DNA of 64,000 bases, taken from NCBI RefSeq assembly GCF_900114245.1, contig NZ_FOSK01000010.1, forward strand, positions 124,001-188,000, written 5' to 3'. Source of the stretch: Pseudovibrio ascidiaceicola. Lineage in GTDB: Bacteria; Pseudomonadota; Alphaproteobacteria; Rhizobiales; Stappiaceae. Shown piece after piece: positions 1 through 64,000 of the stretch (its first letter is position 1; each line of letters opens with the position of its first letter). The translations under genes and the position numbers were made by a program. The notes beneath the pieces are model-generated. The model was not told the origin of the DNA and ran no database searches. It saw only the letters and a program-made list of their open reading frames with translations.

Positions 1-518
1 TCAATATCGCTTTAATTGAGAATGGAATGCCCACCAAAGGCGTTATCTTTGCCCCTGTGACCGGTGAGCTGTTTTGGGGGCACGTTGGACAAGGTGCCTA
101 CCGTGCGGAAGTCAAAGGGCTTGAGTTGGGGGAGGCTGTTGAAATGAGCTGTTCTGCCTTTGCTGAAGAGCTGCGGGTTCTTGCTAGCCGATCGCATCGC
201 AGTGAACGGACCAATGCTCTGTTAGAGAAATTGGAGAACTCGTCGATTGTTGCTGCTGGGTCGTCTTTGAAATTTTGCCGGTTAGCAGAAGGTAAAGCCG
301 ATTTTTATCCGCGTATGGAGCCGACGATGGAGTGGGATACCGCAGCCGGGCAGGCGATCCTTTGTGCAGCTGGAGGAGCCGTCATTGTCGAGGGTGGAGC
401 GCCACTTGCATACGGCAAGCTCAAAACCCTTCAGGGCAAGCCTTTCGCAAATCCGTGCTTTTTAGCAGTCGCGGACGAAAAAATTATTTCCCATTATGGC
501 TTAAGGTCGGGTTGGTAA
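1..518 (+). CDS. cysQ: 3'(2'),5'-bisphosphate nucleotidase CysQ, 3' part
   Basis: This is the C-terminal part of an inositol-monophosphatase-fold enzyme; the start lies before the window and the frame is open from base 3. CysQ hydrolyses 3'-phosphoadenosine 5'-phosphate (PAP) to AMP, which removes the by-product of PAPS reduction in sulfate assimilation. The visible 171 residues contain EWDTAAGQAIL, the WDxAAG metal-binding motif of the family, followed by the expected glycine-rich segment. The order cysQ, cysD, cysNC, all on one strand, supports the assignment over a generic inositol monophosphatase. About 70 bases separate it from cysD, so they may be co-transcribed. Confidence 0.88.
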   Translation, partial: NIALIENGMPTKGVIFAPVTGELFWGHVGQGAYRAEVKGLELGEAVEMSCSAFAEELRVLASRSHRSERTNALLEKLENSSIVAAGSSLKFCRLAEGKADFYPRMEPTMEWDTAAGQAILCAAGGAVIVEGGAPLAYGKLKTLQGKPFANPCFLAVADEKIISHYGLRSGW

Positions 519-589
519 GCTTCGGCGCATCAATGCTCAACCGTTAAACTCTGGTCCAAGACTTAACGACACGTCCTTTGGAGACCGTG

Positions 590-1498
590 ATGGGCATTGA
601 TAGCCAGTCGCACTTGCGACGACTAGAAAACGAGAGCATTCATATTATTCGCGAGGTAGCAGCAGAGTTTGACAACCCTGTGATGCTTTACTCTATTGGT
701 AAAGACAGCGCGGTGATGCTGCACCTTGCTCTTAAAGCCTTTTATCCTTCCAAACCTCCATTTCCTCTTTTGCACGTGGATACCACGTGGAAGTTTCAGG
801 AGATGATTACCTTTCGTGACTACACGGTAGATAAGTATGGGCTCGACCTGATCGTTCACACGAACGAAGAAGGTGTTAAAAACAACATCAATCCATTTGA
901 TCATGGCAGCTCCAATTATACGCACATCATGAAAACGGAAGCGCTGAAAGAAGCACTCACGCAATACAAGTTTGATGCAGCCTTCGGTGGGGCGCGGCGT
1001 GATGAAGAAAAATCTCGCGCAAAAGAACGCGTTTTTTCGTTCCGTTCTGCGAGCCATGGTTGGGATCCTAAGAACCAGCGCCCGGAACTGTGGTCACTTT
1101 ATAATGGTCGGATCGCCAAGGGTGAGTCTATTCGCGCATTCCCGCTCTCCAATTGGACTGAGCTGGATATCTGGCAGTACATTCTGGCTGAAGGCATTGA
1201 AATTGTGCCGCTCTACTTCTCTGCCAAACGCCCTGTGGTTGAGCGGGATGGTACTTTGTTGATGTTGGATGACGATCGTTTTCGTCTGGAGCCGGGTGAG
1301 AAAGTTGAGCAGCGTGATGTTCGTTTCAGAACTCTTGGCTGTTACCCGCTGACTGGAGCTGTGGAATCCACAGCTGACACTCTTGAGGACATTGTGAGTG
1401 AGATGCTCATTGCACGGACTTCTGAGCGTAGTGGTCGCCTGATTGACCATGACAGCTCCGGCTCTATGGAAAAGAAGAAGCGTGAGGGGTATTTCTAA
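590..1498 (+). CDS. cysD: Sulfate adenylyltransferase subunit 2 (CysD)
   Basis: CysD is the small catalytic subunit of ATP sulfurylase; with CysN it makes adenosine 5'-phosphosulfate from ATP and sulfate in the cytoplasm. The ATP-pyrophosphatase P-loop appears as [10 protein letters not shown] from residue 35, and the C-terminus has the usual family ending rich in basic residues. I chose the ATG at 590 because GGAG at 580-583 sits six bases upstream; it gives 302 residues, the same as the E. coli protein. A longer TTG start at 578 has no comparable ribosome site. The stop codon abuts the ATG of cysNC (TAA then ATG), so the two subunits are translated in tandem. Confidence 0.97.
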
Positions 1499-3424
1499 AT
1501 GAACAAGATCGCGCCAGTGGCAGAAGCTTTTGATCTGTCCACCTATATCAACTCACAAGAGTCTAAAAGTTTCCTGCGGTTTTTGACCTGCGGCAGTGTT
1601 GATGATGGAAAATCCACGCTGATTGGTCGTTTGCTCTACGATACCAAACTGATTTTTGAAGATCAGCTTGCCGCGCTTGAAAAAGACAGTCGTAAGCACG
1701 GAACCGTTGCGGATGAAATTGATCTTGCTTTGCTCGTGGATGGCTTAGAGGCTGAACGGGAGCAGGGGATTACTATTGATGTTGCTTACCGCTTTTTCTC
1801 GACTGAAAAACGGAAGTTTATTGTTGCTGATACGCCTGGGCATGAACAGTATACACGGAACATGGCGACCGGTGCGTCGACAGCAGATCTTGCAATTTTG
1901 CTGGTTGATGCGCGCAATGGATTGCTGACGCAGACACGTCGCCATGCGTTTATTGCATCTTTGCTGGGTGTGCGTCATGTGGTTCTGGCAGTCAACAAGA
2001 TTGACCTTGTTGACTATGACCAAAAGCGGTTTGAAGAGATCAAGGCGGAGTTTGAGAGCTTCTCATCTGGCTTTGATTTTAACACTAGTGAAGTCATTCC
2101 GCTTTCTGCGCGTTTTGGTGACAACGTCACCACCAGTAGTGAGAAACTTAGTTGGTTTAATGGACCGACCTTGCTTGAACATCTTGAAAATGTTGAGCTT
2201 GGAGAAGAGCACAGTGAAGCAGCGTTTCGTTTTCCAGTTCAGTGGGTAAACCGCCCAAATCTGGATTTTCGCGGGTATAGCGGCACCGTTCGCGGCGGGT
2301 CTGTCAATGTTGGTGATGAAGTTGTTGTTGCTCAATCCGGTAAAACCAGCCGTGTTGAGAAGATTGTGACCATGGACGGCGATCAGGTGCGAGCTGATGA
2401 CGGTCAGTCGGTCACTCTGACATTGACTGATGAGATCGACATTTCTCGTGGTGATGTTCTGGCTCCGGCGCATTCACGTCCTGATGTAAGTGACCAGTTT
2501 GCCGCCCATCTGATCTGGATGTCTGAAAATGCAATGTTGCCCGGGCGTCCATACCTTTTGAAGTGTGGTACTAAAACGATTGGGGCAAGTGTTACTGAGA
2601 TCAAGCACAAGGTAGATGTGAACACGTTCGATCATCACGCGGCAAAGCAGCTTGCTCTGAATGAAATCGCGTTCTGTAATCTGGCACTTTCTGAAGCTAT
2701 TGCGTTCGACCCATATGAAGCAAACCGGGATACTGGCAGCTTTATTCTCATCGATAGAATGACGAATGAGACTGTTGCTGCTGGTCTGATTTGGTTTGGT
2801 TTGCGACGGGCGACTAACGTCCATCGTCAAGCTTTGGATGTGAATAAGAAAGCGCGTGGTGGCCTTAAAGGACAAAAGCCTGCCGTTCTGTGGTTCACAG
2901 GCCTTTCCGGCTCCGGGAAATCTACCATTGCGAATGCGGTTGAACAGAAGCTACTGAGCCTTGGACGGCATACCTATCTGCTTGATGGTGATAATGTGCG
3001 CCATGGTCTGAATAAGGATCTTGGATTTACTGATGCTGATCGCGTTGAGAATATCCGGCGTGTTGCTGAAACATCCAGACTTTTTGTGGATGCAGGGTTA
3101 ATCACACTGGTTTCCTTTATTTCCCCGTTCAAGGCCGAACGTCAGCTCGCTCGTGATTTGTTGGATACAGATGAATTCTTCGAGATCTTTGTCGATACGA
3201 CGCTCGAAGAATGTGAAGCACGTGATCCTAAAGGTCTTTATGCCAAGGCTCGGAAAGGTGAGATTTCTAACTTTACCGGGATAGATAGCGCGTATGAAGC
3301 ACCTGAGGCTCCAGAATTGCATCTGAAAACGGCAGGGCGCACTGTTGAGGCTCTGGCTGATGAGATCGTCGATCGTCTGCTTAAAGATGGCTATATTGGG
3401 TCGGATAACACTTGGGTCATTTAA
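1499..3424 (+). CDS. cysNC: Bifunctional sulfate adenylyltransferase subunit 1 / APS kinase (CysNC)
   Basis: This is a fusion of the CysN GTPase and the CysC adenylylsulfate kinase, 641 residues. The N-terminal EF-Tu-like G domain shows GSVDDGKST (residues 32-40), DTPGH (111-115) and NKID (166-169). Beta-barrel domains follow. The C-terminal kinase has its own P-loop GLSGSGKST near residue 470 and the APS-kinase signature [18 protein letters not shown] hydrolysis drives APS synthesis by CysD, and the CysC part phosphorylates APS to PAPS. The same fusion is known as NodQ/CysNC in rhizobia. A Rho-independent terminator follows at once, ending the cysQ-cysD-cysNC unit. Confidence 0.97.
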
Positions 3425-3450
3425 GCCACGATAAATCGAAATGATGTCAA

Positions 3451-3479
3451 AGCCGGGGACTTCTGTTCCCGGCTTTTTT
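3451..3479 (+). terminator. Rho-independent terminator after cysNC
   Basis: AGCCGGG (3451-3457) pairs with CCCGGCT (3468-3474), extended by three more pairs to a four-base loop, and a run of six T follows. It lies 27 bases after the cysNC stop. Its presence argues against the upstream ATG start for the next open frame. Confidence 0.9.
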
Positions 3480-3632
3480 GTATCGGCTTGCTTTGAAAAC
3501 GCGAAAAATCCTGTTTTTCTCGGAGATGATTTCTTTACCAAACACATGCCAAGCAATTTTTTGAAGGACAAAACTCCGCTAGTTATCGCTGAGTTCCAAC
3601 TGCTCTCTGTAAAAGACTCCCGGGAGGGTCTG

Positions 3633-4223
3633 ATGCCTAAAGCACTAAAAAAGTACAAGAATGTCAAAGAATTCCTGAGCGGCGTGCCTGCCTTCAAAAA
3701 AGAAATGGAGAAGAAGCATAAGCTTCCAGCCAAGGACATCGTTCAATACGGGAAGCTAACGAGCGATAAAAACGCTATCGAGAAGAAGTATTTGTCGCTT
3801 GTTGAGGATGAGCCCAAGCTGCGGAAAATCTCTGGTGATATTGAAAGAGCAGAAAAAGCAGTTAAAGGCCTTTCAAAAGCTCAGGATGAGTACATCAAGG
3901 CGCATGATGCGGTCGATAAAATTAGCACAGGTATGAAAAAACTAGAGGCTTCTGTCAGCGGAGACAAAAAGCAGCTCCAAGGGAACGATAAGTACCAGCA
4001 GCTTCGTCAACATTTGGATGCTGCGAACAATAGTTATGCCGCTGCGGAAAAAAAGATTGCGCAAAGAGCAGCTCTTCAAAAGCAATTTGAGCAGCTTCTG
4101 GACGTCTACGACAAAGAGAAAGACAAAATTGCAAAGAGTTATGGGGTCACTCTGACCACCGATGCAAAAAGCCTGATCGTGCTCATGGGTAAAAGCGCTG
4201 AGTATTCGATGATCATCGGGTAA
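3633..4223 (+). CDS. Hypothetical lysine-rich coiled-coil protein
   Basis: I do not recognise this 196-residue protein. It is very rich in lysine and glutamate, has no signal peptide or membrane segment, and from about residue 45 to 165 has long heptad-like stretches (for example KAVKGLSKAQDEYIKAHDAV) that suggest a coiled coil. It ends in a less polar segment. I chose ATG 3633 because GGGAGGG lies five to eleven bases upstream. The in-frame ATG at 3441 would run the frame through the cysNC terminator. The residues encoded between the two starts look uncharacteristic. It stands in the same orientation as the next coiled-coil gene, 124 bases away, so the two may form a unit. Confidence 0.6.
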   Translation: MPKALKKYKNVKEFLSGVPAFKKEMEKKHKLPAKDIVQYGKLTSDKNAIEKKYLSLVEDEPKLRKISGDIERAEKAVKGLSKAQDEYIKAHDAVDKISTGMKKLEASVSGDKKQLQGNDKYQQLRQHLDAANNSYAAAEKKIAQRAALQKQFEQLLDVYDKEKDKIAKSYGVTLTTDAKSLIVLMGKSAEYSMIIG

Positions 4224-4347
4224 AGCAATTGATGCGATGCAGAGATCGGGAATGCCTCTTTATCTGCCAAACGTTCCAGTGGAAGCGAATCTGGCTTGTG
4301 GTTGCGCCTCTACGTTTGTGATGTTTCTCTTGTGTTAGGGCCCGGCC

Positions 4348-4998
4348 ATGATCACAGTTACACGACATTACAAGAGCATTGATCACTTCCTGAAGCACGG
4401 GGTGAGAGGTGTTAGAGATTGGGATCTGAGCAAAGAGGCTCTTGCCCAGTACAAGGCAATGCTTGCAGATCGAGACATGATGAGACGGTGGGCGCACTTT
4501 CAGGGCGGTGACTACGACCTTGAGGAGCTTATGGAGCAAGGAGAGGTGGAACTCGCAGAGATTGATGATGAGCTTGCTGCTGCTGAAGATGTGTGCCGCC
4601 ACCTTTCTAAGAAGCTGATGCGGTTGGAGAAGCAGACCAGAGGTGCAGGGTCTGCCAGATATCAAGCTTTGCAGAATGAGTATGAGGTAACTGCCAGAAA
4701 GTACGATTTGCTCGATGAAAAACTGCAGAGACTGAAAGGCCAAAAACAAGAGTTTAGCCAAAGGAAGAAACGCCTCAGAAAACAGAAGGCAAGGACTTCA
4801 GAGAATGCGCAGGTCTGCGTTACAAGAACAGATGATCGCCTCGTTGTCCGCATCGGCGGGCGTATATACGAAGTCGTTCCTTTCAATGTAAAGGTCCGCA
4901 GGAAAAGGAGCTATAAAAGCACTGATCCATTTCCCGGTCAGGAGAGATCCTTGAAAGCGCTCGCATCCAAACAGAAGCTTCTTAATCAACGCAGATGA
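4348..4998 (+). CDS. Hypothetical coiled-coil protein
   Basis: This is an unrecognised protein of 216 residues. Residues about 65-150 form a charged helical stretch with heptad character (EVELAEIDDELAAAEDV, then basic repeats such as KRLRKQKAR). The last third has a short beta-like segment (DRLVVRIGGRIYEVVPF) and a strongly basic tail. There is no signal peptide, membrane segment or catalytic motif that I can identify. AGGG seven bases before the ATG is a fair ribosome site. With the gene at 3633 it separates cysNC from kdsA. Both could be structural or scaffold proteins, but nothing in the sequence shows a function. Confidence 0.6.
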   Translation: MITVTRHYKSIDHFLKHGVRGVRDWDLSKEALAQYKAMLADRDMMRRWAHFQGGDYDLEELMEQGEVELAEIDDELAAAEDVCRHLSKKLMRLEKQTRGAGSARYQALQNEYEVTARKYDLLDEKLQRLKGQKQEFSQRKKRLRKQKARTSENAQVCVTRTDDRLVVRIGGRIYEVVPFNVKVRRKRSYKSTDPFPGQERSLKALASKQKLLNQRR

Positions 4999-5169
4999 AG
5001 GGAAGGATGTGAACTTGTTTGACGCTGGTGTAACCTGCGGGTTTCCGAAGGTGTGCGCCTCGTAAAACCTTCATCAAAGGCACAACAGGGCGTTCACGCA
5101 CTTGTAATTTTGAGCCAAAGCGCCTAATCAACTTTTGGATTATATTCACGCCTTTAAGGAGATCTCTTC

Positions 5170-6018
5170 GTGTCTCAACCAAATTCAGAAGTTTCAGTCG
5201 GAAACGCTGTCTTTTCAAATGATAAGCCGTTCTCTCTTATTGCTGGTCCATGCCAGATGGAGAGCCGCACGCATGCCATGGAAATGGCTCAGGCTGTCAA
5301 AGAAATTGCAGAAGAGCTGAACATAGGTTTGGTTTTTAAAGCGAGCTACGACAAGGCAAATCGGACTAGTCTGTCTGCCAGCCGTGGTATGGGCATGGCC
5401 AAAGGTCTGGAGGTTTTTGCAGAGATTAAAGAAACCTACGGCCTGCCGGTGATTACCGATGTACATGAGCCAAACCATTGTGCGCCAGTTAGTGAAGTCT
5501 GCGATGTGTTGCAGATTCCAGCTTACCTGTGCCGCCAAACTGACCTTCTTGTTGCTGCTGCGAAAACCGGCAGAGCGCTAAATGTGAAGAAGGGGCAGTT
5601 TCTCGCACCCTGGGACATGAAAAATGTCATGACCAAAGTGGTTGAGAGTGGCAACTCCAATGTGATGTTGTGCGAGCGTGGCGCAACATTTGGCTACAAC
5701 ACGCTTGTATCAGACATGCGCGCGTTGCCGATCATGGCGGATATGGGTGCACCTGTAGTGTTTGATGCGACCCATTCTGTGCAGCAGCCAGGGGGCCTTG
5801 GTGGCACATCTGGTGGGCAGCGCGAGTTTGTTGCAACACTGGCACGGGCTGCTGTTGCCGTTGGAATTGCAGGCCTGTTTGTGGAGACACACGACGATCC
5901 TGACAACACTACGTCATCTGATGGTCCGAATATGATCCCATTGAACCGACTCAAAGACTTGCTGCTATGGCTGCAAGAGTTTGACCGGATCGCGAAAAAC
6001 GGAAGTTTTACGCTTTAG
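5170..6018 (+). CDS. kdsA: 3-deoxy-8-phosphooctulonate (KDO-8-P) synthase
   Basis: KdsA condenses phosphoenolpyruvate with arabinose 5-phosphate to KDO-8-phosphate, the first step toward the KDO sugar of lipopolysaccharide. The 282-residue protein shows the family motifs LIAGPCQMES near residue 18, FKASYDKANRTS, DVHEPNH, the KKGQFLAPWDMKN block and DATHSVQQPGG. The start is GTG: AAGGAG at 5156-5161 lies eight bases upstream and no ATG is nearby. The next gene is enolase, which makes phosphoenolpyruvate, the substrate of KdsA; a 190-base gap separates them. Confidence 0.97.
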   Translation: MSQPNSEVSVGNAVFSNDKPFSLIAGPCQMESRTHAMEMAQAVKEIAEELNIGLVFKASYDKANRTSLSASRGMGMAKGLEVFAEIKETYGLPVITDVHEPNHCAPVSEVCDVLQIPAYLCRQTDLLVAAAKTGRALNVKKGQFLAPWDMKNVMTKVVESGNSNVMLCERGATFGYNTLVSDMRALPIMADMGAPVVFDATHSVQQPGGLGGTSGGQREFVATLARAAVAVGIAGLFVETHDDPDNTTSSDGPNMIPLNRLKDLLLWLQEFDRIAKNGSFTL

Positions 6019-6208
6019 ATATTTCACGGCACCTAAGGAAAGTGACGAAATACTGCGTTTTTACGTAGAGGTGCGACAAAATACATTCGTTTATTCCCAA
6101 GGATTTACAGAGGAGTACGGTCTCTTCTCTTCCTTGGGGGCAGTACCTCGGGTAAAAGCTCTTAGAGCCAAAATTCCACACTCTACAAGTACATTGGAGT
6201 ACTCTTAG

Positions 6209-7483
<1,275 letters not shown>

Positions 7484-7512
7484 GACCTTCAGTGTTGCTT
7501 GATAATTAGAAA

Positions 7513-7538
7513 AGCCGGTCCATTGGGCCGGCTTTTTT
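7513..7538 (+). terminator. Rho-independent terminator after eno
   Basis: AGCCGGTCC (7513-7521) pairs with GGGCCGGCT (7525-7533) around a three-base loop, followed by TTTTTT. It lies 30 bases past the enolase stop and faces the convergent gene at 7545. Confidence 0.9.
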
Positions 7539-7544
7539 GTTGTG

Positions 7545-7832
7545 CTACATCCGAATGAAGACACTATACAAAAACGAAACAATCTTGAATATTAGCCAGC
7601 CTGCAAACAGATAACCCCACATATATGGCACAGCCAAAACACCCCAAGCAGCCATCATACCAAGATCATAGAACGAATGACTTAGGTCAACGCCTGCTAT
7701 AATGCATTCATTGACACGGGCTTCTGAGAATGAGCAATCTGTAGTTTGGCTGATGACCAACAAGCCAGCGATACTGGTAATCCAGATTCCGATTGGCGCG
7801 AGCATTAAGGCAATGAATGTTTTGAGGCCCAT
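7545..7832 (-). CDS. Small hypothetical membrane protein
   Basis: This 95-residue protein is not recognised. It has a hydrophobic N-terminal segment (residues about 5-27), a central part with two cysteines (TDCSFSEARVNECIIAG) that may face the periplasm, and a second and possibly third hydrophobic segment toward the C-terminus (WGVLAVPYMWGYLFAGWLIF). A small inner-membrane protein is likely. AAGGAT lies upstream of the ATG, but rather far (about 12 bases). It converges on eno, whose terminator ends a few bases before its stop. Confidence 0.55.
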   Translation of the reverse strand: MGLKTFIALMLAPIGIWITSIAGLLVISQTTDCSFSEARVNECIIAGVDLSHSFYDLGMMAAWGVLAVPYMWGYLFAGWLIFKIVSFLYSVFIRM

Positions 7833-7968
7833 ACTTGCAAGTATATCCTTGAAAGTTGAGTTGAGCCACTATTGAAATCCATCAGTTGAAAGCTGGATTA
7901 TACCACATTCATGCCTTTACACACCAATCTCCGGTTCGTTTAGTATTGTTACAACACTGAGCCTGCAA

Positions 7969-8625
7969 TTATTCGCCAGTTTTTGTTTCCTCGGCGTGGC
8001 GGATTGCTGCTGCCAGTGTTTCTGGATTTTCTGCTCCAGCCACCGCAAAGCGGCCATCGATGATGAAGAAGGGCACGCCTGATACGCCAATTTCATGAGC
8101 GCGGACCACATCTGCTTCAACTTCTTTAACGTCCTGATCTGTATTCAGTAGATCAGAAACGAGCTTACTGTTAAGCCCTGCGCGTTCGGCGGCGTTGATA
8201 AGCACTTGCTTATCGGTTAAGTCAGCACCTTCTGTGAAGTAGAGCTTGAACAATTCTTCGACCATCGCGTCCTGCATGCCTTCAGAGCGCGCCCAGCGGA
8301 TCAATCGGTGACTGTCGATTGTGTTTGGGGATTTGGTAATTGCCTCAAACTTGAAGTCAATTTCTTCTGCTGCACCGGCATTGCTTACCTGAGTGTATAT
8401 CTCTTTTGCCCGTTCAGCTCCGCCAAACTTGTCTTCCAGATACTTTTTGCGATCCTTGCCTTCTTTAGGAAGCGTCGCGTCAAGTTGGTAGGGGTGCCAC
8501 TGAACTTTTACGGTGCTGTCCGGCAGCAACATCAGTGCTTTTTCCAGTCGGCGTTTACCGATGAAGCACCATGGGCACATGACATCGGAGATAACATCAA
8601 TGACAATCGGGGCAGTAGTAGACAT
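7969..8625 (-). CDS. DsbA-family oxidoreductase (FrnE-like)
   Basis: This is a 218-residue thioredoxin-fold protein with the redox motif CPWC at residues 17-20 in DVMCPWCFIGKRRLE, typical of the cytoplasmic FrnE / 2-hydroxychromene-2-carboxylate isomerase branch of the DsbA family. There is no signal peptide, so it should act in the cytoplasm as a dithiol-disulfide exchanger or isomerase. The cis-proline region is GVSGVPFFIIDGRFAVAGA, near residue 180, and the usual C-terminal helix follows. It is monocistronic as far as can be seen. Its substrate cannot be deduced. Confidence 0.9.
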   Translation of the reverse strand: MSTTAPIVIDVISDVMCPWCFIGKRRLEKALMLLPDSTVKVQWHPYQLDATLPKEGKDRKKYLEDKFGGAERAKEIYTQVSNAGAAEEIDFKFEAITKSPNTIDSHRLIRWARSEGMQDAMVEELFKLYFTEGADLTDKQVLINAAERAGLNSKLVSDLLNTDQDVKEVEADVVRAHEIGVSGVPFFIIDGRFAVAGAENPETLAAAIRHAEETKTGE

Positions 8626-8701
8626 CTGTATTCTCAGTTATGGGTTTGTCGCGTTAGCTCTACAATCTAACAGGAAAGTCCGATAGTTTTCCATGAAAAC
8701 T

Positions 8702-8717
8702 CTCACAGTTTCGTGAG
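8702..8717 (-). terminator. Possible weak terminator after the receiver/GGDEF-like gene
   Basis: On the minus strand CTCAC and GTGAG form a five-base-pair hairpin with a six-base loop, followed by AGTTTTC. It lies 13 bases after the stop of the gene at 8731. The stem is short, so the call is tentative. Confidence 0.35.
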
Positions 8718-8730
8718 GAGGTGGAAGAGC

Positions 8731-9972
8731 TTATCCGTTGCCCAAGCCTGTGGTACGTACCATGACAAGTACGCGGTTGGAGAGCTGTTCCATGCCTTTT
8801 TTGCTGCGTAGAACAGCAACCGGGCCACGACCTTCAATGTTAGCGACGAAGTCTTCATCACGGCAAACGGCCATGGCTATGGAGAGAACGGTTCCGCTCC
8901 AATACATTTGATGCTGTGCAAATGCCTGAGGATTGCTGCCAGTGAAACGTTCTATGAGCTCAAGAAGATTGAGTTCATAGATGGACTCTCCGCGCCGTTT
9001 CGTAGATTCTTCCAGAAGCTTCAGGTAGTTGAGATATTTTTGCTCGGATAGAAAGTCATCATTATCCTGACGTGCAAGCCATTGGCTGGAAACAGTCAGG
9101 ATTGCATCGGTCAGACGTTGGCGTCTGCCTGCGCGCAAGGCGCTGATGATATGGCCTGTGAGGGCTTTGTCGCTAACGTCGCCGAGCAGGACATCAGTTG
9201 CACCTGCTGAATAGAGAAGGTGTGCAGATTCCTCGTCAACGCTATGCGCAAGTATGGGCAGGTTGAAGTAGCGCGGGTCAGCTCGCAGCCGCTCAATCTC
9301 TTCACAAGCCTGCCATGCAGGCATGTCGATCAGAACAGCTTCAAATCGGCGTGCCGTCAGATAATCCTCCGTCATATCGGAGGAGAACCCGCTCACGATC
9401 TCTACAGGCATATCCAGCAGAGCCTGTGTACGTCCAAAGTGCTTTCCATAGCCAGCGACCAGCAGACCTGCGGACTTTAGCGGGCCGAACTCGATCTTAT
9501 ACTCCGGTAATGGGCCAAACAGGCCGCGGCGCAGGCGTGCTTCTTCTGCTCTATTGGCCAGGCGTCTCAAACCAGCAATGCGTGGCAACAGTACATCTGG
9601 TGGTATCGCATCACTCACGGTCGCGCTTGGCTTTAAATCCAGCGGGACGGGCGCACTGCCAGTTGTAATAATCAGAAGTGGAACTTCAACTCCCGGGCCT
9701 TTTCGAAATTCCCTAATGGTTTGCGTGAGTTCATCAAGCTCAGGAGGGTTATCTTCCTGCCATGGCAAAAGAATGCAGATGGGAAGGACGCTTGCGCCCT
9801 GAAGCTCTTCCATAAGCTGTGCGCTTGTTCGCACTGCGACAAGTCGATCAGACAGAACGGTCAAAGGCTCCAACATATCAAAGACATGATTGTGCACCGG
9901 TGCGATCAGCAGGATTTTGCCCCAACTGGAATCGTGCGTTTCAGTCTCTAATGGTTGGCTATGATCGGCCAT
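8731..9972 (-). CDS. PleD-like protein with degenerate receiver and GGDEF domains
   Basis: This 413-residue protein appears to have the PleD layout: a receiver-like domain (about residues 18-130) without an obvious phosphoacceptor, a second receiver-like domain (about 165-285) with a candidate aspartate in EAVLIDMP, then a C-terminal region that fits a GGDEF fold. At the place of the GGDEF signature it reads EDFVANIEGRGPVAVL, so the catalytic GG(D/E)EF residues are absent and cyclic-di-GMP synthesis is not expected. The assignment rests on pattern, not on a search. The gene starts eight bases after the stop of the ligase-like gene (9981) and is clearly co-transcribed with it. It may act as a regulatory or scaffold pseudo-enzyme. 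Confidence 0.7.
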   Translation of the reverse strand: MADHSQPLETETHDSSWGKILLIAPVHNHVFDMLEPLTVLSDRLVAVRTSAQLMEELQGASVLPICILLPWQEDNPPELDELTQTIREFRKGPGVEVPLLIITTGSAPVPLDLKPSATVSDAIPPDVLLPRIAGLRRLANRAEEARLRRGLFGPLPEYKIEFGPLKSAGLLVAGYGKHFGRTQALLDMPVEIVSGFSSDMTEDYLTARRFEAVLIDMPAWQACEEIERLRADPRYFNLPILAHSVDEESAHLLYSAGATDVLLGDVSDKALTGHIISALRAGRRQRLTDAILTVSSQWLARQDNDDFLSEQKYLNYLKLLEESTKRRGESIYELNLLELIERFTGSNPQAFAQHQMYWSGTVLSIAMAVCRDEDFVANIEGRGPVAVLRSKKGMEQLSNRVLVMVRTTGLGNG

Positions 9973-9980
9973 TCATCCTC

Positions 9981-11654
9981 TCAGGCAACCGCTTCCACCG
10001 GTTTGGGCTGGGAGCGTCTGGTCAATTTTTGTCGGTCTACAGTGCCATCATCTGTCAATGGCAAGGCGCGCAGGGACAGAATTCTATGTGGCATCATTGT
10101 CAGGCTGACGCGTGATGCGTCGAGGTAGGCGTAAAAGGCTTCTACATCAACGAGAAGACCTTCTGACGGTACCACCGCGACCATAAGGCGTGCACCCATT
10201 AATTCATCTTCTACCAGAAAAGCAGCCGCTTCTTTTACCCCCGAGAATTCACTGTATATTTCGTCGAGACGTTCCAGTTCGAGCAATCCGGGTGCTTTTT
10301 GACCGGGCGTTCCGAAGCCATGGATCGCTCCGGTAACCTCATGCACGCCAACAGGGATTTGAGTAATGAGCCCGTGTTCATTTTGCTCATTGCTGAAGAA
10401 TGTCAGGTGAGATTGGCTGGTCGGCCAATCTGCATCCGGGACCATTGCACCCTTGAGTTTGAGGTGGTATCCGGGCGCGGTTGTTGAAAATTCTTGTGAA
10501 ATTTCCTCATTTATTTCAACGGGATCAATATTAATAAGACACGGGCCGTGCGTGGATGTGCTTGGTGCAAACTGGTTGCCTGGAATGAGCGGGACAGGCT
10601 CTTCAGAGGTTCCTCGCAAATGTGCGACCAGTGCATATTCATCCAACACATGAAGGTCTGTCACCACTCCTTTAGCCTTGTATTTGGCAGGCTTTGGAGA
10701 GGTGATCGCCCATGTGGCAACTGTGTTTGTTTTCCAGCCTTCCAAGGCTCCATCGATGTGAGAAGCAAGCGGTCCAGGGGTCAAAATATAATTTGCCTCA
10801 ATGGAGCGTGCATGATCGGTCAATGTGGATAAAGCATGTGGATGGTGGAGGTGCAGCGTCCCTTCGCTCAGCAGCCACGGGACCAAACCGGCGCCAATTC
10901 CTGTAATTCCGCACAAAATATACGGTAGCAAAATCCGCGCGCCCGGCTCCAGCCTTGTTTCGAGAAACGGCATAAGGCCTGTGGAGACCCAGTGGTTATG
11001 GCTGCGCGGGATTGGGCTGATTTCAGAGCCAGAGTGAACCCAAGTGAGTGTGGCTACATGATTGGCAGGTGCGCCATCCCGATCTACCACCGGCTCCGGG
11101 AAGGAATCTCCGCTCTCAGCCAGCATAGGTGCCATATCGATGAGGCCGTCGGGAATGTCGCTGCCGAGACCAAAAACGAAACGCAAAGAGAAAAAGTCAG
11201 CGGCGGCGTCGCGCGCTTCTTCACCGAGCATACGGGTTTCAACACGGTCCGCTGTGATCAATGCTTTGGCATCTACTGTGCTGAGTGCGCGCAGAATCTC
11301 AGAGTGGCGCCAGTGCAGCGGGAAGGGGGAAACAATCAGGCCAGCGCGTAATGCGCCAAGGATGCAAAGAACATTATCGACTGTATTGGGAGATTGCAGG
11401 CCCAAAATGTGGTCAGGCTCCATCCCTACAGCTGCGAAGAAGCCAGCAATTCTGCTGATTTCCTGTTCTGCCTCGGCATAGGTCAGATGGCGTGGTTTGC
11501 CGCCGGTCCATGTTTCTCTGTCGGGTGCATCGACCAATGCCAAGCGGTTTGGATGTTTTTGCGCAGCACGGCGGAACAACATATCAAGAGTGATATTGCC
11601 CCAAACTCCAGTTGTGCTGTGGTTTGCAATGGCATCGGTATTTGACAGTATCAT
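9981..11654 (-). CDS. Acyl-CoA synthetase-like (AMP-dependent ligase) protein, probably degenerate
   Basis: This 557-residue protein has the overall layout of the ANL superfamily: the N-terminal domain has LTYAEAEQEISRIAGFF and the typical GALRAGLIVSPFPLHWR region. The core motifs are eroded. The phosphate-binding loop (usually T-S-G-T-T-G-x-P-K) reads WVHSGSEISPIPRSHNHW; no YGxTE or Y-x-TGD motif is visible; and the C-terminal catalytic lysine position (usually GK) reads DDGTVDRQKL. Adenylation is therefore doubtful. Family members of this length normally activate fatty or aromatic acids. It heads a two-gene operon with the degenerate PleD-like gene. No carrier protein gene is adjacent. Confidence 0.75.
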   Translation of the reverse strand: MILSNTDAIANHSTTGVWGNITLDMLFRRAAQKHPNRLALVDAPDRETWTGGKPRHLTYAEAEQEISRIAGFFAAVGMEPDHILGLQSPNTVDNVLCILGALRAGLIVSPFPLHWRHSEILRALSTVDAKALITADRVETRMLGEEARDAAADFFSLRFVFGLGSDIPDGLIDMAPMLAESGDSFPEPVVDRDGAPANHVATLTWVHSGSEISPIPRSHNHWVSTGLMPFLETRLEPGARILLPYILCGITGIGAGLVPWLLSEGTLHLHHPHALSTLTDHARSIEANYILTPGPLASHIDGALEGWKTNTVATWAITSPKPAKYKAKGVVTDLHVLDEYALVAHLRGTSEEPVPLIPGNQFAPSTSTHGPCLINIDPVEINEEISQEFSTTAPGYHLKLKGAMVPDADWPTSQSHLTFFSNEQNEHGLITQIPVGVHEVTGAIHGFGTPGQKAPGLLELERLDEIYSEFSGVKEAAAFLVEDELMGARLMVAVVPSEGLLVDVEAFYAYLDASRVSLTMMPHRILSLRALPLTDDGTVDRQKLTRRSQPKPVEAVA

Positions 11655-11723
11655 TTAAGGTAAGTCCGCTAAGCGACTGAGAAATTAGAGATTCGATAAT
11701 TTGGTTAATAGACACTTTTGTTG

Positions 11724-11756
11724 AGTAGGCTGCCTTCATCAAGAACGCAGCCTACT
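11724..11756 (-). terminator. Strong hairpin, terminator of the YejA-like gene
   Basis: AGTAGGCTGC (11724-11733) pairs perfectly with GCAGCCTACT (11747-11756) around a 13-base loop, 15 bases beyond the stop of the gene at 11771. The T-run lies on the plus-strand side (TTTTT), while the minus-strand tail is CAACAAAAG. It may therefore work as an intrinsic terminator only weakly in the direction of the gene, or act as an RNA-stabilising end. Confidence 0.55.
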
Positions 11757-11770
11757 TTTTATGTGTTTAT

Positions 11771-13633
11771 CTACTCTTTAGGTGCATCCCACCAGTTATC
11801 GAACTGCATGCCGTACAGCGGTGATTTGGCTGGGTGCTCAACGGTTGTCCATCGTGCAACCCACTCAGCAGGGGCGTGATAGAGCGGAATTGCATAAAAG
11901 CCAGAGATCAGAACACGGTCGAATGCGCGGACTGCGGCTACAAACTCCTCACGGGTGCGGGCCGCTACCATGGCGTCAATCAATGCATCGATTGCAGGTT
12001 CTTTTGCGCCGACAATGTTTCTGGAGCTTTTGGTGTCTGCTGCCTGAGATGACCAGCGCGCATATTGCTCACCGCCAGGAGAAAGGGACGCAAACCAAGT
12101 GTTGAAGAGTGCGTCAAACCCAAAAGATGCGCGACGCTCTTCGAACTGGGCGGCGTCGACCGTTCTCACTGAGATTTCGATGCCCAGAAGTTTGGCCGTG
12201 CGCTGCAATGCAAGCGCGACTTTCTCTTCATCCTGAACGCGAACAAGAATTTCAAAGCTGAGTTGCTCGCCGGACTTTGCGTTGACCAGTTTGCCTTGAT
12301 CAAGATTGTAGCCTGCCTGTTTGAAGAGGCTTAGTGCGTCACGTAGTACCTTGCGGTCACGTCCTGATCCATCTGCCTCGGATGGGCGCCATGTTCCTGC
12401 CAGAACCTCGTCTGTGACCGCATTCGGGTATGGTTCAAGAAGCTTCTTTTCCAACTCGTTCGCCGGACGGCCAATGGAGGAGAGGTCAGAGTTGTCCCAA
12501 TATCCGTCTGTGCGTTTGTACAGTCCATTGAAGAGGGTTCTGTTGATCCATTGAAAGTCCAACAGCATGCCAAGAGCTTGACGGACACGTTTGTCAGAGA
12601 ACTGGGGGCGACGGGTATTGAACGCAATGCCGGTCATGCTTGGTGGCGTGCCGCGCTCAAAAACGTCTTTGACAACCTTGCCTTCTTCAAACGCAGGAAA
12701 GTCACCTGCATTTTTCCATAGGCTTGGGTTGCCATAGATGAGTGCCTCTGTGTCCCCTTTGCGGAACGCTTCCTGCAATGCGTTGTAATCCCTGAAATAA
12801 TCAACGGTCACTTCATTGAAGTTATCAAAGCCGATTTTTTGAGGCAGGTCTTTTGCCCAATAATCGTCCCGGCGAGTGTAGGTGGTGCGTCTACCGGGAT
12901 CAATTTCAGAGAAAGTGTAAGGACCAGTTCCGATTGGCGGTGTTAGCGTGGTGTTGCCGAACGTTTCAGGATCAGTTGTGCGGCTGTTGAAAATAGGGGC
13001 CAGAGCAATGAGCAGTGGAAGCTCACGGTCGCTGCCATCTTTAAAATGCAGCTTTACGGAATGTGCCCCCGTTTTTTCGAACTTGACGACTTTACCATAC
13101 CAGCGTGCATAAGGCGGGCGGCCATGATCGCGGATGGTTTCAAGAGAAAAGATAATATCGTCAACGGTTAACGGGTCACCGTTGGAAAACTTTGCTGCAG
13201 GATTCAGACGAAATTCGATCCAGTTCCGCTCTTCTGGCATCCGCACAGCTTCAGCAAGGTGTGCATACAATGTGAATGCTTCGTCATTGGTGCGAAGAAG
13301 GAGGCTCTCCAGGATGAAAGAGCCCATCTGACGCTCTTTCATGCCGCGTGCGGATGTCCATGCTCCTTTGAGAGCAAAGGAATTGAGACTATCAAAGGTA
13401 CCTTGAACGCCGAGAGAAAGGCGACCGCCTTTAGGAGCTTCCGGGTTTGCATAGGGCAGGTGGGTGTAATCTGCTGGTAACGCAGGTTTCCCATGCATTG
13501 CAATAGCATGGCTCCAAGGAACAGTATCCTGAGCCAGTGCAGTTGAACAAGCTAATGTTGCCATACCGGAAATGACAACAAGCCCTTTCGTAAAATTGTT
13601 TATTCCATTCACATAGGATCGGAATTTGGTCAT
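11771..13633 (-). CDS. Periplasmic solute-binding protein, family 5 (YejA-like)
   Basis: This is a dipeptide/oligopeptide-type extracellular solute-binding protein of 620 residues. A signal peptide is clear (residues 1 to about 35, ending CSTALAQ). The mature N-terminus has the YejA-type segments HAIAMHGKPALP and ANPEAPKGGRLSLGVQG. The start at ATG 13633 is fixed by TAGGAG eight bases upstream; a longer frame to 13669 lacks a site. YejA feeds an ABC importer that takes up peptides such as microcin C in enterobacteria. No permease or ATPase genes flank it here, so it is an orphan binding protein and its partner must lie elsewhere. Confidence 0.88.
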   Translation of the reverse strand: MTKFRSYVNGINNFTKGLVVISGMATLACSTALAQDTVPWSHAIAMHGKPALPADYTHLPYANPEAPKGGRLSLGVQGTFDSLNSFALKGAWTSARGMKERQMGSFILESLLLRTNDEAFTLYAHLAEAVRMPEERNWIEFRLNPAAKFSNGDPLTVDDIIFSLETIRDHGRPPYARWYGKVVKFEKTGAHSVKLHFKDGSDRELPLLIALAPIFNSRTTDPETFGNTTLTPPIGTGPYTFSEIDPGRRTTYTRRDDYWAKDLPQKIGFDNFNEVTVDYFRDYNALQEAFRKGDTEALIYGNPSLWKNAGDFPAFEEGKVVKDVFERGTPPSMTGIAFNTRRPQFSDKRVRQALGMLLDFQWINRTLFNGLYKRTDGYWDNSDLSSIGRPANELEKKLLEPYPNAVTDEVLAGTWRPSEADGSGRDRKVLRDALSLFKQAGYNLDQGKLVNAKSGEQLSFEILVRVQDEEKVALALQRTAKLLGIEISVRTVDAAQFEERRASFGFDALFNTWFASLSPGGEQYARWSSQAADTKSSRNIVGAKEPAIDALIDAMVAARTREEFVAAVRAFDRVLISGFYAIPLYHAPAEWVARWTTVEHPAKSPLYGMQFDNWWDAPKE

Positions 13634-13933
13634 TCGAATTTCTCCTAGGGCGTCCGCAGAAACTAGCAATAATACGATTCTGAGGAAATTTCAGCCTACG
13701 AGGCTTTGGAAAAGGACAGTAACCACCCCAATCTATAGGTGGAAAAATGGTTCCGAGGCGTTTAAAGAGTACATAAGTAGCATTTAACAGAAGCGTTGCC
13801 TTTTTTTCAGCTCTGTTCTGAGTATGCTTGGCGCCGAACAAGCAGTCAAAACACTGTTGAACTTAAAAAATGGTTGCTGCGTAATTGCCGGAGGCATCGT
13901 TTTGCACCGGATCAAACTTTGAGGAAATTTGGG
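13634..13933. other. Divergent promoter region between the YejA-like gene and ialB
   Basis: These 300 bases hold the ribosome sites of both divergent genes and presumably both promoters. I see no clear operator, RNA gene or repeat. The open frame that extends upstream of ialB to 13796 has no ribosome site and no protein-like start. Confidence 0.6.
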
Positions 13934-14548
13934 ATGGCCGTTAATTTTAAGGGCGTTCTGACTGGTGGGATTATTGCAGCAATGGCCGCAGTTGGCTTTG
14001 CAGGCACCAGTGTTGCACAGAATGCACAGGCAGACGATGCTTGGGTGAAAGTTTGTAACACTGATCCTAAATCCAAGAAAGAATTTTGCCTTATCACACA
14101 AGAACTGCGCACGGACACAGGCCAGTTCCTAGCTCAAGCTGTCGTGCGTGAAGTGACCGGTGAAAGCCGCAAGTTGCTGCACCTTGCTGTTCCTCCAGGA
14201 ATGCTGATTCAGCCTGGTCTTCGTGTACAGGTTGATGGTGGCAAACAGTCTGAAGCTAAATATACAATTTGTTTTCCAAACGCTTGTATTGCCGAGATGG
14301 TTATTGATGACACCTTCATCGGTGGCCTGAAAAAAGGTGGCAAGCTGATCATTACTACGTTGAACCAGCAGGGTAAGGCACGTCCATTCGACCTTACTTT
14401 GAAAGGGTTCACCCGTATTTATGATGGTGAAGCTATCAAGCCTGAAGAACTCCAGGCAAAGCAGGAGCGCCTGCAGTCTGAGCTTCAGAAGCGTGCCGAG
14501 GCCGCTCGTCAGAAGCTGATTGAGCAGCAGCGTCAAGCAAACCAGTAA
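13934..14548 (+). CDS. Invasion-associated locus B (IalB) family protein
   Basis: This 204-residue exported protein belongs to the IalB family, common in Rhizobiales and named for the Bartonella invasion locus. A signal peptide with the hydrophobic run GGIIAAMAAVGFAG ends near AQNAQA. The mature part has the family traits: WVKVC then a paired cysteine in KEFCLI, PPGMLIQPGLRVQVDGG, and CFPNAC with a second cysteine pair. The C-terminal 40 residues are a charged helix (QAKQERLQSELQKRAEAARQ). I chose ATG 13934 because GAGG lies about nine bases upstream and the signal peptide begins there. The molecular role of the family is unknown; an envelope or periplasmic function is likely. Confidence 0.88.
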   Translation: MAVNFKGVLTGGIIAAMAAVGFAGTSVAQNAQADDAWVKVCNTDPKSKKEFCLITQELRTDTGQFLAQAVVREVTGESRKLLHLAVPPGMLIQPGLRVQVDGGKQSEAKYTICFPNACIAEMVIDDTFIGGLKKGGKLIITTLNQQGKARPFDLTLKGFTRIYDGEAIKPEELQAKQERLQSELQKRAEAARQKLIEQQRQANQ

Positions 14549-14570
14549 TTTGGTTTTCGCGTTAAGAATT

Positions 14571-14604
14571 AAAAAACCCGAAGGAATTTTCCTTCGGGTT
14601 TTTT
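14571..14604 (+). terminator. Bidirectional terminator between ialB and hspQ
   Basis: A run of six A, then CCCGAAGGAA, is mirrored by TTCCTTCGGG and six T: a perfect 16-base inverted repeat with almost no loop. It lies 22 bases after ialB and about 58 before the stop of the convergent hspQ, so it can serve both. Confidence 0.93.
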
Positions 14605-14662
14605 ATTGATCTGATGATCTTGAAGAAATGCGGTTTCCATGAAGAGAATTCAGGAACCGGCT

Positions 14663-14995
14663 TTAATGAATTTCTACATCCTTGACGATGTAGTCTCCAT
14701 CGGTGGTCTCATCAAAAAACTCATCGACCTGCGGATGTCGCACAGGTTCGCCACTGTCGTCTTTTTCCAGATTCTGCTCCGAGACATAAGCAATGTATTC
14801 ACTCTCAGCGTTTTCAGCGAGAAGGTGATAAAAAGGCTGGTCCTTGCTTGGGCGTGCTTCTTCGGGAATTGACTCCCACCACTCTTCTGTATTGTCGAAT
14901 GTGGGATCAACGTCGAAGACTATGCCACGGAACGGGTACAGGCGGTGACGTACGACCTGTCCAATTCTGAATTTCGCGGTTCTAATTGTCTCCAT
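14663..14995 (-). CDS. hspQ: Heat shock protein HspQ
   Basis: HspQ is a small hemimethylated-DNA-binding-fold protein first seen in E. coli, where it acts as a specificity-enhancing factor for the Lon protease. The 110-residue protein shows the near-invariant core: KFRIGQVVRHRLYPFRGIVF, then DVDPTFDNTEEWWESIP, RPSKDQPFYHLLAE and YIAYVSEQNL. Its acidic C-terminal tail is typical. It runs convergent to ialB and is monocistronic. The 212 bases upstream separate it from the lyase gene and should contain its promoter. Confidence 0.95.
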   Translation of the reverse strand: METIRTAKFRIGQVVRHRLYPFRGIVFDVDPTFDNTEEWWESIPEEARPSKDQPFYHLLAENAESEYIAYVSEQNLEKDDSGEPVRHPQVDEFFDETTDGDYIVKDVEIH

Positions 14996-15174
14996 AATCC
15001 ACCAAGCTTTCGAAGATACTGTATCTTGTCAGGGCGCCTTAAAGGTCATGTCATGCGCGTATTGTCAAGCTATATAGCGCAGCAAAGAGGCGAGAGGCAG
15101 CACAAACCGATCAAAATGTGACGTTTGGGGATGAATAGCTCCTCACATTTCATTGATATGCACATCTGCAGGGT

Positions 15175-15200
15175 TGAAGAGTGGCGCCGACCACTCTTCA
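15175..15200 (-). terminator. Perfect hairpin after the malyl-CoA lyase-like gene
   Basis: TGAAGAGTGG (15175-15184) and CCACTCTTCA (15191-15200) form a 10-bp stem with a six-base loop, seven bases beyond the stop codon of the lyase gene. There is no T-run on the minus strand, so it may be a Rho-dependent or RNA-stabilising 3' end. Confidence 0.5.
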
Positions 15201-15207
15201 GGATTGA

Positions 15208-16245
15208 TTATTGGAAAGTTTCTGCCAAATCCGGGTCTTTTGAGATGACCAGATCAGCCAGATCACAGATAACTTTTGCCTGTTTCCAGGTCGCATCATC
15301 CTGCATTTTTCCATCCAGCATGACTGCACCCGTTCCGTCTGGCATTGCCTCCAGAATTCTGCGGGCAAATTTCACTTCATCTGGCTCTGGGGAGAAGACT
15401 GATTTTGCGATGCCAATCTGGCTTGGGTGCAGGGTCCAGGTTCCAAGGCAGCCCATGAGGAATGAGTTGCGGAACTGAGCCTCACATGCGGCAGGATCGC
15501 TGAAGTCTCCGAAAGGTCCATAGAATGGCTTGATGCCTGCGGCCAAGCATGCATCTACCATTTTGGCGACGGTGTAGTGCCATAGATCCTGCTGGTAGCG
15601 TGTGCGTGGTGCATCACCGTCGGAATCAGCCAGTACCTGATAGTCAGGATGACCACCGCCAACGCGAGTTGTTTTCATACCACGGGAGGCCGCAAGATCT
15701 GCTGGACCGAGGCTCATGCCGTGCATGCGCGGACTGGCTGTGGCAATGGCTTCTACGTTGTTGACGCCTTCAGCTGTTTCCAGAATAGCGTGGATCTGGA
15801 TTGGCTTTTTCACGCCTGCCTTGGCTTCCAGTTGAGCGAGTAATTGATCCAAATAGTGAATGTCCCATGGGCCGTTCACTTTTGGCAGCATGATCACATC
15901 AAGCTTGTTGCCGCAGCGGGTTACGATTTCAGTGATGTCGTCCAGTATCCACGGGCTTTCCAGTGAATTGATGCGCGTCCAGAGCTTTGTAGAGCCAAAG
16001 TCATTGTCATTGGCCATCTGGATGAAGCCCTCACGGGCATTGAGTTTTTCATCGGCTGGAATCGCGTCTTCCAGGTTGCCGAGAATTACATCCACCTGCG
16101 AAATCATCTGCGGGATCTTCGCACGCATCTTTTTGATATGCGGGGGCACGAAGTGGATCATGCGTTCCAGCGCGACAGGTGGCTCAGCAAACGGTGTTGG
16201 GGCACCAATGGCCAGAGGTTTATAAAAGGAACGATAAGTTTTCAT
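15208..16245 (-). CDS. HpcH/HpaI aldolase family, L-malyl-CoA / beta-methylmalyl-CoA lyase-like
   Basis: This 345-residue TIM-barrel lyase resembles the Mcl1 group, which cleaves malyl-CoA to acetyl-CoA and glyoxylate and beta-methylmalyl-CoA to propionyl-CoA and glyoxylate. It shows [13 protein letters not shown] (metal and CoA region), KLWTRINS, the glutamate of [33 protein letters not shown] and [18 protein letters not shown], all characteristic. It is somewhat longer than the Rhodobacter Mcl1 enzyme. It may serve the ethylmalonyl-CoA pathway or glyoxylate assimilation; no other pathway gene is next to it. A separate CitE-like lyase lies at 45274. A 10-bp hairpin follows the stop. Confidence 0.85.
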
Positions 16246-16438
16246 CTGGCTAGCTCCCTCCCGAGCCGAAATGGAAATTCAGAGGGGAGTATACAGAATA
16301 TTGTGCGGTGCAAAATCAGCTCTTTGGGCTAAGTCCTGAAGCCGTTTGTCTTTTGTCAGAATTGATTATAGGGCTTCAGTTTTTGCTTATGTGTGCCACC
16401 AGTTTTCGTTTAGCGACGGTACACAGTGAGTGAACTGG

Positions 16439-17332
16439 CTAAATCCACTTCTTCATGATCCACATCCACTGTGATGGTTCTTCGCGGATCCATTCTTCAA
16501 ACTGGTCGTGTACTGCCTGCGTTGTGGTGATTGCATCCTGTACACGGTCTTTGGTGCGTGCGACCGGTATTTCCTTGGCAATGATGTCGAAGCGGGAGCC
16601 TTTTTTACGGCGCGCAACCACAGCAATAAGGCGCTTGTTCATAGTACGCGCAAGCGCAGCCGGAATGTGTGTTGCTGCTGAAGGTTGTTTGAAAAACTCA
16701 ATTTTGACGCCGCGGTGATCGCGTACGTCTGCGACGAAGGCAACCGAGCCCTTTTTACGCAGGATTGAAATGATCTTTGTGCCGGTGTCGTGGCCTTTGC
16801 AAAACAAGCCAAGTTTATAGAGAAAGTTTCTTTTCCCGACCAAATATTCTTCAGAATAAGGGTTCTTCAGTTTTTGATAGACCCCTGCGAGCGGGAGACC
16901 AAGTTCCTCTGCTTTGTCGGAAACAACTTCCCAGTTACCGGAGTGCATGGTTACAAGTACGGCGCCTTCACCAACTGAGGGTTCAAAGACCTCTGGGTTT
17001 ACATAGGTGACGCGGCTCGGATCCTTGTGGATTTTGGAGAGTAAAACGGTTTCAGCAGAGACCCGACCAAGGTTTTCCCACATATCCCGGACAATTTTAT
17101 CTGCTTCATTGAGCGTCATTTCCGGATAGGCGGCCATGATGTGCGCTTTAGCTCGGGCATGCCTATGGGTCATCGGGGCGATCAAGCGCCACATGTTTCC
17201 CATAAAAGCGGAGGACCAATCCAGCGGCATAGAGCGCAGAATTCCGCCGATAAATCTTAGAGCCAGCCATTCAGCACGAAAGCTGAGCTTCTCGCGACGT
17301 GTCAGTGGGCGACGGGATTTTTTAGCTTTCAT
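16439..17332 (-). CDS. Lysophospholipid acyltransferase, LpxL/HtrB family
   Basis: This is a 297-residue member of the lipid A late acyltransferase family, which transfers an acyl chain onto lipid A precursors at the inner membrane. The catalytic HX4(D/E) motif is visible as TMHSGNWEVVSDKAEE near residue 130, and the downstream block FVADVRDHRGVKIEFFKQPS matches the conserved second region. A basic N-terminus precedes a weak hydrophobic segment (WLALRFIGGILRSMPLDW). AAAGG lies before the ATG. It is divergent from the AEC permease gene. Which acyl position it modifies cannot be told from sequence. Confidence 0.88.
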   Translation of the reverse strand: MKAKKSRRPLTRREKLSFRAEWLALRFIGGILRSMPLDWSSAFMGNMWRLIAPMTHRHARAKAHIMAAYPEMTLNEADKIVRDMWENLGRVSAETVLLSKIHKDPSRVTYVNPEVFEPSVGEGAVLVTMHSGNWEVVSDKAEELGLPLAGVYQKLKNPYSEEYLVGKRNFLYKLGLFCKGHDTGTKIISILRKKGSVAFVADVRDHRGVKIEFFKQPSAATHIPAALARTMNKRLIAVVARRKKGSRFDIIAKEIPVARTKDRVQDAITTTQAVHDQFEEWIREEPSQWMWIMKKWI

Positions 17333-17533
17333 ATTGGCCTTTGGGCGGATGGAGCTTTCCAGTTCCGTTTACTCGCATACTATAGTGTCGTAGTTGCCGG
17401 TATGCCAACCTCTGTAGAATGGCTATATACGCTCAACTCGGACATGGTGATTAGCCAATCAGCATTTCAAAAGCAACTCATTCTCCAGTTGGATGCGGAG
17501 AACACTAAAAAATTGCATGGGGAAATGGTTTAG

Positions 17534-18484
17534 ATGCTCAATGTTGTTAATTTGGCAATGCCATTTTTCCTGCTCATCTTCCTGGGGTTTGTTTCTGGTC
17601 GCGGTGCGAAACTCTCACGCGAGGGTTTGGCATGGATGAACTTTTTCGTGATTTATCTGGCGTTGCCTGCGTTGTTCTTTCAGTTGCTTTCCGAAACGCC
17701 GCTGGAAGAGCTTGCAACGTTTGATTTTGTCGCTGCGACTACATTTTCCACCTTTGCCATGTTTGTGCTGGCTTATGCTTTTGCACGCTTCATATTGCGC
17801 GGTAGCATTGGTGAAGCGACTGTGCAGGCCCTGGTCGGTTCTTATTCCAATATTGGTTATATGGGGCCTGGCGTTACTCTTGCTGTTCTTGGGGCAGGGG
17901 CGGCGGTGCCGACGGCTTTGATCTTGTGTTTTGATACAATCCTGCTGTTCATTCTCGTTCCCATGATGATGTCGATTGGTGGCGCTCGAAACATCAAGTT
18001 TGGGCCTCTGGCCTTTGAGATTTTCAAGAAGATCATCACACACCCGTTTATTCTTGCGGTGTTTGCAGGCATTTTAGCTGCTGCGATTGAGTTCAAGCCA
18101 CCTGTTGCGCTCGATCAGACCATCTCGTTTTTGCGACAAGCAGCAGCACCTTGTGCATTGTTTGCCATGGGTGTGACGATTGCCTTGCAGCCTAGCCGGA
18201 GAACGGCGAAGGAGCTGCCGATCCTGCTGCTTATCAAGCTGGTGGTGCATCCAATCCTTGTGTTTGTGTTGTTGGAGTGGATTGGGGGCTTTGATAGTCT
18301 GTGGATCTCAACCGCTGTTTTAATGGCTGCTTTGCCACCAGCTGCGAATGTTTATGTGCTGGCACAGCATTATTCGAGCTATGTGGAGCGCGCCTCTACA
18401 GCCGTACTGTACGGAACGTTGGCATCCGTTGTTACGTTGCCAACGCTCATTTATCTCATTCAATCAGGAATACTGGTGCCTTAA
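17534..18484 (+). CDS. AEC-family (auxin efflux carrier type) permease
   Basis: This 316-residue protein is almost wholly hydrophobic, with about ten membrane segments and the two-half organisation of the AEC family. Typical motifs are a short FLLIFLGFVSGR N-terminus, NIGYMGPGVTLAVLG in the first half, and PPAANVYVLAQHY in the second half. Bacterial members export organic acids such as malate or malonate, or amino acids. The stop codon overlaps the stop of the convergent UbiH-like gene by four bases (18481-18484), so no terminator separates them. The substrate is unknown. Confidence 0.88.
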   Translation: MLNVVNLAMPFFLLIFLGFVSGRGAKLSREGLAWMNFFVIYLALPALFFQLLSETPLEELATFDFVAATTFSTFAMFVLAYAFARFILRGSIGEATVQALVGSYSNIGYMGPGVTLAVLGAGAAVPTALILCFDTILLFILVPMMMSIGGARNIKFGPLAFEIFKKIITHPFILAVFAGILAAAIEFKPPVALDQTISFLRQAAAPCALFAMGVTIALQPSRRTAKELPILLLIKLVVHPILVFVLLEWIGGFDSLWISTAVLMAALPPAANVYVLAQHYSSYVERASTAVLYGTLASVVTLPTLIYLIQSGILVP

Positions 18485-19758
18485 TTGTCCTGCGCGCGCA
18501 TAAGTGTCGGCAAGCTCCATGATGGGGCAATGCCTTCGCGCATCAGCAGGCGGCGGACGAGTGGGATTCTGGAGGCTGTATAGAGTCCCAGACTGCGTAG
18601 CATTTGAACAGGTAAGGCATCCGTCAGCAATGACCTGTTGAGCAGATCTACGGCAGTTGTGCGGCTGATGACGTCTGCTTTGCGGCTGCGATCGTATTTT
18701 TGCAGCAGCTCAGCTGATCCCATATCTGCCTTGGTGTGTTTGGCGTTTGCCAGCAGTTCAGTTGCAACTGCGATGTCTCGCAGAGACAGGTTGAGACCCT
18801 GGGCCCCAATTGGCGGGAAGGCGTGGGCAGCTTCTCCCATAAGCAGTGAGCGATTACCGCTCATGTGAACAGCTGTCAGGCCAGACAGCGGATAAACCTG
18901 CCGCGGGCTTGCCAGTTTCAACGAACCCAAAATGAACTTACTGAGTTTTTCCAGCTCGGCTTCGAGTGCTTCGTCCTTGTAATTGTTCAGCTCTTCGGCG
19001 CGCTCTGGCGTTTCCACATAAACAAGGGAAGACGTCTTGCCCGGAAGTGGGACCATGGTGAATGGACCGGTGTTGCGATGGAACTCGGTTGAAATGTTGT
19101 AGTGTGGCAGGTCGTGCTTGAGATTGAGAACGAGTGCCGCTTGCGGGTACTTCCAGTTCTTAGTCTCAATGCCAGCGGCGCGGCGCACCACAGAATTCCG
19201 TCCATCTGCGCCGATGACAACATAACAGCTGATGTCTGGCGTACTGCTCAGTTCAATGGTGGCTTTATGATCATTGCTGTTGACGTTTTTGATTGTGTCT
19301 TCGACAAGTTCAATGAGCTCGTTGTTGTTCACAAGATCAAACAATACTCGGTTCAGATCCTTGTTGAGGATGTTGTAGCCGAAGGCAGGCAGGTCCAGTT
19401 CTGAGGCAGAGAATGTAGTTTCCGGCGCACGTAACAGGCGATCGGTGCCGTCGATCAGACGCATCTTTTCCAGCGGTGTAAACGCTGAACGCAAGTCTTT
19501 CCAAATGCCAATGTTATCCAGAAACTGGCGGGAAGCGTCCATCAGCGCGGTGGTGCGGGCGTCGTTGAGGTTGACTGGCGGGCCGACAAGCACAGTTTCC
19601 AGTCCATTGCTGGCGAGCGCAAGGGCGGCGATCATACCAGCCGGGCCTGTGCCGATTACAGCGCAATCGTAGCTCTTTTCCTGCGACGGCGTGAGGTCGT
19701 TGCTTTTGCCTTTGGTGCTGTCTGTTGCAAGATTGGCTGCCATTTTTTCGTTCCGCAT
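18481..19758 (-). CDS. FAD-dependent UbiH/UbiF/COQ6-type hydroxylase
   Basis: This is a 425-residue class A flavin monooxygenase of the ubiquinone-biosynthesis group, which hydroxylates the ring of a polyprenyl phenol. It has the dinucleotide-binding GTGPAGMIAALALASNGLE, the GADGRNSVVRRAAGI motif and the second FAD motif LMGEAAHAFPPIGAQGLNLS, in which the usual Asp of GDAAH is Glu. The start may instead be the ATG at 19743, five codons in. It overlaps the AEC permease stop by four bases. Upstream, 139 bases away, lies an FNR/FixK-type box shared with the divergent DUF2182 gene, which is of interest because this hydroxylation needs oxygen. Confidence 0.88.
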   Translation of the reverse strand: MRNEKMAANLATDSTKGKSNDLTPSQEKSYDCAVIGTGPAGMIAALALASNGLETVLVGPPVNLNDARTTALMDASRQFLDNIGIWKDLRSAFTPLEKMRLIDGTDRLLRAPETTFSASELDLPAFGYNILNKDLNRVLFDLVNNNELIELVEDTIKNVNSNDHKATIELSSTPDISCYVVIGADGRNSVVRRAAGIETKNWKYPQAALVLNLKHDLPHYNISTEFHRNTGPFTMVPLPGKTSSLVYVETPERAEELNNYKDEALEAELEKLSKFILGSLKLASPRQVYPLSGLTAVHMSGNRSLLMGEAAHAFPPIGAQGLNLSLRDIAVATELLANAKHTKADMGSAELLQKYDRSRKADVISRTTAVDLLNRSLLTDALPVQMLRSLGLYTASRIPLVRRLLMREGIAPSWSLPTLMRAQDN

Positions 19759-19896
19759 TTTGTTTGCGTTCTATTACCCAAGTATCTAGGGGATAAAACC
19801 TATCGGTTTCAAGGTGTCGCACGCGGATAGTCCCCTAATGAAAGCGGAGAGGTCTCGTTGCGCCAGCTTCATCATGTCGCAGGCTCCAGTTTAGAT

Positions 19897-19910
19897 TTGA
19901 ACTAAATCAA
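19897..19910 (+). promoter_or_regulatory. FNR/FixK/Dnr-type binding site
   Basis: TTGAACTAAATCAA differs from the TTGAT-N4-ATCAA consensus at one base. It is centred near 19903.5 in the 255-base gap between the divergent UbiH-like and DUF2182 genes. A candidate -10 hexamer TATTAG at 19936-19941 would place the box near -44 of a plus-strand start, close to the usual position for activation. An FNR-, FixK- or Dnr-type regulator responding to low oxygen or nitric oxide is inferred. Confidence 0.6.
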
Positions 19911-20013
19911 TGTCGCATTGGGACTATTACTGGTCTATTAGAGATGCTGCATAAGTTGCGCCGGTTCCGGAACCGCAGAGTTTCGGCTGTCCTGATTGAT
20001 TTTGAGGTTGGTT

Positions 20014-20919
20014 ATGTCAGTTACCAGTCCGAAAACGGATTTACAGTTGTCCTATCGGCTCCCGTACATTGTTTTGGGTGGTGCTGTGGTTTTAGGCTGG
20101 GTTTATCTGGCGGCCATGGTCATCGACATGATCTCTCGTATGGATATGGGCGAGATGGGGCCGGGCATGGAGCTGTTCAATCAGTTCAACATGTTCCAGG
20201 GCCTGCCTGAGCATGTACGTGTTCAGCTGGCTTCACTGTGTTTGCCTCTGGCTCAGGAAGCGTTTGGCATGCCAGCGCTGCTGAATATGGGCTTTTATGA
20301 CTATTTTCTGCTGTTTGTGATGTGGTTCATGATGGTGCTTGCCATGATGTTGCCGACTGCCATGCCCATGCTGCAGACCTATCATGAAGCGCGTGGCGGT
20401 AAAGCTATTTACGTGGTGGCTGGCGGCTATCTGGCAGTCTGGATTGCGTTTTCCGTTATTGCGACCGTTGCCCAAGGTGTGCTGCATGAGCTGGGCGTGA
20501 TGAGCCCGATGATGTTGCCGGTCTTTTCTACACTGACAATCACAACAGTCATTGCAGCTGCGATCTATCAGTTTACGCCTGCCAAGCAGGCCTGTCTTGA
20601 CCGGTGCCGGACACCCAATGTTGCATTGGCTCTGCATTCTGGTGAGCAAAAACAGAGTGCCTTCCAGTTTGGAATTGAGCAAGGTTTGTACTGTTTGGGG
20701 TGCTGTTGGGCACTCATGGTGCTTATGTTTGCAGTGGGAATCATGAATATTATTTGGATCGCGCTGCTTGGTCTCATAATGACACTTGAAAAAAAGAGCA
20801 AAACACCGTTTACAAGCTATGGAATAGGTATCGCACTTCTGCTATGGGGCGGTGCAAACATCTATTTCGCTCGGGTGGACTTACCTCTTATTGAAGCTTT
20901 GGGCGATAGATTGTTCTAA
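20014..20919 (+). CDS. DUF2182 integral membrane protein
   Basis: This 301-residue protein has about seven membrane segments and the DUF2182 marks: MWFMMVLAMMLPTAMPML in the first half, a short cysteine-bearing loop KQACLDRCRTP, and GLYCLGCCWALMVLMFAVG in the second half. The conserved cysteines and methionines hint at metal (perhaps copper) handling, but the family has no proven function. ATG 20014 is preferred because GAGG lies six bases upstream; a TTG at 19996 is possible. It is the first gene behind the FNR-type box and is followed after 38 bases by pcs, so the two are probably co-transcribed. Confidence 0.85.
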   Translation: MSVTSPKTDLQLSYRLPYIVLGGAVVLGWVYLAAMVIDMISRMDMGEMGPGMELFNQFNMFQGLPEHVRVQLASLCLPLAQEAFGMPALLNMGFYDYFLLFVMWFMMVLAMMLPTAMPMLQTYHEARGGKAIYVVAGGYLAVWIAFSVIATVAQGVLHELGVMSPMMLPVFSTLTITTVIAAAIYQFTPAKQACLDRCRTPNVALALHSGEQKQSAFQFGIEQGLYCLGCCWALMVLMFAVGIMNIIWIALLGLIMTLEKKSKTPFTSYGIGIALLLWGGANIYFARVDLPLIEALGDRLF

Positions 20920-20957
20920 GTGGTACCTGCACTTAAAGAATAACAAAGGACCCAAAG

Positions 20958-21653
20958 TTGACCGGTCAGACCAACTCCCGGCTGTTCCTCATTCATATTC
21001 TCACCGCATTGGGGGCTCCCATTGCGTTGCTTGCGCTTGTCGCTGGAGCGAACGGCAATCTGCCTATGATGTTTTTCTGGCTCTGGGTGGCACTTGTTGT
21101 CGACGGGCTGGATGGTCCTTTAGCACGTAAATATGACATTCAGAATCGGCTGCCGCGTTGGAGCGGCGTTATTCTGGATCTGGTGATTGATTACGCGACC
21201 TACGTTTTCCTGCCTGCTTTCGCGCTTTATCAAAGTGGCCTGCTCTCAGAATTCTGGGGCCTTTTGTCTGGTGCCGTCATTGTGTTTACCGGCGCGATCT
21301 ATTTCGCTGACGGTAACATGAAGACCGAAAGCGGCGGCTTTCTTGGATTCCCTGGTGTCTGGAATATGGTGATTGTTGTGCTGGTTGCACTGCAGTCTCC
21401 GCCCTGGATCATCATCGGAATGGTGGTGTTGTGTTCTGTATTGACGTTTGCTCCTGTTGAATTTGTGCATCCGGTGCGTACCGTCAAATGGCGTCCACTA
21501 ACTCTAGGCATTCTCATCGTATGGAGTGCCGCTCTTGCGGTTGCGCTTTATCAGGATTTCGTCATTGAAAACTGGTTGTTTGCTCTGATTACAGCAACGA
21601 GCCTCTACCTGTTTTGCGTCGGAGCTGTTCACCAGCTGTTCCGCAAGGTGTGA
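20958..21653 (+). CDS. pcs: Phosphatidylcholine synthase
   Basis: Pcs condenses CDP-diacylglycerol with choline to phosphatidylcholine in the inner membrane, a route typical of rhizobia and relatives. The 231-residue protein has the CDP-alcohol phosphotransferase pattern in the Pcs form (VVDGLDGPLARKYDI, RWSGVILDLVIDYATYVFLP), about eight membrane segments, and the family blocks FLGFPGVWNMV and FVHPVRTVKWRP. The start is TTG at 20958: AAGGA at 20946-20950 lies seven bases upstream and no ATG is near. A terminator follows. Choline must be supplied by uptake; no choline transporter is in the window. Confidence 0.93.
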   Translation: MTGQTNSRLFLIHILTALGAPIALLALVAGANGNLPMMFFWLWVALVVDGLDGPLARKYDIQNRLPRWSGVILDLVIDYATYVFLPAFALYQSGLLSEFWGLLSGAVIVFTGAIYFADGNMKTESGGFLGFPGVWNMVIVVLVALQSPPWIIIGMVVLCSVLTFAPVEFVHPVRTVKWRPLTLGILIVWSAALAVALYQDFVIENWLFALITATSLYLFCVGAVHQLFRKV

Positions 21654-21674
21654 TTCTCGATAAATGAGTTTCTT

Positions 21675-21703
21675 AAAGCCCGGCCGATTGGTCGGGCTTT
21701 TTT
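21675..21703 (+). terminator. Rho-independent terminator after pcs
   Basis: AAAGCCCGGCC (21675-21685) pairs with GGTCGGGCTTT (21690-21700) around GATT, and the T-run continues to 21703. It lies 22 bases after the pcs stop. Confidence 0.92.
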
Positions 21704-21813
21704 ATTTGGCCTTCGCATTTCCCCTCGTGCACGCAAGTTTCCCCAAAGGTGCTTGCAACTTAACTGCAATCTGTCCAAACTCCGTCTCCAGCTTTTTATA
21801 AGGGATAATCCAT

Positions 21814-22791
21814 ATGGTCTTTGCTGTTCGCGTTGAAAAAACTGGTGATCCATCCGTTCTGACACACGTGGATGTTGACCTGCCAGACCCGGGGCATGGT
21901 GAAGTTCGGATTCGGCACACTGCGATCGGGCTCAACTTTATTGATACCTATTTCCGCTCCGGGCTTTATCCGGCACCAAATGGGGTACCATTTGTTCCGG
22001 GTAATGAAGGCGCGGGGATTGTTGTTGCGCTTGGGGAAGGTGTGACAGGGCTCGCTCTTGGGGACCGTGTGGCATATGCAGGGCCGCTGGGGGCTTACAG
22101 TGAAGAGCGTAATATTCCCGCAAGTGTGCTTGTAAAAATCCCTGAAGGTGTGAGTGATGAGCAAGCAGCGGCTTTGATGTTAAAGGGGATGACTGGGCGT
22201 TATCTGCTGCGGGAGACCTACAATGTGGGAGCGGATACGACCTTGCTTTACCATGCTGCAGCTGGCGGTGTCGGGCTGATTGTTGGCCAGTGGGCCTCTG
22301 CGCTTGGGGCGAAGGTGATTGGGACGGTTAGTTCGGAAGAAAAAGCGCGGCTCGCTCAGGACAATGGTTATGAGTATGTGATCAATTACAAGAGCGAGGA
22401 CTGGGTGTCGCGGGTGCGCCAGATCACCGATGGGCGTGGCTGTGATGTGGTTTATGACAGTGTGGGCAAGGATACATTTCCAGCGTCGCTGGATTGTCTC
22501 CGACCGCGTGGGCTTTGGTGCTCCTTTGGGCAGTCATCCGGGCCACTGCCTGAGTTCAACATGGCCATTCTTTCTCAAAAAGGTTCACTGTTTGCGACGC
22601 GTCCGACGCTGTTCAACTACATTGCGGAGCGTTGGGAGCTGGAAGAGACCGCTGGGGACCTGTTTGCCGCTGTGGCTGACGGAACAATCAATATTCAGAT
22701 CAACCAACGCTACAGCCTGAAGGACATTGCACAGGCGCACTGCGATCTGGAGGGGCGTAAAACCACCGGTGCAACAGTAATTATTCCTTAA
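21814..22791 (+). CDS. NADPH:quinone oxidoreductase (zeta-crystallin type)
   Basis: This 325-residue member of the medium-chain dehydrogenase family lacks the zinc ligands of alcohol dehydrogenases and shows the quinone-reductase features: NFIDTYFRSGLYP, PFVPGNEGAGIVVALGEGV, and the NADPH-binding HAAAGGVGLIVGQWASALGA followed by GAKVIGTVSSEEK. It should reduce quinones or reactive enones with NADPH in the cytoplasm. AAGGGA lies before the ATG. The LysR gene begins 26 bases after its stop, and both precede the purine catabolism genes, although a role there is not shown. Confidence 0.93.
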   Translation: MVFAVRVEKTGDPSVLTHVDVDLPDPGHGEVRIRHTAIGLNFIDTYFRSGLYPAPNGVPFVPGNEGAGIVVALGEGVTGLALGDRVAYAGPLGAYSEERNIPASVLVKIPEGVSDEQAAALMLKGMTGRYLLRETYNVGADTTLLYHAAAGGVGLIVGQWASALGAKVIGTVSSEEKARLAQDNGYEYVINYKSEDWVSRVRQITDGRGCDVVYDSVGKDTFPASLDCLRPRGLWCSFGQSSGPLPEFNMAILSQKGSLFATRPTLFNYIAERWELEETAGDLFAAVADGTINIQINQRYSLKDIAQAHCDLEGRKTTGATVIIP

Positions 22792-22817
22792 ACACGGTTG
22801 AGGGATTGGGAGGATTG

Positions 22818-23747
22818 ATGGATCGGTCGCGGTATCTTTACGGCCCAGCGCTTCGCTATTTTGCAGCGGCTGCGGAAGAGAACTCCATTCGGGCGGCAGC
22901 ACGCAAGCTCAATGTGGCGTCTTCTGCGGTGAACCGGCAAATTCTCACACTGGAAAAGCAGTTGGGAATGGAGCTGTTTGAGCGAGTTGGCCGCACGATC
23001 CGTCTATCCTCTGCAGGGGAAATTCTGCTGGCCCATATTCGGCGGACGCTATCCGATCTGGAGGCGACCGGTGCGGAGCTGGATGCGCTTAAAGGTCTTC
23101 GTCGCGGTGTGGTTTCCATTGCAACGGTTGAAAGTGTGACTGAGGCGCTGTTGCCTGAGGTGATTGCGCAGTTTCACAAGGACTATAGCGGTATTCATGT
23201 GGATGTGCAGGTGATGGGGGCTGAGCGAGTTGCGCAGGCCGTTGAGAAAGCGGAAGTGGATGTGGGTTTCACCTTTGAACCACCAGATACCGATGCGCTC
23301 AACATCACCTACAAGAAGGCGTTGGAGATTGGGGCGATCATGGCTCCGACGCATCCGCTGGCAGGTGAAAAACAACTTAGTCTGGCACAGTGCTTTGAGT
23401 ATCCGGTTGCCATGCCTGCGCCAGGGATCTCTATTCGTGCGCGACTGGACGTGGCGCTCTCTCACAGTTCCATTGGTGGGCAAAGTAGTGTGGAAGCAAA
23501 CTCTCTGCGGTTTATGAAGCACTTGGTGCGCTCAGGTGAAATGGTGGCGTTTCAGACGGTCATTGGGTTGGAGGAGGAGTTGGCGAGCAAGCGGCTGCTT
23601 TTCAAGCCGCTTATTGATGAGCAGCTGACACGCGGCCATTTTTGCGTCATTACCTCATCATTACGTGGGCTTGCGCTGGCTCCAGCGATTTTTCTTGAGC
23701 AAGCAGAGGCAAGATTGGAGAAGATTTTGCCTAAAATTGATGCCTAA
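22818..23747 (+). CDS. LysR-type transcriptional regulator
   Basis: This is a 309-residue LysR regulator. The winged helix-turn-helix lies in the first 65 residues (YFAAAAEENSIRAAARKLN, then VNRQILTLEKQLGMELFER), followed by a linker helix and a periplasmic-binding-protein-like effector domain. I chose ATG 22818, with GGAGG four to nine bases upstream; a TTG at 22806 is in frame. It is co-directional with the quinone reductase just before it and with uraH-xdhABC after it. A role as regulator of purine catabolism is a reasonable guess from position. LysR genes are more often divergent from their targets, so the guess is weak. Confidence 0.88.
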   Translation: MDRSRYLYGPALRYFAAAAEENSIRAAARKLNVASSAVNRQILTLEKQLGMELFERVGRTIRLSSAGEILLAHIRRTLSDLEATGAELDALKGLRRGVVSIATVESVTEALLPEVIAQFHKDYSGIHVDVQVMGAERVAQAVEKAEVDVGFTFEPPDTDALNITYKKALEIGAIMAPTHPLAGEKQLSLAQCFEYPVAMPAPGISIRARLDVALSHSSIGGQSSVEANSLRFMKHLVRSGEMVAFQTVIGLEEELASKRLLFKPLIDEQLTRGHFCVITSSLRGLALAPAIFLEQAEARLEKILPKIDA

Positions 23748-23863
23748 ATGGCATCACGCATGACACTTTTTTGTTCTTTTGTTATCATAAATAGTCGTGC
23801 ACTCTGTAGTTTCACTTAGATTCTGGCATCTATTGCAGTTGCCATTTGAAAGACGAGGCAACT

Positions 23864-24217
23864 ATGGGGCGATTGACCACCCACGTTTTGGACAGTGCTC
23901 AGGGGAAACCAGCGGCAGGGCTGCTGGTTGAGCTGGTTCGCATCGATGGGGACAGCTTTTCCAAAATCGGTGTATTTTCGACCAACAATGATGGGCGTGT
24001 GGATGGGCCGTTGCTGGAAGGTGATAGCCTGACTGTGGGCACCTATGAACTGCAGTTTCATGCAGGTGACTACTTGCGAAGCGAAGGTCTTGCTCTCCCA
24101 GAGCCTGCGTTTCTTGATGTTGTTCCGATCCGCTTTGGTATTGCGGATGTAAGCAGCCACTATCATGTACCACTGCTGCTTTCTCCCTTTGGTTACACCA
24201 CCTACAGGGGGAGCTGA
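23864..24217 (+). CDS. uraH: 5-hydroxyisourate hydrolase
   Basis: UraH (transthyretin-like) hydrolyses 5-hydroxyisourate, the product of urate oxidation, to OHCU. The 117-residue protein starts MGRLTTHVLDSAQGKPA and ends with the diagnostic YRGS tetrapeptide; the SSHYHVPLLLSPFGYTTYRG block carries the conserved histidines. ATG 23864 is chosen because GAGG lies five bases upstream; a TTG at 23846 is in frame. Its end is followed within four bases by xdhA, and with puuD and uraD further down it completes the path from urate to allantoin. Confidence 0.95.
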   Translation: MGRLTTHVLDSAQGKPAAGLLVELVRIDGDSFSKIGVFSTNNDGRVDGPLLEGDSLTVGTYELQFHAGDYLRSEGLALPEPAFLDVVPIRFGIADVSSHYHVPLLLSPFGYTTYRGS

Positions 24218-24221
24218 GTTG

Positions 24222-25709
24222 ATGCGCACAGCAATCCGTTTCCTTCGAAAAGGTCAGGTCGTCGAGTTGGACAATTTTGAACCAACGGCAACTTTGCTTG
24301 ATTATCTGCGCCTGAGTGAGCGCTCAACGGGCACCAAAGAAGGATGTGGCGAAGGGGATTGTGGTGCCTGCACCATTGCGCTTGGGCGTTTGCATGATGG
24401 CAAACTCGTATATGAGCCCGTTAACAGCTGTATCTTACTGCTTGGCCAGATTGATGGCTGTGAGCTTGTTACGGTAGAAGATCTGGAAGGACCTGACGGA
24501 TTACACCCGGTCCAACAGGCACTTGTTGACCTGCACGGTTCACAGTGTGGGTTCTGTACGCCCGGTTTTGTGATGAGCCTCTTCACGCTTTATCACGCCA
24601 ATACGCCGGGTCTGACACGGCAGGATGTGAACACGTGGATTGCTGGGAACTTGTGTAGGTGTACAGGTTACAGACCTATTGTTGATGCTGCTTTGGAGGC
24701 GTGTCGCGGTGGTTTGAATGATGCATTTGCGGCCCGTGCAGCAGAAACAGAGAGCACACTTGCAGCTCTTCAGGATGCGCAGGATGTTCATGTGGGTGAT
24801 AGTGAACGGTTCTTCTTTGCCCCCAGCAGCTTTCAGCGTTTGCTGGAGACCTATGGAGAACATCCAGAGGCTACCCTTGTTTCCGGCTCGACAGACGTTG
24901 GGCTTTGGGTCACTAAGCATCTGCGTGATCTGCCCAAGGTCATTTATCTTGGCCGTGTGAATGGTCTGAGCACTTGTTATCAGGATGAACAGGGCATTCG
25001 GCTTGGTGCGAGTGCATCTTATGCTGTTGCCGAGCAGTTCCTGAAAACCATTGATCCTGATTTGGATGTGGTGATCAGCCGGATTGGCTCCAAGCAGGTT
25101 CGGGCATCGGGTACTGTTGGCGGAAACATTGCCAATGGGTCGCCCATCGGGGATATGCCACCGATGCTGATTGCGTTGGGGGCCGAGATCGAGTTGCAAA
25201 GCAATCGTGGGCGTCGCACGTTGCTGCTGGAGAATTTCTTCATTGACTATGGCAAGCAGGACATCGCTGAGAACGAAGTGCTGACGTCGATCAATGTGCC
25301 GCGTTTGAGTGCAGATGAGCAGTTCCGGGCCTACAAGATTACCAAGCGTTTTGATCAGGATATCTCTGCGGTAATGGCTGCGTTCTGTCTGAGAGTTCAA
25401 GACGGTGTGGTGAAGAGTGCTCGCATGGCATTTGGTGGTGTTGCGGGCATCCCAAAACGTGCAAATGAGGCCGAAGCAGCTCTGGTTGGGGCATCCTTGG
25501 AAGACCCTGACAGTTGGCAGAGTGCGTTGGATATTATCGAGGGTGAATTCGTTCCTTTGACTGACATGCGGGCCTCTAGCACTTATCGGTGTGATATTGT
25601 GCGAGGGCTTTTAGAGAAAGCCCTGCTGGAAATCTCTGCTGCATCCTCGCAAAAAACGCGTGTCTTTGGGCAACGTGAACTGGTTGAGGGAGGCGCTCAT
25701 GTCAACTGA
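24222..25709 (+). CDS. xdhA: Xanthine dehydrogenase small subunit (XdhA)
   Basis: XdhA carries the iron-sulfur and FAD parts of xanthine dehydrogenase, which oxidises hypoxanthine and xanthine to urate. In the 495-residue protein, cluster ligands appear as KEGCGEGDCGACTIALG and, in the second cluster domain, GSQCGFCTPGF with GNLCRCTGYRPIVDAA. The FAD domain follows (VSGSTDVGLWVTKHLRDLP; GTVGGNIANGSPIGDMPP). ATG 24222 is preferred; GGGGAG lies upstream and an ATG at 24165 would overlap uraH by 53 bases. Its stop overlaps the start of xdhB by 11 bases, so translation is coupled. Confidence 0.95.
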   Translation: MRTAIRFLRKGQVVELDNFEPTATLLDYLRLSERSTGTKEGCGEGDCGACTIALGRLHDGKLVYEPVNSCILLLGQIDGCELVTVEDLEGPDGLHPVQQALVDLHGSQCGFCTPGFVMSLFTLYHANTPGLTRQDVNTWIAGNLCRCTGYRPIVDAALEACRGGLNDAFAARAAETESTLAALQDAQDVHVGDSERFFFAPSSFQRLLETYGEHPEATLVSGSTDVGLWVTKHLRDLPKVIYLGRVNGLSTCYQDEQGIRLGASASYAVAEQFLKTIDPDLDVVISRIGSKQVRASGTVGGNIANGSPIGDMPPMLIALGAEIELQSNRGRRTLLLENFFIDYGKQDIAENEVLTSINVPRLSADEQFRAYKITKRFDQDISAVMAAFCLRVQDGVVKSARMAFGGVAGIPKRANEAEAALVGASLEDPDSWQSALDIIEGEFVPLTDMRASSTYRCDIVRGLLEKALLEISAASSQKTRVFGQRELVEGGAHVN

Positions 25710-28044
25710 TCTTCTTGAAAAGACAGAGGAACGCACCTCGGCCTCTCAGGTTGTTGGAAAATCCTACAAACATGACAGTGCAGAAAAACACGTAGCTGGC
25801 ACTGCGACGTACATTGATGACATGATCGAGCCGTACGGCACGCTTCATGTGGCGCCGGGGTATGCGTCACATGAAGCGTGTGGCCGTCTGGTGACAGTCG
25901 ATCTGAGCGCTGTTAGAGCAGCTGCCGGTGTCGTTGCGGTGTTGGAAGCTGCGGATATTCCAGGTGTGAATGATTGCTCTCCCGCTATGGGAGATGATCC
26001 GGTGCTTGTTTCGGATCGCATCGCATTTCATGGACAACTGGTGTTTCTTGTAGTGGCTGAGAGCCGTTTACAGGCGCGCAAGGCTGTTAAACTGGCACAG
26101 ATTGAGGTTGAAGCAGAAACGCCTCTGGTGAGCGTTGCTGATGCTCTCAAAGCTGAGCAGACCGTGCTGCCAGACTATGAGTTTCGCCGGGGGACACCTG
26201 AAGACACTTTGGGACGTTCAGCACACACGGTAACGAGCAGTTTTGCGCTTGGCGGACAGGAGCACTTCTATCTTGAAGGACAGATGGCTTTTGCTATTCC
26301 CGGTGAAGATGGGGACATGACTGTACATTCCTCCACCCAGCATCCAACGGAGGTTCAGCACACCATTGCGAAAGTGCTAGGTGTTGATGAGGCGGCAGTG
26401 ACCGTTGAAGTGCGCCGTATGGGCGGTGCGTTTGGTGGTAAGGAATCTCAGGCGAACCAATGGGCGGCGCTGGCGGCTTTGGCTGCATATGCAACGGGGC
26501 GTCCATGTAAATGCCGATTGGATCGTGATGACGATATGATCCTGACTGGAAAGCGTCACGACTTCCTGGTTGATGTGGCTGCAGGGTGTGATGCATCGGG
26601 CAAGATTGAAGCGGTTCAGATTGATTTGAACTCGCGTTGTGGTCACTCTGCGGATTTATCGCTTGGGATCAATGACCGTGCCATGTTCCATGCGGATAAC
26701 AGCTATTTCTATCCAGACGTTCTCATCCGTTCCAAGAGGCTGAAAACAAATACAGTTTCCAATACGGCATTCCGTGGTTTTGGTGGGCCTCAAGGGATGT
26801 TTGCTGCGGAACGGCTGATGGATGCGATTGCAATCAAGATGGGGCAGGATCCACTTGATGTGCGTAAGGCGAACTTCTATCGCGAGGGTGAGAACACCAC
26901 GCCTTATGGGCAGTCGGTTGATGAACACGACGTGCTGGCCGCGCTGGTGGATGAATTGGAGCAAAGTTCCGACTATCGTGCACGCCGAAAAGCCGTTGAA
27001 GTGTTTAATGCTGAGAATACGATCCTGAAGAGAGGGATTGCTCTTACTCCAGTGAAATTTGGCATCTCGTTTACGCTTACACATCTCAATCAGGCGGGAG
27101 CGCTGGTACATCTTTACCGGGACGGGTCCGTACACCTGAACCATGGCGGCACAGAGATGGGGCAGGGTCTCTATCAAAAAGTTGCCCAGATCGCAGCGAC
27201 TGAGATGGGTGTTAGCCTTGGGAAAGTGAAGATCACCGCGACCAATACCTCCAAGGTTGCAAACACATCTCCAACTGCAGCCTCATCCGGTACTGACTTG
27301 AATGGTATGGCTGCCGCGATTGCGTGCCGTGAGATTGTCGGGCGCCTGAAAGCCTTCGGCGCTCAACATTTTGAGGTTTCTGAGGGGGATATTGAGCTTT
27401 GTGACGATCAGATGCTGATTGATGGGACGCTGAGGCTTTCTATCAAAGAACTGGCTCAACTTGCTTATGAGCATCGCATACATCTTTCCTCCTCCGGGTT
27501 TTACAAAACACCGAAGATTATCTGGGATCGGGAACGGGTGAAGGGACGGCCTTTCCTGTACTTCTCTTATGGTGCCTCCTGTTCTGAGGTGGTGATTGAT
27601 ACGTTGACCGGTGAAATGAAAGTTGAACGGGTTGATGTGCTTCATGATGTTGGCAAATCGCTCAATCCGGCACTGGATATTGGCCAGATTGAAGGTGGCT
27701 TTGTGCAGGGTATGGGCTGGTTGACCACGGAAGAGTTGTGGTTTGATGATGCTGGCCGACTGCGGACACATGCTCCGTCTACCTACAAGATACCGACGGC
27801 CACGGATGTTCCTGAGATTTTTAATGTGACGCTTTATGAGAGTGACGGGAACCCTGAGCCAACGATCTATCGTTCTAAGGCTGTTGGAGAGCCGCCTTTG
27901 ATGCTGCCAATCTCTGTTTTTTGCGCGATCAACGATGCGGTTGCGAGCCTGAACAAGGGTGTTTTGCCGAAACTGGATGCACCAGCAACGCCTGAAGCGA
28001 TCTTGAAAGCTGTTAAAGCGATCAAGGCGGGAGAGGTGAGCTGA
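25699..28044 (+). CDS. xdhB: Xanthine dehydrogenase large, molybdopterin-binding subunit (XdhB)
   Basis: XdhB binds the molybdenum cofactor and the purine. The 781-residue protein has RRMGGAFGGKESQ, AFRGFGGPQGMFAAERLMD, GTEMGQGLYQKVAQIAA, SPTAASSGTDLNGMA, and near the C-terminus SKAVGEPPLMLPISVF, which contains the catalytic glutamate region of the family. A good ribosome site (GAGGGAGG) precedes ATG 25699. The stop codon shares one base with the ATG of xdhC (TGATG). The complete xdhABC order is the usual bacterial arrangement. Confidence 0.96.
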   Translation: MSTDLLEKTEERTSASQVVGKSYKHDSAEKHVAGTATYIDDMIEPYGTLHVAPGYASHEACGRLVTVDLSAVRAAAGVVAVLEAADIPGVNDCSPAMGDDPVLVSDRIAFHGQLVFLVVAESRLQARKAVKLAQIEVEAETPLVSVADALKAEQTVLPDYEFRRGTPEDTLGRSAHTVTSSFALGGQEHFYLEGQMAFAIPGEDGDMTVHSSTQHPTEVQHTIAKVLGVDEAAVTVEVRRMGGAFGGKESQANQWAALAALAAYATGRPCKCRLDRDDDMILTGKRHDFLVDVAAGCDASGKIEAVQIDLNSRCGHSADLSLGINDRAMFHADNSYFYPDVLIRSKRLKTNTVSNTAFRGFGGPQGMFAAERLMDAIAIKMGQDPLDVRKANFYREGENTTPYGQSVDEHDVLAALVDELEQSSDYRARRKAVEVFNAENTILKRGIALTPVKFGISFTLTHLNQAGALVHLYRDGSVHLNHGGTEMGQGLYQKVAQIAATEMGVSLGKVKITATNTSKVANTSPTAASSGTDLNGMAAAIACREIVGRLKAFGAQHFEVSEGDIELCDDQMLIDGTLRLSIKELAQLAYEHRIHLSSSGFYKTPKIIWDRERVKGRPFLYFSYGASCSEVVIDTLTGEMKVERVDVLHDVGKSLNPALDIGQIEGGFVQGMGWLTTEELWFDDAGRLRTHAPSTYKIPTATDVPEIFNVTLYESDGNPEPTIYRSKAVGEPPLMLPISVFCAINDAVASLNKGVLPKLDAPATPEAILKAVKAIKAGEVS

Positions 28045-29027
28045 TGCGGGTTTGGGGTGAAGTTCTGTCTGCTCTGGATGCTGCTGGCCGCTGTGTGCTG
28101 GTGAGTATACTGGATGTTGCCGGATCCTCTCCTCGTGAGACCGGCACACGGATGGTCGTACGCCCCGATATGTCGTTTAAAGGAACCATCGGTGGTGGGC
28201 GTCTGGAATACGATGTTTTGCATGAAGCTGTTTCATTGATGAAAGAGGGCGGTGCCGCCTTCCAAACACGCTCATACGCGCTTGGTCCTGACCTTGGACA
28301 ATGCTGCGGCGGGCGGGTTGAAATCGCATTTGAGCAATTTGATCTCAATTATCGTGGTCGTGCACAAGATTTTTCCACACAAGAAGAGGTGGGAATTTTT
28401 TCAACGACTGCAAATACTTGCAGTTCCGGGCTACTTGAAAGGCACGTATTACCCCCTGCAATGTGCAGGGCTGATTCTGCTGAAATTGTTTTAAATCAAG
28501 GCAAATTGACGGAGAGGTTCGGGGAGGATAGACCTCATCTGTATCTGTTCGGTGCAGGGCATGTTGGCAAGGCTTTGATGCTTGCAATGGCCCCATTGGG
28601 CTTTCAGATCAGCTGGATTGATGAACGGCGCGAAATTTTTCCTAAATATGTACCTTCCAATATTCGCTGCATTCATCTAAATGAGCCTCAAGTCGTCGTA
28701 AAGAACCTTGAGCCGGGAAACTATGTCATCGTAATGACCCATGATCACAAGCGTGATCATGCTATAGTAGATGCCGCTGTTCGTAGAACCGATCTGGCAT
28801 TTATTGGATTGATAGGCAGTGCAACAAAGCGCGCGCGAACACTAAAACGGTTCAAAGACTCCGGGGTATCGGAGGCGCAGAGCAAACAGCTTGTTTGTCC
28901 GGTCGGAATTACTGAGATTAAAAGCAAAAAACCGTCTGATATTGCAATTTCCATTGCTGCTCAACTTCTAGTGGTAAAGGAAAAGCAAATGAGCAATGCT
29001 CAGGGAGGTTTTCGTTTTGCTTCTTAG
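28044..29027 (+). CDS. xdhC: Xanthine dehydrogenase accessory protein XdhC
   Basis: XdhC binds molybdenum cofactor, promotes its sulfuration, and inserts it into XdhB. The 327-residue protein has the N-terminal XdhC/CoxI domain (SSPRETGTRMVVRPD; GTIGGGRLEYDVLHEA; GPDLGQCCGGRVEIAFEQF) and a C-terminal Rossmann domain (HLYLFGAGHVGKALMLAM; GLIGSATKRARTLKRF). It overlaps xdhB by one base. The ABC transporter operon begins 51 bases downstream, so transcription may continue. Confidence 0.95.
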   Translation: MRVWGEVLSALDAAGRCVLVSILDVAGSSPRETGTRMVVRPDMSFKGTIGGGRLEYDVLHEAVSLMKEGGAAFQTRSYALGPDLGQCCGGRVEIAFEQFDLNYRGRAQDFSTQEEVGIFSTTANTCSSGLLERHVLPPAMCRADSAEIVLNQGKLTERFGEDRPHLYLFGAGHVGKALMLAMAPLGFQISWIDERREIFPKYVPSNIRCIHLNEPQVVVKNLEPGNYVIVMTHDHKRDHAIVDAAVRRTDLAFIGLIGSATKRARTLKRFKDSGVSEAQSKQLVCPVGITEIKSKKPSDIAISIAAQLLVVKEKQMSNAQGGFRFAS

Positions 29028-29078
29028 GTTCAGGGAGAACATCTCGATCTAATTTTGCTTGGGGGAACGGATAACACG

Positions 29079-30671
29079 ATGGAAAACGAACAGAGGTCTG
29101 GCCCGGTGGCAGAGGGCGTAGATCTCATAGAAGCCAAGGGTATTACCAAGAGATTTGGTGACATTCTAGCGAACGACAATGTCGATCTCGTCATTAAGCA
29201 AGGTGAAATTCATGCTTTGCTGGGCGAAAACGGAGCGGGTAAATCCACGCTCGTGAAAATTCTCTACGGCGCTCTTGAACCGGGTGCGGGAGAGATCCTC
29301 TGGAAGGGGAAACGGGTTTCAATCTCGAATCCTGCGGCTGCCCGCAAACTGGGCGTTGGCATGGTGTTCCAGCACTTTTCCTTGTTTGAAGCACTGAGTG
29401 TGGTTGAAAACATCGCGCTGGCCTTACCTAAAGGCGAGAAAATCGAGGCTCTTTCCAAACGTATTACTGAGGTTTCCCAAAAGTATGGCCTGCCTCTGGA
29501 TCCTGCAGCACTGGTTGCGGATCTGCCGGTTGGCATCCGTCAGCGTATCGAAATCGTGCGTTGCCTTTTGCAGAACCCCAGTCTCATCATCATGGATGAG
29601 CCTACGTCTGTACTGACCCCGCAAGAAGCGGATCAGCTTTTTGTCACCTTACAGCGCCTTGCCTCTGAAGGCTGTGCGATCCTTTACATCTCTCATCGTT
29701 TGGAAGAGGTGAAGAAGATCTGCCACAACGCCACGATCATGCGTCATGGCCGTGTGGTGGGTGGGTGTGATCCTGCTGAGGAAACACCAGCCAGCCTTGC
29801 CCGTATGATGGTGGGTGGTGATGTTCATGATATTTCCGCTGGTGCGACTGAAGCACAGCCGGGCGATGTGATGCTCAAGCTGCGTAATCTGTCCATTCCA
29901 TCGGATGGCGCATTTGGCATTGAGCTTAAGGACGTCAATCTGGACTTGCGCGGTGGTGAGATTGTTGCCGTTGCCGGGATTGCTGCGAACGGCCAGAGCG
30001 AGTTGTTTGATGCGATCTCTGGTGAGACGCAGGTCAAAGATGCTTATGCGGTTGAGATTTGCGGTGTGCCGGTTGGCAAGCGCAAGATCAATGACCGGCG
30101 TTTGCTTGGCTCCGCCTTTGTGCCGGAAGAGCGTTTAGGTCATGGCGCGGTGCCGGGCTTTGTGCTTTCGGACAATATTTTACTGACGCGCTATAAAACT
30201 GAGCCTTCACTGATCAAACACGGCATGCTGAACCAGAAGCTTGCAGCTGAAATGGAAAAGCGCATCACCGTTTCTTACGATGTGCGCATGTCTCATGACA
30301 ATCCTGAGGCTCGTTCTCTTTCCGGTGGTAACCTGCAGAAGTTTGTGGTTGGTCGTGAGCTGGACCGTGTGCCGAAAGTACTGGTGATCAATCAGCCGAC
30401 CTGGGGCGTTGATGCAGGCGCTGCGGCTTTGATCCGTCAGGCGATCATTGATCTGGCCCGAGGCGGTTCAGCTGTTCTGGTGATTTCGCAGGATCTTGAT
30501 GAGATCTATGAGATTTCTGACCGGATTGCCGTGATCTCTCGTGGTGAGCTTTCTGTAGCCGAACCGGCTTCTGAAATGACGCGTGAGAAGATTGGTCTTC
30601 TGATGGCGGGTATGGGTGAGGGCAAGTCTGCTTCCCCTGCAGTAAAAGCGGGAGAGACCCATGCGCATTGA
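29079..30671 (+). CDS. BMP-type purine/nucleoside ABC importer, ATP-binding protein
   Basis: This is a 530-residue double ABC ATPase of the NupA/YufO type. The first cassette has the full Walker A ([15 protein letters not shown]), the signature region [18 protein letters not shown] and Walker [10 protein letters not shown]. The second cassette lacks a Walker A lysine motif ([17 protein letters not shown]) but keeps [16 protein letters not shown], which is normal for the group. ATG 29079 follows GGGGGAA; a TTG at 29055 is in frame. Its stop overlaps the first permease by 11 bases. The purine context, and the BMP-family binding protein further on, suggest import of purine bases or nucleosides. 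Confidence 0.92.
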
Positions 30672-31749
30672 ACTTGAAAAACGCGCTGAGCACTCTCAGC
30701 TGATGACCGTTGTTTCACCGCTGATTGCGATTGGTCTCACCCTTGTGTGTGGCTCTATTTTGTTTGTCAGCATGGGCTACAATCCGATTGACGCGCTTTA
30801 TGCCTATTTCATTGAGCCTCTGACAACCAGCTGGTCCATCGAAGAGTTGCTGGTGAAAGCTGGTCCGCTGGTTTTGATCGCGGTTGGACTGTCTGTCTGT
30901 TTCCTCTCCAACTCGTGGAATATTGGTGCAGAAGGTCAGTTCACTATGGGCGCGCTGGCTGGATCCATCATTCCGGTCCTGTTTTACGACTTTACCAGCC
31001 CACTGGCGCTGCCCTTGATGATCTTGATGGGCATTTTAGGCGGTATGGCATGGGCATCTATTCCGGCGTTTTTGAAGGTGCGGTTTGGGACCAATGAGAT
31101 CCTGACCAGTCTGATGTTGGTTTACATCGCACAGTACATTCTCGACTTTCTTGTCCGTGGCCCATGGCGTGATCCGGATGGTTTCAACTTCCCAGAGAGC
31201 CGGATTTTTGATGCGGCACACGTGCTGCCGAAAATCGGTGAAGGGCGTTTGCATATTGGCATGATCTTCGCTGTGCTGGCCGTTCTGGTGGTTTGGTGGA
31301 TGCTGTCTCGCACGCTCAAAGGTTTTGAGATCAAGGTGATGGGTGAGACCCCACGTGCCGGTCGCTTTGCGGGTTTTTCCAGCAATGGTGTTGTCTGGTT
31401 CGGTTTCCTCGTTTCTGGCGGTTTGGCTGGTCTGGCAGGTATGGCGGAAGTTTCCGGTTCTATTGAGCAGCTGACACCCGTTATTTCTCCAGGGTATGGG
31501 TTTACCGCAATTATCGTGGCGTTCCTTGGTCGCTTGAACCCGATCGGTATTTTGTTTGCCGGGTTGTTGCTTGGGCTTTCTTATATCGGTGGTGAATCTG
31601 CTCAGGTCAGCCTTGGTTTGACTGACAAGGTGACCCGTGTGTTCCAGGGCATGCTGCTGTTCTTTGTGCTCGCCTGCGACACGCTCATTCTTTACAGGTT
31701 CAAGTTTGCTTCCAGCGCGAAAAGCATGAAGGAGGCTGGCAATGTCTGA
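30661..31749 (+). CDS. BMP-type ABC importer, permease 1
   Basis: This 362-residue inner-membrane protein belongs to the branched-chain-type permease family (LivH/M fold) used by BMP-family importers. It has about nine membrane segments and conserved blocks such as [35 protein letters not shown] and [20 protein letters not shown]. It begins inside the 3' end of the ATPase gene and overlaps permease 2 by eight bases. It should form the channel with permease 2. Confidence 0.92.
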
Positions 31750-32671
31750 TCTTTCCATGATCGAAGCTGTTCTTCTGACCATCATCACCGCGTCTACGCC
31801 ACTGTTGCTTGCCGCGATCGGTGAGCTTGTGGTGGAGCGGTCCGGTGTGCTCAACCTTGGTGTTGAGGGCATGATGATTGTTGGCGCCGTGATGGGTTTT
31901 GCTGCGACACAGGCGACCGGTTCTCCTTACATAGGGATTGTGGCGGCCATGATCTCCGGCGTTGCCATGAGCCTGCTGTTCGGCTTCCTTACGCTTAATC
32001 TGATGGCCAATCAGGTGGCGACAGGTCTTGCGCTGACTATTCTGGGGCTTGGGCTTTCCGGAATGATTGGAGAAGCGTTCATCGGGCAGCCGGGCATCAG
32101 CCTGAAACCTATTGCTCTTCCAGTGTTGTCCGCCATTCCTTTTGTTGGTCCGCTGCTCTTCAATCAGGACATTCTGGTCTATGCTTCTTATGGTCTTGTG
32201 ATTGCGGTTTACTTTGTGCTGTTCAGATCCCGTACCGGCCTCATCATCCGTGCTGTTGGTGACAACCACGGCTCAGCACATTCGCTTGGATACTCCGTTA
32301 TTCAGGTGCGTTATCTGGCTGTGATGTTTGGCGGAGCGTGTTCTGGTCTCGCTGGTGCTTACCTGTCGCTTATTTACACCCCGCAGTGGGTTGAGGGCAT
32401 GACAGCGGGCCGCGGCTGGATTGCGCTGGCTCTGGTGGTGTTTGCAAGTTGGCGTCCAGCACGTGTGCTGATTGGGGCTTATCTGTTTGGCGCTGTTTCG
32501 ATTTTGCAGTTCCACGCGCAGGCCGCAGGCATTGGTTTGCCGACGCAGTTGATGTCTGCGCTGCCATATCTGGCAACCATCATTGTGCTGATCATGATCT
32601 CGCGCAATAAGACGCTTGCCAAGGTGAATACACCTGCGTGTCTTGGTAAGCCTTTTGTGCCTGATCGCTAA
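31742..32671 (+). CDS. BMP-type ABC importer, permease 2
   Basis: This is the second permease, 309 residues, with the YufQ-like N-terminus TPLLLAAIGELVVERSGVLN and LGVEGMMIVGAV, about eight membrane segments, and MTAGRGWIALALVVFASWRP in the second half. It overlaps permease 1. A 431-base gap then separates it from the gene for the periplasmic binding protein, which is unusual within such an operon. Confidence 0.92.
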   Translation: MSDLSMIEAVLLTIITASTPLLLAAIGELVVERSGVLNLGVEGMMIVGAVMGFAATQATGSPYIGIVAAMISGVAMSLLFGFLTLNLMANQVATGLALTILGLGLSGMIGEAFIGQPGISLKPIALPVLSAIPFVGPLLFNQDILVYASYGLVIAVYFVLFRSRTGLIIRAVGDNHGSAHSLGYSVIQVRYLAVMFGGACSGLAGAYLSLIYTPQWVEGMTAGRGWIALALVVFASWRPARVLIGAYLFGAVSILQFHAQAAGIGLPTQLMSALPYLATIIVLIMISRNKTLAKVNTPACLGKPFVPDR

Positions 32672-33102
32672 GAAGAACCTGATTTGGCCAATGCGCTCAT
32701 AGTAGACATTGGTCAAATTGCCAATATTTCGACCTTCGTATACATGGAGGCGAGAGAACGAAGATAACAGAGACCTTGATCTCTGAGTGCAAATAACACG
32801 GTTCACCGTTGCACAGATCGCGGAAACCTGCCCGCACGCGAATAAAAGATCGCATATACATGCGAGATACAACAAAGCAGGAAACAACTTGAGAGCGCAC
32901 AGATGCGCAGAACAGATCTTTCGGGGCTGTTCCTATCGCATTTGTTTGGAGCTTTCGTTCATCTGGTTCTCATTGGTGTACTCCGCTGCGCTTGTTAGGG
33001 TGTTGCGCGGCTGGAGTGCAGGCTTAGGCTTATGCGTGTCCTTATCCGAAAACCGGAACCATTTTTCGGGGATACGCTCTAACCTATAAAGGGGAGCGCA
33101 CA
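32672..33102. other. 431-base intergenic region between permease 2 and the BMP binding-protein gene
   Basis: No gene is visible. The last third holds a palindromic RIME-like element (33034-33077) and a ribosome site (AAGGGGAGCG) just before 33103. The remainder has no terminator, RNA gene or riboswitch that I recognise. A separate promoter for the binding-protein gene is likely here. Confidence 0.6.
33034..33077. repeat. RIME-like palindromic intergenic element
   Basis: GCGTGTCC (33034-33041) pairs with GGATACGC (33070-33077) with one G-T pair. Inside it, CCGAAAA (33046-33052) pairs with TTTTCGG (33063-33069) around CCGGAACCAT. The sequence closely recalls the RIME/BIME-type palindromes of rhizobial genomes, whose core is a CCGAAAA / TTTTCGG stem with a CCGG-type loop. 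It lies 26 bases before the BMP start, where it would form a stem-loop in the transcript. Confidence 0.6.
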
Positions 33103-34176
33103 ATGCGCACTATCTTCAAGCTGGCAGCAACTGCTGCAGTTGCACTTGGTCTTTCCGCAGGGGCTTCAAATGCTGCTGATCCACTGAAAGTGGGTTTCAT
33201 CTATGTTGGTCCGGTTTCTGACCATGGCTGGTCTTACCAGCACGATCAGGGCCGTCAGGCGATTGAAAAGCACTTTGGCGACAAAGTTGAAACCACTTAC
33301 ATTGAAAGCGTGCCAGAAGGTGCGGATGCCGAGCGCGCGATTGAGCGTCTGGCCCGCTCCGGTCACGAGCTGATCTTCACAACCTCCTTTGGTTACATGA
33401 ACCCAACCTTGAAGGTTGCGCGCAAGTTTCCGAAAGTGAAGTTTGAGCATGCAACTGGCTACAAGCAGGCGAAGAACGTTTCTTCTTACGGCGCTCGCTT
33501 CTATGAAGGTCGTTATGTTCTTGGTCAGATCGCTGCTAAGATCTCCAAGTCCGGCACCGCTGGTTACATCGGTTCTTTCCCGATTCCTGAAGTTGTGCGT
33601 GGCATCAACTCCTTCATGCTGGGTGCGCAGTCTGTGAACCCGGACTTCAAGATCAAAACCATCTGGGTGAATTCCTGGTACGATCCGGGCCGTGAAGCTG
33701 ATGCTGCAAAAGCGCTGATCGATCAGGGCGTTGACATCATGGTTCAGCACACTGACTCCCCAGCGCCTCTGCAGGTTGCTGAAGAGCGTGGCATCATGGG
33801 CTTTGGTCAGGCATCTGACATGATCAAGTTTGCGCCTAAGGCACAGGCAACTGCGATCATCGATGATTGGTCCGCTTACTACATTGCCCGCGTGCAGGCT
33901 GTGATGGACGGCAACTGGAAGGGCCAGGATACCTGGGGTGGTCTGGACGTTGACATGGTTCACATGGCGCCGTTCACCAACATCCCGCAGGATGTTGCAG
34001 ATGAAGCTGCAAAAACACTTGCTGCGATCAAATCTGGTGAGCTGAAGCCATTTACCGGCCCAATCACCAAGCAGGATGGCTCTGAGTTCCTGAAAGCTGG
34101 TGAGAGCGCTGATGATGGAGCTCTGCTTTCCATGAACTTCTACGTAAAAGGCATCGACGACCAGCTGCCTAAATAA
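33103..34176 (+). CDS. BMP-family (PnrA/Med-like) purine-nucleoside binding protein
   Basis: This is a periplasmic binding protein of 357 residues. A signal peptide (MRTIFKLAATAAVALGLSA, cleaved near SNA-AD) is followed by DPLKVGFIYVGPVSDHGWSY, the BMP/PnrA start that binds nucleosides and purines. Further conserved blocks are TTSFGYMNPTLKVARKFPKVKFEHATG (given here only as its two ends TTSFGYMNP and KFEHATG), YGARFYEGRYVLGQIA, IGSFPIPEVVRGIN, and NSWYDPGREADAAKALIDQG. It supplies the importer encoded by the three genes before it. Hairpins lie on both sides of the gene, which may stabilise its message. Confidence 0.93.
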   Translation: MRTIFKLAATAAVALGLSAGASNAADPLKVGFIYVGPVSDHGWSYQHDQGRQAIEKHFGDKVETTYIESVPEGADAERAIERLARSGHELIFTTSFGYMNPTLKVARKFPKVKFEHATGYKQAKNVSSYGARFYEGRYVLGQIAAKISKSGTAGYIGSFPIPEVVRGINSFMLGAQSVNPDFKIKTIWVNSWYDPGREADAAKALIDQGVDIMVQHTDSPAPLQVAEERGIMGFGQASDMIKFAPKAQATAIIDDWSAYYIARVQAVMDGNWKGQDTWGGLDVDMVHMAPFTNIPQDVADEAAKTLAAIKSGELKPFTGPITKQDGSEFLKAGESADDGALLSMNFYVKGIDDQLPK

Positions 34177-34192
34177 GCTTTTCGCTTATTTT

Positions 34193-34226
34193 CGGAGAGC
34201 GCCACATTTTTTCAGGGTGCTCTCCG
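34193..34226 (+). terminator. Intercistronic hairpin after the binding-protein gene
   Basis: CGGAGAGCGCC (34193-34203) pairs with GGTGCTCTCCG (34216-34226) apart from wobble, around a 12-base loop. No T-run follows. It is 16 bases past the stop and 69 before puuD, so it may be a partial terminator or a stability element. Confidence 0.5.
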
Positions 34227-34294
34227 CCGATTTCTGCAGTGGGGGCTTTCTCCCGCTGTCCACTTATTTCAATTGAACTTAAAAGAACAAGACA

Positions 34295-35476
34295 ATGACA
34301 GCCACCTTCCTTAGTGAATGGCTCAATCTGCTTTTCCGCTGGTTTCACTTGATTGTGGGCGTGGGCTGGATTGGGACCTCTTTTTATTTCATCGCTCTTG
34401 ACCTTTCCTTGCGCAAACGGGAAGGGCAGGCAGAGGGCATTTTTGGCAGCGCCTGGGAAGTCCATGGCGGCGGTTTCTACCATGTTGAGAAGTTCATGGT
34501 GGCACCGAAAGAGCTGCCGAAAGACCTGATGTGGTACAAGTGGGATGCTTATCTCACCTGGGTTTCAGGTTTTGCTCTTTTGAGCGTTCAGTACTACTTC
34601 AACGCAACAGTTTATCTCATTGACCCTGAGGTCATGAAGCTTTTGCCTGTTGAGGCTGTCGCAATTTCCATCGCCTCTCTTGGGCTTGGCTGGATCATTT
34701 ATGATCGCCTGTGCCGTTCGGCGATTGGCAAGAATACACCTTTGCTGGCCGTGTGCCTTCTGGTGATCATTCTGGGTGCGACCTATGGTTATTCTCAGGT
34801 CTTTTCAGGCCGTGGGGTTCTCATTCACGTTGGTGCATTGATCGGCACGTTCATGGCCTTCAATGTGTTTATGGTGATTATTCCGAACCAGAAGAAAATT
34901 ACCGCAGATTTGCTGGCAGGACGTAAACCTGATGCAGCGCTTGGCCTGATTGGCAAGCAGCGCTCGGTTCATAACAACTACCTGACATTGCCGGTTCTTT
35001 TGATGATGGTGTCCAACCATTATCCGTTGCTGACGGGGCATAGCCAGCCTGTGCTGGTTGTTGCGCTGATCCTCGTGATGGGCGGCATGGTGCGCCATTT
35101 CATCAATCGTCATGATGCACATGACAACTTTGCCAATTTCTGGTGGGCCTTGCCTACGGCAGCTGTCAGTCTGTTTGTGGCTCTCATTGTGACACAGCCA
35201 GCCAAGATTGGTGGTGGACACGGTCCGATCCCAGACAGTGACGTGCTGGAAATTGCGCAGACCCATTGTGCGGCCTGCCATAGTGCAACGCCAACCAATG
35301 AGGCATTTACAGAAGCGCCTAAAAACATTGAGCTGGACAGCATTGCTGATCTGCAGCGCTATGACAGCCTGATCATGGCGCAGGCGGTGCGGTCCTCTGC
35401 CATGCCACTTGGCAATGAGACAGGGATGACCAAAGAAGAGCGCGAGATCCTTGGCGCCTGGTTGCAGGGGCACTGA
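34295..35476 (+). CDS. puuD: Membrane urate oxidase PuuD with cytochrome c domain
   Basis: PuuD oxidises urate to 5-hydroxyisourate at the inner membrane and passes electrons to its own cytochrome c. The 393-residue protein has about eight membrane segments carrying the family blocks NLLFRWFHLIVGVGWIGTSF, WEVHGGGFYHVEKF and GKQRSVHNNYLTLPVLLMMV. The C-terminal 85 residues contain the haem-binding CAACH motif (THCAACHSATP) and a likely axial methionine in SSAMPLGN. This enzyme replaces a soluble urate oxidase. The next gene, uraD, starts four bases after its stop. Confidence 0.93.
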   Translation: MTATFLSEWLNLLFRWFHLIVGVGWIGTSFYFIALDLSLRKREGQAEGIFGSAWEVHGGGFYHVEKFMVAPKELPKDLMWYKWDAYLTWVSGFALLSVQYYFNATVYLIDPEVMKLLPVEAVAISIASLGLGWIIYDRLCRSAIGKNTPLLAVCLLVIILGATYGYSQVFSGRGVLIHVGALIGTFMAFNVFMVIIPNQKKITADLLAGRKPDAALGLIGKQRSVHNNYLTLPVLLMMVSNHYPLLTGHSQPVLVVALILVMGGMVRHFINRHDAHDNFANFWWALPTAAVSLFVALIVTQPAKIGGGHGPIPDSDVLEIAQTHCAACHSATPTNEAFTEAPKNIELDSIADLQRYDSLIMAQAVRSSAMPLGNETGMTKEEREILGAWLQGH

Positions 35477-35480
35477 AGCG

Positions 35481-36017
35481 ATGGTGACTTATTCTCTGGA
35501 TGAGGTGAACCGGTTATCGCTGGACACCTTTGTCGAGGTGTTTGGCGGTGTTGCAGAGCATACTCCCTGGGTTGCAGCGGTTGCCCAGCGAGAAGCGCCG
35601 TTCGCTACTCGTAAGGCTTTGATCGACGCTTTCACGAAGGCGCTTCATGATGCGGATGAAGAGGCGCAGCTGGCGTTAATCCGCGCGCATCCTGACCTTG
35701 CTGGCAAAGCAGCGCGGGCGGGTAAAATGGCCGATGCTTCGGCGAATGAGCAGTCGGGTGCTGGATTGGATCAACTGAGTGATGCGGAATATGAGCAGTT
35801 CACCCAGCTTAACGGCACCTACAAATCCAATTATGGCTTCCCTTTCATCTTTGCGGTGAAGGGTGCGACCAAGCATCAGATTCTGGAGGCTTTCCAGCTT
35901 CGTTTGCAGAATTCTGCAAAGGATGAGTTTGCGGAGGCTTTGCGTCAGATCTGCCGGATCTTCAGCTTTCGGCTGGAGGATCTGGTGGCAGATGAACAGA
36001 GTGCTTGCAGTCCCTGA
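35481..36017 (+). CDS. uraD: OHCU decarboxylase
   Basis: UraD decarboxylates 2-oxo-4-hydroxy-4-carboxy-5-ureidoimidazoline to (S)-allantoin. The 178-residue protein has the family pattern VFGGVAEHTPWVA with the catalytic histidine, ALIRAHPDLAGKAARAG, SAGLDQLSD-like segment SGAGLDQLSDAEYEQF and YGFPFIFAVKGATK. I chose ATG 35481, four bases after the puuD stop; an earlier in-frame start at 35451 would overlap puuD. With XdhABC, PuuD and UraH it completes hypoxanthine to allantoin. Confidence 0.93.
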   Translation: MVTYSLDEVNRLSLDTFVEVFGGVAEHTPWVAAVAQREAPFATRKALIDAFTKALHDADEEAQLALIRAHPDLAGKAARAGKMADASANEQSGAGLDQLSDAEYEQFTQLNGTYKSNYGFPFIFAVKGATKHQILEAFQLRLQNSAKDEFAEALRQICRIFSFRLEDLVADEQSACSP

Positions 36018-36156
36018 CCCTTGCCGGAAAGTGCTTGCTACAGTTACGTAATGGGCAATAATCCACTGGAACATGGGGGGCTGCGCTATAAGATGCTTGC
36101 AACCATCACCGTTATCTATTGGATTACTGCTACTGTAAAATTCAAGGGGAGCATTC

Positions 36157-37368
36157 ATGAAGGCCGCGATTGAAAACCGGTTTGCGGAGCAGGTCGAGTT
36201 CCTGCGCGAATTGGTCAAGGTGCCAAGCGACAACCCGCCAGGGGATACGGAGCACCATGCGTTGCGGACTGCTGAGCTGCTTGAAGGCCTTGGCTTTACC
36301 GTTGAAAAACACCCTGTTCCAGAACCATTTGTGCGCCAGAACGGCATGGTTTCCGTGACCAACCTGATCATTCGTGAAACGTTTGGCGATGGGTTTGGTC
36401 CGGTGATTGCTCTTAATGCTCACGGTGATGTGGTGCCTCCGGGGGAAGGTTGGTCCAAAGACCCTTATGGCGCCGAGATTGATGATGGTGCTCTTTACGG
36501 GCGCGGGGCTGCGGTTTCCAAAGGAGATTTTGCCACCTACGCTTTTGCGTTGCTGGCTCTTCGTGAGTATGCGGATGAGCTGGAAGGTTCCGTTGAGCTG
36601 CACCTGACCTATGACGAAGAAGCTGGTGGGTTTGTTGGGCCGAAGTGGCTGTTGGAGCAGGAGCTGACCAAGCCGGATTATGCGATCTCAGCAGGGTTTT
36701 CCTATGCTGCGACAACGGCTCACAACGGCTGTTTGCACATGGAAGTGATCTTCCGTGGACGTCAGGCGCATGCTGCGATGCCAGAGAGTGGTGCAGATGC
36801 CTTGCAAGCAGCAACGCCTGTTCTCGCTGCGCTTTATGAGGAACGTGATCGCCTCAAGTCTATTCAGAGTGATCAGGACGGTATCGGATCGCCTCAGATC
36901 ACCGTGGGGCTCATATCTGGTGGTATCAATACCAATGTGGTGCCAGAGCGTGTCTCGCTTCGCGTTGACCGGCGTTTGATCCCTGAAGAGAACGGCGAAC
37001 AGGTAGAAGAGCAGTTGATTGCGTTGATTGAAGCTTTGGTGCCGGATGATTGCGGTGTTGAGGTTGAGTGTCGACGCATTATGATTGCTGAGCCGCTGCG
37101 CGAATTGCCAGGAGCCAAAAAACTGGTGGAAGCGTTGAAATGGCCTGCCAAAGAGGTTTTGGGCATTGAGCTGAAAAGCACAGGTGCTCCGCTTTACACT
37201 GATGCCCGCCATTATGCTGAGGCTGGTATTCCAACAGTGCTTTATGGTGCAGGACCGCGTTCCATTCTGGAAGCCAATGCTCATGGGGCGGATGAGCATT
37301 TGCAGCTGTCGGACTTAAAGGCGGCTACGATTATTGTCGCAGACGCCTTGAAAACACTTCTTCGATAA
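36157..37368 (+). CDS. M20-family metallo-amidohydrolase (ArgE/DapE-like)
   Basis: This 403-residue protein belongs to the M20 family of di-zinc amidohydrolases. The metal-binding histidine lies in LNAHGDVVPPGEGW, further ligands in YGRGAAVSKGD and LTYDEEAGG, and the last in NAHGADEHLQLSD. Family members include acetylornithine deacetylase, succinyl-diaminopimelate desuccinylase and allantoate amidohydrolase. Its place directly after uraD, on the same strand (139-base gap), suggests action on a purine-derived ureide or formyl/carbamoyl compound, but that is inference. No allantoinase, allantoicase or ureidoglycolate enzyme is visible in the window. Confidence 0.85.
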   Translation: MKAAIENRFAEQVEFLRELVKVPSDNPPGDTEHHALRTAELLEGLGFTVEKHPVPEPFVRQNGMVSVTNLIIRETFGDGFGPVIALNAHGDVVPPGEGWSKDPYGAEIDDGALYGRGAAVSKGDFATYAFALLALREYADELEGSVELHLTYDEEAGGFVGPKWLLEQELTKPDYAISAGFSYAATTAHNGCLHMEVIFRGRQAHAAMPESGADALQAATPVLAALYEERDRLKSIQSDQDGIGSPQITVGLISGGINTNVVPERVSLRVDRRLIPEENGEQVEEQLIALIEALVPDDCGVEVECRRIMIAEPLRELPGAKKLVEALKWPAKEVLGIELKSTGAPLYTDARHYAEAGIPTVLYGAGPRSILEANAHGADEHLQLSDLKAATIIVADALKTLLR

Positions 37369-37374
37369 TGTGAG

Positions 37375-37402
37375 AAAAGTCCGGAATTTCCGGGCTTTTT
37401 TA
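37375..37402 (+). terminator. Rho-independent terminator after the M20 gene
   Basis: AAAAGTCCGG and CCGGGCTTTT form a stem around AATTT with a T-run, seven bases after the stop. It ends the purine block and faces the convergent LysE gene at 37403. Confidence 0.88.
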
Positions 37403-38026
37403 TTAGCCCACCCGACCAGATAGGGCTGTGAAAATGCCTGCACCCAGAAGGCCTGTTCCGCCAACCTTATTGAGGCGTTTGAGTGTGTTTGGTCCGTTGA
37501 CAACTTTGCGCAATCCGCCTGCCATGGTCACCCAGAACACTGTGTTCACACCGCCAAGCGTTACGAAGGTGAGGCCGAGAATGAAAAACTGGGTCAACAC
37601 AGGCTGGGTTTGGTCAACAAACTGAGGCAGGAACGCCACGAAGAACAGCATGCCCTTTGGGTTGAAGGTGGTGACCAGCAGGGTGTCTCTAAAGATCTGG
37701 AAAGCCGGAACCTGTGGCATATCAACTTGTGTAGATGGGCCGGAATTGCTGCGCCACATCTTAATGCCGATATAGATCAGATAAGCTGCACCAATGTATT
37801 TCATGATCTGGAAGAGCATGGCGGAGGCCGCCAAAACAGCACCAAGACCTGCAAGAGCTGCTGTAATTGCAAACAGGTCCCCCAACATCACCCCAGTAAC
37901 GGAGGCAACTGCAGCGCGTTTGCCCTGACTAAGGCTGTAACTGACGACCATCAGGACGGTTGGGCCAGGTATGATCAACAGTAGGATACTTGCCGCGGCA
38001 AACGCGATCCATGTTTCAAATGCCAT
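37403..38026 (-). CDS. LysE-family translocator, copy 1
   Basis: This 207-residue protein of the LysE/RhtB exporter family has about six membrane segments. The N-terminus is the family type (AFAAASILLLIIPGPTVLMVVS), and the conserved FNPKGMLFFVAFLPQFVD block lies in the middle. Such proteins export amino acids or related metabolites. ATG 38026 is chosen because GGAGA lies upstream at a suitable distance. A second LysE gene of exactly the same length lies 177 bases upstream on the same strand. The two are clearly paralogous but diverged. Confidence 0.9.
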   Translation of the reverse strand: MAFETWIAFAAASILLLIIPGPTVLMVVSYSLSQGKRAAVASVTGVMLGDLFAITAALAGLGAVLAASAMLFQIMKYIGAAYLIYIGIKMWRSNSGPSTQVDMPQVPAFQIFRDTLLVTTFNPKGMLFFVAFLPQFVDQTQPVLTQFFILGLTFVTLGGVNTVFWVTMAGGLRKVVNGPNTLKRLNKVGGTGLLGAGIFTALSGRVG

Positions 38027-38203
38027 GGTGTTCTCCGGAAAGGCCTGATCGATCATGAACAGGTGATGAGTTGAAAGGCTTTGAGCTGATATCTCAAAGT
38101 GTGCAGCAAATGAGAAGCTTACCCATGTAGATGCTGTTTGGGTAGAGGTCGGCCTTTGAGAAATACTGGTGAGACTTTGAGTTCTTGCCCCTGTCTATGA
38201 GTT

Positions 38204-38827
38204 TTATGGAAACTTTCCTGACAGTGCGATGAATAGCCCGGCACTCAGCAGACCGGTGCCTCCGATCCTGTTGAGACGTTTTGCGCATTTGCCTCCGGTG
38301 AGCATGGCACTGCAACTGCCTGCCATGGAGGTCCAGAACATGGTGTTGATGCCACCGAGGACCACGAAGGTTGTTCCCAGCAATATAAACTGCGGAATGA
38401 CTGGAATCGTGTCCTCTACAAATTGCGGGAGAAAGGCGACGAAGAACAGCATGTCTTTGGGGTTGAAGGCTGAGACCAGAAACGTATCTCTGAAAATTTG
38501 CAGGCGGGTCGTTGCCACAATCTCCATCTGGTCTTTGAGGACAGATTTCCTGCGCCACATGCTGACGCCCAGATAAATGAGGTATGTCGCTCCCGCATAT
38601 TGCAGAATGTCATAGAGCAGTGCGGAGGTTGATATGACTGCGCCGAGCCCGGCCAATGCGACCGAGATCAGCAAGATACTTCCCAAACTCACACCAAGAG
38701 CTGAGGCGACAACGGCCCTCAGGCCCTGGCTGATGCCATAACTGGAGACCATAAGGACCGTTGGTCCGGGAATGATGAGTAAGATGGTGCAGGCGAGGAC
38801 GTAAGTCAGCCAAACCTCGATGGCCAT
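38204..38827 (-). CDS. LysE-family translocator, copy 2
   Basis: This is the second 207-residue LysE/RhtB-type exporter, with TYVLACTILLLIIPGPTVLM at the N-terminus and FNPKDMLFFVAFLPQFVE in the middle. The start at ATG 38827 is fixed by AGGAG eight bases upstream; a longer frame to 38884 has no site. Compared with copy 1 the sequence is recognisably similar throughout (for example GASYGISQGLRAVVASALGV-like versus YSLSQGKRAAVASVTGV), which points to an old tandem duplication. The substrate is unknown. Confidence 0.9.
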   Translation of the reverse strand: MAIEVWLTYVLACTILLIIPGPTVLMVSSYGISQGLRAVVASALGVSLGSILLISVALAGLGAVISTSALLYDILQYAGATYLIYLGVSMWRRKSVLKDQMEIVATTRLQIFRDTFLVSAFNPKDMLFFVAFLPQFVEDTIPVIPQFILLGTTFVVLGGINTMFWTSMAGSCSAMLTGGKCAKRLNRIGGTGLLSAGLFIALSGKFP

Positions 38828-39010
38828 GGCTTTTCTCCTGAAACGATATGTTGCACAGGAGAAGTAGACGCGAATTGTGACCAAATTTCTGCGGGTGTGA
38901 TGATGAAATACGACAATGGAAACAATTGTTTACGCCTCACATTTTATTGCAAGAGGCAATGGTGTTCGATGAAAGTTTGAGCGATTGGGTGTTGTTGCTC
39001 GCACGAGAGC

Positions 39011-39736
39011 TCAACTTGATGAGAATGGTTTGACCCAGACTGTCAGGTTTCCGGAGCTTTCAAAGCCTGCCTGCGTGGCACAGTGGAGCGTTTCATCGCG
39101 TGCATACCCGACTATGGATTTTGATGGTTGCCATGCTTGCAACAGGCCCGCCATTTGTCTGAACTCTTGAGGGGACAGTGCACCTGCAAAGGTGTTGGAG
39201 AGGCCAGTTGAGTTGTCAGAACTGTTTCCGATGAAGCCCTTGGTGTACTGTCCCGCCTTCCTAAAGCCCCAGAAGGTCATGTTCGGATTGGTGAGAAGAG
39301 CAGGTGGAAACATTTGCCGGTCTGTCAGGTTGCCGCTTGCCTTCCATGCTGTCTCCCAATGCTCCAATTGTTGAGCCGTTTTTACCTGCTCCCAGCCTGA
39401 CGTGTCTTCTATGACCGTTTCAGTGAGGTGAAACCAGCAGGCATCGAATAGCTTATTGAAGCCAAATTGTTTCAGAGACAAATCTGCAAAGCTGTCTTTG
39501 ACATAAAGATCAAAGGTTGCAGTGCGTGTGAGGTCATTGATCAGCTCAGGTTTTGTTGCCGGAAGGCGCGTCACGATGCTGGAGTAAAACGGAAGGGGCA
39601 GCACAGTGGTGTGAAACAGCTCATCGGAGCACTCATAAGGAATGCCATGGGCCTCAAGCATATGCCGATAAAGGTTCGCATTGTTATTGGCTGCTTCTAA
39701 TTGCCAAGTGGTCTTGTCGATGAGAGTTAGGCCCAC
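39011..39736 (-). CDS. Hypothetical protein, weakly GNAT-like
   Basis: I do not recognise this 241-residue protein with certainty. It has no signal peptide. The C-terminal half (AGALSPQEFRQMAGLLQAW, SIVGYARDETLHCATQAGF, NLTVWVKP) recalls the end of GNAT acetyltransferase folds, where GF-x-G-x-L-x-V-W closes the domain. The N-terminal half begins GLTLIDKTTWQLEAANNNAN and ends in short hydrophobic stretches. No acetyl-CoA loop (R/Q-x-x-G-x-G/A) is evident, so if it is GNAT-like it may be degenerate. It runs divergent from the secreted repeat protein at 39923. Confidence 0.55.
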   Translation of the reverse strand: MGLTLIDKTTWQLEAANNNANLYRHMLEAHGIPYECSDELFHTTVLPLPFYSSIVTRLPATKPELINDLTRTATFDLYVKDSFADLSLKQFGFNKLFDACWFHLTETVIEDTSGWEQVKTAQQLEHWETAWKASGNLTDRQMFPPALLTNPNMTFWGFRKAGQYTKGFIGNSSDNSTGLSNTFAGALSPQEFRQMAGLLQAWQPSKSIVGYARDETLHCATQAGFESSGNLTVWVKPFSSS

Positions 39737-39922
39737 GTGTTACTGATCTCCTGTACGAGTTTGCATCATAGGAGAATGGGGTGTGGGATCAGTAGGCTGG
39801 GCGTTGAAAATAGAGCGTAGCATTCACAAATAGTAGGTGTGTCGAGTATTGCTATGCAATTATAAGTTTCACGCAAGGAAAATACTCGTAATGTGCATGT
39901 GTAATATATTGGAGTGAGTTCA

Positions 39923-42643
39923 ATGCCTAACACTGCACCATTTTCTTATCCCGTTCAGATTACGTCATCCGAGAACGGTGTTATTGCGGTTCGCGTATTT
40001 TTTCAGGATTTAGATCTTTCAGACACTCATAGCCTTGTTCTTAAAACCGATGAAATGATCGGTACTGGAACAGTTGTTAGTGAAGATACATTCCACTATG
40101 ATCCTGGAACAGAGTTCGATTATCTTGCCGCGGGCGAAACAGCTACAGATACATTTTCCTATGCAATTACGGATGCGGCGGGAGAGAGCTCTACATCGAC
40201 TGTCTCGATTACACTTACTGGACAAAATGACGGGCCGGTGGCTATCGCAATTGCGAAGCAGACAGATGAAACCACAGCAATAGAAATTGCTCCCGAATTT
40301 TCAGATTCAGATAGTACGGATAACCACACCTACTCGGTTGATACATCTGGTACGTTAGGTGCTGTTACAATCAACGAGGATGGGACTTTCTCTTATGACC
40401 CTAATGGGAAGTTCGATAATCTTGATGTTGGTGAAACAGCGACCGATACATTTACTTATATGGTGACTGATGCAGCAGGTGAGAGTTCAACCGAAACAGT
40501 CACGATAACGGTGCATGGTAAGGGCCAAGGTCAGAATACTCCGCCTATAACATACCCGGTTGAATTGACTTCCCATGAAGATGGCCGGATTGTTTTTCGT
40601 ATTATCTTCCAAGATCCCGATCTTGGAGACACACACACTTACTCTGTAAATACAAATGAACTGGACGGTATGCTGTCGAAAACCGGTGACGGCGTCTTCG
40701 AGTATACTCCAAACCCTGTATTTGATTACCTGTCTAACGGAGAAACTGGTACTGATACGTTCACTTACACCGTAACTGATAATCATGGCGGTAGTCATAC
40801 TTCAACCGTGACATTGACAATCATCGGTGAGAATGATGCGCCCGTTGCTTCTGCGGTAAACGTCAGTACCACAGAAAGCAATTCTGTTGTTGTATCTCCT
40901 GTGTTCGTTGATCCAGATACCAATGACACTCATAGTTTCACCGTTGATACCAGCAGCACGTCAGGAACAGTCACCATCAACGATGATGGCACGTTCACGT
41001 ATGATCCGAATGGGCAGTTCAACAACCTAAACAATGGAGAAGTTGCTACTGATACATTCAGTTATACGGTGACTGACAGTTTAGGTGGGAGTTCGACTGA
41101 GACGGTAACGGTAACTGTGAATGGAGAGAGTGACTTTGCGGTTAGTCCAGCAAAACTCTTAGCTTCGGATGGGGCAGCAGAGGACAATTTTGGTCGACAT
41201 GCGCAAGTGAATGATCAAGGTGTAATTGTTGTCGGTTCACATGGAGACGATGACAATGGTCGTAATTCTGGATCAGTGTATGTCTATAGGCCAAATGAAG
41301 ACGGTACTTTTGTCGAAACCAAATTGATGGCGTCTGACGGTGGGCGAACTGGGGCATTTGGTGAAAATGTGGCGATAAACAACTCTGGTGTCATTGCTGT
41401 CGGCGCCGCAGTACCTGGTTCCAACGTTCATGGCTCAGGCTTGGTCTATGTGTACACCCCTGATGAAGATGGTGGATATACAGAAAGCAAAATTTCAATT
41501 TCTCAAAAAGGTATATTGGGAGTTCATGGCCTCCATATTAACGATAACGGAGTGATCGCAGCAGCTAACTACTATGGACACACAGATGTTATTTACATAT
41601 TCACGCCAGATGGATCTGGAGGCTACGTTGAAGCAAAGTTAACCTCACCAGATGGCTTTGGTGCAGAGATGTCGTTTAATGACGATGGTGTGGTGTTTAC
41701 TGGATGGCCAAATGATTTAGCACGCGTATTCACTCCAGATGGATCTGGAGGATATACGGAAATGCAACTTACGCCTCCAGAAACGGACAATCTTTTTGGA
41801 TATCGTGGTGTAGTTAGAGATGATGGCGCGATTGTTACCACAGGGCTGCGAGCTGTGTGGATTTATGAACCAAATGGTCAGGGAAATTACACTGTAACAA
41901 AACTGAACTCGGATCGTAACAGCACACAAGTAGCGACCAATAGTAGCGGGGTTATCGCGTCCAACTACTCTGAGGATGCTGCAGTTGTGTATGTTCCAGA
42001 CGGCTTTGGAAACTATTTGCAAATTATATTACGTGCAAATGACAGCGGTGCTGGGGATCCTTTTGACGCATTCGGAAACGACATTTCTATCAATGAAGAC
42101 GGTGTTGTTACAGTAAGTGCAAGTCACGACGATGACAAAGGACAAGACTCTGGTTCCGTCTACGTCTTCGTACCTAATGAAGACGGTAACTATGTCGGAC
42201 CTGATGGCACCGTTTATGAGCCATCCGATACAGCACCAGTGATCGAGATCTTTGATAGTACTCCACTTACAATCAACGGCAGTGAGAATGCTGAGGTGCT
42301 GAAAGGTGGGGTGGATGCGGATACCATCAATGGGCATGACGGGGATGATGTTATTTCTGGTGGATCTGGTGACGATCAACTCTCAGGTGGAGCAGGAAAT
42401 GACACCTTCAAGTTCGCTACAGGTGAAAGTGGGCATGATGTGATCACCGACTTTGAGGCAGGAGCAGGGTCTTTTGATGTGATCGAGTTTGAAAGCTCAG
42501 TCTTTGCTGATTTTGATGCTGTTATGGCTTCTGTTGAAGACAGCGGTTCCAACGTAGTCATCACGATTGACGAAGATACTTCGATCACCTTGAGGGGCGT
42601 AAATGTCACTGATTTGCATCAGGACGACTTCACGTTTGTCTAA
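39923..42643 (+). CDS. Secreted cadherin/VCBS-repeat, FG-GAP-like and RTX protein
   Basis: This 906-residue protein has no N-terminal signal peptide and looks like a type I secretion substrate. Residues about 1-405 form four VCBS/cadherin-like repeats of about 100 residues, each with DGTFSYDPNGKFDNL-type and ATDTFTYMVTDAAGESS-type segments. About residues 410-760 hold FG-GAP-like units (ASDGAAEDNFGRHAQVN, GSVYVYRPNEDGTF, repeated in variant form). Residues about 787-830 are RTX nonapeptides (GGVDADTINGHDGDDVISG), then an acidic-aromatic C-terminus ending DDFTFV. A calcium-binding adhesin or matrix protein is likely. GGAG lies eight bases before ATG 39923. No type I secretion genes lie nearby. 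A terminator follows. Confidence 0.85.
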   Translation: MPNTAPFSYPVQITSSENGVIAVRVFFQDLDLSDTHSLVLKTDEMIGTGTVVSEDTFHYDPGTEFDYLAAGETATDTFSYAITDAAGESSTSTVSITLTGQNDGPVAIAIAKQTDETTAIEIAPEFSDSDSTDNHTYSVDTSGTLGAVTINEDGTFSYDPNGKFDNLDVGETATDTFTYMVTDAAGESSTETVTITVHGKGQGQNTPPITYPVELTSHEDGRIVFRIIFQDPDLGDTHTYSVNTNELDGMLSKTGDGVFEYTPNPVFDYLSNGETGTDTFTYTVTDNHGGSHTSTVTLTIIGENDAPVASAVNVSTTESNSVVVSPVFVDPDTNDTHSFTVDTSSTSGTVTINDDGTFTYDPNGQFNNLNNGEVATDTFSYTVTDSLGGSSTETVTVTVNGESDFAVSPAKLLASDGAAEDNFGRHAQVNDQGVIVVGSHGDDDNGRNSGSVYVYRPNEDGTFVETKLMASDGGRTGAFGENVAINNSGVIAVGAAVPGSNVHGSGLVYVYTPDEDGGYTESKISISQKGILGVHGLHINDNGVIAAANYYGHTDVIYIFTPDGSGGYVEAKLTSPDGFGAEMSFNDDGVVFTGWPNDLARVFTPDGSGGYTEMQLTPPETDNLFGYRGVVRDDGAIVTTGLRAVWIYEPNGQGNYTVTKLNSDRNSTQVATNSSGVIASNYSEDAAVVYVPDGFGNYLQIILRANDSGAGDPFDAFGNDISINEDGVVTVSASHDDDKGQDSGSVYVFVPNEDGNYVGPDGTVYEPSDTAPVIEIFDSTPLTINGSENAEVLKGGVDADTINGHDGDDVISGGSGDDQLSGGAGNDTFKFATGESGHDVITDFEAGAGSFDVIEFESSVFADFDAVMASVEDSGSNVVITIDEDTSITLRGVNVTDLHQDDFTFV

Positions 42644-42697
42644 GTGAATTGGTTGCTATTGAAGGTTCCTCTAGAGCCTTCAATAAGAATAGTGATG

Positions 42698-42726
42698 AAT
42701 CCCGCTTCGTATGAGCGGGGTTTTTC
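42698..42726 (+). terminator. Rho-independent terminator after the repeat protein
   Basis: AATCCCGCT (42698-42706) pairs with AGCGGGGTT (42714-42722) around a seven-base loop, and the T-run extends to 42726. It lies 54 bases after the stop and faces the convergent hydratase gene. Confidence 0.85.
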
Positions 42727-42739
42727 TTTTGCTCTCCAA

Positions 42740-43783
42740 TCAATAGCCAGCGGCTGCATATGGACCGCCGCCCTGACGATAGACGAGGAGGGTGCGGGTG
42801 TAAGAGAGGGCTTCGGCGCCGGTTTGATCGTGCGCGACGGTTTTTACGGTCAAAATGCCTTGGTCTGGTCTGGAACGGCTTTCTCGCTTTGACAGGACTT
42901 CGCTTTGCACTTTGAAGCGATCATCCGCATAGAAATGACGAGACAATTTTGTATCGGTCCACCCCAGATTGGCAACCACACGGCCAAAGGTGGTTGTGGT
43001 GGCGGCGGTGACCAGTGAGAGCACGTGCAGTTCTGATGCTGGCAGACGGTCTCTGCCGTAGACTTCGCGGGCAAACTCATGATCACGGTAGAGTGGGTGC
43101 CATTGCATGCTCTGGACGGCGTGGCGGAGCATGGAGGAGGAGTGGAGTGTGATGTCCGGACTGTGCTCGAAGATCTGACCTTTGCCGAAGCCTTCAAAGT
43201 AGATGCCTGTTTCTTCCTGCAGGGACCCATTCTCACGTTGATGATAGGCCAGAAACCAAGGATTACTACAGGTATTGGGGAGATCGCCCCAGACCGGGTG
43301 TTTGCCTTTTTTGAAGATGCTGAGTGTGTATGTGAGGTTGGCAACTTCAACGCCTTCCTGATTGGTGCAGCAGGCTTTTACGGTGACGTGGCCGGTTTTG
43401 TCTTCAGTTTCTTCTACTGCGATGATCTGACTGCTGCAGTAGAGCGTGTCGCCGCCGAAGATGGGCGCAGTCATGGAGATGTTTTCGAACGCTGTGATAC
43501 GGTCTTTTCTGGCAAAGGTCTTCCAGCTCATGCCGAAGATCTTTTGCAGCGTCAGTGTGGAAACCATCAGAGGTTTTTTGAATTCTGTCTGGGCTGCATA
43601 GTGAGCGTCGTAATGCAGCATTGCCGCATTGAAGGTGTCCAACGCTTCCTCTGCATTTTCCTGCTGAGAAACCGTCATGCCGGGACGATGGTGGAAGACT
43701 TGGCCAACGGAAAATTCTTCAAAGTTAAGGCCATAGATCTCCAAAAACCGATTTTCCGAGATTTGGGCGTAGGCTGAATACAT
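42740..43783 (-). CDS. MaoC-family enoyl-CoA hydratase (mesaconyl-/itaconyl-CoA hydratase-like)
   Basis: This is a 347-residue double hot-dog hydratase. The length matches mesaconyl-CoA hydratase (about 340 residues) better than short MaoC proteins. Recognisable parts are EFSVGQVFHHRPGMTVSQQ, the acid-base candidate stretch MLHYDAHYAAQTEF, FGGDTLYCSSQI and, in the second half, EHSPDITLHSSSMLR and FGRVVANLGWTDTKL. It would add water to an unsaturated methyl-C4 dicarboxyl-CoA thioester. It lies 17 bases after the CoA-transferase gene on the same strand, with a CitE-type lyase divergently placed; the three activities form a logical set for itaconate or mesaconate breakdown. Confidence 0.78.
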   Translation of the reverse strand: MYSAYAQISENRFLEIYGLNFEEFSVGQVFHHRPGMTVSQQENAEEALDTFNAAMLHYDAHYAAQTEFKKPLMVSTLTLQKIFGMSWKTFARKDRITAFENISMTAPIFGGDTLYCSSQIIAVEETEDKTGHVTVKACCTNQEGVEVANLTYTLSIFKKGKHPVWGDLPNTCSNPWFLAYHQRENGSLQEETGIYFEGFGKGQIFEHSPDITLHSSSMLRHAVQSMQWHPLYRDHEFAREVYGRDRLPASELHVLSLVTAATTTTFGRVVANLGWTDTKLSRHFYADDRFKVQSEVLSKRESRSRPDQGILTVKTVAHDQTGAEALSYTRTLLVYRQGGGPYAAAGY

Positions 43784-43800
43784 GGTGGGCTCCTCTCAGC

Positions 43801-45201
43801 CTAGTAGATGGTCAGTTTCTTTGCTTCTTCGCGCAGCTCATCTCGAAATTGTGGGGCGGCGAGTTCAATGAGGGCGTGGGCGCGTTCTGAGGTGGACATG
43901 CCAAACAGATTGGCGCAGCCGTACTCTGTGGCCACATAGCTGACGTCATTGCGCGGGGTTGTGACGATGTTTTGCAGGCGTGGGACTATCTTGGAAATGC
44001 TGCCATTCTTCGCGGTGGAATGGGCTGCCAGCACGGCAATGCCTTCTTTGGAGCGGAACGCGCCGCGGACGAAGTCCAGCTGCCCACCGCTGCCGGAAAT
44101 CTGGCGCCAGTTGATGGATTCTGAGGCCACTTGTCCGAAGAGATCAATCTCCACGAAGGAGTTCACAGAGACCATGCGATCATTTTGGGCGATGATGTGT
44201 GGGTTGTTGACGTAGTGGGCTGGATGGCACGCCATGGTGGGGTTGTTGTCGAGAAATGCGTAGTAGTCGTGATTGGAGAACAGCGCGATGTTAAAAACTG
44301 TGTGCCCGACATTGAGCTGTTTATACCGGTTGGATACGTTACCGGCCTGTATCAACTCGAACAGCGTATCTCCCAGCATTTCAGTGTGAATGCCAAGGTC
44401 AGACTTTGTTTTCAGACGCTTGCCAACTTCATTTGGGACGCCGCCAATGCCCAGTTGAATGCAGGCGTGGTCTGGCACCAGCTCAGCCACAAACTCTGCG
44501 ATCTTATGATCTTCAGGACTTGGCACTTTTTTCGGCAAGACCATAAGGTCACTGTTGTGCTCAATGAGGGCTGAGACCTGAGAGATGTGTACCAGCCCAG
44601 ACCCAAAAGTGCGCGGCATATGTTGATTGGCTTCAATGATGATCTGACCGGCTTCAAATGCGAGGGGGATAGACATGCTGCCATCCACGCCAAAGCTGAA
44701 ATAGCCGTGCTCGTCCATGGGAGAGACCTGAAACAGGTGTACATTGGGCTTGCCATGGCGGGCGAAAACACCTCTTGCATACAGACTAAAATGCTCTGGC
44801 AAATAGTGCGGAATGATCAGATCCGGATGGCTCTGCCTCAACTCCTTAGCGCGATCCGCAAGATGACGAAAACTTCCGCCTAAGAAAGGGCAGAGCAGTT
44901 TGATTTGCTTGAGCACATCGACATTTGAAAACTGATCGACAATCTCTTTACGTGAGCGGAGCAGGTAAACATCTGGTGTGTCACGGAAGTATCCGGCAGC
45001 AGCGGCTTCGCAGAAGGCACGCGTAAGGCGAGGAGGGGTTCCGCAATAACACCCGAAGGTGATCAGCTTTGTATCTCTTGCAAGCGTTTTGATGGCCTCA
45101 TCAGCGCTCGTTAGTTTCTGCTTATACAGCTGATCGTAGTTTTCTGCAGGCATGCGATTTCCGGAGTTCATCGACAAAGGGGTAAGGTTGACCCTATCCA
45201 T
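43801..45201 (-). CDS. Acetyl-CoA hydrolase/transferase family CoA-transferase (RipA/Cat2-like)
   Basis: This protein of up to 466 residues belongs to the family of 4-hydroxybutyrate, succinyl-CoA:acetate and itaconate CoA-transferases. Useful marks are KLTSADEAIKTLARD at the N-terminus, HVSQ-type HISQVSALIEHNSDL, GIGGVPNEVGKRL and, near residue 410, YVATEYGCANLFGMS, which should include the active-site glutamate region. The start is uncertain: ATG at 45201, 45171 and 45153 are all in frame, and 45153 has GGA about eight bases upstream. In Yersinia a related transferase (RipA) activates itaconate, with a MaoC hydratase and a CitE lyase beside it, as here. Succinyl-CoA as donor is inference. 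Confidence 0.82.
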   Translation of the reverse strand: MDRVNLTPLSMNSGNRMPAENYDQLYKQKLTSADEAIKTLARDTKLITFGCYCGTPPRLTRAFCEAAAAGYFRDTPDVYLLRSRKEIVDQFSNVDVLKQIKLLCPFLGGSFRHLADRAKELRQSHPDLIIPHYLPEHFSLYARGVFARHGKPNVHLFQVSPMDEHGYFSFGVDGSMSIPLAFEAGQIIIEANQHMPRTFGSGLVHISQVSALIEHNSDLMVLPKKVPSPEDHKIAEFVAELVPDHACIQLGIGGVPNEVGKRLKTKSDLGIHTEMLGDTLFELIQAGNVSNRYKQLNVGHTVFNIALFSNHDYYAFLDNNPTMACHPAHYVNNPHIIAQNDRMVSVNSFVEIDLFGQVASESINWRQISGSGGQLDFVRGAFRSKEGIAVLAAHSTAKNGSISKIVPRLQNIVTTPRNDVSYVATEYGCANLFGMSTSERAHALIELAAPQFRDELREEAKKLTIY

Positions 45202-45273
45202 TTTCAGGAAATTAATTGTTACTGATCTACATTCTGCCTGAGCGGCATCAATGGATTAAGTTGGAGTTCCGGT

Positions 45274-46119
45274 GTGAAGAGCCTGTTATTCTTACCTGCA
45301 GATAAAGCACATCTTTTCCCGAAGGCGACGGCATCGGGAGCAGGGTGTGTGGTGCTTGATCTTGAAGACGGTGTTTGTGAAAAGCAAAAGTCTGCAGCGC
45401 GTGATTTGTTGCGTGGTCTGCAAGATGAGTTGCGTGAACATGAGACTTGTGAAATTGGTGTTCGCATCTCATCTTTGAGCACGCCAAGCGGGTTGGAGGA
45501 TGTGCTGTGTCTGTTGGAACTGGCGCATTTGCCAGACTGGATTTTTCTACCCAAATGTGAGAGCCCGCGAGACCTGGAGCAACTGGATCATCTCCTTCGC
45601 GCACATCCTGGCAAAGAGATGGTACGGATTTGCGCATTGTTGGAAACGCCAGCCGGACTGTCCAATGCTGAAGCGATTGCCTCAACCCATGCACCGCTTC
45701 ATGCACTGGCTTTTGGGTATGCGGACTATACGGCAGAGACGGGCGGTACTATGGGCTGGAACAGTCTTGTATGGCCACGTGGACAGCTGCTGAATGCAGC
45801 CGTGCAGAACCATCTTTGGGCCATTGATGGTGTGTTTCTGGATTTCAATGATCCTGAAGGACTTGAGGATGAAGCCCGCAATGCGCGAGATATGGGATAT
45901 AACGGCAAGTTTGCCATTCATCCTTCTCAAGTCAGCGTTGTCAATTCGTGCTTTGAACCCAGTGATGAGGAAGTTCAGTGGGCCTTGAATGTGCTTGAAA
46001 AGCAAAAGGATACGGCAGGACAAGGCGCTTTTGTTGTTGATGGCAAGATGGTCGATGCTCCTGTGATCCTACGCGCGAGACGTTTGCTTGGTCTGAGTGA
46101 TGGTGATGATCATCCGTAA
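45274..46119 (+). CDS. CitE-like lyase (citramalyl-/methylmalyl-CoA lyase candidate)
   Basis: This 281-residue HpcH/HpaI-family protein has LLFLPADKAHLFPKAT at the N-terminus, LDLEDGVCEKQKSAAR, CALLETPAGLSNAEAIA with the metal-binding glutamate, AFGYADYTAETGG, and KFAIHPSQVSVVN near the end. CitE-like lyases of this size cleave citramalyl-CoA to acetyl-CoA and pyruvate or similar. The start is GTG: TTGGAG lies seven bases upstream at 45261-45266 and no ATG is available. It is divergent from the CoA-transferase with 72 bases between, so a shared promoter region is expected. Confidence 0.85.
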   Translation: MKSLLFLPADKAHLFPKATASGAGCVVLDLEDGVCEKQKSAARDLLRGLQDELREHETCEIGVRISSLSTPSGLEDVLCLLELAHLPDWIFLPKCESPRDLEQLDHLLRAHPGKEMVRICALLETPAGLSNAEAIASTHAPLHALAFGYADYTAETGGTMGWNSLVWPRGQLLNAAVQNHLWAIDGVFLDFNDPEGLEDEARNARDMGYNGKFAIHPSQVSVVNSCFEPSDEEVQWALNVLEKQKDTAGQGAFVVDGKMVDAPVILRARRLLGLSDGDDHP

Positions 46120-46141
46120 GTATTTATATAATTGAATACTT
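46118..46141. repeat. Short AT-rich palindrome after the CitE-like gene
   Basis: AAGTATT (46118-46124) and AATACTT (46135-46141) form an inverted repeat with a ten-base AT-rich spacer, starting at the last codon of the lyase gene. It could be an operator or a weak transcript end. A similar half-site, AATACTT, recurs in the MarR palindrome at 48215. Confidence 0.4.
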
Positions 46142-46626
46142 ATATGGTTTATGCTATAATGTGATAATGATAAGTAATTCCATAATCTACCTTATGCATA
46201 AGTTTGATTTTTACTTGTTATTACTGTGTGAGATCAATCATTCTGTGCAGTGTAAGGAGTAGGGGGGAGTGGCAGGTCTTCGCTAGACTCACGAGAGTGA
46301 AATGATCTCAGGTGAATGTGCTGAAATGCTACGTAGTAAGCCTAAGTTGATGAATATGTTTCACTTTGCGGAAATGTATGTCCTTGAATACACCTGATTT
46401 TAGTCTTCGGGTTTTGTATTAAAGAACAAGCCTTTTTAACTTTGAATGACTGGTGAGTAACGCTGTTAACCGCGCTGGCATCCTTGAAATATCATCTCTT
46501 TTATACTTAGCAGGAGGTTTGTTAGGCTCGGGTTGAATGCTGGTGCTGCATACCTGCATTTGCAAAATTTAGCTTTCCCTGTATGCATCTGGGCCACTAC
46601 GGCCCGAACAGGTCAAGGAGCCCGTC
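46120..46626. other. 507-base AT-rich intergenic region
   Basis: No gene is visible. It holds the palindrome above, the left copy of a 20-bp inverted repeat (46178-46197) and, at its end, the ribosome site AAGGAG of the alcohol dehydrogenase. It is clearly richer in A and T than its surroundings. I could not find a full regulatory site or RNA gene in the remainder. Confidence 0.6.
46178..46197 (+). repeat. 20-bp inverted repeat, left copy
   Basis: TTCCATAATCTACCTTATGC is the exact reverse complement of 49312-49331. The pair encloses the alcohol dehydrogenase, MarR and short-chain dehydrogenase genes. No transposase is present between or beside the copies. Confidence 0.7.
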
Positions 46627-47643
46627 ATGTCTATGATGAGAGCGGCCGTTGTGCGCGAGTTTGGTGCACCGTTGGACGTGTGTGAAGTTGAAAAGCCTAC
46701 AGTAAATGATGACAGTGTTCTGGTGAAAATTGAGGCCACTGGCGTGTGTCACACTGACCTTCACGCTGTTGAAGGTGACTGGCCAGTCAAGCCGACGCCA
46801 GCCTTTATTCCGGGCCATGAAGGCGTGGGAATTGTGGTTGAGAAAGGCCGGAATGTCACTTCGGTGAAAGAGGGGGATCGTGTTGGAATTCCCTGGCTTC
46901 ACACCGCTTGCCGCTGCTGTCGTCACTGTGTTGATGGCTGGGAAACTTTATGTGAAAGCCAGCAAAACACTGGTTACAGCGTCAATGGCAGCTTTGCAGA
47001 ATACGCTTTGGCAGACCCGAATTTTGTCGCTCATTTGCCGAAAGAACTTGAATTTGCACCAGCAGCACCAATCCTGTGCGCGGGCGTGACTGTATATAAG
47101 GGACTGAAGGAAACTGAGACAAAACCGGGGCAAACGGTTGTGATTTCCGGTATTGGCGGTTTGGGGCATCTGGCTGTTCAATACGCCAAGGCCATGGGCT
47201 TACATGTGATTGCGGTTGATATTGCAGAGGACAAACTGGAGCTTGCAAAATCACTTGGCGCGGATATGACGCTCAATGCATTCAAGTGCGATCCAGTGGC
47301 TGAAGTGCAAGCTGGCGGCGGTGCTGAGGGCGTGTTGGTCACGGCAGTGGCTGGCAAGAGCTTCCAGCAAGGTGTTGGTATGTTGGCACGCGGCGGCACT
47401 ATGAGCCTTGTTGGTTTGCCTCCTGAGGATTTCCCACTCAACATCTTTGATATGGTGCTCAACCGCAAAACCTTACGCGGTTCCATTGTGGGCACGCGAA
47501 ATGATCTGCGAGAGTCCTTGGAGTTTGCTGGTGAAGGCCAGGTCGCTGCGCATTACACCACAGAGCCGCTCGATAATGTGAATGACATCTTTGACCGTAT
47601 GCGCAATGGCAAGATTGAAGGCCGGATCGTGATGGACTTTTAG
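46627..47643 (+). CDS. Zinc-dependent alcohol dehydrogenase (AdhP-like)
   Basis: This 338-residue NAD-dependent alcohol dehydrogenase has catalytic zinc ligands in GVCHTDLHAVEGDW and FIPGHEGVGIV, the structural-zinc cysteines in CRCCRHCVDGWETLC, and the Rossmann motif VVISGIGGLGHLAVQYAKAM. It should interconvert a primary alcohol and its aldehyde. AAGGAG precedes the ATG. It is followed by the convergent MarR gene, whose partner SDR gene lies beyond; whether the MarR protein also controls this gene is unknown. The upstream 507 bases are AT-rich. Confidence 0.94.
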   Translation: MSMMRAAVVREFGAPLDVCEVEKPTVNDDSVLVKIEATGVCHTDLHAVEGDWPVKPTPAFIPGHEGVGIVVEKGRNVTSVKEGDRVGIPWLHTACRCCRHCVDGWETLCESQQNTGYSVNGSFAEYALADPNFVAHLPKELEFAPAAPILCAGVTVYKGLKETETKPGQTVVISGIGGLGHLAVQYAKAMGLHVIAVDIAEDKLELAKSLGADMTLNAFKCDPVAEVQAGGGAEGVLVTAVAGKSFQQGVGMLARGGTMSLVGLPPEDFPLNIFDMVLNRKTLRGSIVGTRNDLRESLEFAGEGQVAAHYTTEPLDNVNDIFDRMRNGKIEGRIVMDF

Positions 47644-47726
47644 AGCCTGAAAATGCTTTGGTTCCGCAGACTGTGCATAGGAGTCTGCGGCATTTGTGTA
47701 TTTGGGTGGTGGTGCATTCAATGAGT

Positions 47727-48194
47727 TCAAGCCTCGTCAATATGCTCATCAAGTTTCTTGAGTAAACGTGTCATCTCGGCGCATTCGTCCTCAGAATACA
47801 CTTTGGTCAGAAGCGGATAGGCGACATTTGCCATGGCGTTAAGAGCGGTCGTGAGCTTGCTTTCACCTTCCTGCGTAATGTTGATCAGGATAACCCGTTT
47901 ATCCGTTTCTGATCTATGACGCGTGACGAGGCCCTGTTTCTCCAGTCGGCCAATGATCTTCGTTGCGCCACCTTCGGTGAACATCAGGGCACTGGAAATA
48001 TCACTCATTCGCACTTCACCTCCTGACTGCTGGACGCGTCCAAGAAGCTCTTTTTCTGACAAGGTCAGATCACATGCCTCTGTCACTGCCGCTTGTAGCT
48101 TCTGCCTAAGGCGAGCGGCTTGCAGTAACAGCAGATGCGCTGTCTGAATGGTTGCCTTTTGGGACTCTGGGGCGAAATTAAACTGAGTCATCAC
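47727..48194 (-). CDS. MarR-family transcriptional regulator
   Basis: This 155-residue winged-helix regulator has the MarR fold: a dimerisation helix at the N-terminus (HLLLLQAARLRQKLQAAV), the recognition part VRMSDISSALMFTEGGATK, then the wing GLVTRHRSETDKRVILINIT, followed by a C-terminal dimer helix. MarR proteins usually repress their own gene and a divergent neighbour and are relieved by small aromatic or oxidising ligands. A strong 35-base palindrome lies 20 bases upstream, between this gene and the SDR gene. Confidence 0.92.
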   Translation of the reverse strand: MMTQFNFAPESQKATIQTAHLLLLQAARLRQKLQAAVTEACDLTLSEKELLGRVQQSGGEVRMSDISSALMFTEGGATKIIGRLEKQGLVTRHRSETDKRVILINITQEGESKLTTALNAMANVAYPLLTKVYSEDECAEMTRLLKKLDEHIDEA

Positions 48195-48214
48195 ATATCC
48201 GAGGTGTTACAAAC

Positions 48215-48249
48215 AATACTTGACTGGATTAGTAATCTAGTCAAGTATT
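48215..48249. promoter_or_regulatory. Putative MarR operator, near-perfect palindrome
   Basis: AATACTTGACT (48215-48225) is mirrored exactly by AGTCAAGTATT (48239-48249) around a 13-base centre that is itself partly symmetrical. Each arm includes TTGACT on its own strand, a -35 hexamer, so a bound dimer would block both divergent promoters. It sits between marR and the SDR gene, so autoregulation and control of the SDR are likely. Confidence 0.75.
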
Positions 48250-48291
48250 ATGGTCGATCGATCTTGACCGACTGTAAACAAGGATAAAAAA

Positions 48292-49194
48292 GTGTCCATA
48301 GGCCTCACCCCATCTAAACCTCCAAAATCCAGTATTTTGCGCCTTTTACGGTGTATGTTTCGTCAGGGGGCGAGAACCCGTATTTGTCCTCCCGGACCAC
48401 GACTTGACGGAAAAACTGTTCTGATAACAGGCGGATCAGCGGGTGTGGGCGAGTATGTTTCCCGAGGATTGATTGCGCGGGGGGCCAAGGTTGTGTCTCT
48501 GTCCCGCGGCATTTCTCAGGGTAAGGGAGGGATTGCTGATCTCCGGCAAGTTAAATGCGATCTATCTTGCTTGCAGTCTGTGGCGGATGCGGTTGGCAAA
48601 GTGGGTGATCAGAAAATTGATATATTGATCTGTAACTCAGGTGTTTTGCTGCACGACCATGAAATGGCTTCTGACGAGGTTGAAATGACCTTTGCTGTCA
48701 ATGTTTTAGGCCATCATCTGTTGTATCGACTCTTGATAGAGCAAGGCAAATTTGCGGAGGATGCACGCATTGTGATGACATCGGGAGATGCCTATGTCAT
48801 GGCTCAAACCTGTGATGTGAATCCGTTGAACTACTCAAGCAACCGGGTTTATGGCGGGAGCAAACTGGGCAATTTGTGGCAGATGCGGGAGCTCGCGATA
48901 CGCTATCCGGCTCTCAAGAGCTATGCTATTCACCCCGGGGTTATTTTGAGCGGTTTTGGTGGGTTTGCTGAGCAAGGCGGGCTTAGAAGCTGGTTGGCCA
49001 AAAGACTGCTGATATCGGAAGAACTCGGGGCACAAGCTGCGCTTATTGCGGCGACGCAAGATGTTCCTAGCGGAACCTATTGGCACAACGTCTGGGGAGT
49101 TATGGATTTGCCTGAAGATGATGCTGGTATGGATCGGCAGAAATCGGGGGCTCTTTGGGATCAGCTCGAATTGCTTTCTGCGGCTTACCTTTGA
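48292..49194 (+). CDS. Short-chain dehydrogenase/reductase
   Basis: This 300-residue SDR protein has an extra N-terminal segment of about 40 residues before the cofactor motif TGGSAGVGEYVSRGL. The active site is recognisable: VMTSGDAY with the serine and YGGSKLGN with tyrosine and lysine (Y-x3-K). The usual NNAG reads CNSGV. It resembles the RDH/WWOX branch of the family (retinol dehydrogenase-like), so the cofactor may be NADP. The start is GTG at 48292; AAGGA lies seven bases upstream. It diverges from marR across the palindrome and is probably repressed by MarR. Confidence 0.87.
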   Translation: MSIGLTPSKPPKSSILRLLRCMFRQGARTRICPPGPRLDGKTVLITGGSAGVGEYVSRGLIARGAKVVSLSRGISQGKGGIADLRQVKCDLSCLQSVADAVGKVGDQKIDILICNSGVLLHDHEMASDEVEMTFAVNVLGHHLLYRLLIEQGKFAEDARIVMTSGDAYVMAQTCDVNPLNYSSNRVYGGSKLGNLWQMRELAIRYPALKSYAIHPGVILSGFGGFAEQGGLRSWLAKRLLISEELGAQAALIAATQDVPSGTYWHNVWGVMDLPEDDAGMDRQKSGALWDQLELLSAAYL

Positions 49195-49311
49195 GCTTTG
49201 ATCGTTTGAAAGATGTACCAGGATTATGACAATATCGCAGATGTTGAAATCGCACATTTTGGAGGCGTGAAGCTACCTTTGTCCTTCGTACGGGCCGTAT
49301 ATGCCAAATAC

Positions 49312-49331
49312 GCATAAGGTAGATTATGGAA
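49312..49331 (-). repeat. 20-bp inverted repeat, right copy
   Basis: GCATAAGGTAGATTATGGAA, reverse complement of 46178-46197, lies between the SDR stop and the wecB stop. The flanking bases also agree in part (an A-T-rich left flank) beyond the exact 20. Confidence 0.7.
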
Positions 49332-49357
49332 CTAAAACGTAAAAGGTCAGTTTGAGC

Positions 49358-50503
49358 TTAGTGTGTTGAGTTTATGTGGGTTTCGACAGCGGTTGCAATG
49401 CGTTGTGATGCGTGGCCGTCACCGAACGGATTTTTGCGATCGATCTTTGTGTGTTTGCCTTTCAGGATGTGCGCGGCTTCATCCGTGATGGTTTGCTCAC
49501 ATGTGCCAACGAGTTTTGCAAGTCCGCTTTCCAGTGCCTCGGGCCGCTCTGTGGTCTTACGCAGGATCAGTAGCGGTGTTCCAAACTCCGGTGCTTCTTC
49601 CTGAATGCCACCGCTGTCTGTGAGGATCAGGTCTGCGTCACGTTCCAATGCGATGAGCGCTTCATATGACAGCGGCGTGACCAGATGTACACGTGGCACA
49701 TTTTTGAGCACGGACTCGACCATGTCTTTGACAACCGGATTTGGATGGACCGGCAATACGACCTGCAGATCCTCATGGGCTTTTGTGATGTGTTTTATGG
49801 CCTGACAAATGTGGCGCATGGGATCGCCCCAGTTTTCACGTCGGTGTGTGGTTACCAGCGCCAAACGTTTTTGCGGCCCCAGAACGTTCCTGAGTTCATC
49901 CAGCTCACGGGCTGGTTTGATCTTGCGTGACAGATGGCGCACGGCATCGACTACCGTGTTTCCCGTAGTGAGTATTTTCTCGTCACTTAAGCCTTCGCGC
50001 AGCAAGTTGTCTCTGGCGATGGATGTTGGTGCGAACAGTTTATGACACAGTTGGTCTGCCAGCCTGCGATTGGCTTCTTCTGGGAATGGATCACTCAGTT
50101 CGCCGCTGCGCAAGCCGGCTTCCACATGGCCAACGGGCACTGCGCTGTAAAAACTTGCCAGTGCGCCAGCGAACCCTGTTGTGGTGTCGCCATGAACCAG
50201 CGTGTATTTGGGATGGTGCACGGCCATATAGGCATTGATGCCTTTGAGTAGTTCTCCTGCCTGATCAGCCAGTTTGTGGCTTGTACTCGAAATGTCGAGC
50301 CAATTGATCTGGTGAATGTCGAAGGATTCAAGTGCGTTAGATGCGATTTCGCGGTGCTGGCCTGTCATCAGTACATGGGCGTGCAGCCCTGGACAGTTTG
50401 CGATTGCAGAGATGACCGGCGCCATTTTGATGGCTTCGGGACGAGTGCCGATGATGCACAGCACTTTGTCCGGGCCTGCTCCGATGATCTCTGGTTCTTT
50501 CAT
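49358..50503 (-). CDS. wecB: UDP-N-acetylglucosamine 2-epimerase (non-hydrolysing)
   Basis: WecB converts UDP-GlcNAc to UDP-ManNAc for surface polysaccharides. The 381-residue protein has CIIGTRPEAIKMAPVISAI, VHGDTTTGFAGALASFY, PVGHVEAGLRSGELSDPFPEE, TTHRRENWG and TDSGGIQEEAPEFG, all highly conserved. It is the last gene of an operon with nfrB-like, nfrA-like and DUF4434 genes; the DUF4434 stop is 23 bases before its ATG. In E. coli, WecB supplies UDP-ManNAc to the Nfr polysaccharide pathway, so a dedicated copy here fits that role. No wecC (ManNAcA dehydrogenase) is nearby. Confidence 0.95.
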   Translation of the reverse strand: MKEPEIIGAGPDKVLCIIGTRPEAIKMAPVISAIANCPGLHAHVLMTGQHREIASNALESFDIHQINWLDISSTSHKLADQAGELLKGINAYMAVHHPKYTLVHGDTTTGFAGALASFYSAVPVGHVEAGLRSGELSDPFPEEANRRLADQLCHKLFAPTSIARDNLLREGLSDEKILTTGNTVVDAVRHLSRKIKPARELDELRNVLGPQKRLALVTTHRRENWGDPMRHICQAIKHITKAHEDLQVVLPVHPNPVVKDMVESVLKNVPRVHLVTPLSYEALIALERDADLILTDSGGIQEEAPEFGTPLLILRKTTERPEALESGLAKLVGTCEQTITDEAAHILKGKHTKIDRKNPFGDGHASQRIATAVETHINSTH

Positions 50504-50526
50504 CTTATGCGCTACGGTCCTTGTGA

Positions 50527-51612
50527 TTATTCGGCAGCTTCTGCATTCGCCAATGTGCTTGCACCGCAGACATGAGCGTTCTGTGTAAGGAACTCTTTGA
50601 TCTCGCGACTGTGTTTGTTGTCGAACTTCAGGATGTGACTGGATAATGAGAACAAGGCCAAAGGCTGTGTGGGCGAAAAACTTGCGTTCTTCAAACGGCT
50701 TTTCATTGTGCCGAGCGTGGTTGGGATTGTGCTGAAATCTGGTGTTCTCGGGTCAATCTCGAAGATTTCCACCACCGGGATAACCGTATGATCTTGCGTG
50801 CTAAAGGCTGCGCTGATGGCGCGTTGCAAGTTGCGGCTGGAATAAGGTTCCATAAGCTTGGCCCCTAATCCATCCTGCAGCAGCAGAATGTCCATGGACG
50901 ACTTTGCCATGAGCTTGTTCCAATGAGCGGCCAGCTTTCGCGGAATGGTTTTCAAATCAGTGTATCCAGAGATGGCAACAGGCCCCGGGAGGATGCGGTT
51001 CAAGATTGCGCGGGTTTGTTTTGTGTACCCGGTGACGAGCTTTCTGAGCTTGCTATCCAACAGCAGATTGCCGTCAATTTCATCTGGTATATACCAGCCC
51101 GCAAATACCTCAGTGGGATGTGCGGTGTAGCTGATCTGAGCCTTTATGGCCGCGGCGAGCTTTTCGGTCTCTGCTAAGCGATTGTCCAGATAGGTCTGGC
51201 CATCCTTTTGCAGCTTCTCCATGAAGGATGGATCATATCTGAGGCCGAACCAGAGTTTGGCTCCAGCTTCATCCGCGCCCATGATTGCGGCTTCGAGCCA
51301 CATAGGCAGCTTGATTTCGTCCTGAAGATCGCTTCCCCAAACAGTCCACTGGAGGATGGCTTCGTTTATGCCAAGTCGTTGATGTGAAAGGAGTTCGCTG
51401 CGCCATAATCTAGGGTTAGGAAAATATTCATCGCCCCAAGGCTGTATGAAGCTCATATGTATAGGAATACATTCCTTAGTGCCGGAATCCTGCCGCGCAT
51501 AGGCTTTTAAGATCAACATGAATGTGATGAGAGCGAGGCAAAACACTCCAAAAAAGAAGCGTTTAAAAGTTTGCTTGAAGCCCAAGAAGCACTCGGCTGG
51601 TCTCACTGTCAT
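50527..51612 (-). CDS. DUF4434-like exported protein of the Nfr-type operon
   Basis: This 361-residue protein has a hydrophobic N-terminal segment (FFFGVFCLALITFMLILKA) that should be a signal peptide or anchor. The mature part fits DUF4434, a TIM-barrel glycosidase-like domain: LGINEAILQWTVWGSD, KLWFGLRYDPSFM, and FAGWYIPDEIDGN, where conserved acids may be catalytic. It occupies the place of YbcH in the E. coli nfr operon. A role in processing or modifying the polymer in the periplasm is inferred. The 51612 start overlaps nfrA by 50 bases; a later start is possible but no better site is seen. Confidence 0.72.
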   Translation of the reverse strand: MTVRPAECFLGFKQTFKRFFFGVFCLALITFMLILKAYARQDSGTKECIPIHMSFIQPWGDEYFPNPRLWRSELLSHQRLGINEAILQWTVWGSDLQDEIKLPMWLEAAIMGADEAGAKLWFGLRYDPSFMEKLQKDGQTYLDNRLAETEKLAAAIKAQISYTAHPTEVFAGWYIPDEIDGNLLLDSKLRKLVTGYTKQTRAILNRILPGPVAISGYTDLKTIPRKLAAHWNKLMAKSSMDILLLQDGLGAKLMEPYSSRNLQRAISAAFSTQDHTVIPVVEIFEIDPRTPDFSTIPTTLGTMKSRLKNASFSPTQPLALFSLSSHILKFDNKHSREIKEFLTQNAHVCGASTLANAEAAE

Positions 51613-54600
51613 CTGTGTTTAATACTTCGTGTCCTACACGCCCGAACACTTCCAGCTGAAGCAGGTCACCATAGGCTTCGGTGTACCACCCTCTCCACTT
51701 CAAAGATGCTCCCAGCCCTGCTTCAATTGCCACAGCGCTGGTTTGGGAGTTCCAGTTTCCGCTCCCTATGGAATACGCAAAGGGCGACAAAATCAGGTTA
51801 GGATCGAGCCTAAAAGTGTAACCAAGTCGGCCATCTCCATAGAATAAAATGGTTTTTTCCTTTTCGAAGAAACGACCACCTTCCAGATAGAGACTGATGT
51901 AGGGTTCTTTGTCGATGGGCTCGCCGGAGTATATATCGTAGAGCGGGAGGAAGTCGTTTCCGCGGGTGAAGGACCAAAGCACCCTCCCCAGCCAGTTGTC
52001 TTCTGTGATGCTGCCGCCTTTGAAAAACCGCTCCAGACCGATTTTCAGGTTTTGCGTCATGAAAGGTTTGAAGCGCAGGCCGACGATGGTCTGGTAGGTG
52101 TCGGGATTGGGGCGGAAGCTGTAGCGCTCATTGAGCCATTGGGCGCGGGCGATGATCTCGAAGACGCGGCCATTCTGGTAACCGATCACGGGAGGTCGCC
52201 ACGCCACTTCGAATGTACCGAACGGACTGCTGGACGGGATACCCAGGATAGCACCTGTTATTTCTTCTTCATTCTGCCGTGAGGGGCTGATGCCGTCAAA
52301 GAACAGGAAGCTGAGCGGAATTTCCAGAATACGGAGCTGCCGTTGGAAGCGCTCCAGTTTGTCCTGTTCATAGATGTTGCGCTGGTGCTGGTGCAGCACA
52401 TCAATCCGCTTGCGAAACAGTTCAGCAGCCTTCTTGTTTTCAAAGGCTGACAGATAGGTATAGGCCAGATCTTCCTGCAGGTTCGCCTGATCTGGCTTTT
52501 CCTCCAGCGAGGTTTCAAAGCGCGTGATCGCCAGATCAGTGTCACCCTGAGCACGAGCAAGATATCCACCCAAAGCAAGGGTTGCCGGGTTTTTATGATC
52601 ACTTGCTGGCAGGCTTTCGTATGCGGCCTCTGCTTCCTCCAGTTGATCCAGCTGGAACAGAACCTGGACCACGGAAAAACGGATGTCCTGCGTTGAAGAG
52701 ATGGACTGTGCCTTGCGCAGGTCCACCAGAGCGTTTGCCAGTGCCTCTGGGGACTGATTACCCCTATGGAGCGTGAGTTGGGCTCGGGCAGCATAATACC
52801 CGGCCATCTGCTGTTGAGAGAGCTTGGAGACATCAAGCTTGGCCATGAGGCGCGCTGCCTCGTCATATTGCATCTGGCGTAGGTTGAGATAGAGCAGCGC
52901 CATGCCAGCGCTCTGATCGTCATGCGCCTCAAAGGATTCCTGAAACCAGTCCTGTGCGGCGTTATATTCTCCCAACTCCTGATAGAGAAAGCCGAGCTGG
53001 CTTGCGGTGGCGAGGTTTGGGCTGAGCTCATACGCTTGCTGTAGCTCCTGTCTGGCTTTCTCCTTGTCTCCCAGTCGCAGATAGAGGCTGGCCAGCGTCA
53101 GGTGCTTGTCGGCGTTCATGGGCTGGGCCTGAAGCTCCTGTTGTGCGCATGTCAGAGCTTCCAGGTTGCGGTCGAGTACGCGGTAAGCCTCGCATCTGAT
53201 TGCCAAGATCGCATCGGTATTTTTGGTCTGGTCCAGTTGTTGCAGCAACATGAGAGCTCTTTTGGGGTGATTGAGCTCCAAGGCAAGATAAGCGGCTTCC
53301 AGGCGGGTTTCTGCAGTTGGCGCCATTCGCAGTGACTGTCGGTACATTTTCACGGCTTCCTGAAGCTGCCCCTCTGTTTTCAGGAGGCGCGCCAGTGCAA
53401 GGAAAGCCATGGCAAACCTGTTTTTGTTTTCGTCTGACAGGTTTGCTGTGTTGGTGTAGCTGAAAACGTAGTTCAGCCACATGCGGGCCGTGACACCTTC
53501 TGCGGTGCTTTCCTTGAGCATGAGATATGCTGGCAGAACGAGTGTCGGGTCTGGCTGCAGCTTCCAGTCCGCGATCAGATAGTCAAGCGTGCTGGTCCAG
53601 TCTTCATTGGTTGCAGAGACGGCTGCCAGATCAAACAGAAGACGTGCATAGGCTTTCTTGTCGTTTTCATTGAAAGCACCGTCAGCGCGGGCTTTCTGAG
53701 CTCGCGCAAGGGCATCCTGAAGAACGGCGGAAGCGATGCGGTGCATGTTGGAGAGCAGGGCAATCTGCCCTCTTTTTGCTGTGATGCGCCAGTTGGGCAT
53801 CAAAATTTCAGCTTCTTTGAGAACCTGATTGGCGAGATCCAGATCCCCTGCCCGTCGTGCTAAATCTGATAGGGTTTGCAGCAGCTCTACCCATGCTTCA
53901 GGTGACTTCTGCTGGTCGGTAAACTGGGTAATGGCGCGCAGTTCCACCAAAGCGTTGATAGCCTGTGTTTCCCAGCCGTTGTTGAGGGCCAGCTTGCTGA
54001 GTTGTAGGCCGTATTCCGGGCTGCGGGTGAGCTTGATCAACAATCGGCCTGCGGTGACCGCTCTGGCATCATCTCCGGCGCGAATGGCGATGTCTGCCAG
54101 TGCCAGATAGTAGTTGGCGGCTTCTTCTGGCCCGGAGGCTTTGGTGTCGAGGATCCGGCCATCTGCTGTTAGAAGCGCCATTTCAGCCTCAGCGCTGGAG
54201 CCTTTTTTCACCAGAGCGTAGGCCAGCTGAACGCGCGTGGACAATCCTAGTTGATCAATGCGCCCGGGGTTGAGGAAGGTCAGCAACTCGTCCAGATGAC
54301 CAGAATTGAGCGCACTGGCGGCCAGAGCTCTGGCGAATGTGCGTTGTTCCAAAGCGGAGGATTGGCGGCCAGTAAACAGTCCATTCATTTCACCGCGCAG
54401 CAGCAAACGGTAAGCGTCTTCGTCCTTGCCTTGTTCAAGAAGAAGGAAGGCTTCGTTCAGAATTGCTGTGCGCTGGGTTCTTGGTGCATTGTCCAGCTTG
54501 GAAAGATCCTCCCACTCGTCTCGCGCTTCTTCCAATTGATTGAAGTTGAGCAAAAGATCCGCTCTGATGAGCCTTTGCCTTGGAGTGGCAGCGCCCAGCT

Positions 54601-55255
54601 CTCGCAGAATGTTCAGGGCGTGGAGAGCTTCTTTGGTTTTGCCTAGCTTAATGGCTGCTTCTGCTGCGCCTGCAAGGGCTTCTTCCCGGTCGCTTGGCAA
54701 CAGTTTGCCAGTCTCGATCGCCAGTCTGAAATCATCAAAGGCCTCCGCATACTCACCCGTGAGCATTTGCAGATGGCCCAGAGAGAGATAACCGCGGCTG
54801 AAGGCGGGCGATTGGGATTGCAGGATCTCCAATTGATCGATTGCCGCGATTGGGCGATTGAGGCCGATGAGCAGCTGAATTTTTTGCCAACGGGCCACAA
54901 GATGATTGGGATCTTGCTTGAGCAGCTCATCCAGCTCTTTCAGGGCATCTTCGCTTCGTCCTTCTGCCAGCAGGCGGTAGGCCAGGTCCAGCAAGGGATA
55001 GGAGCGGTAATCGCGCCACGTGCTTTGCAGCAGGGATTGGCTGTCCTGACGGTCCTTCAATAAACTGATGTAGTACTCGTCTTTTTGCTGAAGGGTGTAA
55101 GGTACGGGGGTAACTGGCTCTGAAGGCGGTGCTGGATTTTGCGATTGTGTTGGAATGGACAAGCCAAGCGCAAACATGATGACCCACAGCAGATAGAATG
55201 CCGAGTTTCGATTGGCATTTGTGCGTGTGTTGTGGGGTGTTTGGGGCCGGGTCAT
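51563..55255 (-). CDS. NfrA-like TPR and outer-membrane barrel protein
   Basis: This 1230-residue protein has a signal peptide (residues 1 to about 38), a long array of TPR-type helices (residues about 40-990; typical units EDALKELDELLKQDPNHL and LYLRLGDKEKARQELQQAY), then a C-terminal beta-rich domain of about 240 residues that begins TFEVAWRPPVIGYQNGRV and has barrel-like strands to its end (SRVLLGLQANF). NfrA is the outer-membrane exporter of the N4 polysaccharide in E. coli, and is 990 residues there, so the TPR part is longer here. Its start overlaps the stop of the nfrB-like gene by four bases. Confidence 0.85.
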   Translation of the reverse strand: MTRPQTPHNTRTNANRNSAFYLLWVIMFALGLSIPTQSQNPAPPSEPVTPVPYTLQQKDEYYISLLKDRQDSQSLLQSTWRDYRSYPLLDLAYRLLAEGRSEDALKELDELLKQDPNHLVARWQKIQLLIGLNRPIAAIDQLEILQSQSPAFSRGYLSLGHLQMLTGEYAEAFDDFRLAIETGKLLPSDREEALAGAAEAAIKLGKTKEALHALNILRELGAATPRQRLIRADLLLNFNQLEEARDEWEDLSKLDNAPRTQRTAILNEAFLLLEQGKDEDAYRLLLRGEMNGLFTGRQSSALEQRTFARALAASALNSGHLDELLTFLNPGRIDQLGLSTRVQLAYALVKKGSSAEAEMALLTADGRILDTKASGPEEAANYYLALADIAIRAGDDARAVTAGRLLIKLTRSPEYGLQLSKLALNNGWETQAINALVELRAITQFTDQQKSPEAWVELLQTLSDLARRAGDLDLANQVLKEAEILMPNWRITAKRGQIALLSNMHRIASAVLQDALARAQKARADGAFNENDKKAYARLLFDLAAVSATNEDWTSTLDYLIADWKLQPDPTLVLPAYLMLKESTAEGVTARMWLNYVFSYTNTANLSDENKNRFAMAFLALARLLKTEGQLQEAVKMYRQSLRMAPTAETRLEAAYLALELNHPKRALMLLQQLDQTKNTDAILAIRCEAYRVLDRNLEALTCAQQELQAQPMNADKHLTLASLYLRLGDKEKARQELQQAYELSPNLATASQLGFLYQELGEYNAAQDWFQESFEAHDDQSAGMALLYLNLRQMQYDEAARLMAKLDVSKLSQQQMAGYYAARAQLTLHRGNQSPEALANALVDLRKAQSISSTQDIRFSVVQVLFQLDQLEEAEAAYESLPASDHKNPATLALGGYLARAQGDTDLAITRFETSLEEKPDQANLQEDLAYTYLSAFENKKAAELFRKRIDVLHQHQRNIYEQDKLERFQRQLRILEIPLSFLFFDGISPSRQNEEEITGAILGIPSSSPFGTFEVAWRPPVIGYQNGRVFEIIARAQWLNERYSFRPNPDTYQTIVGLRFKPFMTQNLKIGLERFFKGGSITEDNWLGRVLWSFTRGNDFLPLYDIYSGEPIDKEPYISLYLEGGRFFEKEKTILFYGDGRLGYTFRLDPNLILSPFAYSIGSGNWNSQTSAVAIEAGLGASLKWRGWYTEAYGDLLQLEVFGRVGHEVLNTDDSETSRVLLGLQANF

Positions 55256-56721
55256 GAGTGCGTTTCCTGCTCTACAGGAATTGTGAGTTCCAGACTTTCT
55301 TCATCCGGATAATCATGAGCGGTCTTGTCCCAGCCTATAACTTCGCCAGTGCCCAGATGTCGGATCCATGTTTTGATGGCGCGCATCATGGCGATGTAGT
55401 TGATGATGATGGATACGAAATAGCGCAGAGTTACAGGAGCCAATGCGCGCAGGCCGTAGTGGTAGCCTGTCCAGATATGGCGCTGGATAAGGCGGTGGGC
55501 GAGCAGCAGCACGTTGAACCAGATTACATACCAGAACGGGCTGTCTTCTGGCAGAAGTGGCGGCAAATGGTATGCATCCGGTGCCAGCTTCTCATAGAGG
55601 CGAAGGCCCCAGTAGAAGATTAGTGAGATGTAGCCGATGATGATGGCATGGCTGAAGAAGACCATCTTCCTGTCGCGCCAATAAAAGTATTTATCAGCGA
55701 GCCCTCCTTTCCACCCCAGCTGTGCCCAGCCCTGAAACGCGATGCCGATGGTCCAACGGGTTTTCTGGCGTACGCTTTGCCAGAAGCCGGAGGGAAACAG
55801 TTCCTGTGTGACTGCAAAGTCCGTGTGGTCGCTTTTCTTTGTCGGGTGGACCCAGAGCAGGCGATGGGTGAGCCCCTTCCCTGTGAGCCGCATGGCAAGG
55901 TCATAGTCTTCCGTCAAGGAGCTGATGTTGAAGATTTCCGGTATGCCGTTCTCATCTGTCCCAGAAATGGATTTGGCTGTCTCGATGGTTTTCTTGGAAT
56001 AGCAGGTACCAACGCCAGCGCCCGGAACGGTTCCGGTCAGGAAGCCCCTGACGAGGACTTCCTTGGAATGGAACTCGGCGAACTCGTCCATGTAGTGGCC
56101 TGCTGTCAGGTCCCGGCGTCTACGGGGTAACGAGAGCACAGGCAGTTGCACTACATCGGCAAGTTCCAGACTGGCGTTGAAGATGTGCAGGGCGTTGGAA
56201 TTGAGGATGTCTTCGGCATCCTGCATCACAATGCCGGCGAAGGAGATGTTCTGCTCCTGTTCGAACCTCTCGATTTCGGCAAGAATGGTGTTGACGCAGT
56301 CAGCCTTACAAGTTGGGCCGGGATTGTTGGTGGTGACGACGCGCAGGTTGTCATGTTCGGCTGCCAGACGGCTTGCAGCCTTCTGTGTGGCTTCATCATT
56401 GGGGTAGACACCGATGAAGATCCAATAGGATGGATAGTCCAGCCTGCGCATGATGCCTGTGACGGCGGGATAGAGGATTGCGGCTTCATCCCACGCGGGC
56501 AACATGATGACCAGCGGTCTGGGCGGGACGTGCCCTGTTTCTTCAAACAGGCGCTCTTCAGTTCTGCCCACTAATGGGCCGCGATACCAGGCGACAAAGG
56601 TGTAATAGAGGGTGTCAACGAACAGGTCATCTGCGCCAGATACAGCAAAAACGTATGAGGCGACGAGAAAGAGGCCCTGCGTAACAAGAAACAATAATAC
56701 AAAAGCATCTGTTACCAGCAT
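55252..56721 (-). CDS. NfrB-like membrane glycosyltransferase, lacking the C-terminal domain
   Basis: This 489-residue inner-membrane family 2 glycosyltransferase matches the glycosyltransferase half of E. coli NfrB. It has an N-terminal membrane helix, VIMLPAWDEAAILYPAV, the DxD-type QDAEDILNSNALHIF, LTEDYDLAMRLTGKG, and the acceptor motif QKTRWTIGIAFQGW (Q-x-x-R-W), then about four membrane segments and GWDKTAHDYP. E. coli NfrB (about 745 residues) continues with a cyclic-di-GMP-binding MshEN-type domain; this protein ends about 20 residues after WDKTAHDYP and so lacks it. ATG 56721 follows AAGGAG by 11 bases; a GTG at 56733 is too near it. It should polymerise a UDP-sugar, perhaps UDP-ManNAc. 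Confidence 0.83.
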   Translation of the reverse strand: MLVTDAFVLLFLVTQGLFLVASYVFAVSGADDLFVDTLYYTFVAWYRGPLVGRTEERLFEETGHVPPRPLVIMLPAWDEAAILYPAVTGIMRRLDYPSYWIFIGVYPNDEATQKAASRLAAEHDNLRVVTTNNPGPTCKADCVNTILAEIERFEQEQNISFAGIVMQDAEDILNSNALHIFNASLELADVVQLPVLSLPRRRRDLTAGHYMDEFAEFHSKEVLVRGFLTGTVPGAGVGTCYSKKTIETAKSISGTDENGIPEIFNISSLTEDYDLAMRLTGKGLTHRLLWVHPTKKSDHTDFAVTQELFPSGFWQSVRQKTRWTIGIAFQGWAQLGWKGGLADKYFYWRDRKMVFFSHAIIIGYISLIFYWGLRLYEKLAPDAYHLPPLLPEDSPFWYVIWFNVLLLAHRLIQRHIWTGYHYGLRALAPVTLRYFVSIIINYIAMMRAIKTWIRHLGTGEVIGWDKTAHDYPDEESLELTIPVEQETHS

Positions 56722-56895
56722 ACTCTGGTGCACTCCTTCGCAGTAACCTGATTAAAGTTACCCTAGGAGATTCGAGAGAATGCCCTCAGTCATGGGATGT
56801 TCTCAGAGGATTGGGCTGAGGCAGTTATGACGTGGGAGGGAGTGCTGAGGCCCTCTCCTCTCACAGTTTGTTTCGCATCGTTAATTAGCGCAGAT

Positions 56896-58035
56896 TCAGG
56901 CCAAAGTTTTGCTCTGCTGCATTTCATCGATGTCTGCCTCAGAGAAACCAAGCTGCTGTAAAACCTGTGCAGTATCGTCTCCGGTTCTTCCTGCTGGTTC
57001 AGGTGTTTGCGGAACTGTGCGGCTGAAGCGTGGTGCTGGTGCTGCCTGTGTGACGCCATTGAGCCGGATGCGGTTGCCGCGCTCGGTGTTGAGAGAGGCT
57101 GCGTTTGCCTCTTCGATGGAGAGCACAGGAGCAACGCAGGCGTCGGTACCTGCAAAGACACCGGTCCAGTGATCCAGTGTGTTTGCTTTGATGGCATTGC
57201 CGATTTGTTCTTCCAGCTGAGGCCACTCTTTCATGTTCATCTGGATCTTGGAAAGCTCTTGCGGAAGGTCCAGCCCTTTCAGCAGCAAAGCGAAGAACTG
57301 AGGTTCCAGAGAGCCGACGGACAGATAGCGGCCATCTGAGGTTTCGTAGCATTGATAGAACGGTGCGCCGCCATCCAGCAGGTTGGTCTGGCGCTTGTCC
57401 TGCCAAAGGCCGCGACCCAGCAAGGAGTAGATCAGGCCCATCATGGCTGGTACACCATCGACCATGGCTGCATCAATCACCTGCCCTTTGCCGCTTCTGG
57501 TGCGTTCAAACAGGGCTGATAATACTCCCAGCAGCAGGAACATGGACCCGCCGCCGTAGTCTGCTGCCATGTTGAGTGGTGGCACGGGTGGTCGGCCTTC
57601 TTCACCAATGGCGTGGAGCATGCCGGTCATGGCGAGGTAATTGAGGTCGTGGCCGGCGGCATGAGCCAGTGGCCCGTCCTGCCCCCAACCTGTCATGCGG
57701 CCATAGATCAGGCCCGGGTTCTTGGCGAGGCATTCGTCCGGCCCAAGGCCAAGGCGCTCCATTACGCCGGGGCGGAAGCCTTCGATCAGGATGTCGGCTT
57801 TCTCAACGAGGGAGAAGAAGACTTTGACTGCCTCTTCGCTCTTCATGTTGAGCGCTATGGACTTCTTGCCTCTGCGGTTGACGTCCTTGTCGATCCGCTC
57901 GCCGGTGCGGCGATCGACGACGATGACATCGGCTCCCAGATCTGCAAGCAATTGTCCGGCCATGGGCGCTGGGCCAAGGCCTGCCATCTCCACCACCTGA
58001 AGTCCTGAAAGTGGTCCCGCTTTTGCTGCTGTCAC
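56896..58035 (-). CDS. CaiB/BaiF family, alpha-methylacyl-CoA racemase-like
   Basis: This is a family III CoA-transferase fold protein of 379 residues. The sequence GPAPMAGQLLADLGADVIVV, NRRGKKSIALNMKS and especially AHAAGHDLNYLAMTGML with NMAADYGGGSM match alpha-methylacyl-CoA racemases, whose active-site histidine and aspartate lie in these blocks. It would epimerise 2-methyl-branched acyl-CoA. The start is GTG at 58035; GGGGAGG lies five to eleven bases upstream, and a longer frame to 58068 has no site. It runs in the direction of the nfr-like genes but is separated by 174 bases. It could also act on intermediates such as methylmalyl-type thioesters, which cannot be told from sequence. Confidence 0.87.
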   Translation of the reverse strand: MTAAKAGPLSGLQVVEMAGLGPAPMAGQLLADLGADVIVVDRRTGERIDKDVNRRGKKSIALNMKSEEAVKVFFSLVEKADILIEGFRPGVMERLGLGPDECLAKNPGLIYGRMTGWGQDGPLAHAAGHDLNYLAMTGMLHAIGEEGRPPVPPLNMAADYGGGSMFLLLGVLSALFERTRSGKGQVIDAAMVDGVPAMMGLIYSLLGRGLWQDKRQTNLLDGGAPFYQCYETSDGRYLSVGSLEPQFFALLLKGLDLPQELSKIQMNMKEWPQLEEQIGNAIKANTLDHWTGVFAGTDACVAPVLSIEEANAASLNTERGNRIRLNGVTQAAPAPRFSRTVPQTPEPAGRTGDDTAQVLQQLGFSEADIDEMQQSKTLA

Positions 58036-58461
58036 ATATGCCTCCCCAGTCAGCCAAGTCCTGCGCATGCGGACATCTTAGAAAGTGCCCGTTTCCAGAG
58101 TTGATGCCTTGCAGAGCTGGCTCGTCAGATTAGATTACCTGAAAGCCGCGCTGGGCGGATAACTCCGGTTTGCGTTGTTGGGTCAACCTTAGAGCGGCTG
58201 ATGGTGGTTCCACAACTCTCCATTTGGTGAATAGCCTATCCAATAGGTTAAGATGGATGGTGAGTGCGAGGAGGTTTTTCAGTCTGATGCGCTGGGCTGT
58301 GTCGTTTGCTGTGACGGGCGTTTTCTGATGAAATGAATTCATCAACGCAGTTACATAGCAACTTAAAGTAACGCATGAATCACTTAAACCACGCAAAATT
58401 ACACATAAGAACGCAAAGTCGCGTGGTTTTTATAATGTCTATATATTTCAGTAGGTTGTGA
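58036..58461. other. 426-base intergenic region
   Basis: No gene is supported; an 88-codon open frame in it has no ribosome site. It holds the promoter area of the racemase-like gene and a long-loop inverted repeat (AAACCACGC at 58386-58394 with GCGTGGTTT at 58421-58429) about 30 bases after the stop of the hydrolase gene. That repeat may be a weak terminator for the Liv operon. Confidence 0.5.
58386..58429 (-). terminator. Possible weak terminator of the Liv operon
   Basis: AAACCACGC and GCGTGGTTT form a nine-base stem with a 26-base loop, 32 bases beyond the stop of the hydrolase gene on the minus strand. The loop is long and no clear T-run follows, so it is uncertain. Confidence 0.3.
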
Positions 58462-59274
58462 TTATGTATTCAATATAGTTGTGAGGAGTAAGCTGTCTGG
58501 CTGTTCCAGTGCCTCTACCACGGTAAAATGATTTTTGCCGGGGTCCTCATAGGCAGTGATCTGCGTTTCAAAGCCGCCCCACATTGCGCAGTGGGCTGCA
58601 TTTTGCCGCCGAAACTCTGCCAGCTCCTCAGCGCCAACCCAGCCTGTAAAGCGTAGATTATCAAGAGGTTCGTGCAGCACCGGACTTTCTGCCAGCGCTT
58701 CCGCTTCGTCGATATGCAGAATGTCGTTCATTGCTGTCCTGCGGATTGGTCGCAGATCATAGACCCCACTGATGCCGAGGATGTGCTTGATCCGACTAGT
58801 GATACTGTCTGGTATCATCCGATTTTTGCAGCCAAGCCGTGCAACCAAGTGACCACCAGCAGAATGACCTGTCAGGTGAATCGGTCCTTTAACTTGTTCA
58901 GCTGAAACTTCAAGAGCATGCTGCATCTGATTGGTAATATTGACAATATTTGCATCTGGGCAGAGGTCGTAAGACGGTATGGCAACGGTGTAACCCATCT
59001 CGACAGCCCCCTTTGCCAGATGGCTGAAGGCGGACTTATCGAAGGCCTTCCAGTACCCGCCATGAACGATCATGACGAGCCCTTTGGACGCCTCAGTGCC
59101 TTGCGGGAAGAACAGGTCGAGCTTCTCTCTCTCCCCGCTTCCGTAGGCGATATCCAGCTGTTTTTTTGAGCTCTCGCGAAACGCTTTGGAGCGTTCAACC
59201 CATTGATCGAACAGCTCTTGTGCGTTTGGCACTGCTCCGGAGTTATGATAGGCCGCGTCCCAATCCCGCATCAT
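58462..59274 (-). CDS. Alpha/beta hydrolase, kynurenine-formamidase-like
   Basis: This 270-residue alpha/beta hydrolase has the oxyanion HGGYW motif, the nucleophile elbow GHSAGGHLV and a catalytic-histidine candidate in GKNHFTVVEAL. The general pattern is that of the arylformamidase/esterase group. ATG 59274 starts one base after the stop of the RidA gene; an upstream start at 59310 would overlap RidA by 35 bases. It ends the operon of a Liv-type ABC importer, a thioesterase and a RidA protein. The four probably degrade one imported compound, perhaps an amide or ester of an aromatic or amino compound, but the substrate is unknown. Confidence 0.83.
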   Translation of the reverse strand: MMRDWDAAYHNSGAVPNAQELFDQWVERSKAFRESSKKQLDIAYGSGEREKLDLFFPQGTEASKGLVMIVHGGYWKAFDKSAFSHLAKGAVEMGYTVAIPSYDLCPDANIVNITNQMQHALEVSAEQVKGPIHLTGHSAGGHLVARLGCKNRMIPDSITSRIKHILGISGVYDLRPIRRTAMNDILHIDEAEALAESPVLHEPLDNLRFTGWVGAEELAEFRRQNAAHCAMWGGFETQITAYEDPGKNHFTVVEALEQPDSLLLTTILNT

Positions 59275-59275
59275 G

Positions 59276-59695
59276 TTATTCCGCTCTTGGCAGTACTGCC
59301 GTTGCTTCAATTTCCACTTTGGCCTGATCTTCTACCAGATCAGCCACCTGGATCATGGTCATGGATGGAAAATGGCGCCCAAACACAGAGCGATACGCCT
59401 CGCCAACTTCGCGCAGGCGAGCGGTGTAGTCTTTCTTGTCGACCACATACCATGTCAGGCGCACCACATGCTCTGGCTTCGCGCCAGCAGTGGCTAGAAT
59501 TTCGCGAATGTTCTCAAGCGTTTGCTTGATCTGGTCAATGAGATCATCGCTCTCAAAGACCTGCTGACCATTCCAGCCGATTTGACCACCCAGAAAGATT
59601 GGTGTGCCCTCTGCCATAATGCCATTGGCATATCCGGAGGCTGGTTTCCAACCTTCCGGCTGGAGAAATTTGAACAGTGCTTGTTGTGTTGTCAT
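59276..59695 (-). CDS. RidA-family protein, without the archetypal arginine
   Basis: This 139-residue protein of the YjgF/YER057c/UK114 family shows IFLGGQIGWNGQQ, DQIKQTLENIREILA and the end KVEIEATAVLPRAE. In archetypal RidA (E. coli) an arginine in the segment FPARS is needed for imine deamination. Here that place reads FPSMT, so the arginine is replaced by methionine and the protein belongs to a different Rid subgroup. Its substrate is unknown. The stop of the thioesterase gene and this start overlap by four bases, and the hydrolase starts one base after its stop. Confidence 0.9.
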   Translation of the reverse strand: MTTQQALFKFLQPEGWKPASGYANGIMAEGTPIFLGGQIGWNGQQVFESDDLIDQIKQTLENIREILATAGAKPEHVVRLTWYVVDKKDYTARLREVGEAYRSVFGRHFPSMTMIQVADLVEDQAKVEIEATAVLPRAE

Positions 59696-60114
59696 GAAGG
59701 TCCCTCTTCCTTCAGGAAAAATTCCATTTGTTTTTTAATGGCTTGCGGCCAACTCACTGGTTTTTTATCTGCGCCTGTGACGTAGACAATGACCGAGCGG
59801 CTTGTGAGCCGAAGCTGGTCTGCGCAGGTGACTGTGAACTCCAGATGCACACTGGAGCGACCGAGCTTTAAAACCTGAAGCGTGAATAAAAGTTCGTCAC
59901 CAAGCTTGCTTGGCTTTTTGAACTCTGTTTCGATCTTGGCTGTGGGGACTGCATCCCCTTGATTTATATGAATGTCTACGAACGACGTGCCAAGCGATTG
60001 CTCGAACCACTCTTCTGTGACCTGATTGATCATCTCGAAGTAGCGGGGATAAAAGACAATTCCAGCGGGATCGCAGTGCTGGAAGATCACTTTGATCGTG
60101 CGTTCAAAGACCAA
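59692..60114 (-). CDS. 4-hydroxybenzoyl-CoA-thioesterase-type acyl-CoA thioesterase
   Basis: This is a 140-residue hot-dog thioesterase with the catalytic-aspartate motif HCDPAGIVFYPRYFEMI near the N-terminus and a central strand VHLEFTVTCADQLRLTSR. It should hydrolyse an acyl-CoA thioester. Its start lies 11 bases inside the 3' end of livF, and its stop overlaps the RidA start. Its place in the operon implies a CoA intermediate in the pathway of the imported compound, although no ligase is in view. Confidence 0.9.
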   Translation of the reverse strand: MVFERTIKVIFQHCDPAGIVFYPRYFEMINQVTEEWFEQSLGTSFVDIHINQGDAVPTAKIETEFKKPSKLGDELLFTLQVLKLGRSSVHLEFTVTCADQLRLTSRSVIVYVTGADKKPVSWPQAIKKQMEFFLKEEGPS

Positions 60115-60787
60115 GGTATCTGTCCTTCATTTCCTCGGTGAGTGTATCCGGGCGGCCTGCCCAGACTGACTCGCCTTTTTCCAGAATGACGGCCTGATCA
60201 GCCAGCGGAAGGAGCTCCTTCAGCGTCTTGTCGACGATGAGAATGGACAGTCCTTCCTTTTTAAGCCTCGCAATCGCCTGCCAGATTTCCCCGCGTACAA
60301 CCGGTGCCAAACCTTCTGTTGCTTCGTCAAGGATCAGCAATTTCGGGTTTGTCATCAATGCTCTGGAGATGGCGAGCATCTGCTGCTCTCCGCCAGACAG
60401 CGTGTTGGCGCTCTGGCTTTTCCTCTCCTTGAGGCGTGGAAACAAGTCGTAGACGCGGTCCAGTGTCCACGCGCCTTTACGGGCGGCAGCGCTGAGATTT
60501 TCCAGAACAGACAGGTTTGGGAAACAGCGGCGACCTTCTGGCACCAATCCCAGACCCAAGCGGGCAGCTTTGTGACTGGACATGCGGTTCAGGCTTTGGC
60601 CGCAGAATTCGATGGTGCCTTTGGTTGGCGTAACCATCTGACAAATAGAGCTGATTGTGGTAGATTTGCCCATGCCGTTGCGGCCAAGCATCGCTACCAT
60701 CTCGCCTTCATTGATGGAGAGGTTTACGCCGAAAAGCGCTTGTGCGGCGCCGTAATGGGCTTCTAAGCCTTTGACTTCCAACAGCAT
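60104..60787 (-). CDS. Liv-type ABC importer, ATP-binding protein LivF
   Basis: This 227-residue ABC ATPase of the LivF branch has Walker A LGRNGMGKSTTISSI, signature LSGGEQQMLAISRAL and Walker B LLILDEATEGLAP. LivF and LivG together energise uptake of amino acids or carboxylates by a branched-chain-type permease pair. Its first base overlaps the stop of livG. The following gene is an acyl-CoA thioesterase, unlike the usual amino-acid importers. Confidence 0.93.
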   Translation of the reverse strand: MLLEVKGLEAHYGAAQALFGVNLSINEGEMVAMLGRNGMGKSTTISSICQMVTPTKGTIEFCGQSLNRMSSHKAARLGLGLVPEGRRCFPNLSVLENLSAAARKGAWTLDRVYDLFPRLKERKSQSANTLSGGEQQMLAISRALMTNPKLLILDEATEGLAPVVRGEIWQAIARLKKEGLSILIVDKTLKELLPLADQAVILEKGESVWAGRPDTLTEEMKDRYLGL

Positions 60788-61536
60788 CAGGCTTCCTCCC
60801 CGAGATAAGCTTCTCTGACAAGCGCACTGGCGCGGATCTCATCGACCGAGCCTGACAGAATGGCTGCGCCGCCCACCAGAACCGTGATGCGATCTGCAAG
60901 ACGGAACACGGCATCCATGTCGTGCTCAATGAGTAGAATCGGGATTTCCGGGCGAATTTCCTCAAGGAATTCTGTGAGTTGGATAGATCCCGTCGGGCCG
61001 AGACCAGCCATGGGTTCATCAAGCAAGAGAGCTTTGGGTGCGAGTGCCAAAGCACAGGCGACTTCCACCTGACGGCGCTCACCGTGAGACAATTCTGAGA
61101 CAGCGATATCCTCGCGCCCGCTAAGTCCTACTTTTCTGAGCCAATTTCTGGCTGTTTCGCGTAGTTCCTCGTCGGACTTGGTTTGCTTCCAGAAACGGAA
61201 GCTGGAGCCTTGACTGGCTTGTACAGAGAGCATCACATTGCGACGTGCGCTGACTTCCATGGCCAGTGAAGAGACCTGAAAGCTTCGTCCAAGGCCTTTG
61301 CGGGAGCGACTAGCAACTGTCTCTGAGGTCACGTCTTCACCATCCAGATAGATGCTGCCGCTGTCGGGTGTGATCCAACCTGCGATTTGGCCAATGAGTG
61401 TTGATTTGCCCGCACCGTTTGGTCCGATAAGAGCATGAATCTCATTAGGTTTCAGGTCCAGGGACACGTTTTTTGTCGCCTGCAAAGCACCAAAGGATTT
61501 GTGCAGGCCTTTGACTTCAAGAACCGGTTTAGTCAT
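60787..61536 (-). CDS. Liv-type ABC importer, ATP-binding protein LivG
   Basis: This 249-residue ABC ATPase of the LivG branch has Walker [16 protein letters not shown], signature LSHGERRQVEVACALAL (the H in place of G is common in LivG) and Walker B LLLDEPMAGL. It pairs with LivF. Its first eight bases overlap the end of livM. Confidence 0.93.
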   Translation of the reverse strand: MTKPVLEVKGLHKSFGALQATKNVSLDLKPNEIHALIGPNGAGKSTLIGQIAGWITPDSGSIYLDGEDVTSETVASRSRKGLGRSFQVSSLAMEVSARRNVMLSVQASQGSSFRFWKQTKSDEELRETARNWLRKVGLSGREDIAVSELSHGERRQVEVACALALAPKALLLDEPMAGLGPTGSIQLTEFLEEIRPEIPILLIEHDMDAVFRLADRITVLVGGAAILSGSVDEIRASALVREAYLGEEA

Positions 61537-62554
61537 GACGTGCTCTCCCTGCGATCATGCCCATGACGCCCCCTCGGGCGAACAGAACGACACCAAGCAA
61601 GGCCAGACCAAGCAGCAGTTGCCAGTGCTGCGTCCACTCGCCGATATAGGTTTCCAGCAGCACGAACAGCGCTGCGCCGATTACAGGACCGTAGAGGCGC
61701 CCGACGCCGCCGAGGATGACGAACACCATAATCTCGCCAGAACGGTGCCAGGAGAGCATTGAGGGGCCTACAAAGCCATTCAACTCGGCAAACAGTGCCC
61801 CAGCAAGGCCGGTGATCATTGCGGAGATAACGAAGCCCGTGAGTTTGATCGGGAACGGGTCAATACCCGAGGTTGCCAGTCGTGTCTCGTTCATACGAGC
61901 AGTGCCGAGTGCTGCTCCGAAACGGGAGCCTGACAGGCGTGCTGAGACGAAGATTGCACCGAGGAGCAGGATAAAGCAGACGAGGAAGAAGGTCAGCGCG
62001 CTTTCGGCGTCCACCATTGGAAGCTGATTGCGTAGGTAGATTGAGAGCCCATCTTCACCGCCGTATGTCGGCCAGGAAATGGCGAAATAGTAGATCATCT
62101 GGGCAAATGCCAGTGTGATCATGATGAAGTAGACGCCCTCGGTTCTCAGCGAGATTGCGCCAATTGCTAAGGCTGCAATTCCGCAAATGACCATTGCGAC
62201 AATCCAGATAATAAGCATCTGGTTGGTGCCGGAGATGGCAAAGGGCATGGCCACGAAGAGTGTTTCTTCAAAGCTGTGAAAGGCTGCAATGCCAGTGGTG
62301 TAGCCGCCGATGCCGAAGAAGGCTGCATGACCGAAGCTGACCATTCCGCCTTGGCCGATGGCAAAGTTGAGGCCGACTCCGGCGATAGCGAAGATTGTGA
62401 TCAGGCTTGCCAGGTTGACGTAGTAATCTTCTCCGATGGAAGATGCCCAGAGCGGCAGAGCCAGCAGGATTGCCATGACTGCGATGTTGACGATGGTCTC
62501 ACGGCTCAGCTTTGGCATGCTGACGGGTTTAGGAGCTGTATCAGTTCGTTGCAT
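61529..62554 (-). CDS. Liv-type ABC importer, permease LivM
   Basis: This 341-residue permease has nine or ten membrane segments and the LivM blocks ASLITIFAIAGVGLNFAIGQG, MVSFGHAAFFGIGGYT, and HRSGEIMVFVILGGVGRLYGP. The sequence before its first segment is short and cytoplasmic. Its start overlaps the stop of livH by 14 bases, so translation is coupled throughout livH-M-G-F. Confidence 0.93.
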   Translation of the reverse strand: MQRTDTAPKPVSMPKLSRETIVNIAVMAILLALPLWASSIGEDYYVNLASLITIFAIAGVGLNFAIGQGGMVSFGHAAFFGIGGYTTGIAAFHSFEETLFVAMPFAISGTNQMLIIWIVAMVICGIAALAIGAISLRTEGVYFIMITLAFAQMIYYFAISWPTYGGEDGLSIYLRNQLPMVDAESALTFFLVCFILLLGAIFVSARLSGSRFGAALGTARMNETRLATSGIDPFPIKLTGFVISAMITGLAGALFAELNGFVGPSMLSWHRSGEIMVFVILGGVGRLYGPVIGAALFVLLETYIGEWTQHWQLLLGLALLGVVLFARGGVMGMIAGRARHD

Positions 62555-63461
62555 TGAAAAGCCCCTTTGGTTTTACGGCCAGAATGCCTGCCATCATCAG
62601 ATAGATCAGCATGGAAGACAGAGCTGCCCCGATGCTGTTTGCGCTGGCGTTTTCCATGAAGAACTTCAGGATGACAGGTATGAAAATACGTCCCAGTGTA
62701 TCTACAAGGCCAATCAGGATAGACCCGATGAGAGCACCCTTGATTGATCCAATGCCGCCAATCACGATGACAACAAAGGCCAGAATGAGCACAGGCTCTC
62801 CCATGCCGACCTGCACGGAGCGCAATGCTCCGACCAGAGCTCCAGATAGACCTGCGATGGCCGCACCCAATGCGAAAACAATGGTGTAAAGCGTTTTGAT
62901 ATCAACGCCTAAGGCAGCGATCATCTCGCGGTCACTTTCACCGGCGCGGATCCGCATGCCAAGGCGTGTTTTAGAAATGAGCAGATAAAGAAGCATGGCA
63001 ACAGCCAGCGCTGCAAGAATGATAAACAGGCGGTAGACTGGATAAGCTTCTACGCCGGGCAACGCCATGGTGCCCCCCAGAGCAGCTGGGATGTTGAGGT
63101 AAAGTGGCATGGAGCCGAAGACCATGCGGGTACCTTCAGAAAAGATCAGAATGAGAGCAAAGGTTGCCAGTACCTGATCGAGGTGATCGCGGTCATAAAG
63201 CCTGCGGATGACAAGCATTTCGATGAGTGCACCAGCTGCTGCTGCTCCAAGGACACCACCACCCAGACCAAGCCAGAAAGAGCCGGTCTGCTGAGTGATC
63301 CAAGCGCAACAAAAGGCACCGACCATGTAAAGCGAGCCATGAGCGAGGTTGATCAGGCCCATAACGCCGAAGACCAGCGTGAGGCCAGCTGCCATCAGAA
63401 ACAAAGTGAGACCGAATTGCAGCCCGTTCAATACCTGCTCAAAAATCAAAGCTGCCGTCAT
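62541..63461 (-). CDS. Liv-type ABC importer, permease LivH
   Basis: This 306-residue permease has about eight membrane segments and LivH blocks such as GLQFGLTLFLMAAGLTLVFG, MGLINLAHGSLYMVGAF and VIVIGGIGSIKGALIGSI. It forms the channel with LivM. A stable hairpin precedes it in the transcript (63510-63543), between this gene and the binding-protein gene. Confidence 0.93.
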   Translation of the reverse strand: MTAALIFEQVLNGLQFGLTLFLMAAGLTLVFGVMGLINLAHGSLYMVGAFCCAWITQQTGSFWLGLGGGVLGAAAAGALIEMLVIRRLYDRDHLDQVLATFALILIFSEGTRMVFGSMPLYLNIPAALGGTMALPGVEAYPVYRLFIILAALAVAMLLYLLISKTRLGMRIRAGESDREMIAALGVDIKTLYTIVFALGAAIAGLSGALVGALRSVQVGMGEPVLILAFVVIVIGGIGSIKGALIGSILIGLVDTLGRIFIPVILKFFMENASANSIGAALSSMLIYLMMAGILAVKPKGLFNATN

Positions 63462-63509
63462 TTATGATATTCCCGAGGCTTCTTTTTCATTGTGACATCA
63501 GTATAGGGG

Positions 63510-63543
63510 ATCAGCGGAGAAGGATTAGGGTTTCCCCGCTGAT
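63510..63543 (-). terminator. Intercistronic hairpin between the binding-protein gene and livH
   Basis: ATCAGCGGAGAA (63510-63521) and TTTCCCCGCTGAT (63531-63543) form a long stem on either strand. No T-run follows on the minus strand. Such a stem between a binding-protein gene and its permease gene commonly raises the amount of binding protein relative to the membrane parts. Confidence 0.55.
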
Positions 63544-63568
63544 TGTTATTTTACTTCAATGTGTTGGC

Positions 63569-64000
63569 TTACTTCATTCGGCACTTGGATGCGTATGCAT
63601 CCTGATGGCCTTTGATTGCGACACCAACGATTTTGTTGGTGATCTGGCCATCTTCTTTCACCACTTCGCGAACGTAAATGTCCTGAATTGGGTGATTGTT
63701 GTTGCCGAACTTGAAGTCACCGCGCACAGAAGCGAAGTCGGCTTCTTTCAGAGCTGCGCGGAAGTCATCTTTGTCGCTGACATCTGCCTTTTCCATTGCA
63801 GAAAGGATCAGATTTGCAGCGTCGTAACCTTGAGAAGCGTAAAGTGAAGGCAGGCGGCCATAAGCTTCTTTGAAGCCTTTGACGAATTTAGCGTTTACTT
63901 CGCTCTCAATGTCCTTACCCCACTGTGAGGAGTTTGCCACGCCGAGTGCAGCATCGCCAATCGCAGGCAGAATGTCCTGTGAGAAGGAAAATGCCGGGCC
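63569..64000 (-). CDS. Liv-type ABC importer, periplasmic binding protein, C-terminal part
   Basis: This is the C-terminal part of a type I periplasmic binding protein; the start lies beyond the window and the frame is open at 64000. The visible 143 residues read GPAFSFSQDILPAIGDAAL at their start and include YASQGYDAANLILSAMEK, then FASVRGDFKFGNNNHPIQDI and the C-terminus KGHQDAYASKCRMK. These match the ANF-receptor/Leu-Ile-Val binding-protein end (SYDAAxL...VRGxFxF-x-x-N-HxPIQD). It heads the operon with livHMGF and the downstream enzymes. The segment that would fix the ligand is outside the window. Confidence 0.9.
   Translation of the reverse strand, partial: GPAFSFSQDILPAIGDAALGVANSSQWGKDIESEVNAKFVKGFKEAYGRLPSLYASQGYDAANLILSAMEKADVSDKDDFRAALKEADFASVRGDFKFGNNNHPIQDIYVREVVKEDGQITNKIVGVAIKGHQDAYASKCRMK

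Follow-up and report, generated by a model that had tools for sequence, protein, structure and literature searches.

The four-gene locus described here, found in a window of 64,000 nucleotides (the whole stretch of DNA analysed) from Pseudovibrio ascidiaceicola, has, to judge from its sequence, the appearance of a functional Nfr-type operon. It is distinguished by the combination of a synthase devoid of the MshEN domain, a wecB gene in last position, a long NfrA and a single lineage common to Pseudovibrio and Desulfogranum. Such an operon would probably be a self-contained system for the synthesis and export of a poly-ManNAc-type polymer, free of direct allosteric control by c-di-GMP and equipped with a membrane-anchored glycosidase.

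Gene organization and conservation in Pseudovibrio

All four genes are carried by the minus strand, in the Nfr-type order nfrB-nfrA-DUF4434-wecB announced by the original prediction, and each product is recognized by profiles. The nfrB-like gene (55252-56721), defined by its open reading frame, profile matches and a structural model, encodes a processive GT2 polysaccharide synthase of 489 aa. It is followed by an nfrA-like gene (51563-55255) whose product of 1230 aa is predicted, on the basis of its frame and of matches to NfrA_C and TPR families, to be an exporter combining TPRs with an outer-membrane beta-barrel. Next come a DUF4434/YbcH-like gene (50527-51612; 361 aa), identified by its frame, PF14488 and its predicted fold, and wecB (49358-50503), a frame matching TIGR00236 and encoding a non-hydrolysing UDP-GlcNAc 2-epimerase of 381 aa. 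Consecutive genes overlap (by 4 nt for nfrB/nfrA and 50 nt for nfrA/DUF4434) or nearly touch (23 nt separate DUF4434 from wecB), which is the tight spacing of an operon. The operon is flanked upstream by a CoA-transferase gene of the same strand, whose end lies 174 nt ahead of the nfrB ATG, and downstream by a convergent SDR gene. An alternative nfrB start, a GTG at 56733 located 12 nt further upstream, would give a protein of 493 aa; the alignment of seven Pseudovibrio upstream regions favours the ATG at 56721.

A whole short NfrB is present in 11 of the 15 other Pseudovibrio genomes, with open frames of 476-493 aa at all 11 loci, and the NfrBs of five named Pseudovibrio records are 59-95% identical to that of the window. 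In the same search of the 15 congeners, no NfrB match was obtained in G001, G003 and G008, and a remnant of NfrB is fused in frame to NfrA in G009. The four-gene order is kept in nine of these congeners; in one of the nine, G006, the frames of nfrA and DUF4434 are split. The dN/dS ratios between the window and five congeners range from 0.04 to 0.20 for the 17 of 20 operon-gene pairs with computable dS, values that are rough because dS exceeds 1 in many pairs. Together, the kept order and these ratios indicate that the arrangement is not a product of chance. The ratios also weigh against the idea that the operon no longer functions and is decaying, its synthase having lost a domain that it needs. 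The gutted operon of G009 speaks for decay, as would the split frames of G006 if the assembly did not also split the adjoining CoA-transferase gene, for which reason this genome is not counted as evidence. Set against the open NfrB frames at all 11 congener loci, the dN/dS values and the catalytic motifs kept in NfrB, decay is very improbable.

A synthase without the MshEN domain

The window NfrB matches the GT2 domain PF13641 (1.1e-25). Its scores against two NCBIfam models, 402.7 bits for NF012033 and 375 bits for the NfrB model NF008411 (synthase part only), lie below the respective equivalog cut-offs of 537 and 1170. In view of the latter, the protein is called here an Nfr-type variant and not an NfrB equivalog. 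The protein has the DxD, TED and QxxRW motifs of GT2 synthases; its motif stretches are MQDAED, SLTEDY, RQKTRW and WDKTAH. The residues of these synthase motifs do not vary across the 51 sequences aligned, that of the window among them (alignment A1, from which G004 and G006 are left out and in which the nine other congeners with a whole NfrB are kept). In its AlphaFold model (pLDDT 89.7, with a low-confidence tail formed by the final 11 residues), the protein is predicted to be membrane-embedded, and the best Foldseek matches are BcsA (5ej1) and the Chlorella virus hyaluronan synthase, at a TM of about 0.5 with a large rmsd.

NfrB of E. coli and most relatives continue past WDKTxH, the motif closing the synthase part, into MshEN. 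The window protein stops 20 aa after this motif and is not matched by MshEN in a Pfam profile search, so that the predicted end of the synthase before its c-di-GMP-binding domain is borne out. By the same profile, MshEN is present in 9 of 23 aligned NfrBs, the window's not among them; E. coli NfrB scores 52.9 bits and that of Desulfogranum gives no match. A shortening by frameshift is ruled out, since nfrA starts at the nfrB stop and the short form recurs in 11 congeners. The suggestion that the missing domain might be a separate gene, nearby or elsewhere, did not hold either: a profile search of the genome gave no MshEN, whereas five of the 14 controls, E. coli included, were positive in this search. 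The existence of such homologues is not in itself new. According to PMC8669469, MshEN is not universal on NfrB, being carried by 1,705 of 1,841 homologues, which leaves 136 without it by subtraction.

Control by c-di-GMP

Without MshEN, NfrB would escape the direct switching by c-di-GMP that operates on the E. coli enzyme. The original prediction concluded that regulation must differ, and this can be retained for the direct allosteric step only, as transcriptional control or a separate receptor may remain. Searches for MshEN, GGDEF and PilZ found no known c-di-GMP domain beside the operon, in line with the prediction: MshEN gave no match in the genome, and GGDEF and PilZ gave none on the window's contig. 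The genome as a whole nevertheless gives 11 GGDEF and 4 PilZ domain hits, so c-di-GMP signalling exists in this organism. These hits lend some weight to an alternative in which the operon and its product are the same and c-di-GMP acts in trans, through a PilZ-type receptor or a diguanylate cyclase binding NfrB. A direct interaction between DgcJ and NfrB of E. coli is reported in PMC8669472. Against it, all of these domain hits lie away from the window's contig, an argument that is weak because the neighbours in congeners were compared with the window proteins only. Control in trans is considered rather unlikely, and an operon without direct c-di-GMP control remains the preferred reading.

The region before nfrB was also analysed. 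An upstream c-di-GMP riboswitch was considered and set aside, as Rfam gave no match at E up to 1 between positions 44000 and 60000 of the window. Scans for promoters and terminators yielded counts of 6 and 13, close to the means of shuffled sequence (4.2 and 8.7, respectively), and in the gap preceding nfrB no promoter-like site was seen on the minus strand. An 18-nt element, GAATCNNCTAGGNTNACT, is located 5' of nfrB (56756-56773, minus strand), and its specified bases are invariant in the seven aligned Pseudovibrio upstream regions. By its conservation it is a possible promoter or regulator site. One further copy, with 1 mismatch, was found in the genome, and the reversed control also gave one; no regulon was seen in this genome-wide recurrence search.

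WecB and the nature of the polymer

WecB scores 417 bits against TIGR00236 (cut-off 210), and the operon copy is the one WecB found by a search of the genome. The operon does possess its own wecB, as predicted; such a linkage is already known. PMC8669469 gives it as a frequent feature of nfr operons, and reports that where an organism has no other WecB, one is linked to nfrB.

The pattern within the genus agrees with this published linkage. WecB is present in all 11 congeners with a whole NfrB, nine of which carry it behind DUF4434 on the same stretch. G013 has an operon-type WecB on another contig, the nfr contig ending inside DUF4434; G014 has no operon copy and carries the non-operon type instead, and G004 carries both types. 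The search of the congener genomes found no WecB in G003, which has no NfrB, and none in G009, where only the NfrB remnant persists. In G001 and G008, which have no nfrB, WecB is of the non-operon type only. Among the best 80 loci of the genome collection, wecB was found near nfrB in 53 (upstream in 44 and downstream in 9, the latter being five Pseudovibrio loci, Desulfogranum, L098, L123 and L164). The 12 loci of these 80 that have tails of <45 aa all carry wecB nearby on the same strand, versus 41 of the 68 others, a difference confounded by kinship.

A single WecB beside NfrB is not proof that NfrB uses UDP-ManNAc. The synthase could make another polymer, for instance from UDP-GlcNAc or as a mixed glycan, with wecB serving another pathway or adding a minor sugar. 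The substrate cannot be read from the sequence of a protein that is 34% identical to E. coli NfrB, and the presence of WecB without nfrB in G001 and G008 goes in the same direction. So does a TviB-like dehydrogenase encoded about 2.5-3.5 kb beyond the left end of the window. It is one of two WecC-like dehydrogenases in the genome, which score 182 and 175 bits against a WecC cut-off of 459 (matched parts scanned) and best match the TuaD and TviB models, below those cut-offs too. On the other side, the two dehydrogenases fall far short of the WecC cut-off, wecB stays with the cassette in both Pseudovibrio and Desulfogranum and shares its tree, and G003 and G009 lack both WecB and a whole NfrB. 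A different polymer is for these reasons judged improbable, and a ManNAc-based product is preferred.

NfrA and the DUF4434 protein

NfrA matches NfrA_C (PF13283; 4.5e-13, 49.6 bits for a cut-off of 25) together with TPRs. A longer TPR region had been predicted, and NfrA is indeed longer: the protein has 1230 aa versus 990 in E. coli, and NfrA_C is found at residues 1052-1194 versus 809-977. This later start means that the region before the barrel is longer.

The third gene had been described as a DUF4434 gene in the place of YbcH. Its position is as described, and the claim was understated: YbcH of E. coli also belongs to the DUF4434 family (235 bits, 1.5e-69), which makes the window gene (2e-24 against PF14488) a YbcH homologue. 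A search iterated from the window protein detected DUF4434 proteins in 57 of the best 80 loci, some of which end at contig ends, and in 53 of these 57 the gene lies downstream of nfrB on the same strand. Alignment A2 used 43 of the 58 hits of the iterated search; 43 of its 44 members are independently recognized by Pfam, and Glu178 and Glu282 are invariant in all 44.

The model of DUF4434 (pLDDT 89.4) shows a TIM barrel preceded by a predicted N-terminal helix (residues 12-37), here taken, from the model, as a putative membrane anchor. Glu178 ends strand 4 (170-179) and Glu282 ends strand 7 (276-282). Retaining enzymes of clan GH-A have their catalytic pair on strands 4 and 7, and the modelled barrel with its two glutamates corresponds to this type. 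The first Foldseek match is 4h41, with a TM of 0.62-0.64 by query and 0.69-0.72 by target, followed, at a moderate TM of about 0.5, by a GH164 beta-mannosidase and GH5 mannanases; non-glycosidase TIM barrels, such as Old Yellow Enzyme, also match. The only protein that the sequence profile detects is 4h41 (7.3e-8), a putative enzyme in which both glutamates align, the second stretch alone not being significant. A phmmer search with the DUF4434 protein gave no match to a characterised glycosidase. The model thus predicts for DUF4434/YbcH a TIM barrel nearest to glycosidases, mannosidases included.

The term DUF4434 was not found in the literature searched, and among the papers found that name both YbcH and NfrB, only PMC8669469 is about the system. 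As far as these searches show, the glycosidase prediction derived from the model is new, and it constitutes the freshest point of this analysis. According to PMC8669469, ybcH is dispensable for infection of E. coli by phage N4. A hydrolase role is thus not essential there, and this fits a trimming role without proving it.

Distribution and descent of the short NfrB

Outside the genus, no NfrB was found in 21 genomes of the same family or in 24 of the same order. A sample of 385 genomes of the class (own included) gave 16 with an NfrB match: the genome studied here, one very weak match (G316), four short GT2 proteins of family f39 and ten high-scoring NfrBs. One of these ten has no extension (G219), three have a partial one (561, 561 and 616 aa) and six are of 711-788 aa. 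Five of the latter, scanned singly, all match MshEN, four of them above the cut-off; against the same Pfam profile, the three partial proteins gave none, none and a sub-threshold match (0.021). The phylum sample of 398 genomes (own included) comprises 34 with a match, namely the present genome, 17 f39 proteins, G634 (same order), G316 and 14 high-scoring NfrBs, whose frames measure 710-794 aa in ten cases, 554-580 aa in three and 499 aa in G219. The f39 proteins (4 class and 17 phylum genomes) and G634, at 147-250 bits, were set apart from NfrB; in tblastn searches using the proteins of the window, neither NfrA nor WecB nor DUF4434 turned up beside four f39 loci (L054-L057). No WecB was found in the 18.5-kb stretch of G219.

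The suggestion of a distinct alphaproteobacterial form is not sustained by this distribution. Nine of the ten other high-scoring NfrBs of the class retain the C-terminal extension wholly or in part, and the nearest relative outside the genus, Desulfogranum japonicum, belongs to another phylum. An NfrB tree of 95 rows places all Pseudovibrio NfrBs together with Desulfogranum japonicum and G219 on the same side of a branch (SH-aLRT 100), G219 having a very long branch (1.93) in a tree for which the program warned of long branches meeting. This tree left out L109, L146 and L160 (frame <450 aa) and the genome duplicates L092, L094, L095, L096 and L131; L108 and L112, in which the WDKT motif was not found, were manually assigned to the full state. 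A tree of 66 rows, from which 29 more rows were removed (near copies, together with L044 and L149, which are long), still unites Pseudovibrio and Desulfogranum (100/100). Other NfrBs without MshEN also occur elsewhere in the NfrB tree. The no-tail state requires 6 changes in the 95-row tree, of which at least 4 are forced, and the 66-row tree requires 4; the NfrBs without MshEN are therefore not one group, and in these unrooted trees each change may be a loss or a gain of MshEN.

In the WecB tree, built without duplicates, without hits covering <300 residues of the query and without those whose aligned part contains a stop, the operon WecBs of Pseudovibrio group with that of Desulfogranum (SH-aLRT 99) and are separate from four Pseudovibrio WecBs of the non-operon type. 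This kinship is the same as that of NfrB, which indicates that the genes travel together. The cassette has likely moved between phyla by horizontal gene transfer, as judged from these trees.

Proposed pathway and implications

In this pathway, for which we infer the substrate, the ManNAc-based product, the glycosidase activity of DUF4434 and the mode of control, WecB would convert UDP-GlcNAc to UDP-ManNAc. NfrB, in the inner membrane, would polymerise the latter and thread the chain into the periplasm, where DUF4434, anchored in the inner membrane, may trim or release it as a glycosidase. The chain would then be guided over the TPR domain of NfrA and out through its beta-barrel. Output would probably be set by transcription, with the conserved element before nfrB, and by the UDP-ManNAc provided by the operon's own wecB.

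A broader and more tentative proposal is that the Pseudovibrio-Desulfogranum cassette might represent a lineage of Nfr systems uncoupled from c-di-GMP that crossed phyla as a unit, with DUF4434/YbcH as a new family of glycoside hydrolases, built into nfr operons, that cleaves the ManNAc polymer during export. The locus bears on the chemistry of the NGR (N4 glycan receptor) polymer and on the role of YbcH, for which the glycosidase prediction names two residues, Glu178 and Glu282. This lineage also shows that an Nfr pathway deprived of its second-messenger switch can function, or at the least be kept under selection. A synthase without MshEN beside its own epimerase is also a candidate for reconstitution of poly-ManNAc synthesis in vitro without a c-di-GMP step.

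Comparison with known systems

The NGR pathway of E. coli likewise associates a synthase, an exporter, a DUF4434 protein and a UDP-GlcNAc 2-epimerase (NfrB, NfrA, YbcH and WecB), and the order nfrB-nfrA-DUF4434 and the nfrB/nfrA overlap are common to both organisms. In E. coli, however, wecB belongs to the ECA cluster, whereas it is the fourth operon gene in the window, and NfrB carries the MshEN domain absent from the window protein. NfrA is shorter there (990 versus 1230 aa), and the E. coli DUF4434 protein (L124) is 22% identical to that of the window. The main texts of PMC5959193 and PMC4811931 do not mention wecB, adsorption or c-di-GMP.

Among individual proteins, BcsA and hyaluronan synthase provide the best folds for the NfrB model, but with 12-15% identity and other substrates, and the PilZ domain of this comparison is absent from the window NfrB. 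The DUF4434 model shares its TIM barrel with 4h41 (BT_0435, a putative alpha-L-fucosidase); identity in the structural matches to 4h41 and to the GH164 and GH5 beta-mannosidases and mannanases is 8-14%.

In two other alphaproteobacteria, Thalassospira marina (L002) and Nitratireductor (L003), nfrB, nfrA and wecB are clustered as in the window, but wecB lies upstream of nfrB and the NfrBs, of 713-726 aa, carry MshEN. Nitratireductor has in addition a BcsB-like gene (20.8 bits, just under the cut-off) and no DUF4434 detected by profile in the 19.4-kb stretch. Desulfogranum japonicum (L097) has the same gene order, wecB in last position and an NfrB without MshEN that has a 36-aa tail; it groups with Pseudovibrio in the trees of both NfrB and WecB. 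Its NfrB and WecB are 48% and 52% identical to those of the window; its NfrA has 999 aa versus 1230, and its wecB is followed by a gene for a DUF2334 protein that has no counterpart seen next to the window's operon.

Conserved upstream element and neighboring genes

Alignment of Pseudovibrio upstream regions revealed an 18-nt element located 5' of nfrB (window 56756-56773, minus strand), whose specified bases do not vary across the 7 Pseudovibrio upstream regions and of which this was the sole exact copy found by a search of the organism's own genome. Elsewhere in the window, a repetitive, Asp-rich open reading frame of 909 aa (39914-42643, plus strand), read by eye only, seemingly encodes a surface or secreted cadherin-like protein. 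Sulfate-activation-type genes were also assigned by eye at window 578-3424. Beyond the window, approximately 2.5-3.5 kb to its left, a TviB-type dehydrogenase-like gene (G000:C23:120494-121504) hints at a second polysaccharide cluster.

Variant nfr clusters in other genomes

In the Pseudovibrio congener G009, the start of NfrB is joined in frame to NfrA (L028:6593-10564), and the operon lacks the synthase core, DUF4434 and wecB. Provided that this arrangement does not stem from a fault in the assembly, which consists of 980 contigs, G009 has lost the pathway naturally. At loci L045, L046, L100, L101 and L125, the NfrB tail is of intermediate length, extending just 66-86 residues past the WDKTxH motif; no MshEN domain was recognized by Pfam in the tails of L045 and L046.

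Additional genes are found in other clusters. The DUF2334 protein encoded immediately 3' of wecB in Desulfogranum japonicum (L097:16036-17769) is possibly a polymer-modifying enzyme. BcsB-like proteins are encoded within the nfr clusters of Nitratireductor (L003:7570-8925; profile score of 20.8 bits, under the cut-off of 21) and of another genome of the same class (L052:6187-8463; 25.4 bits), hinting at hybrids that combine Nfr with cellulose-type export parts.
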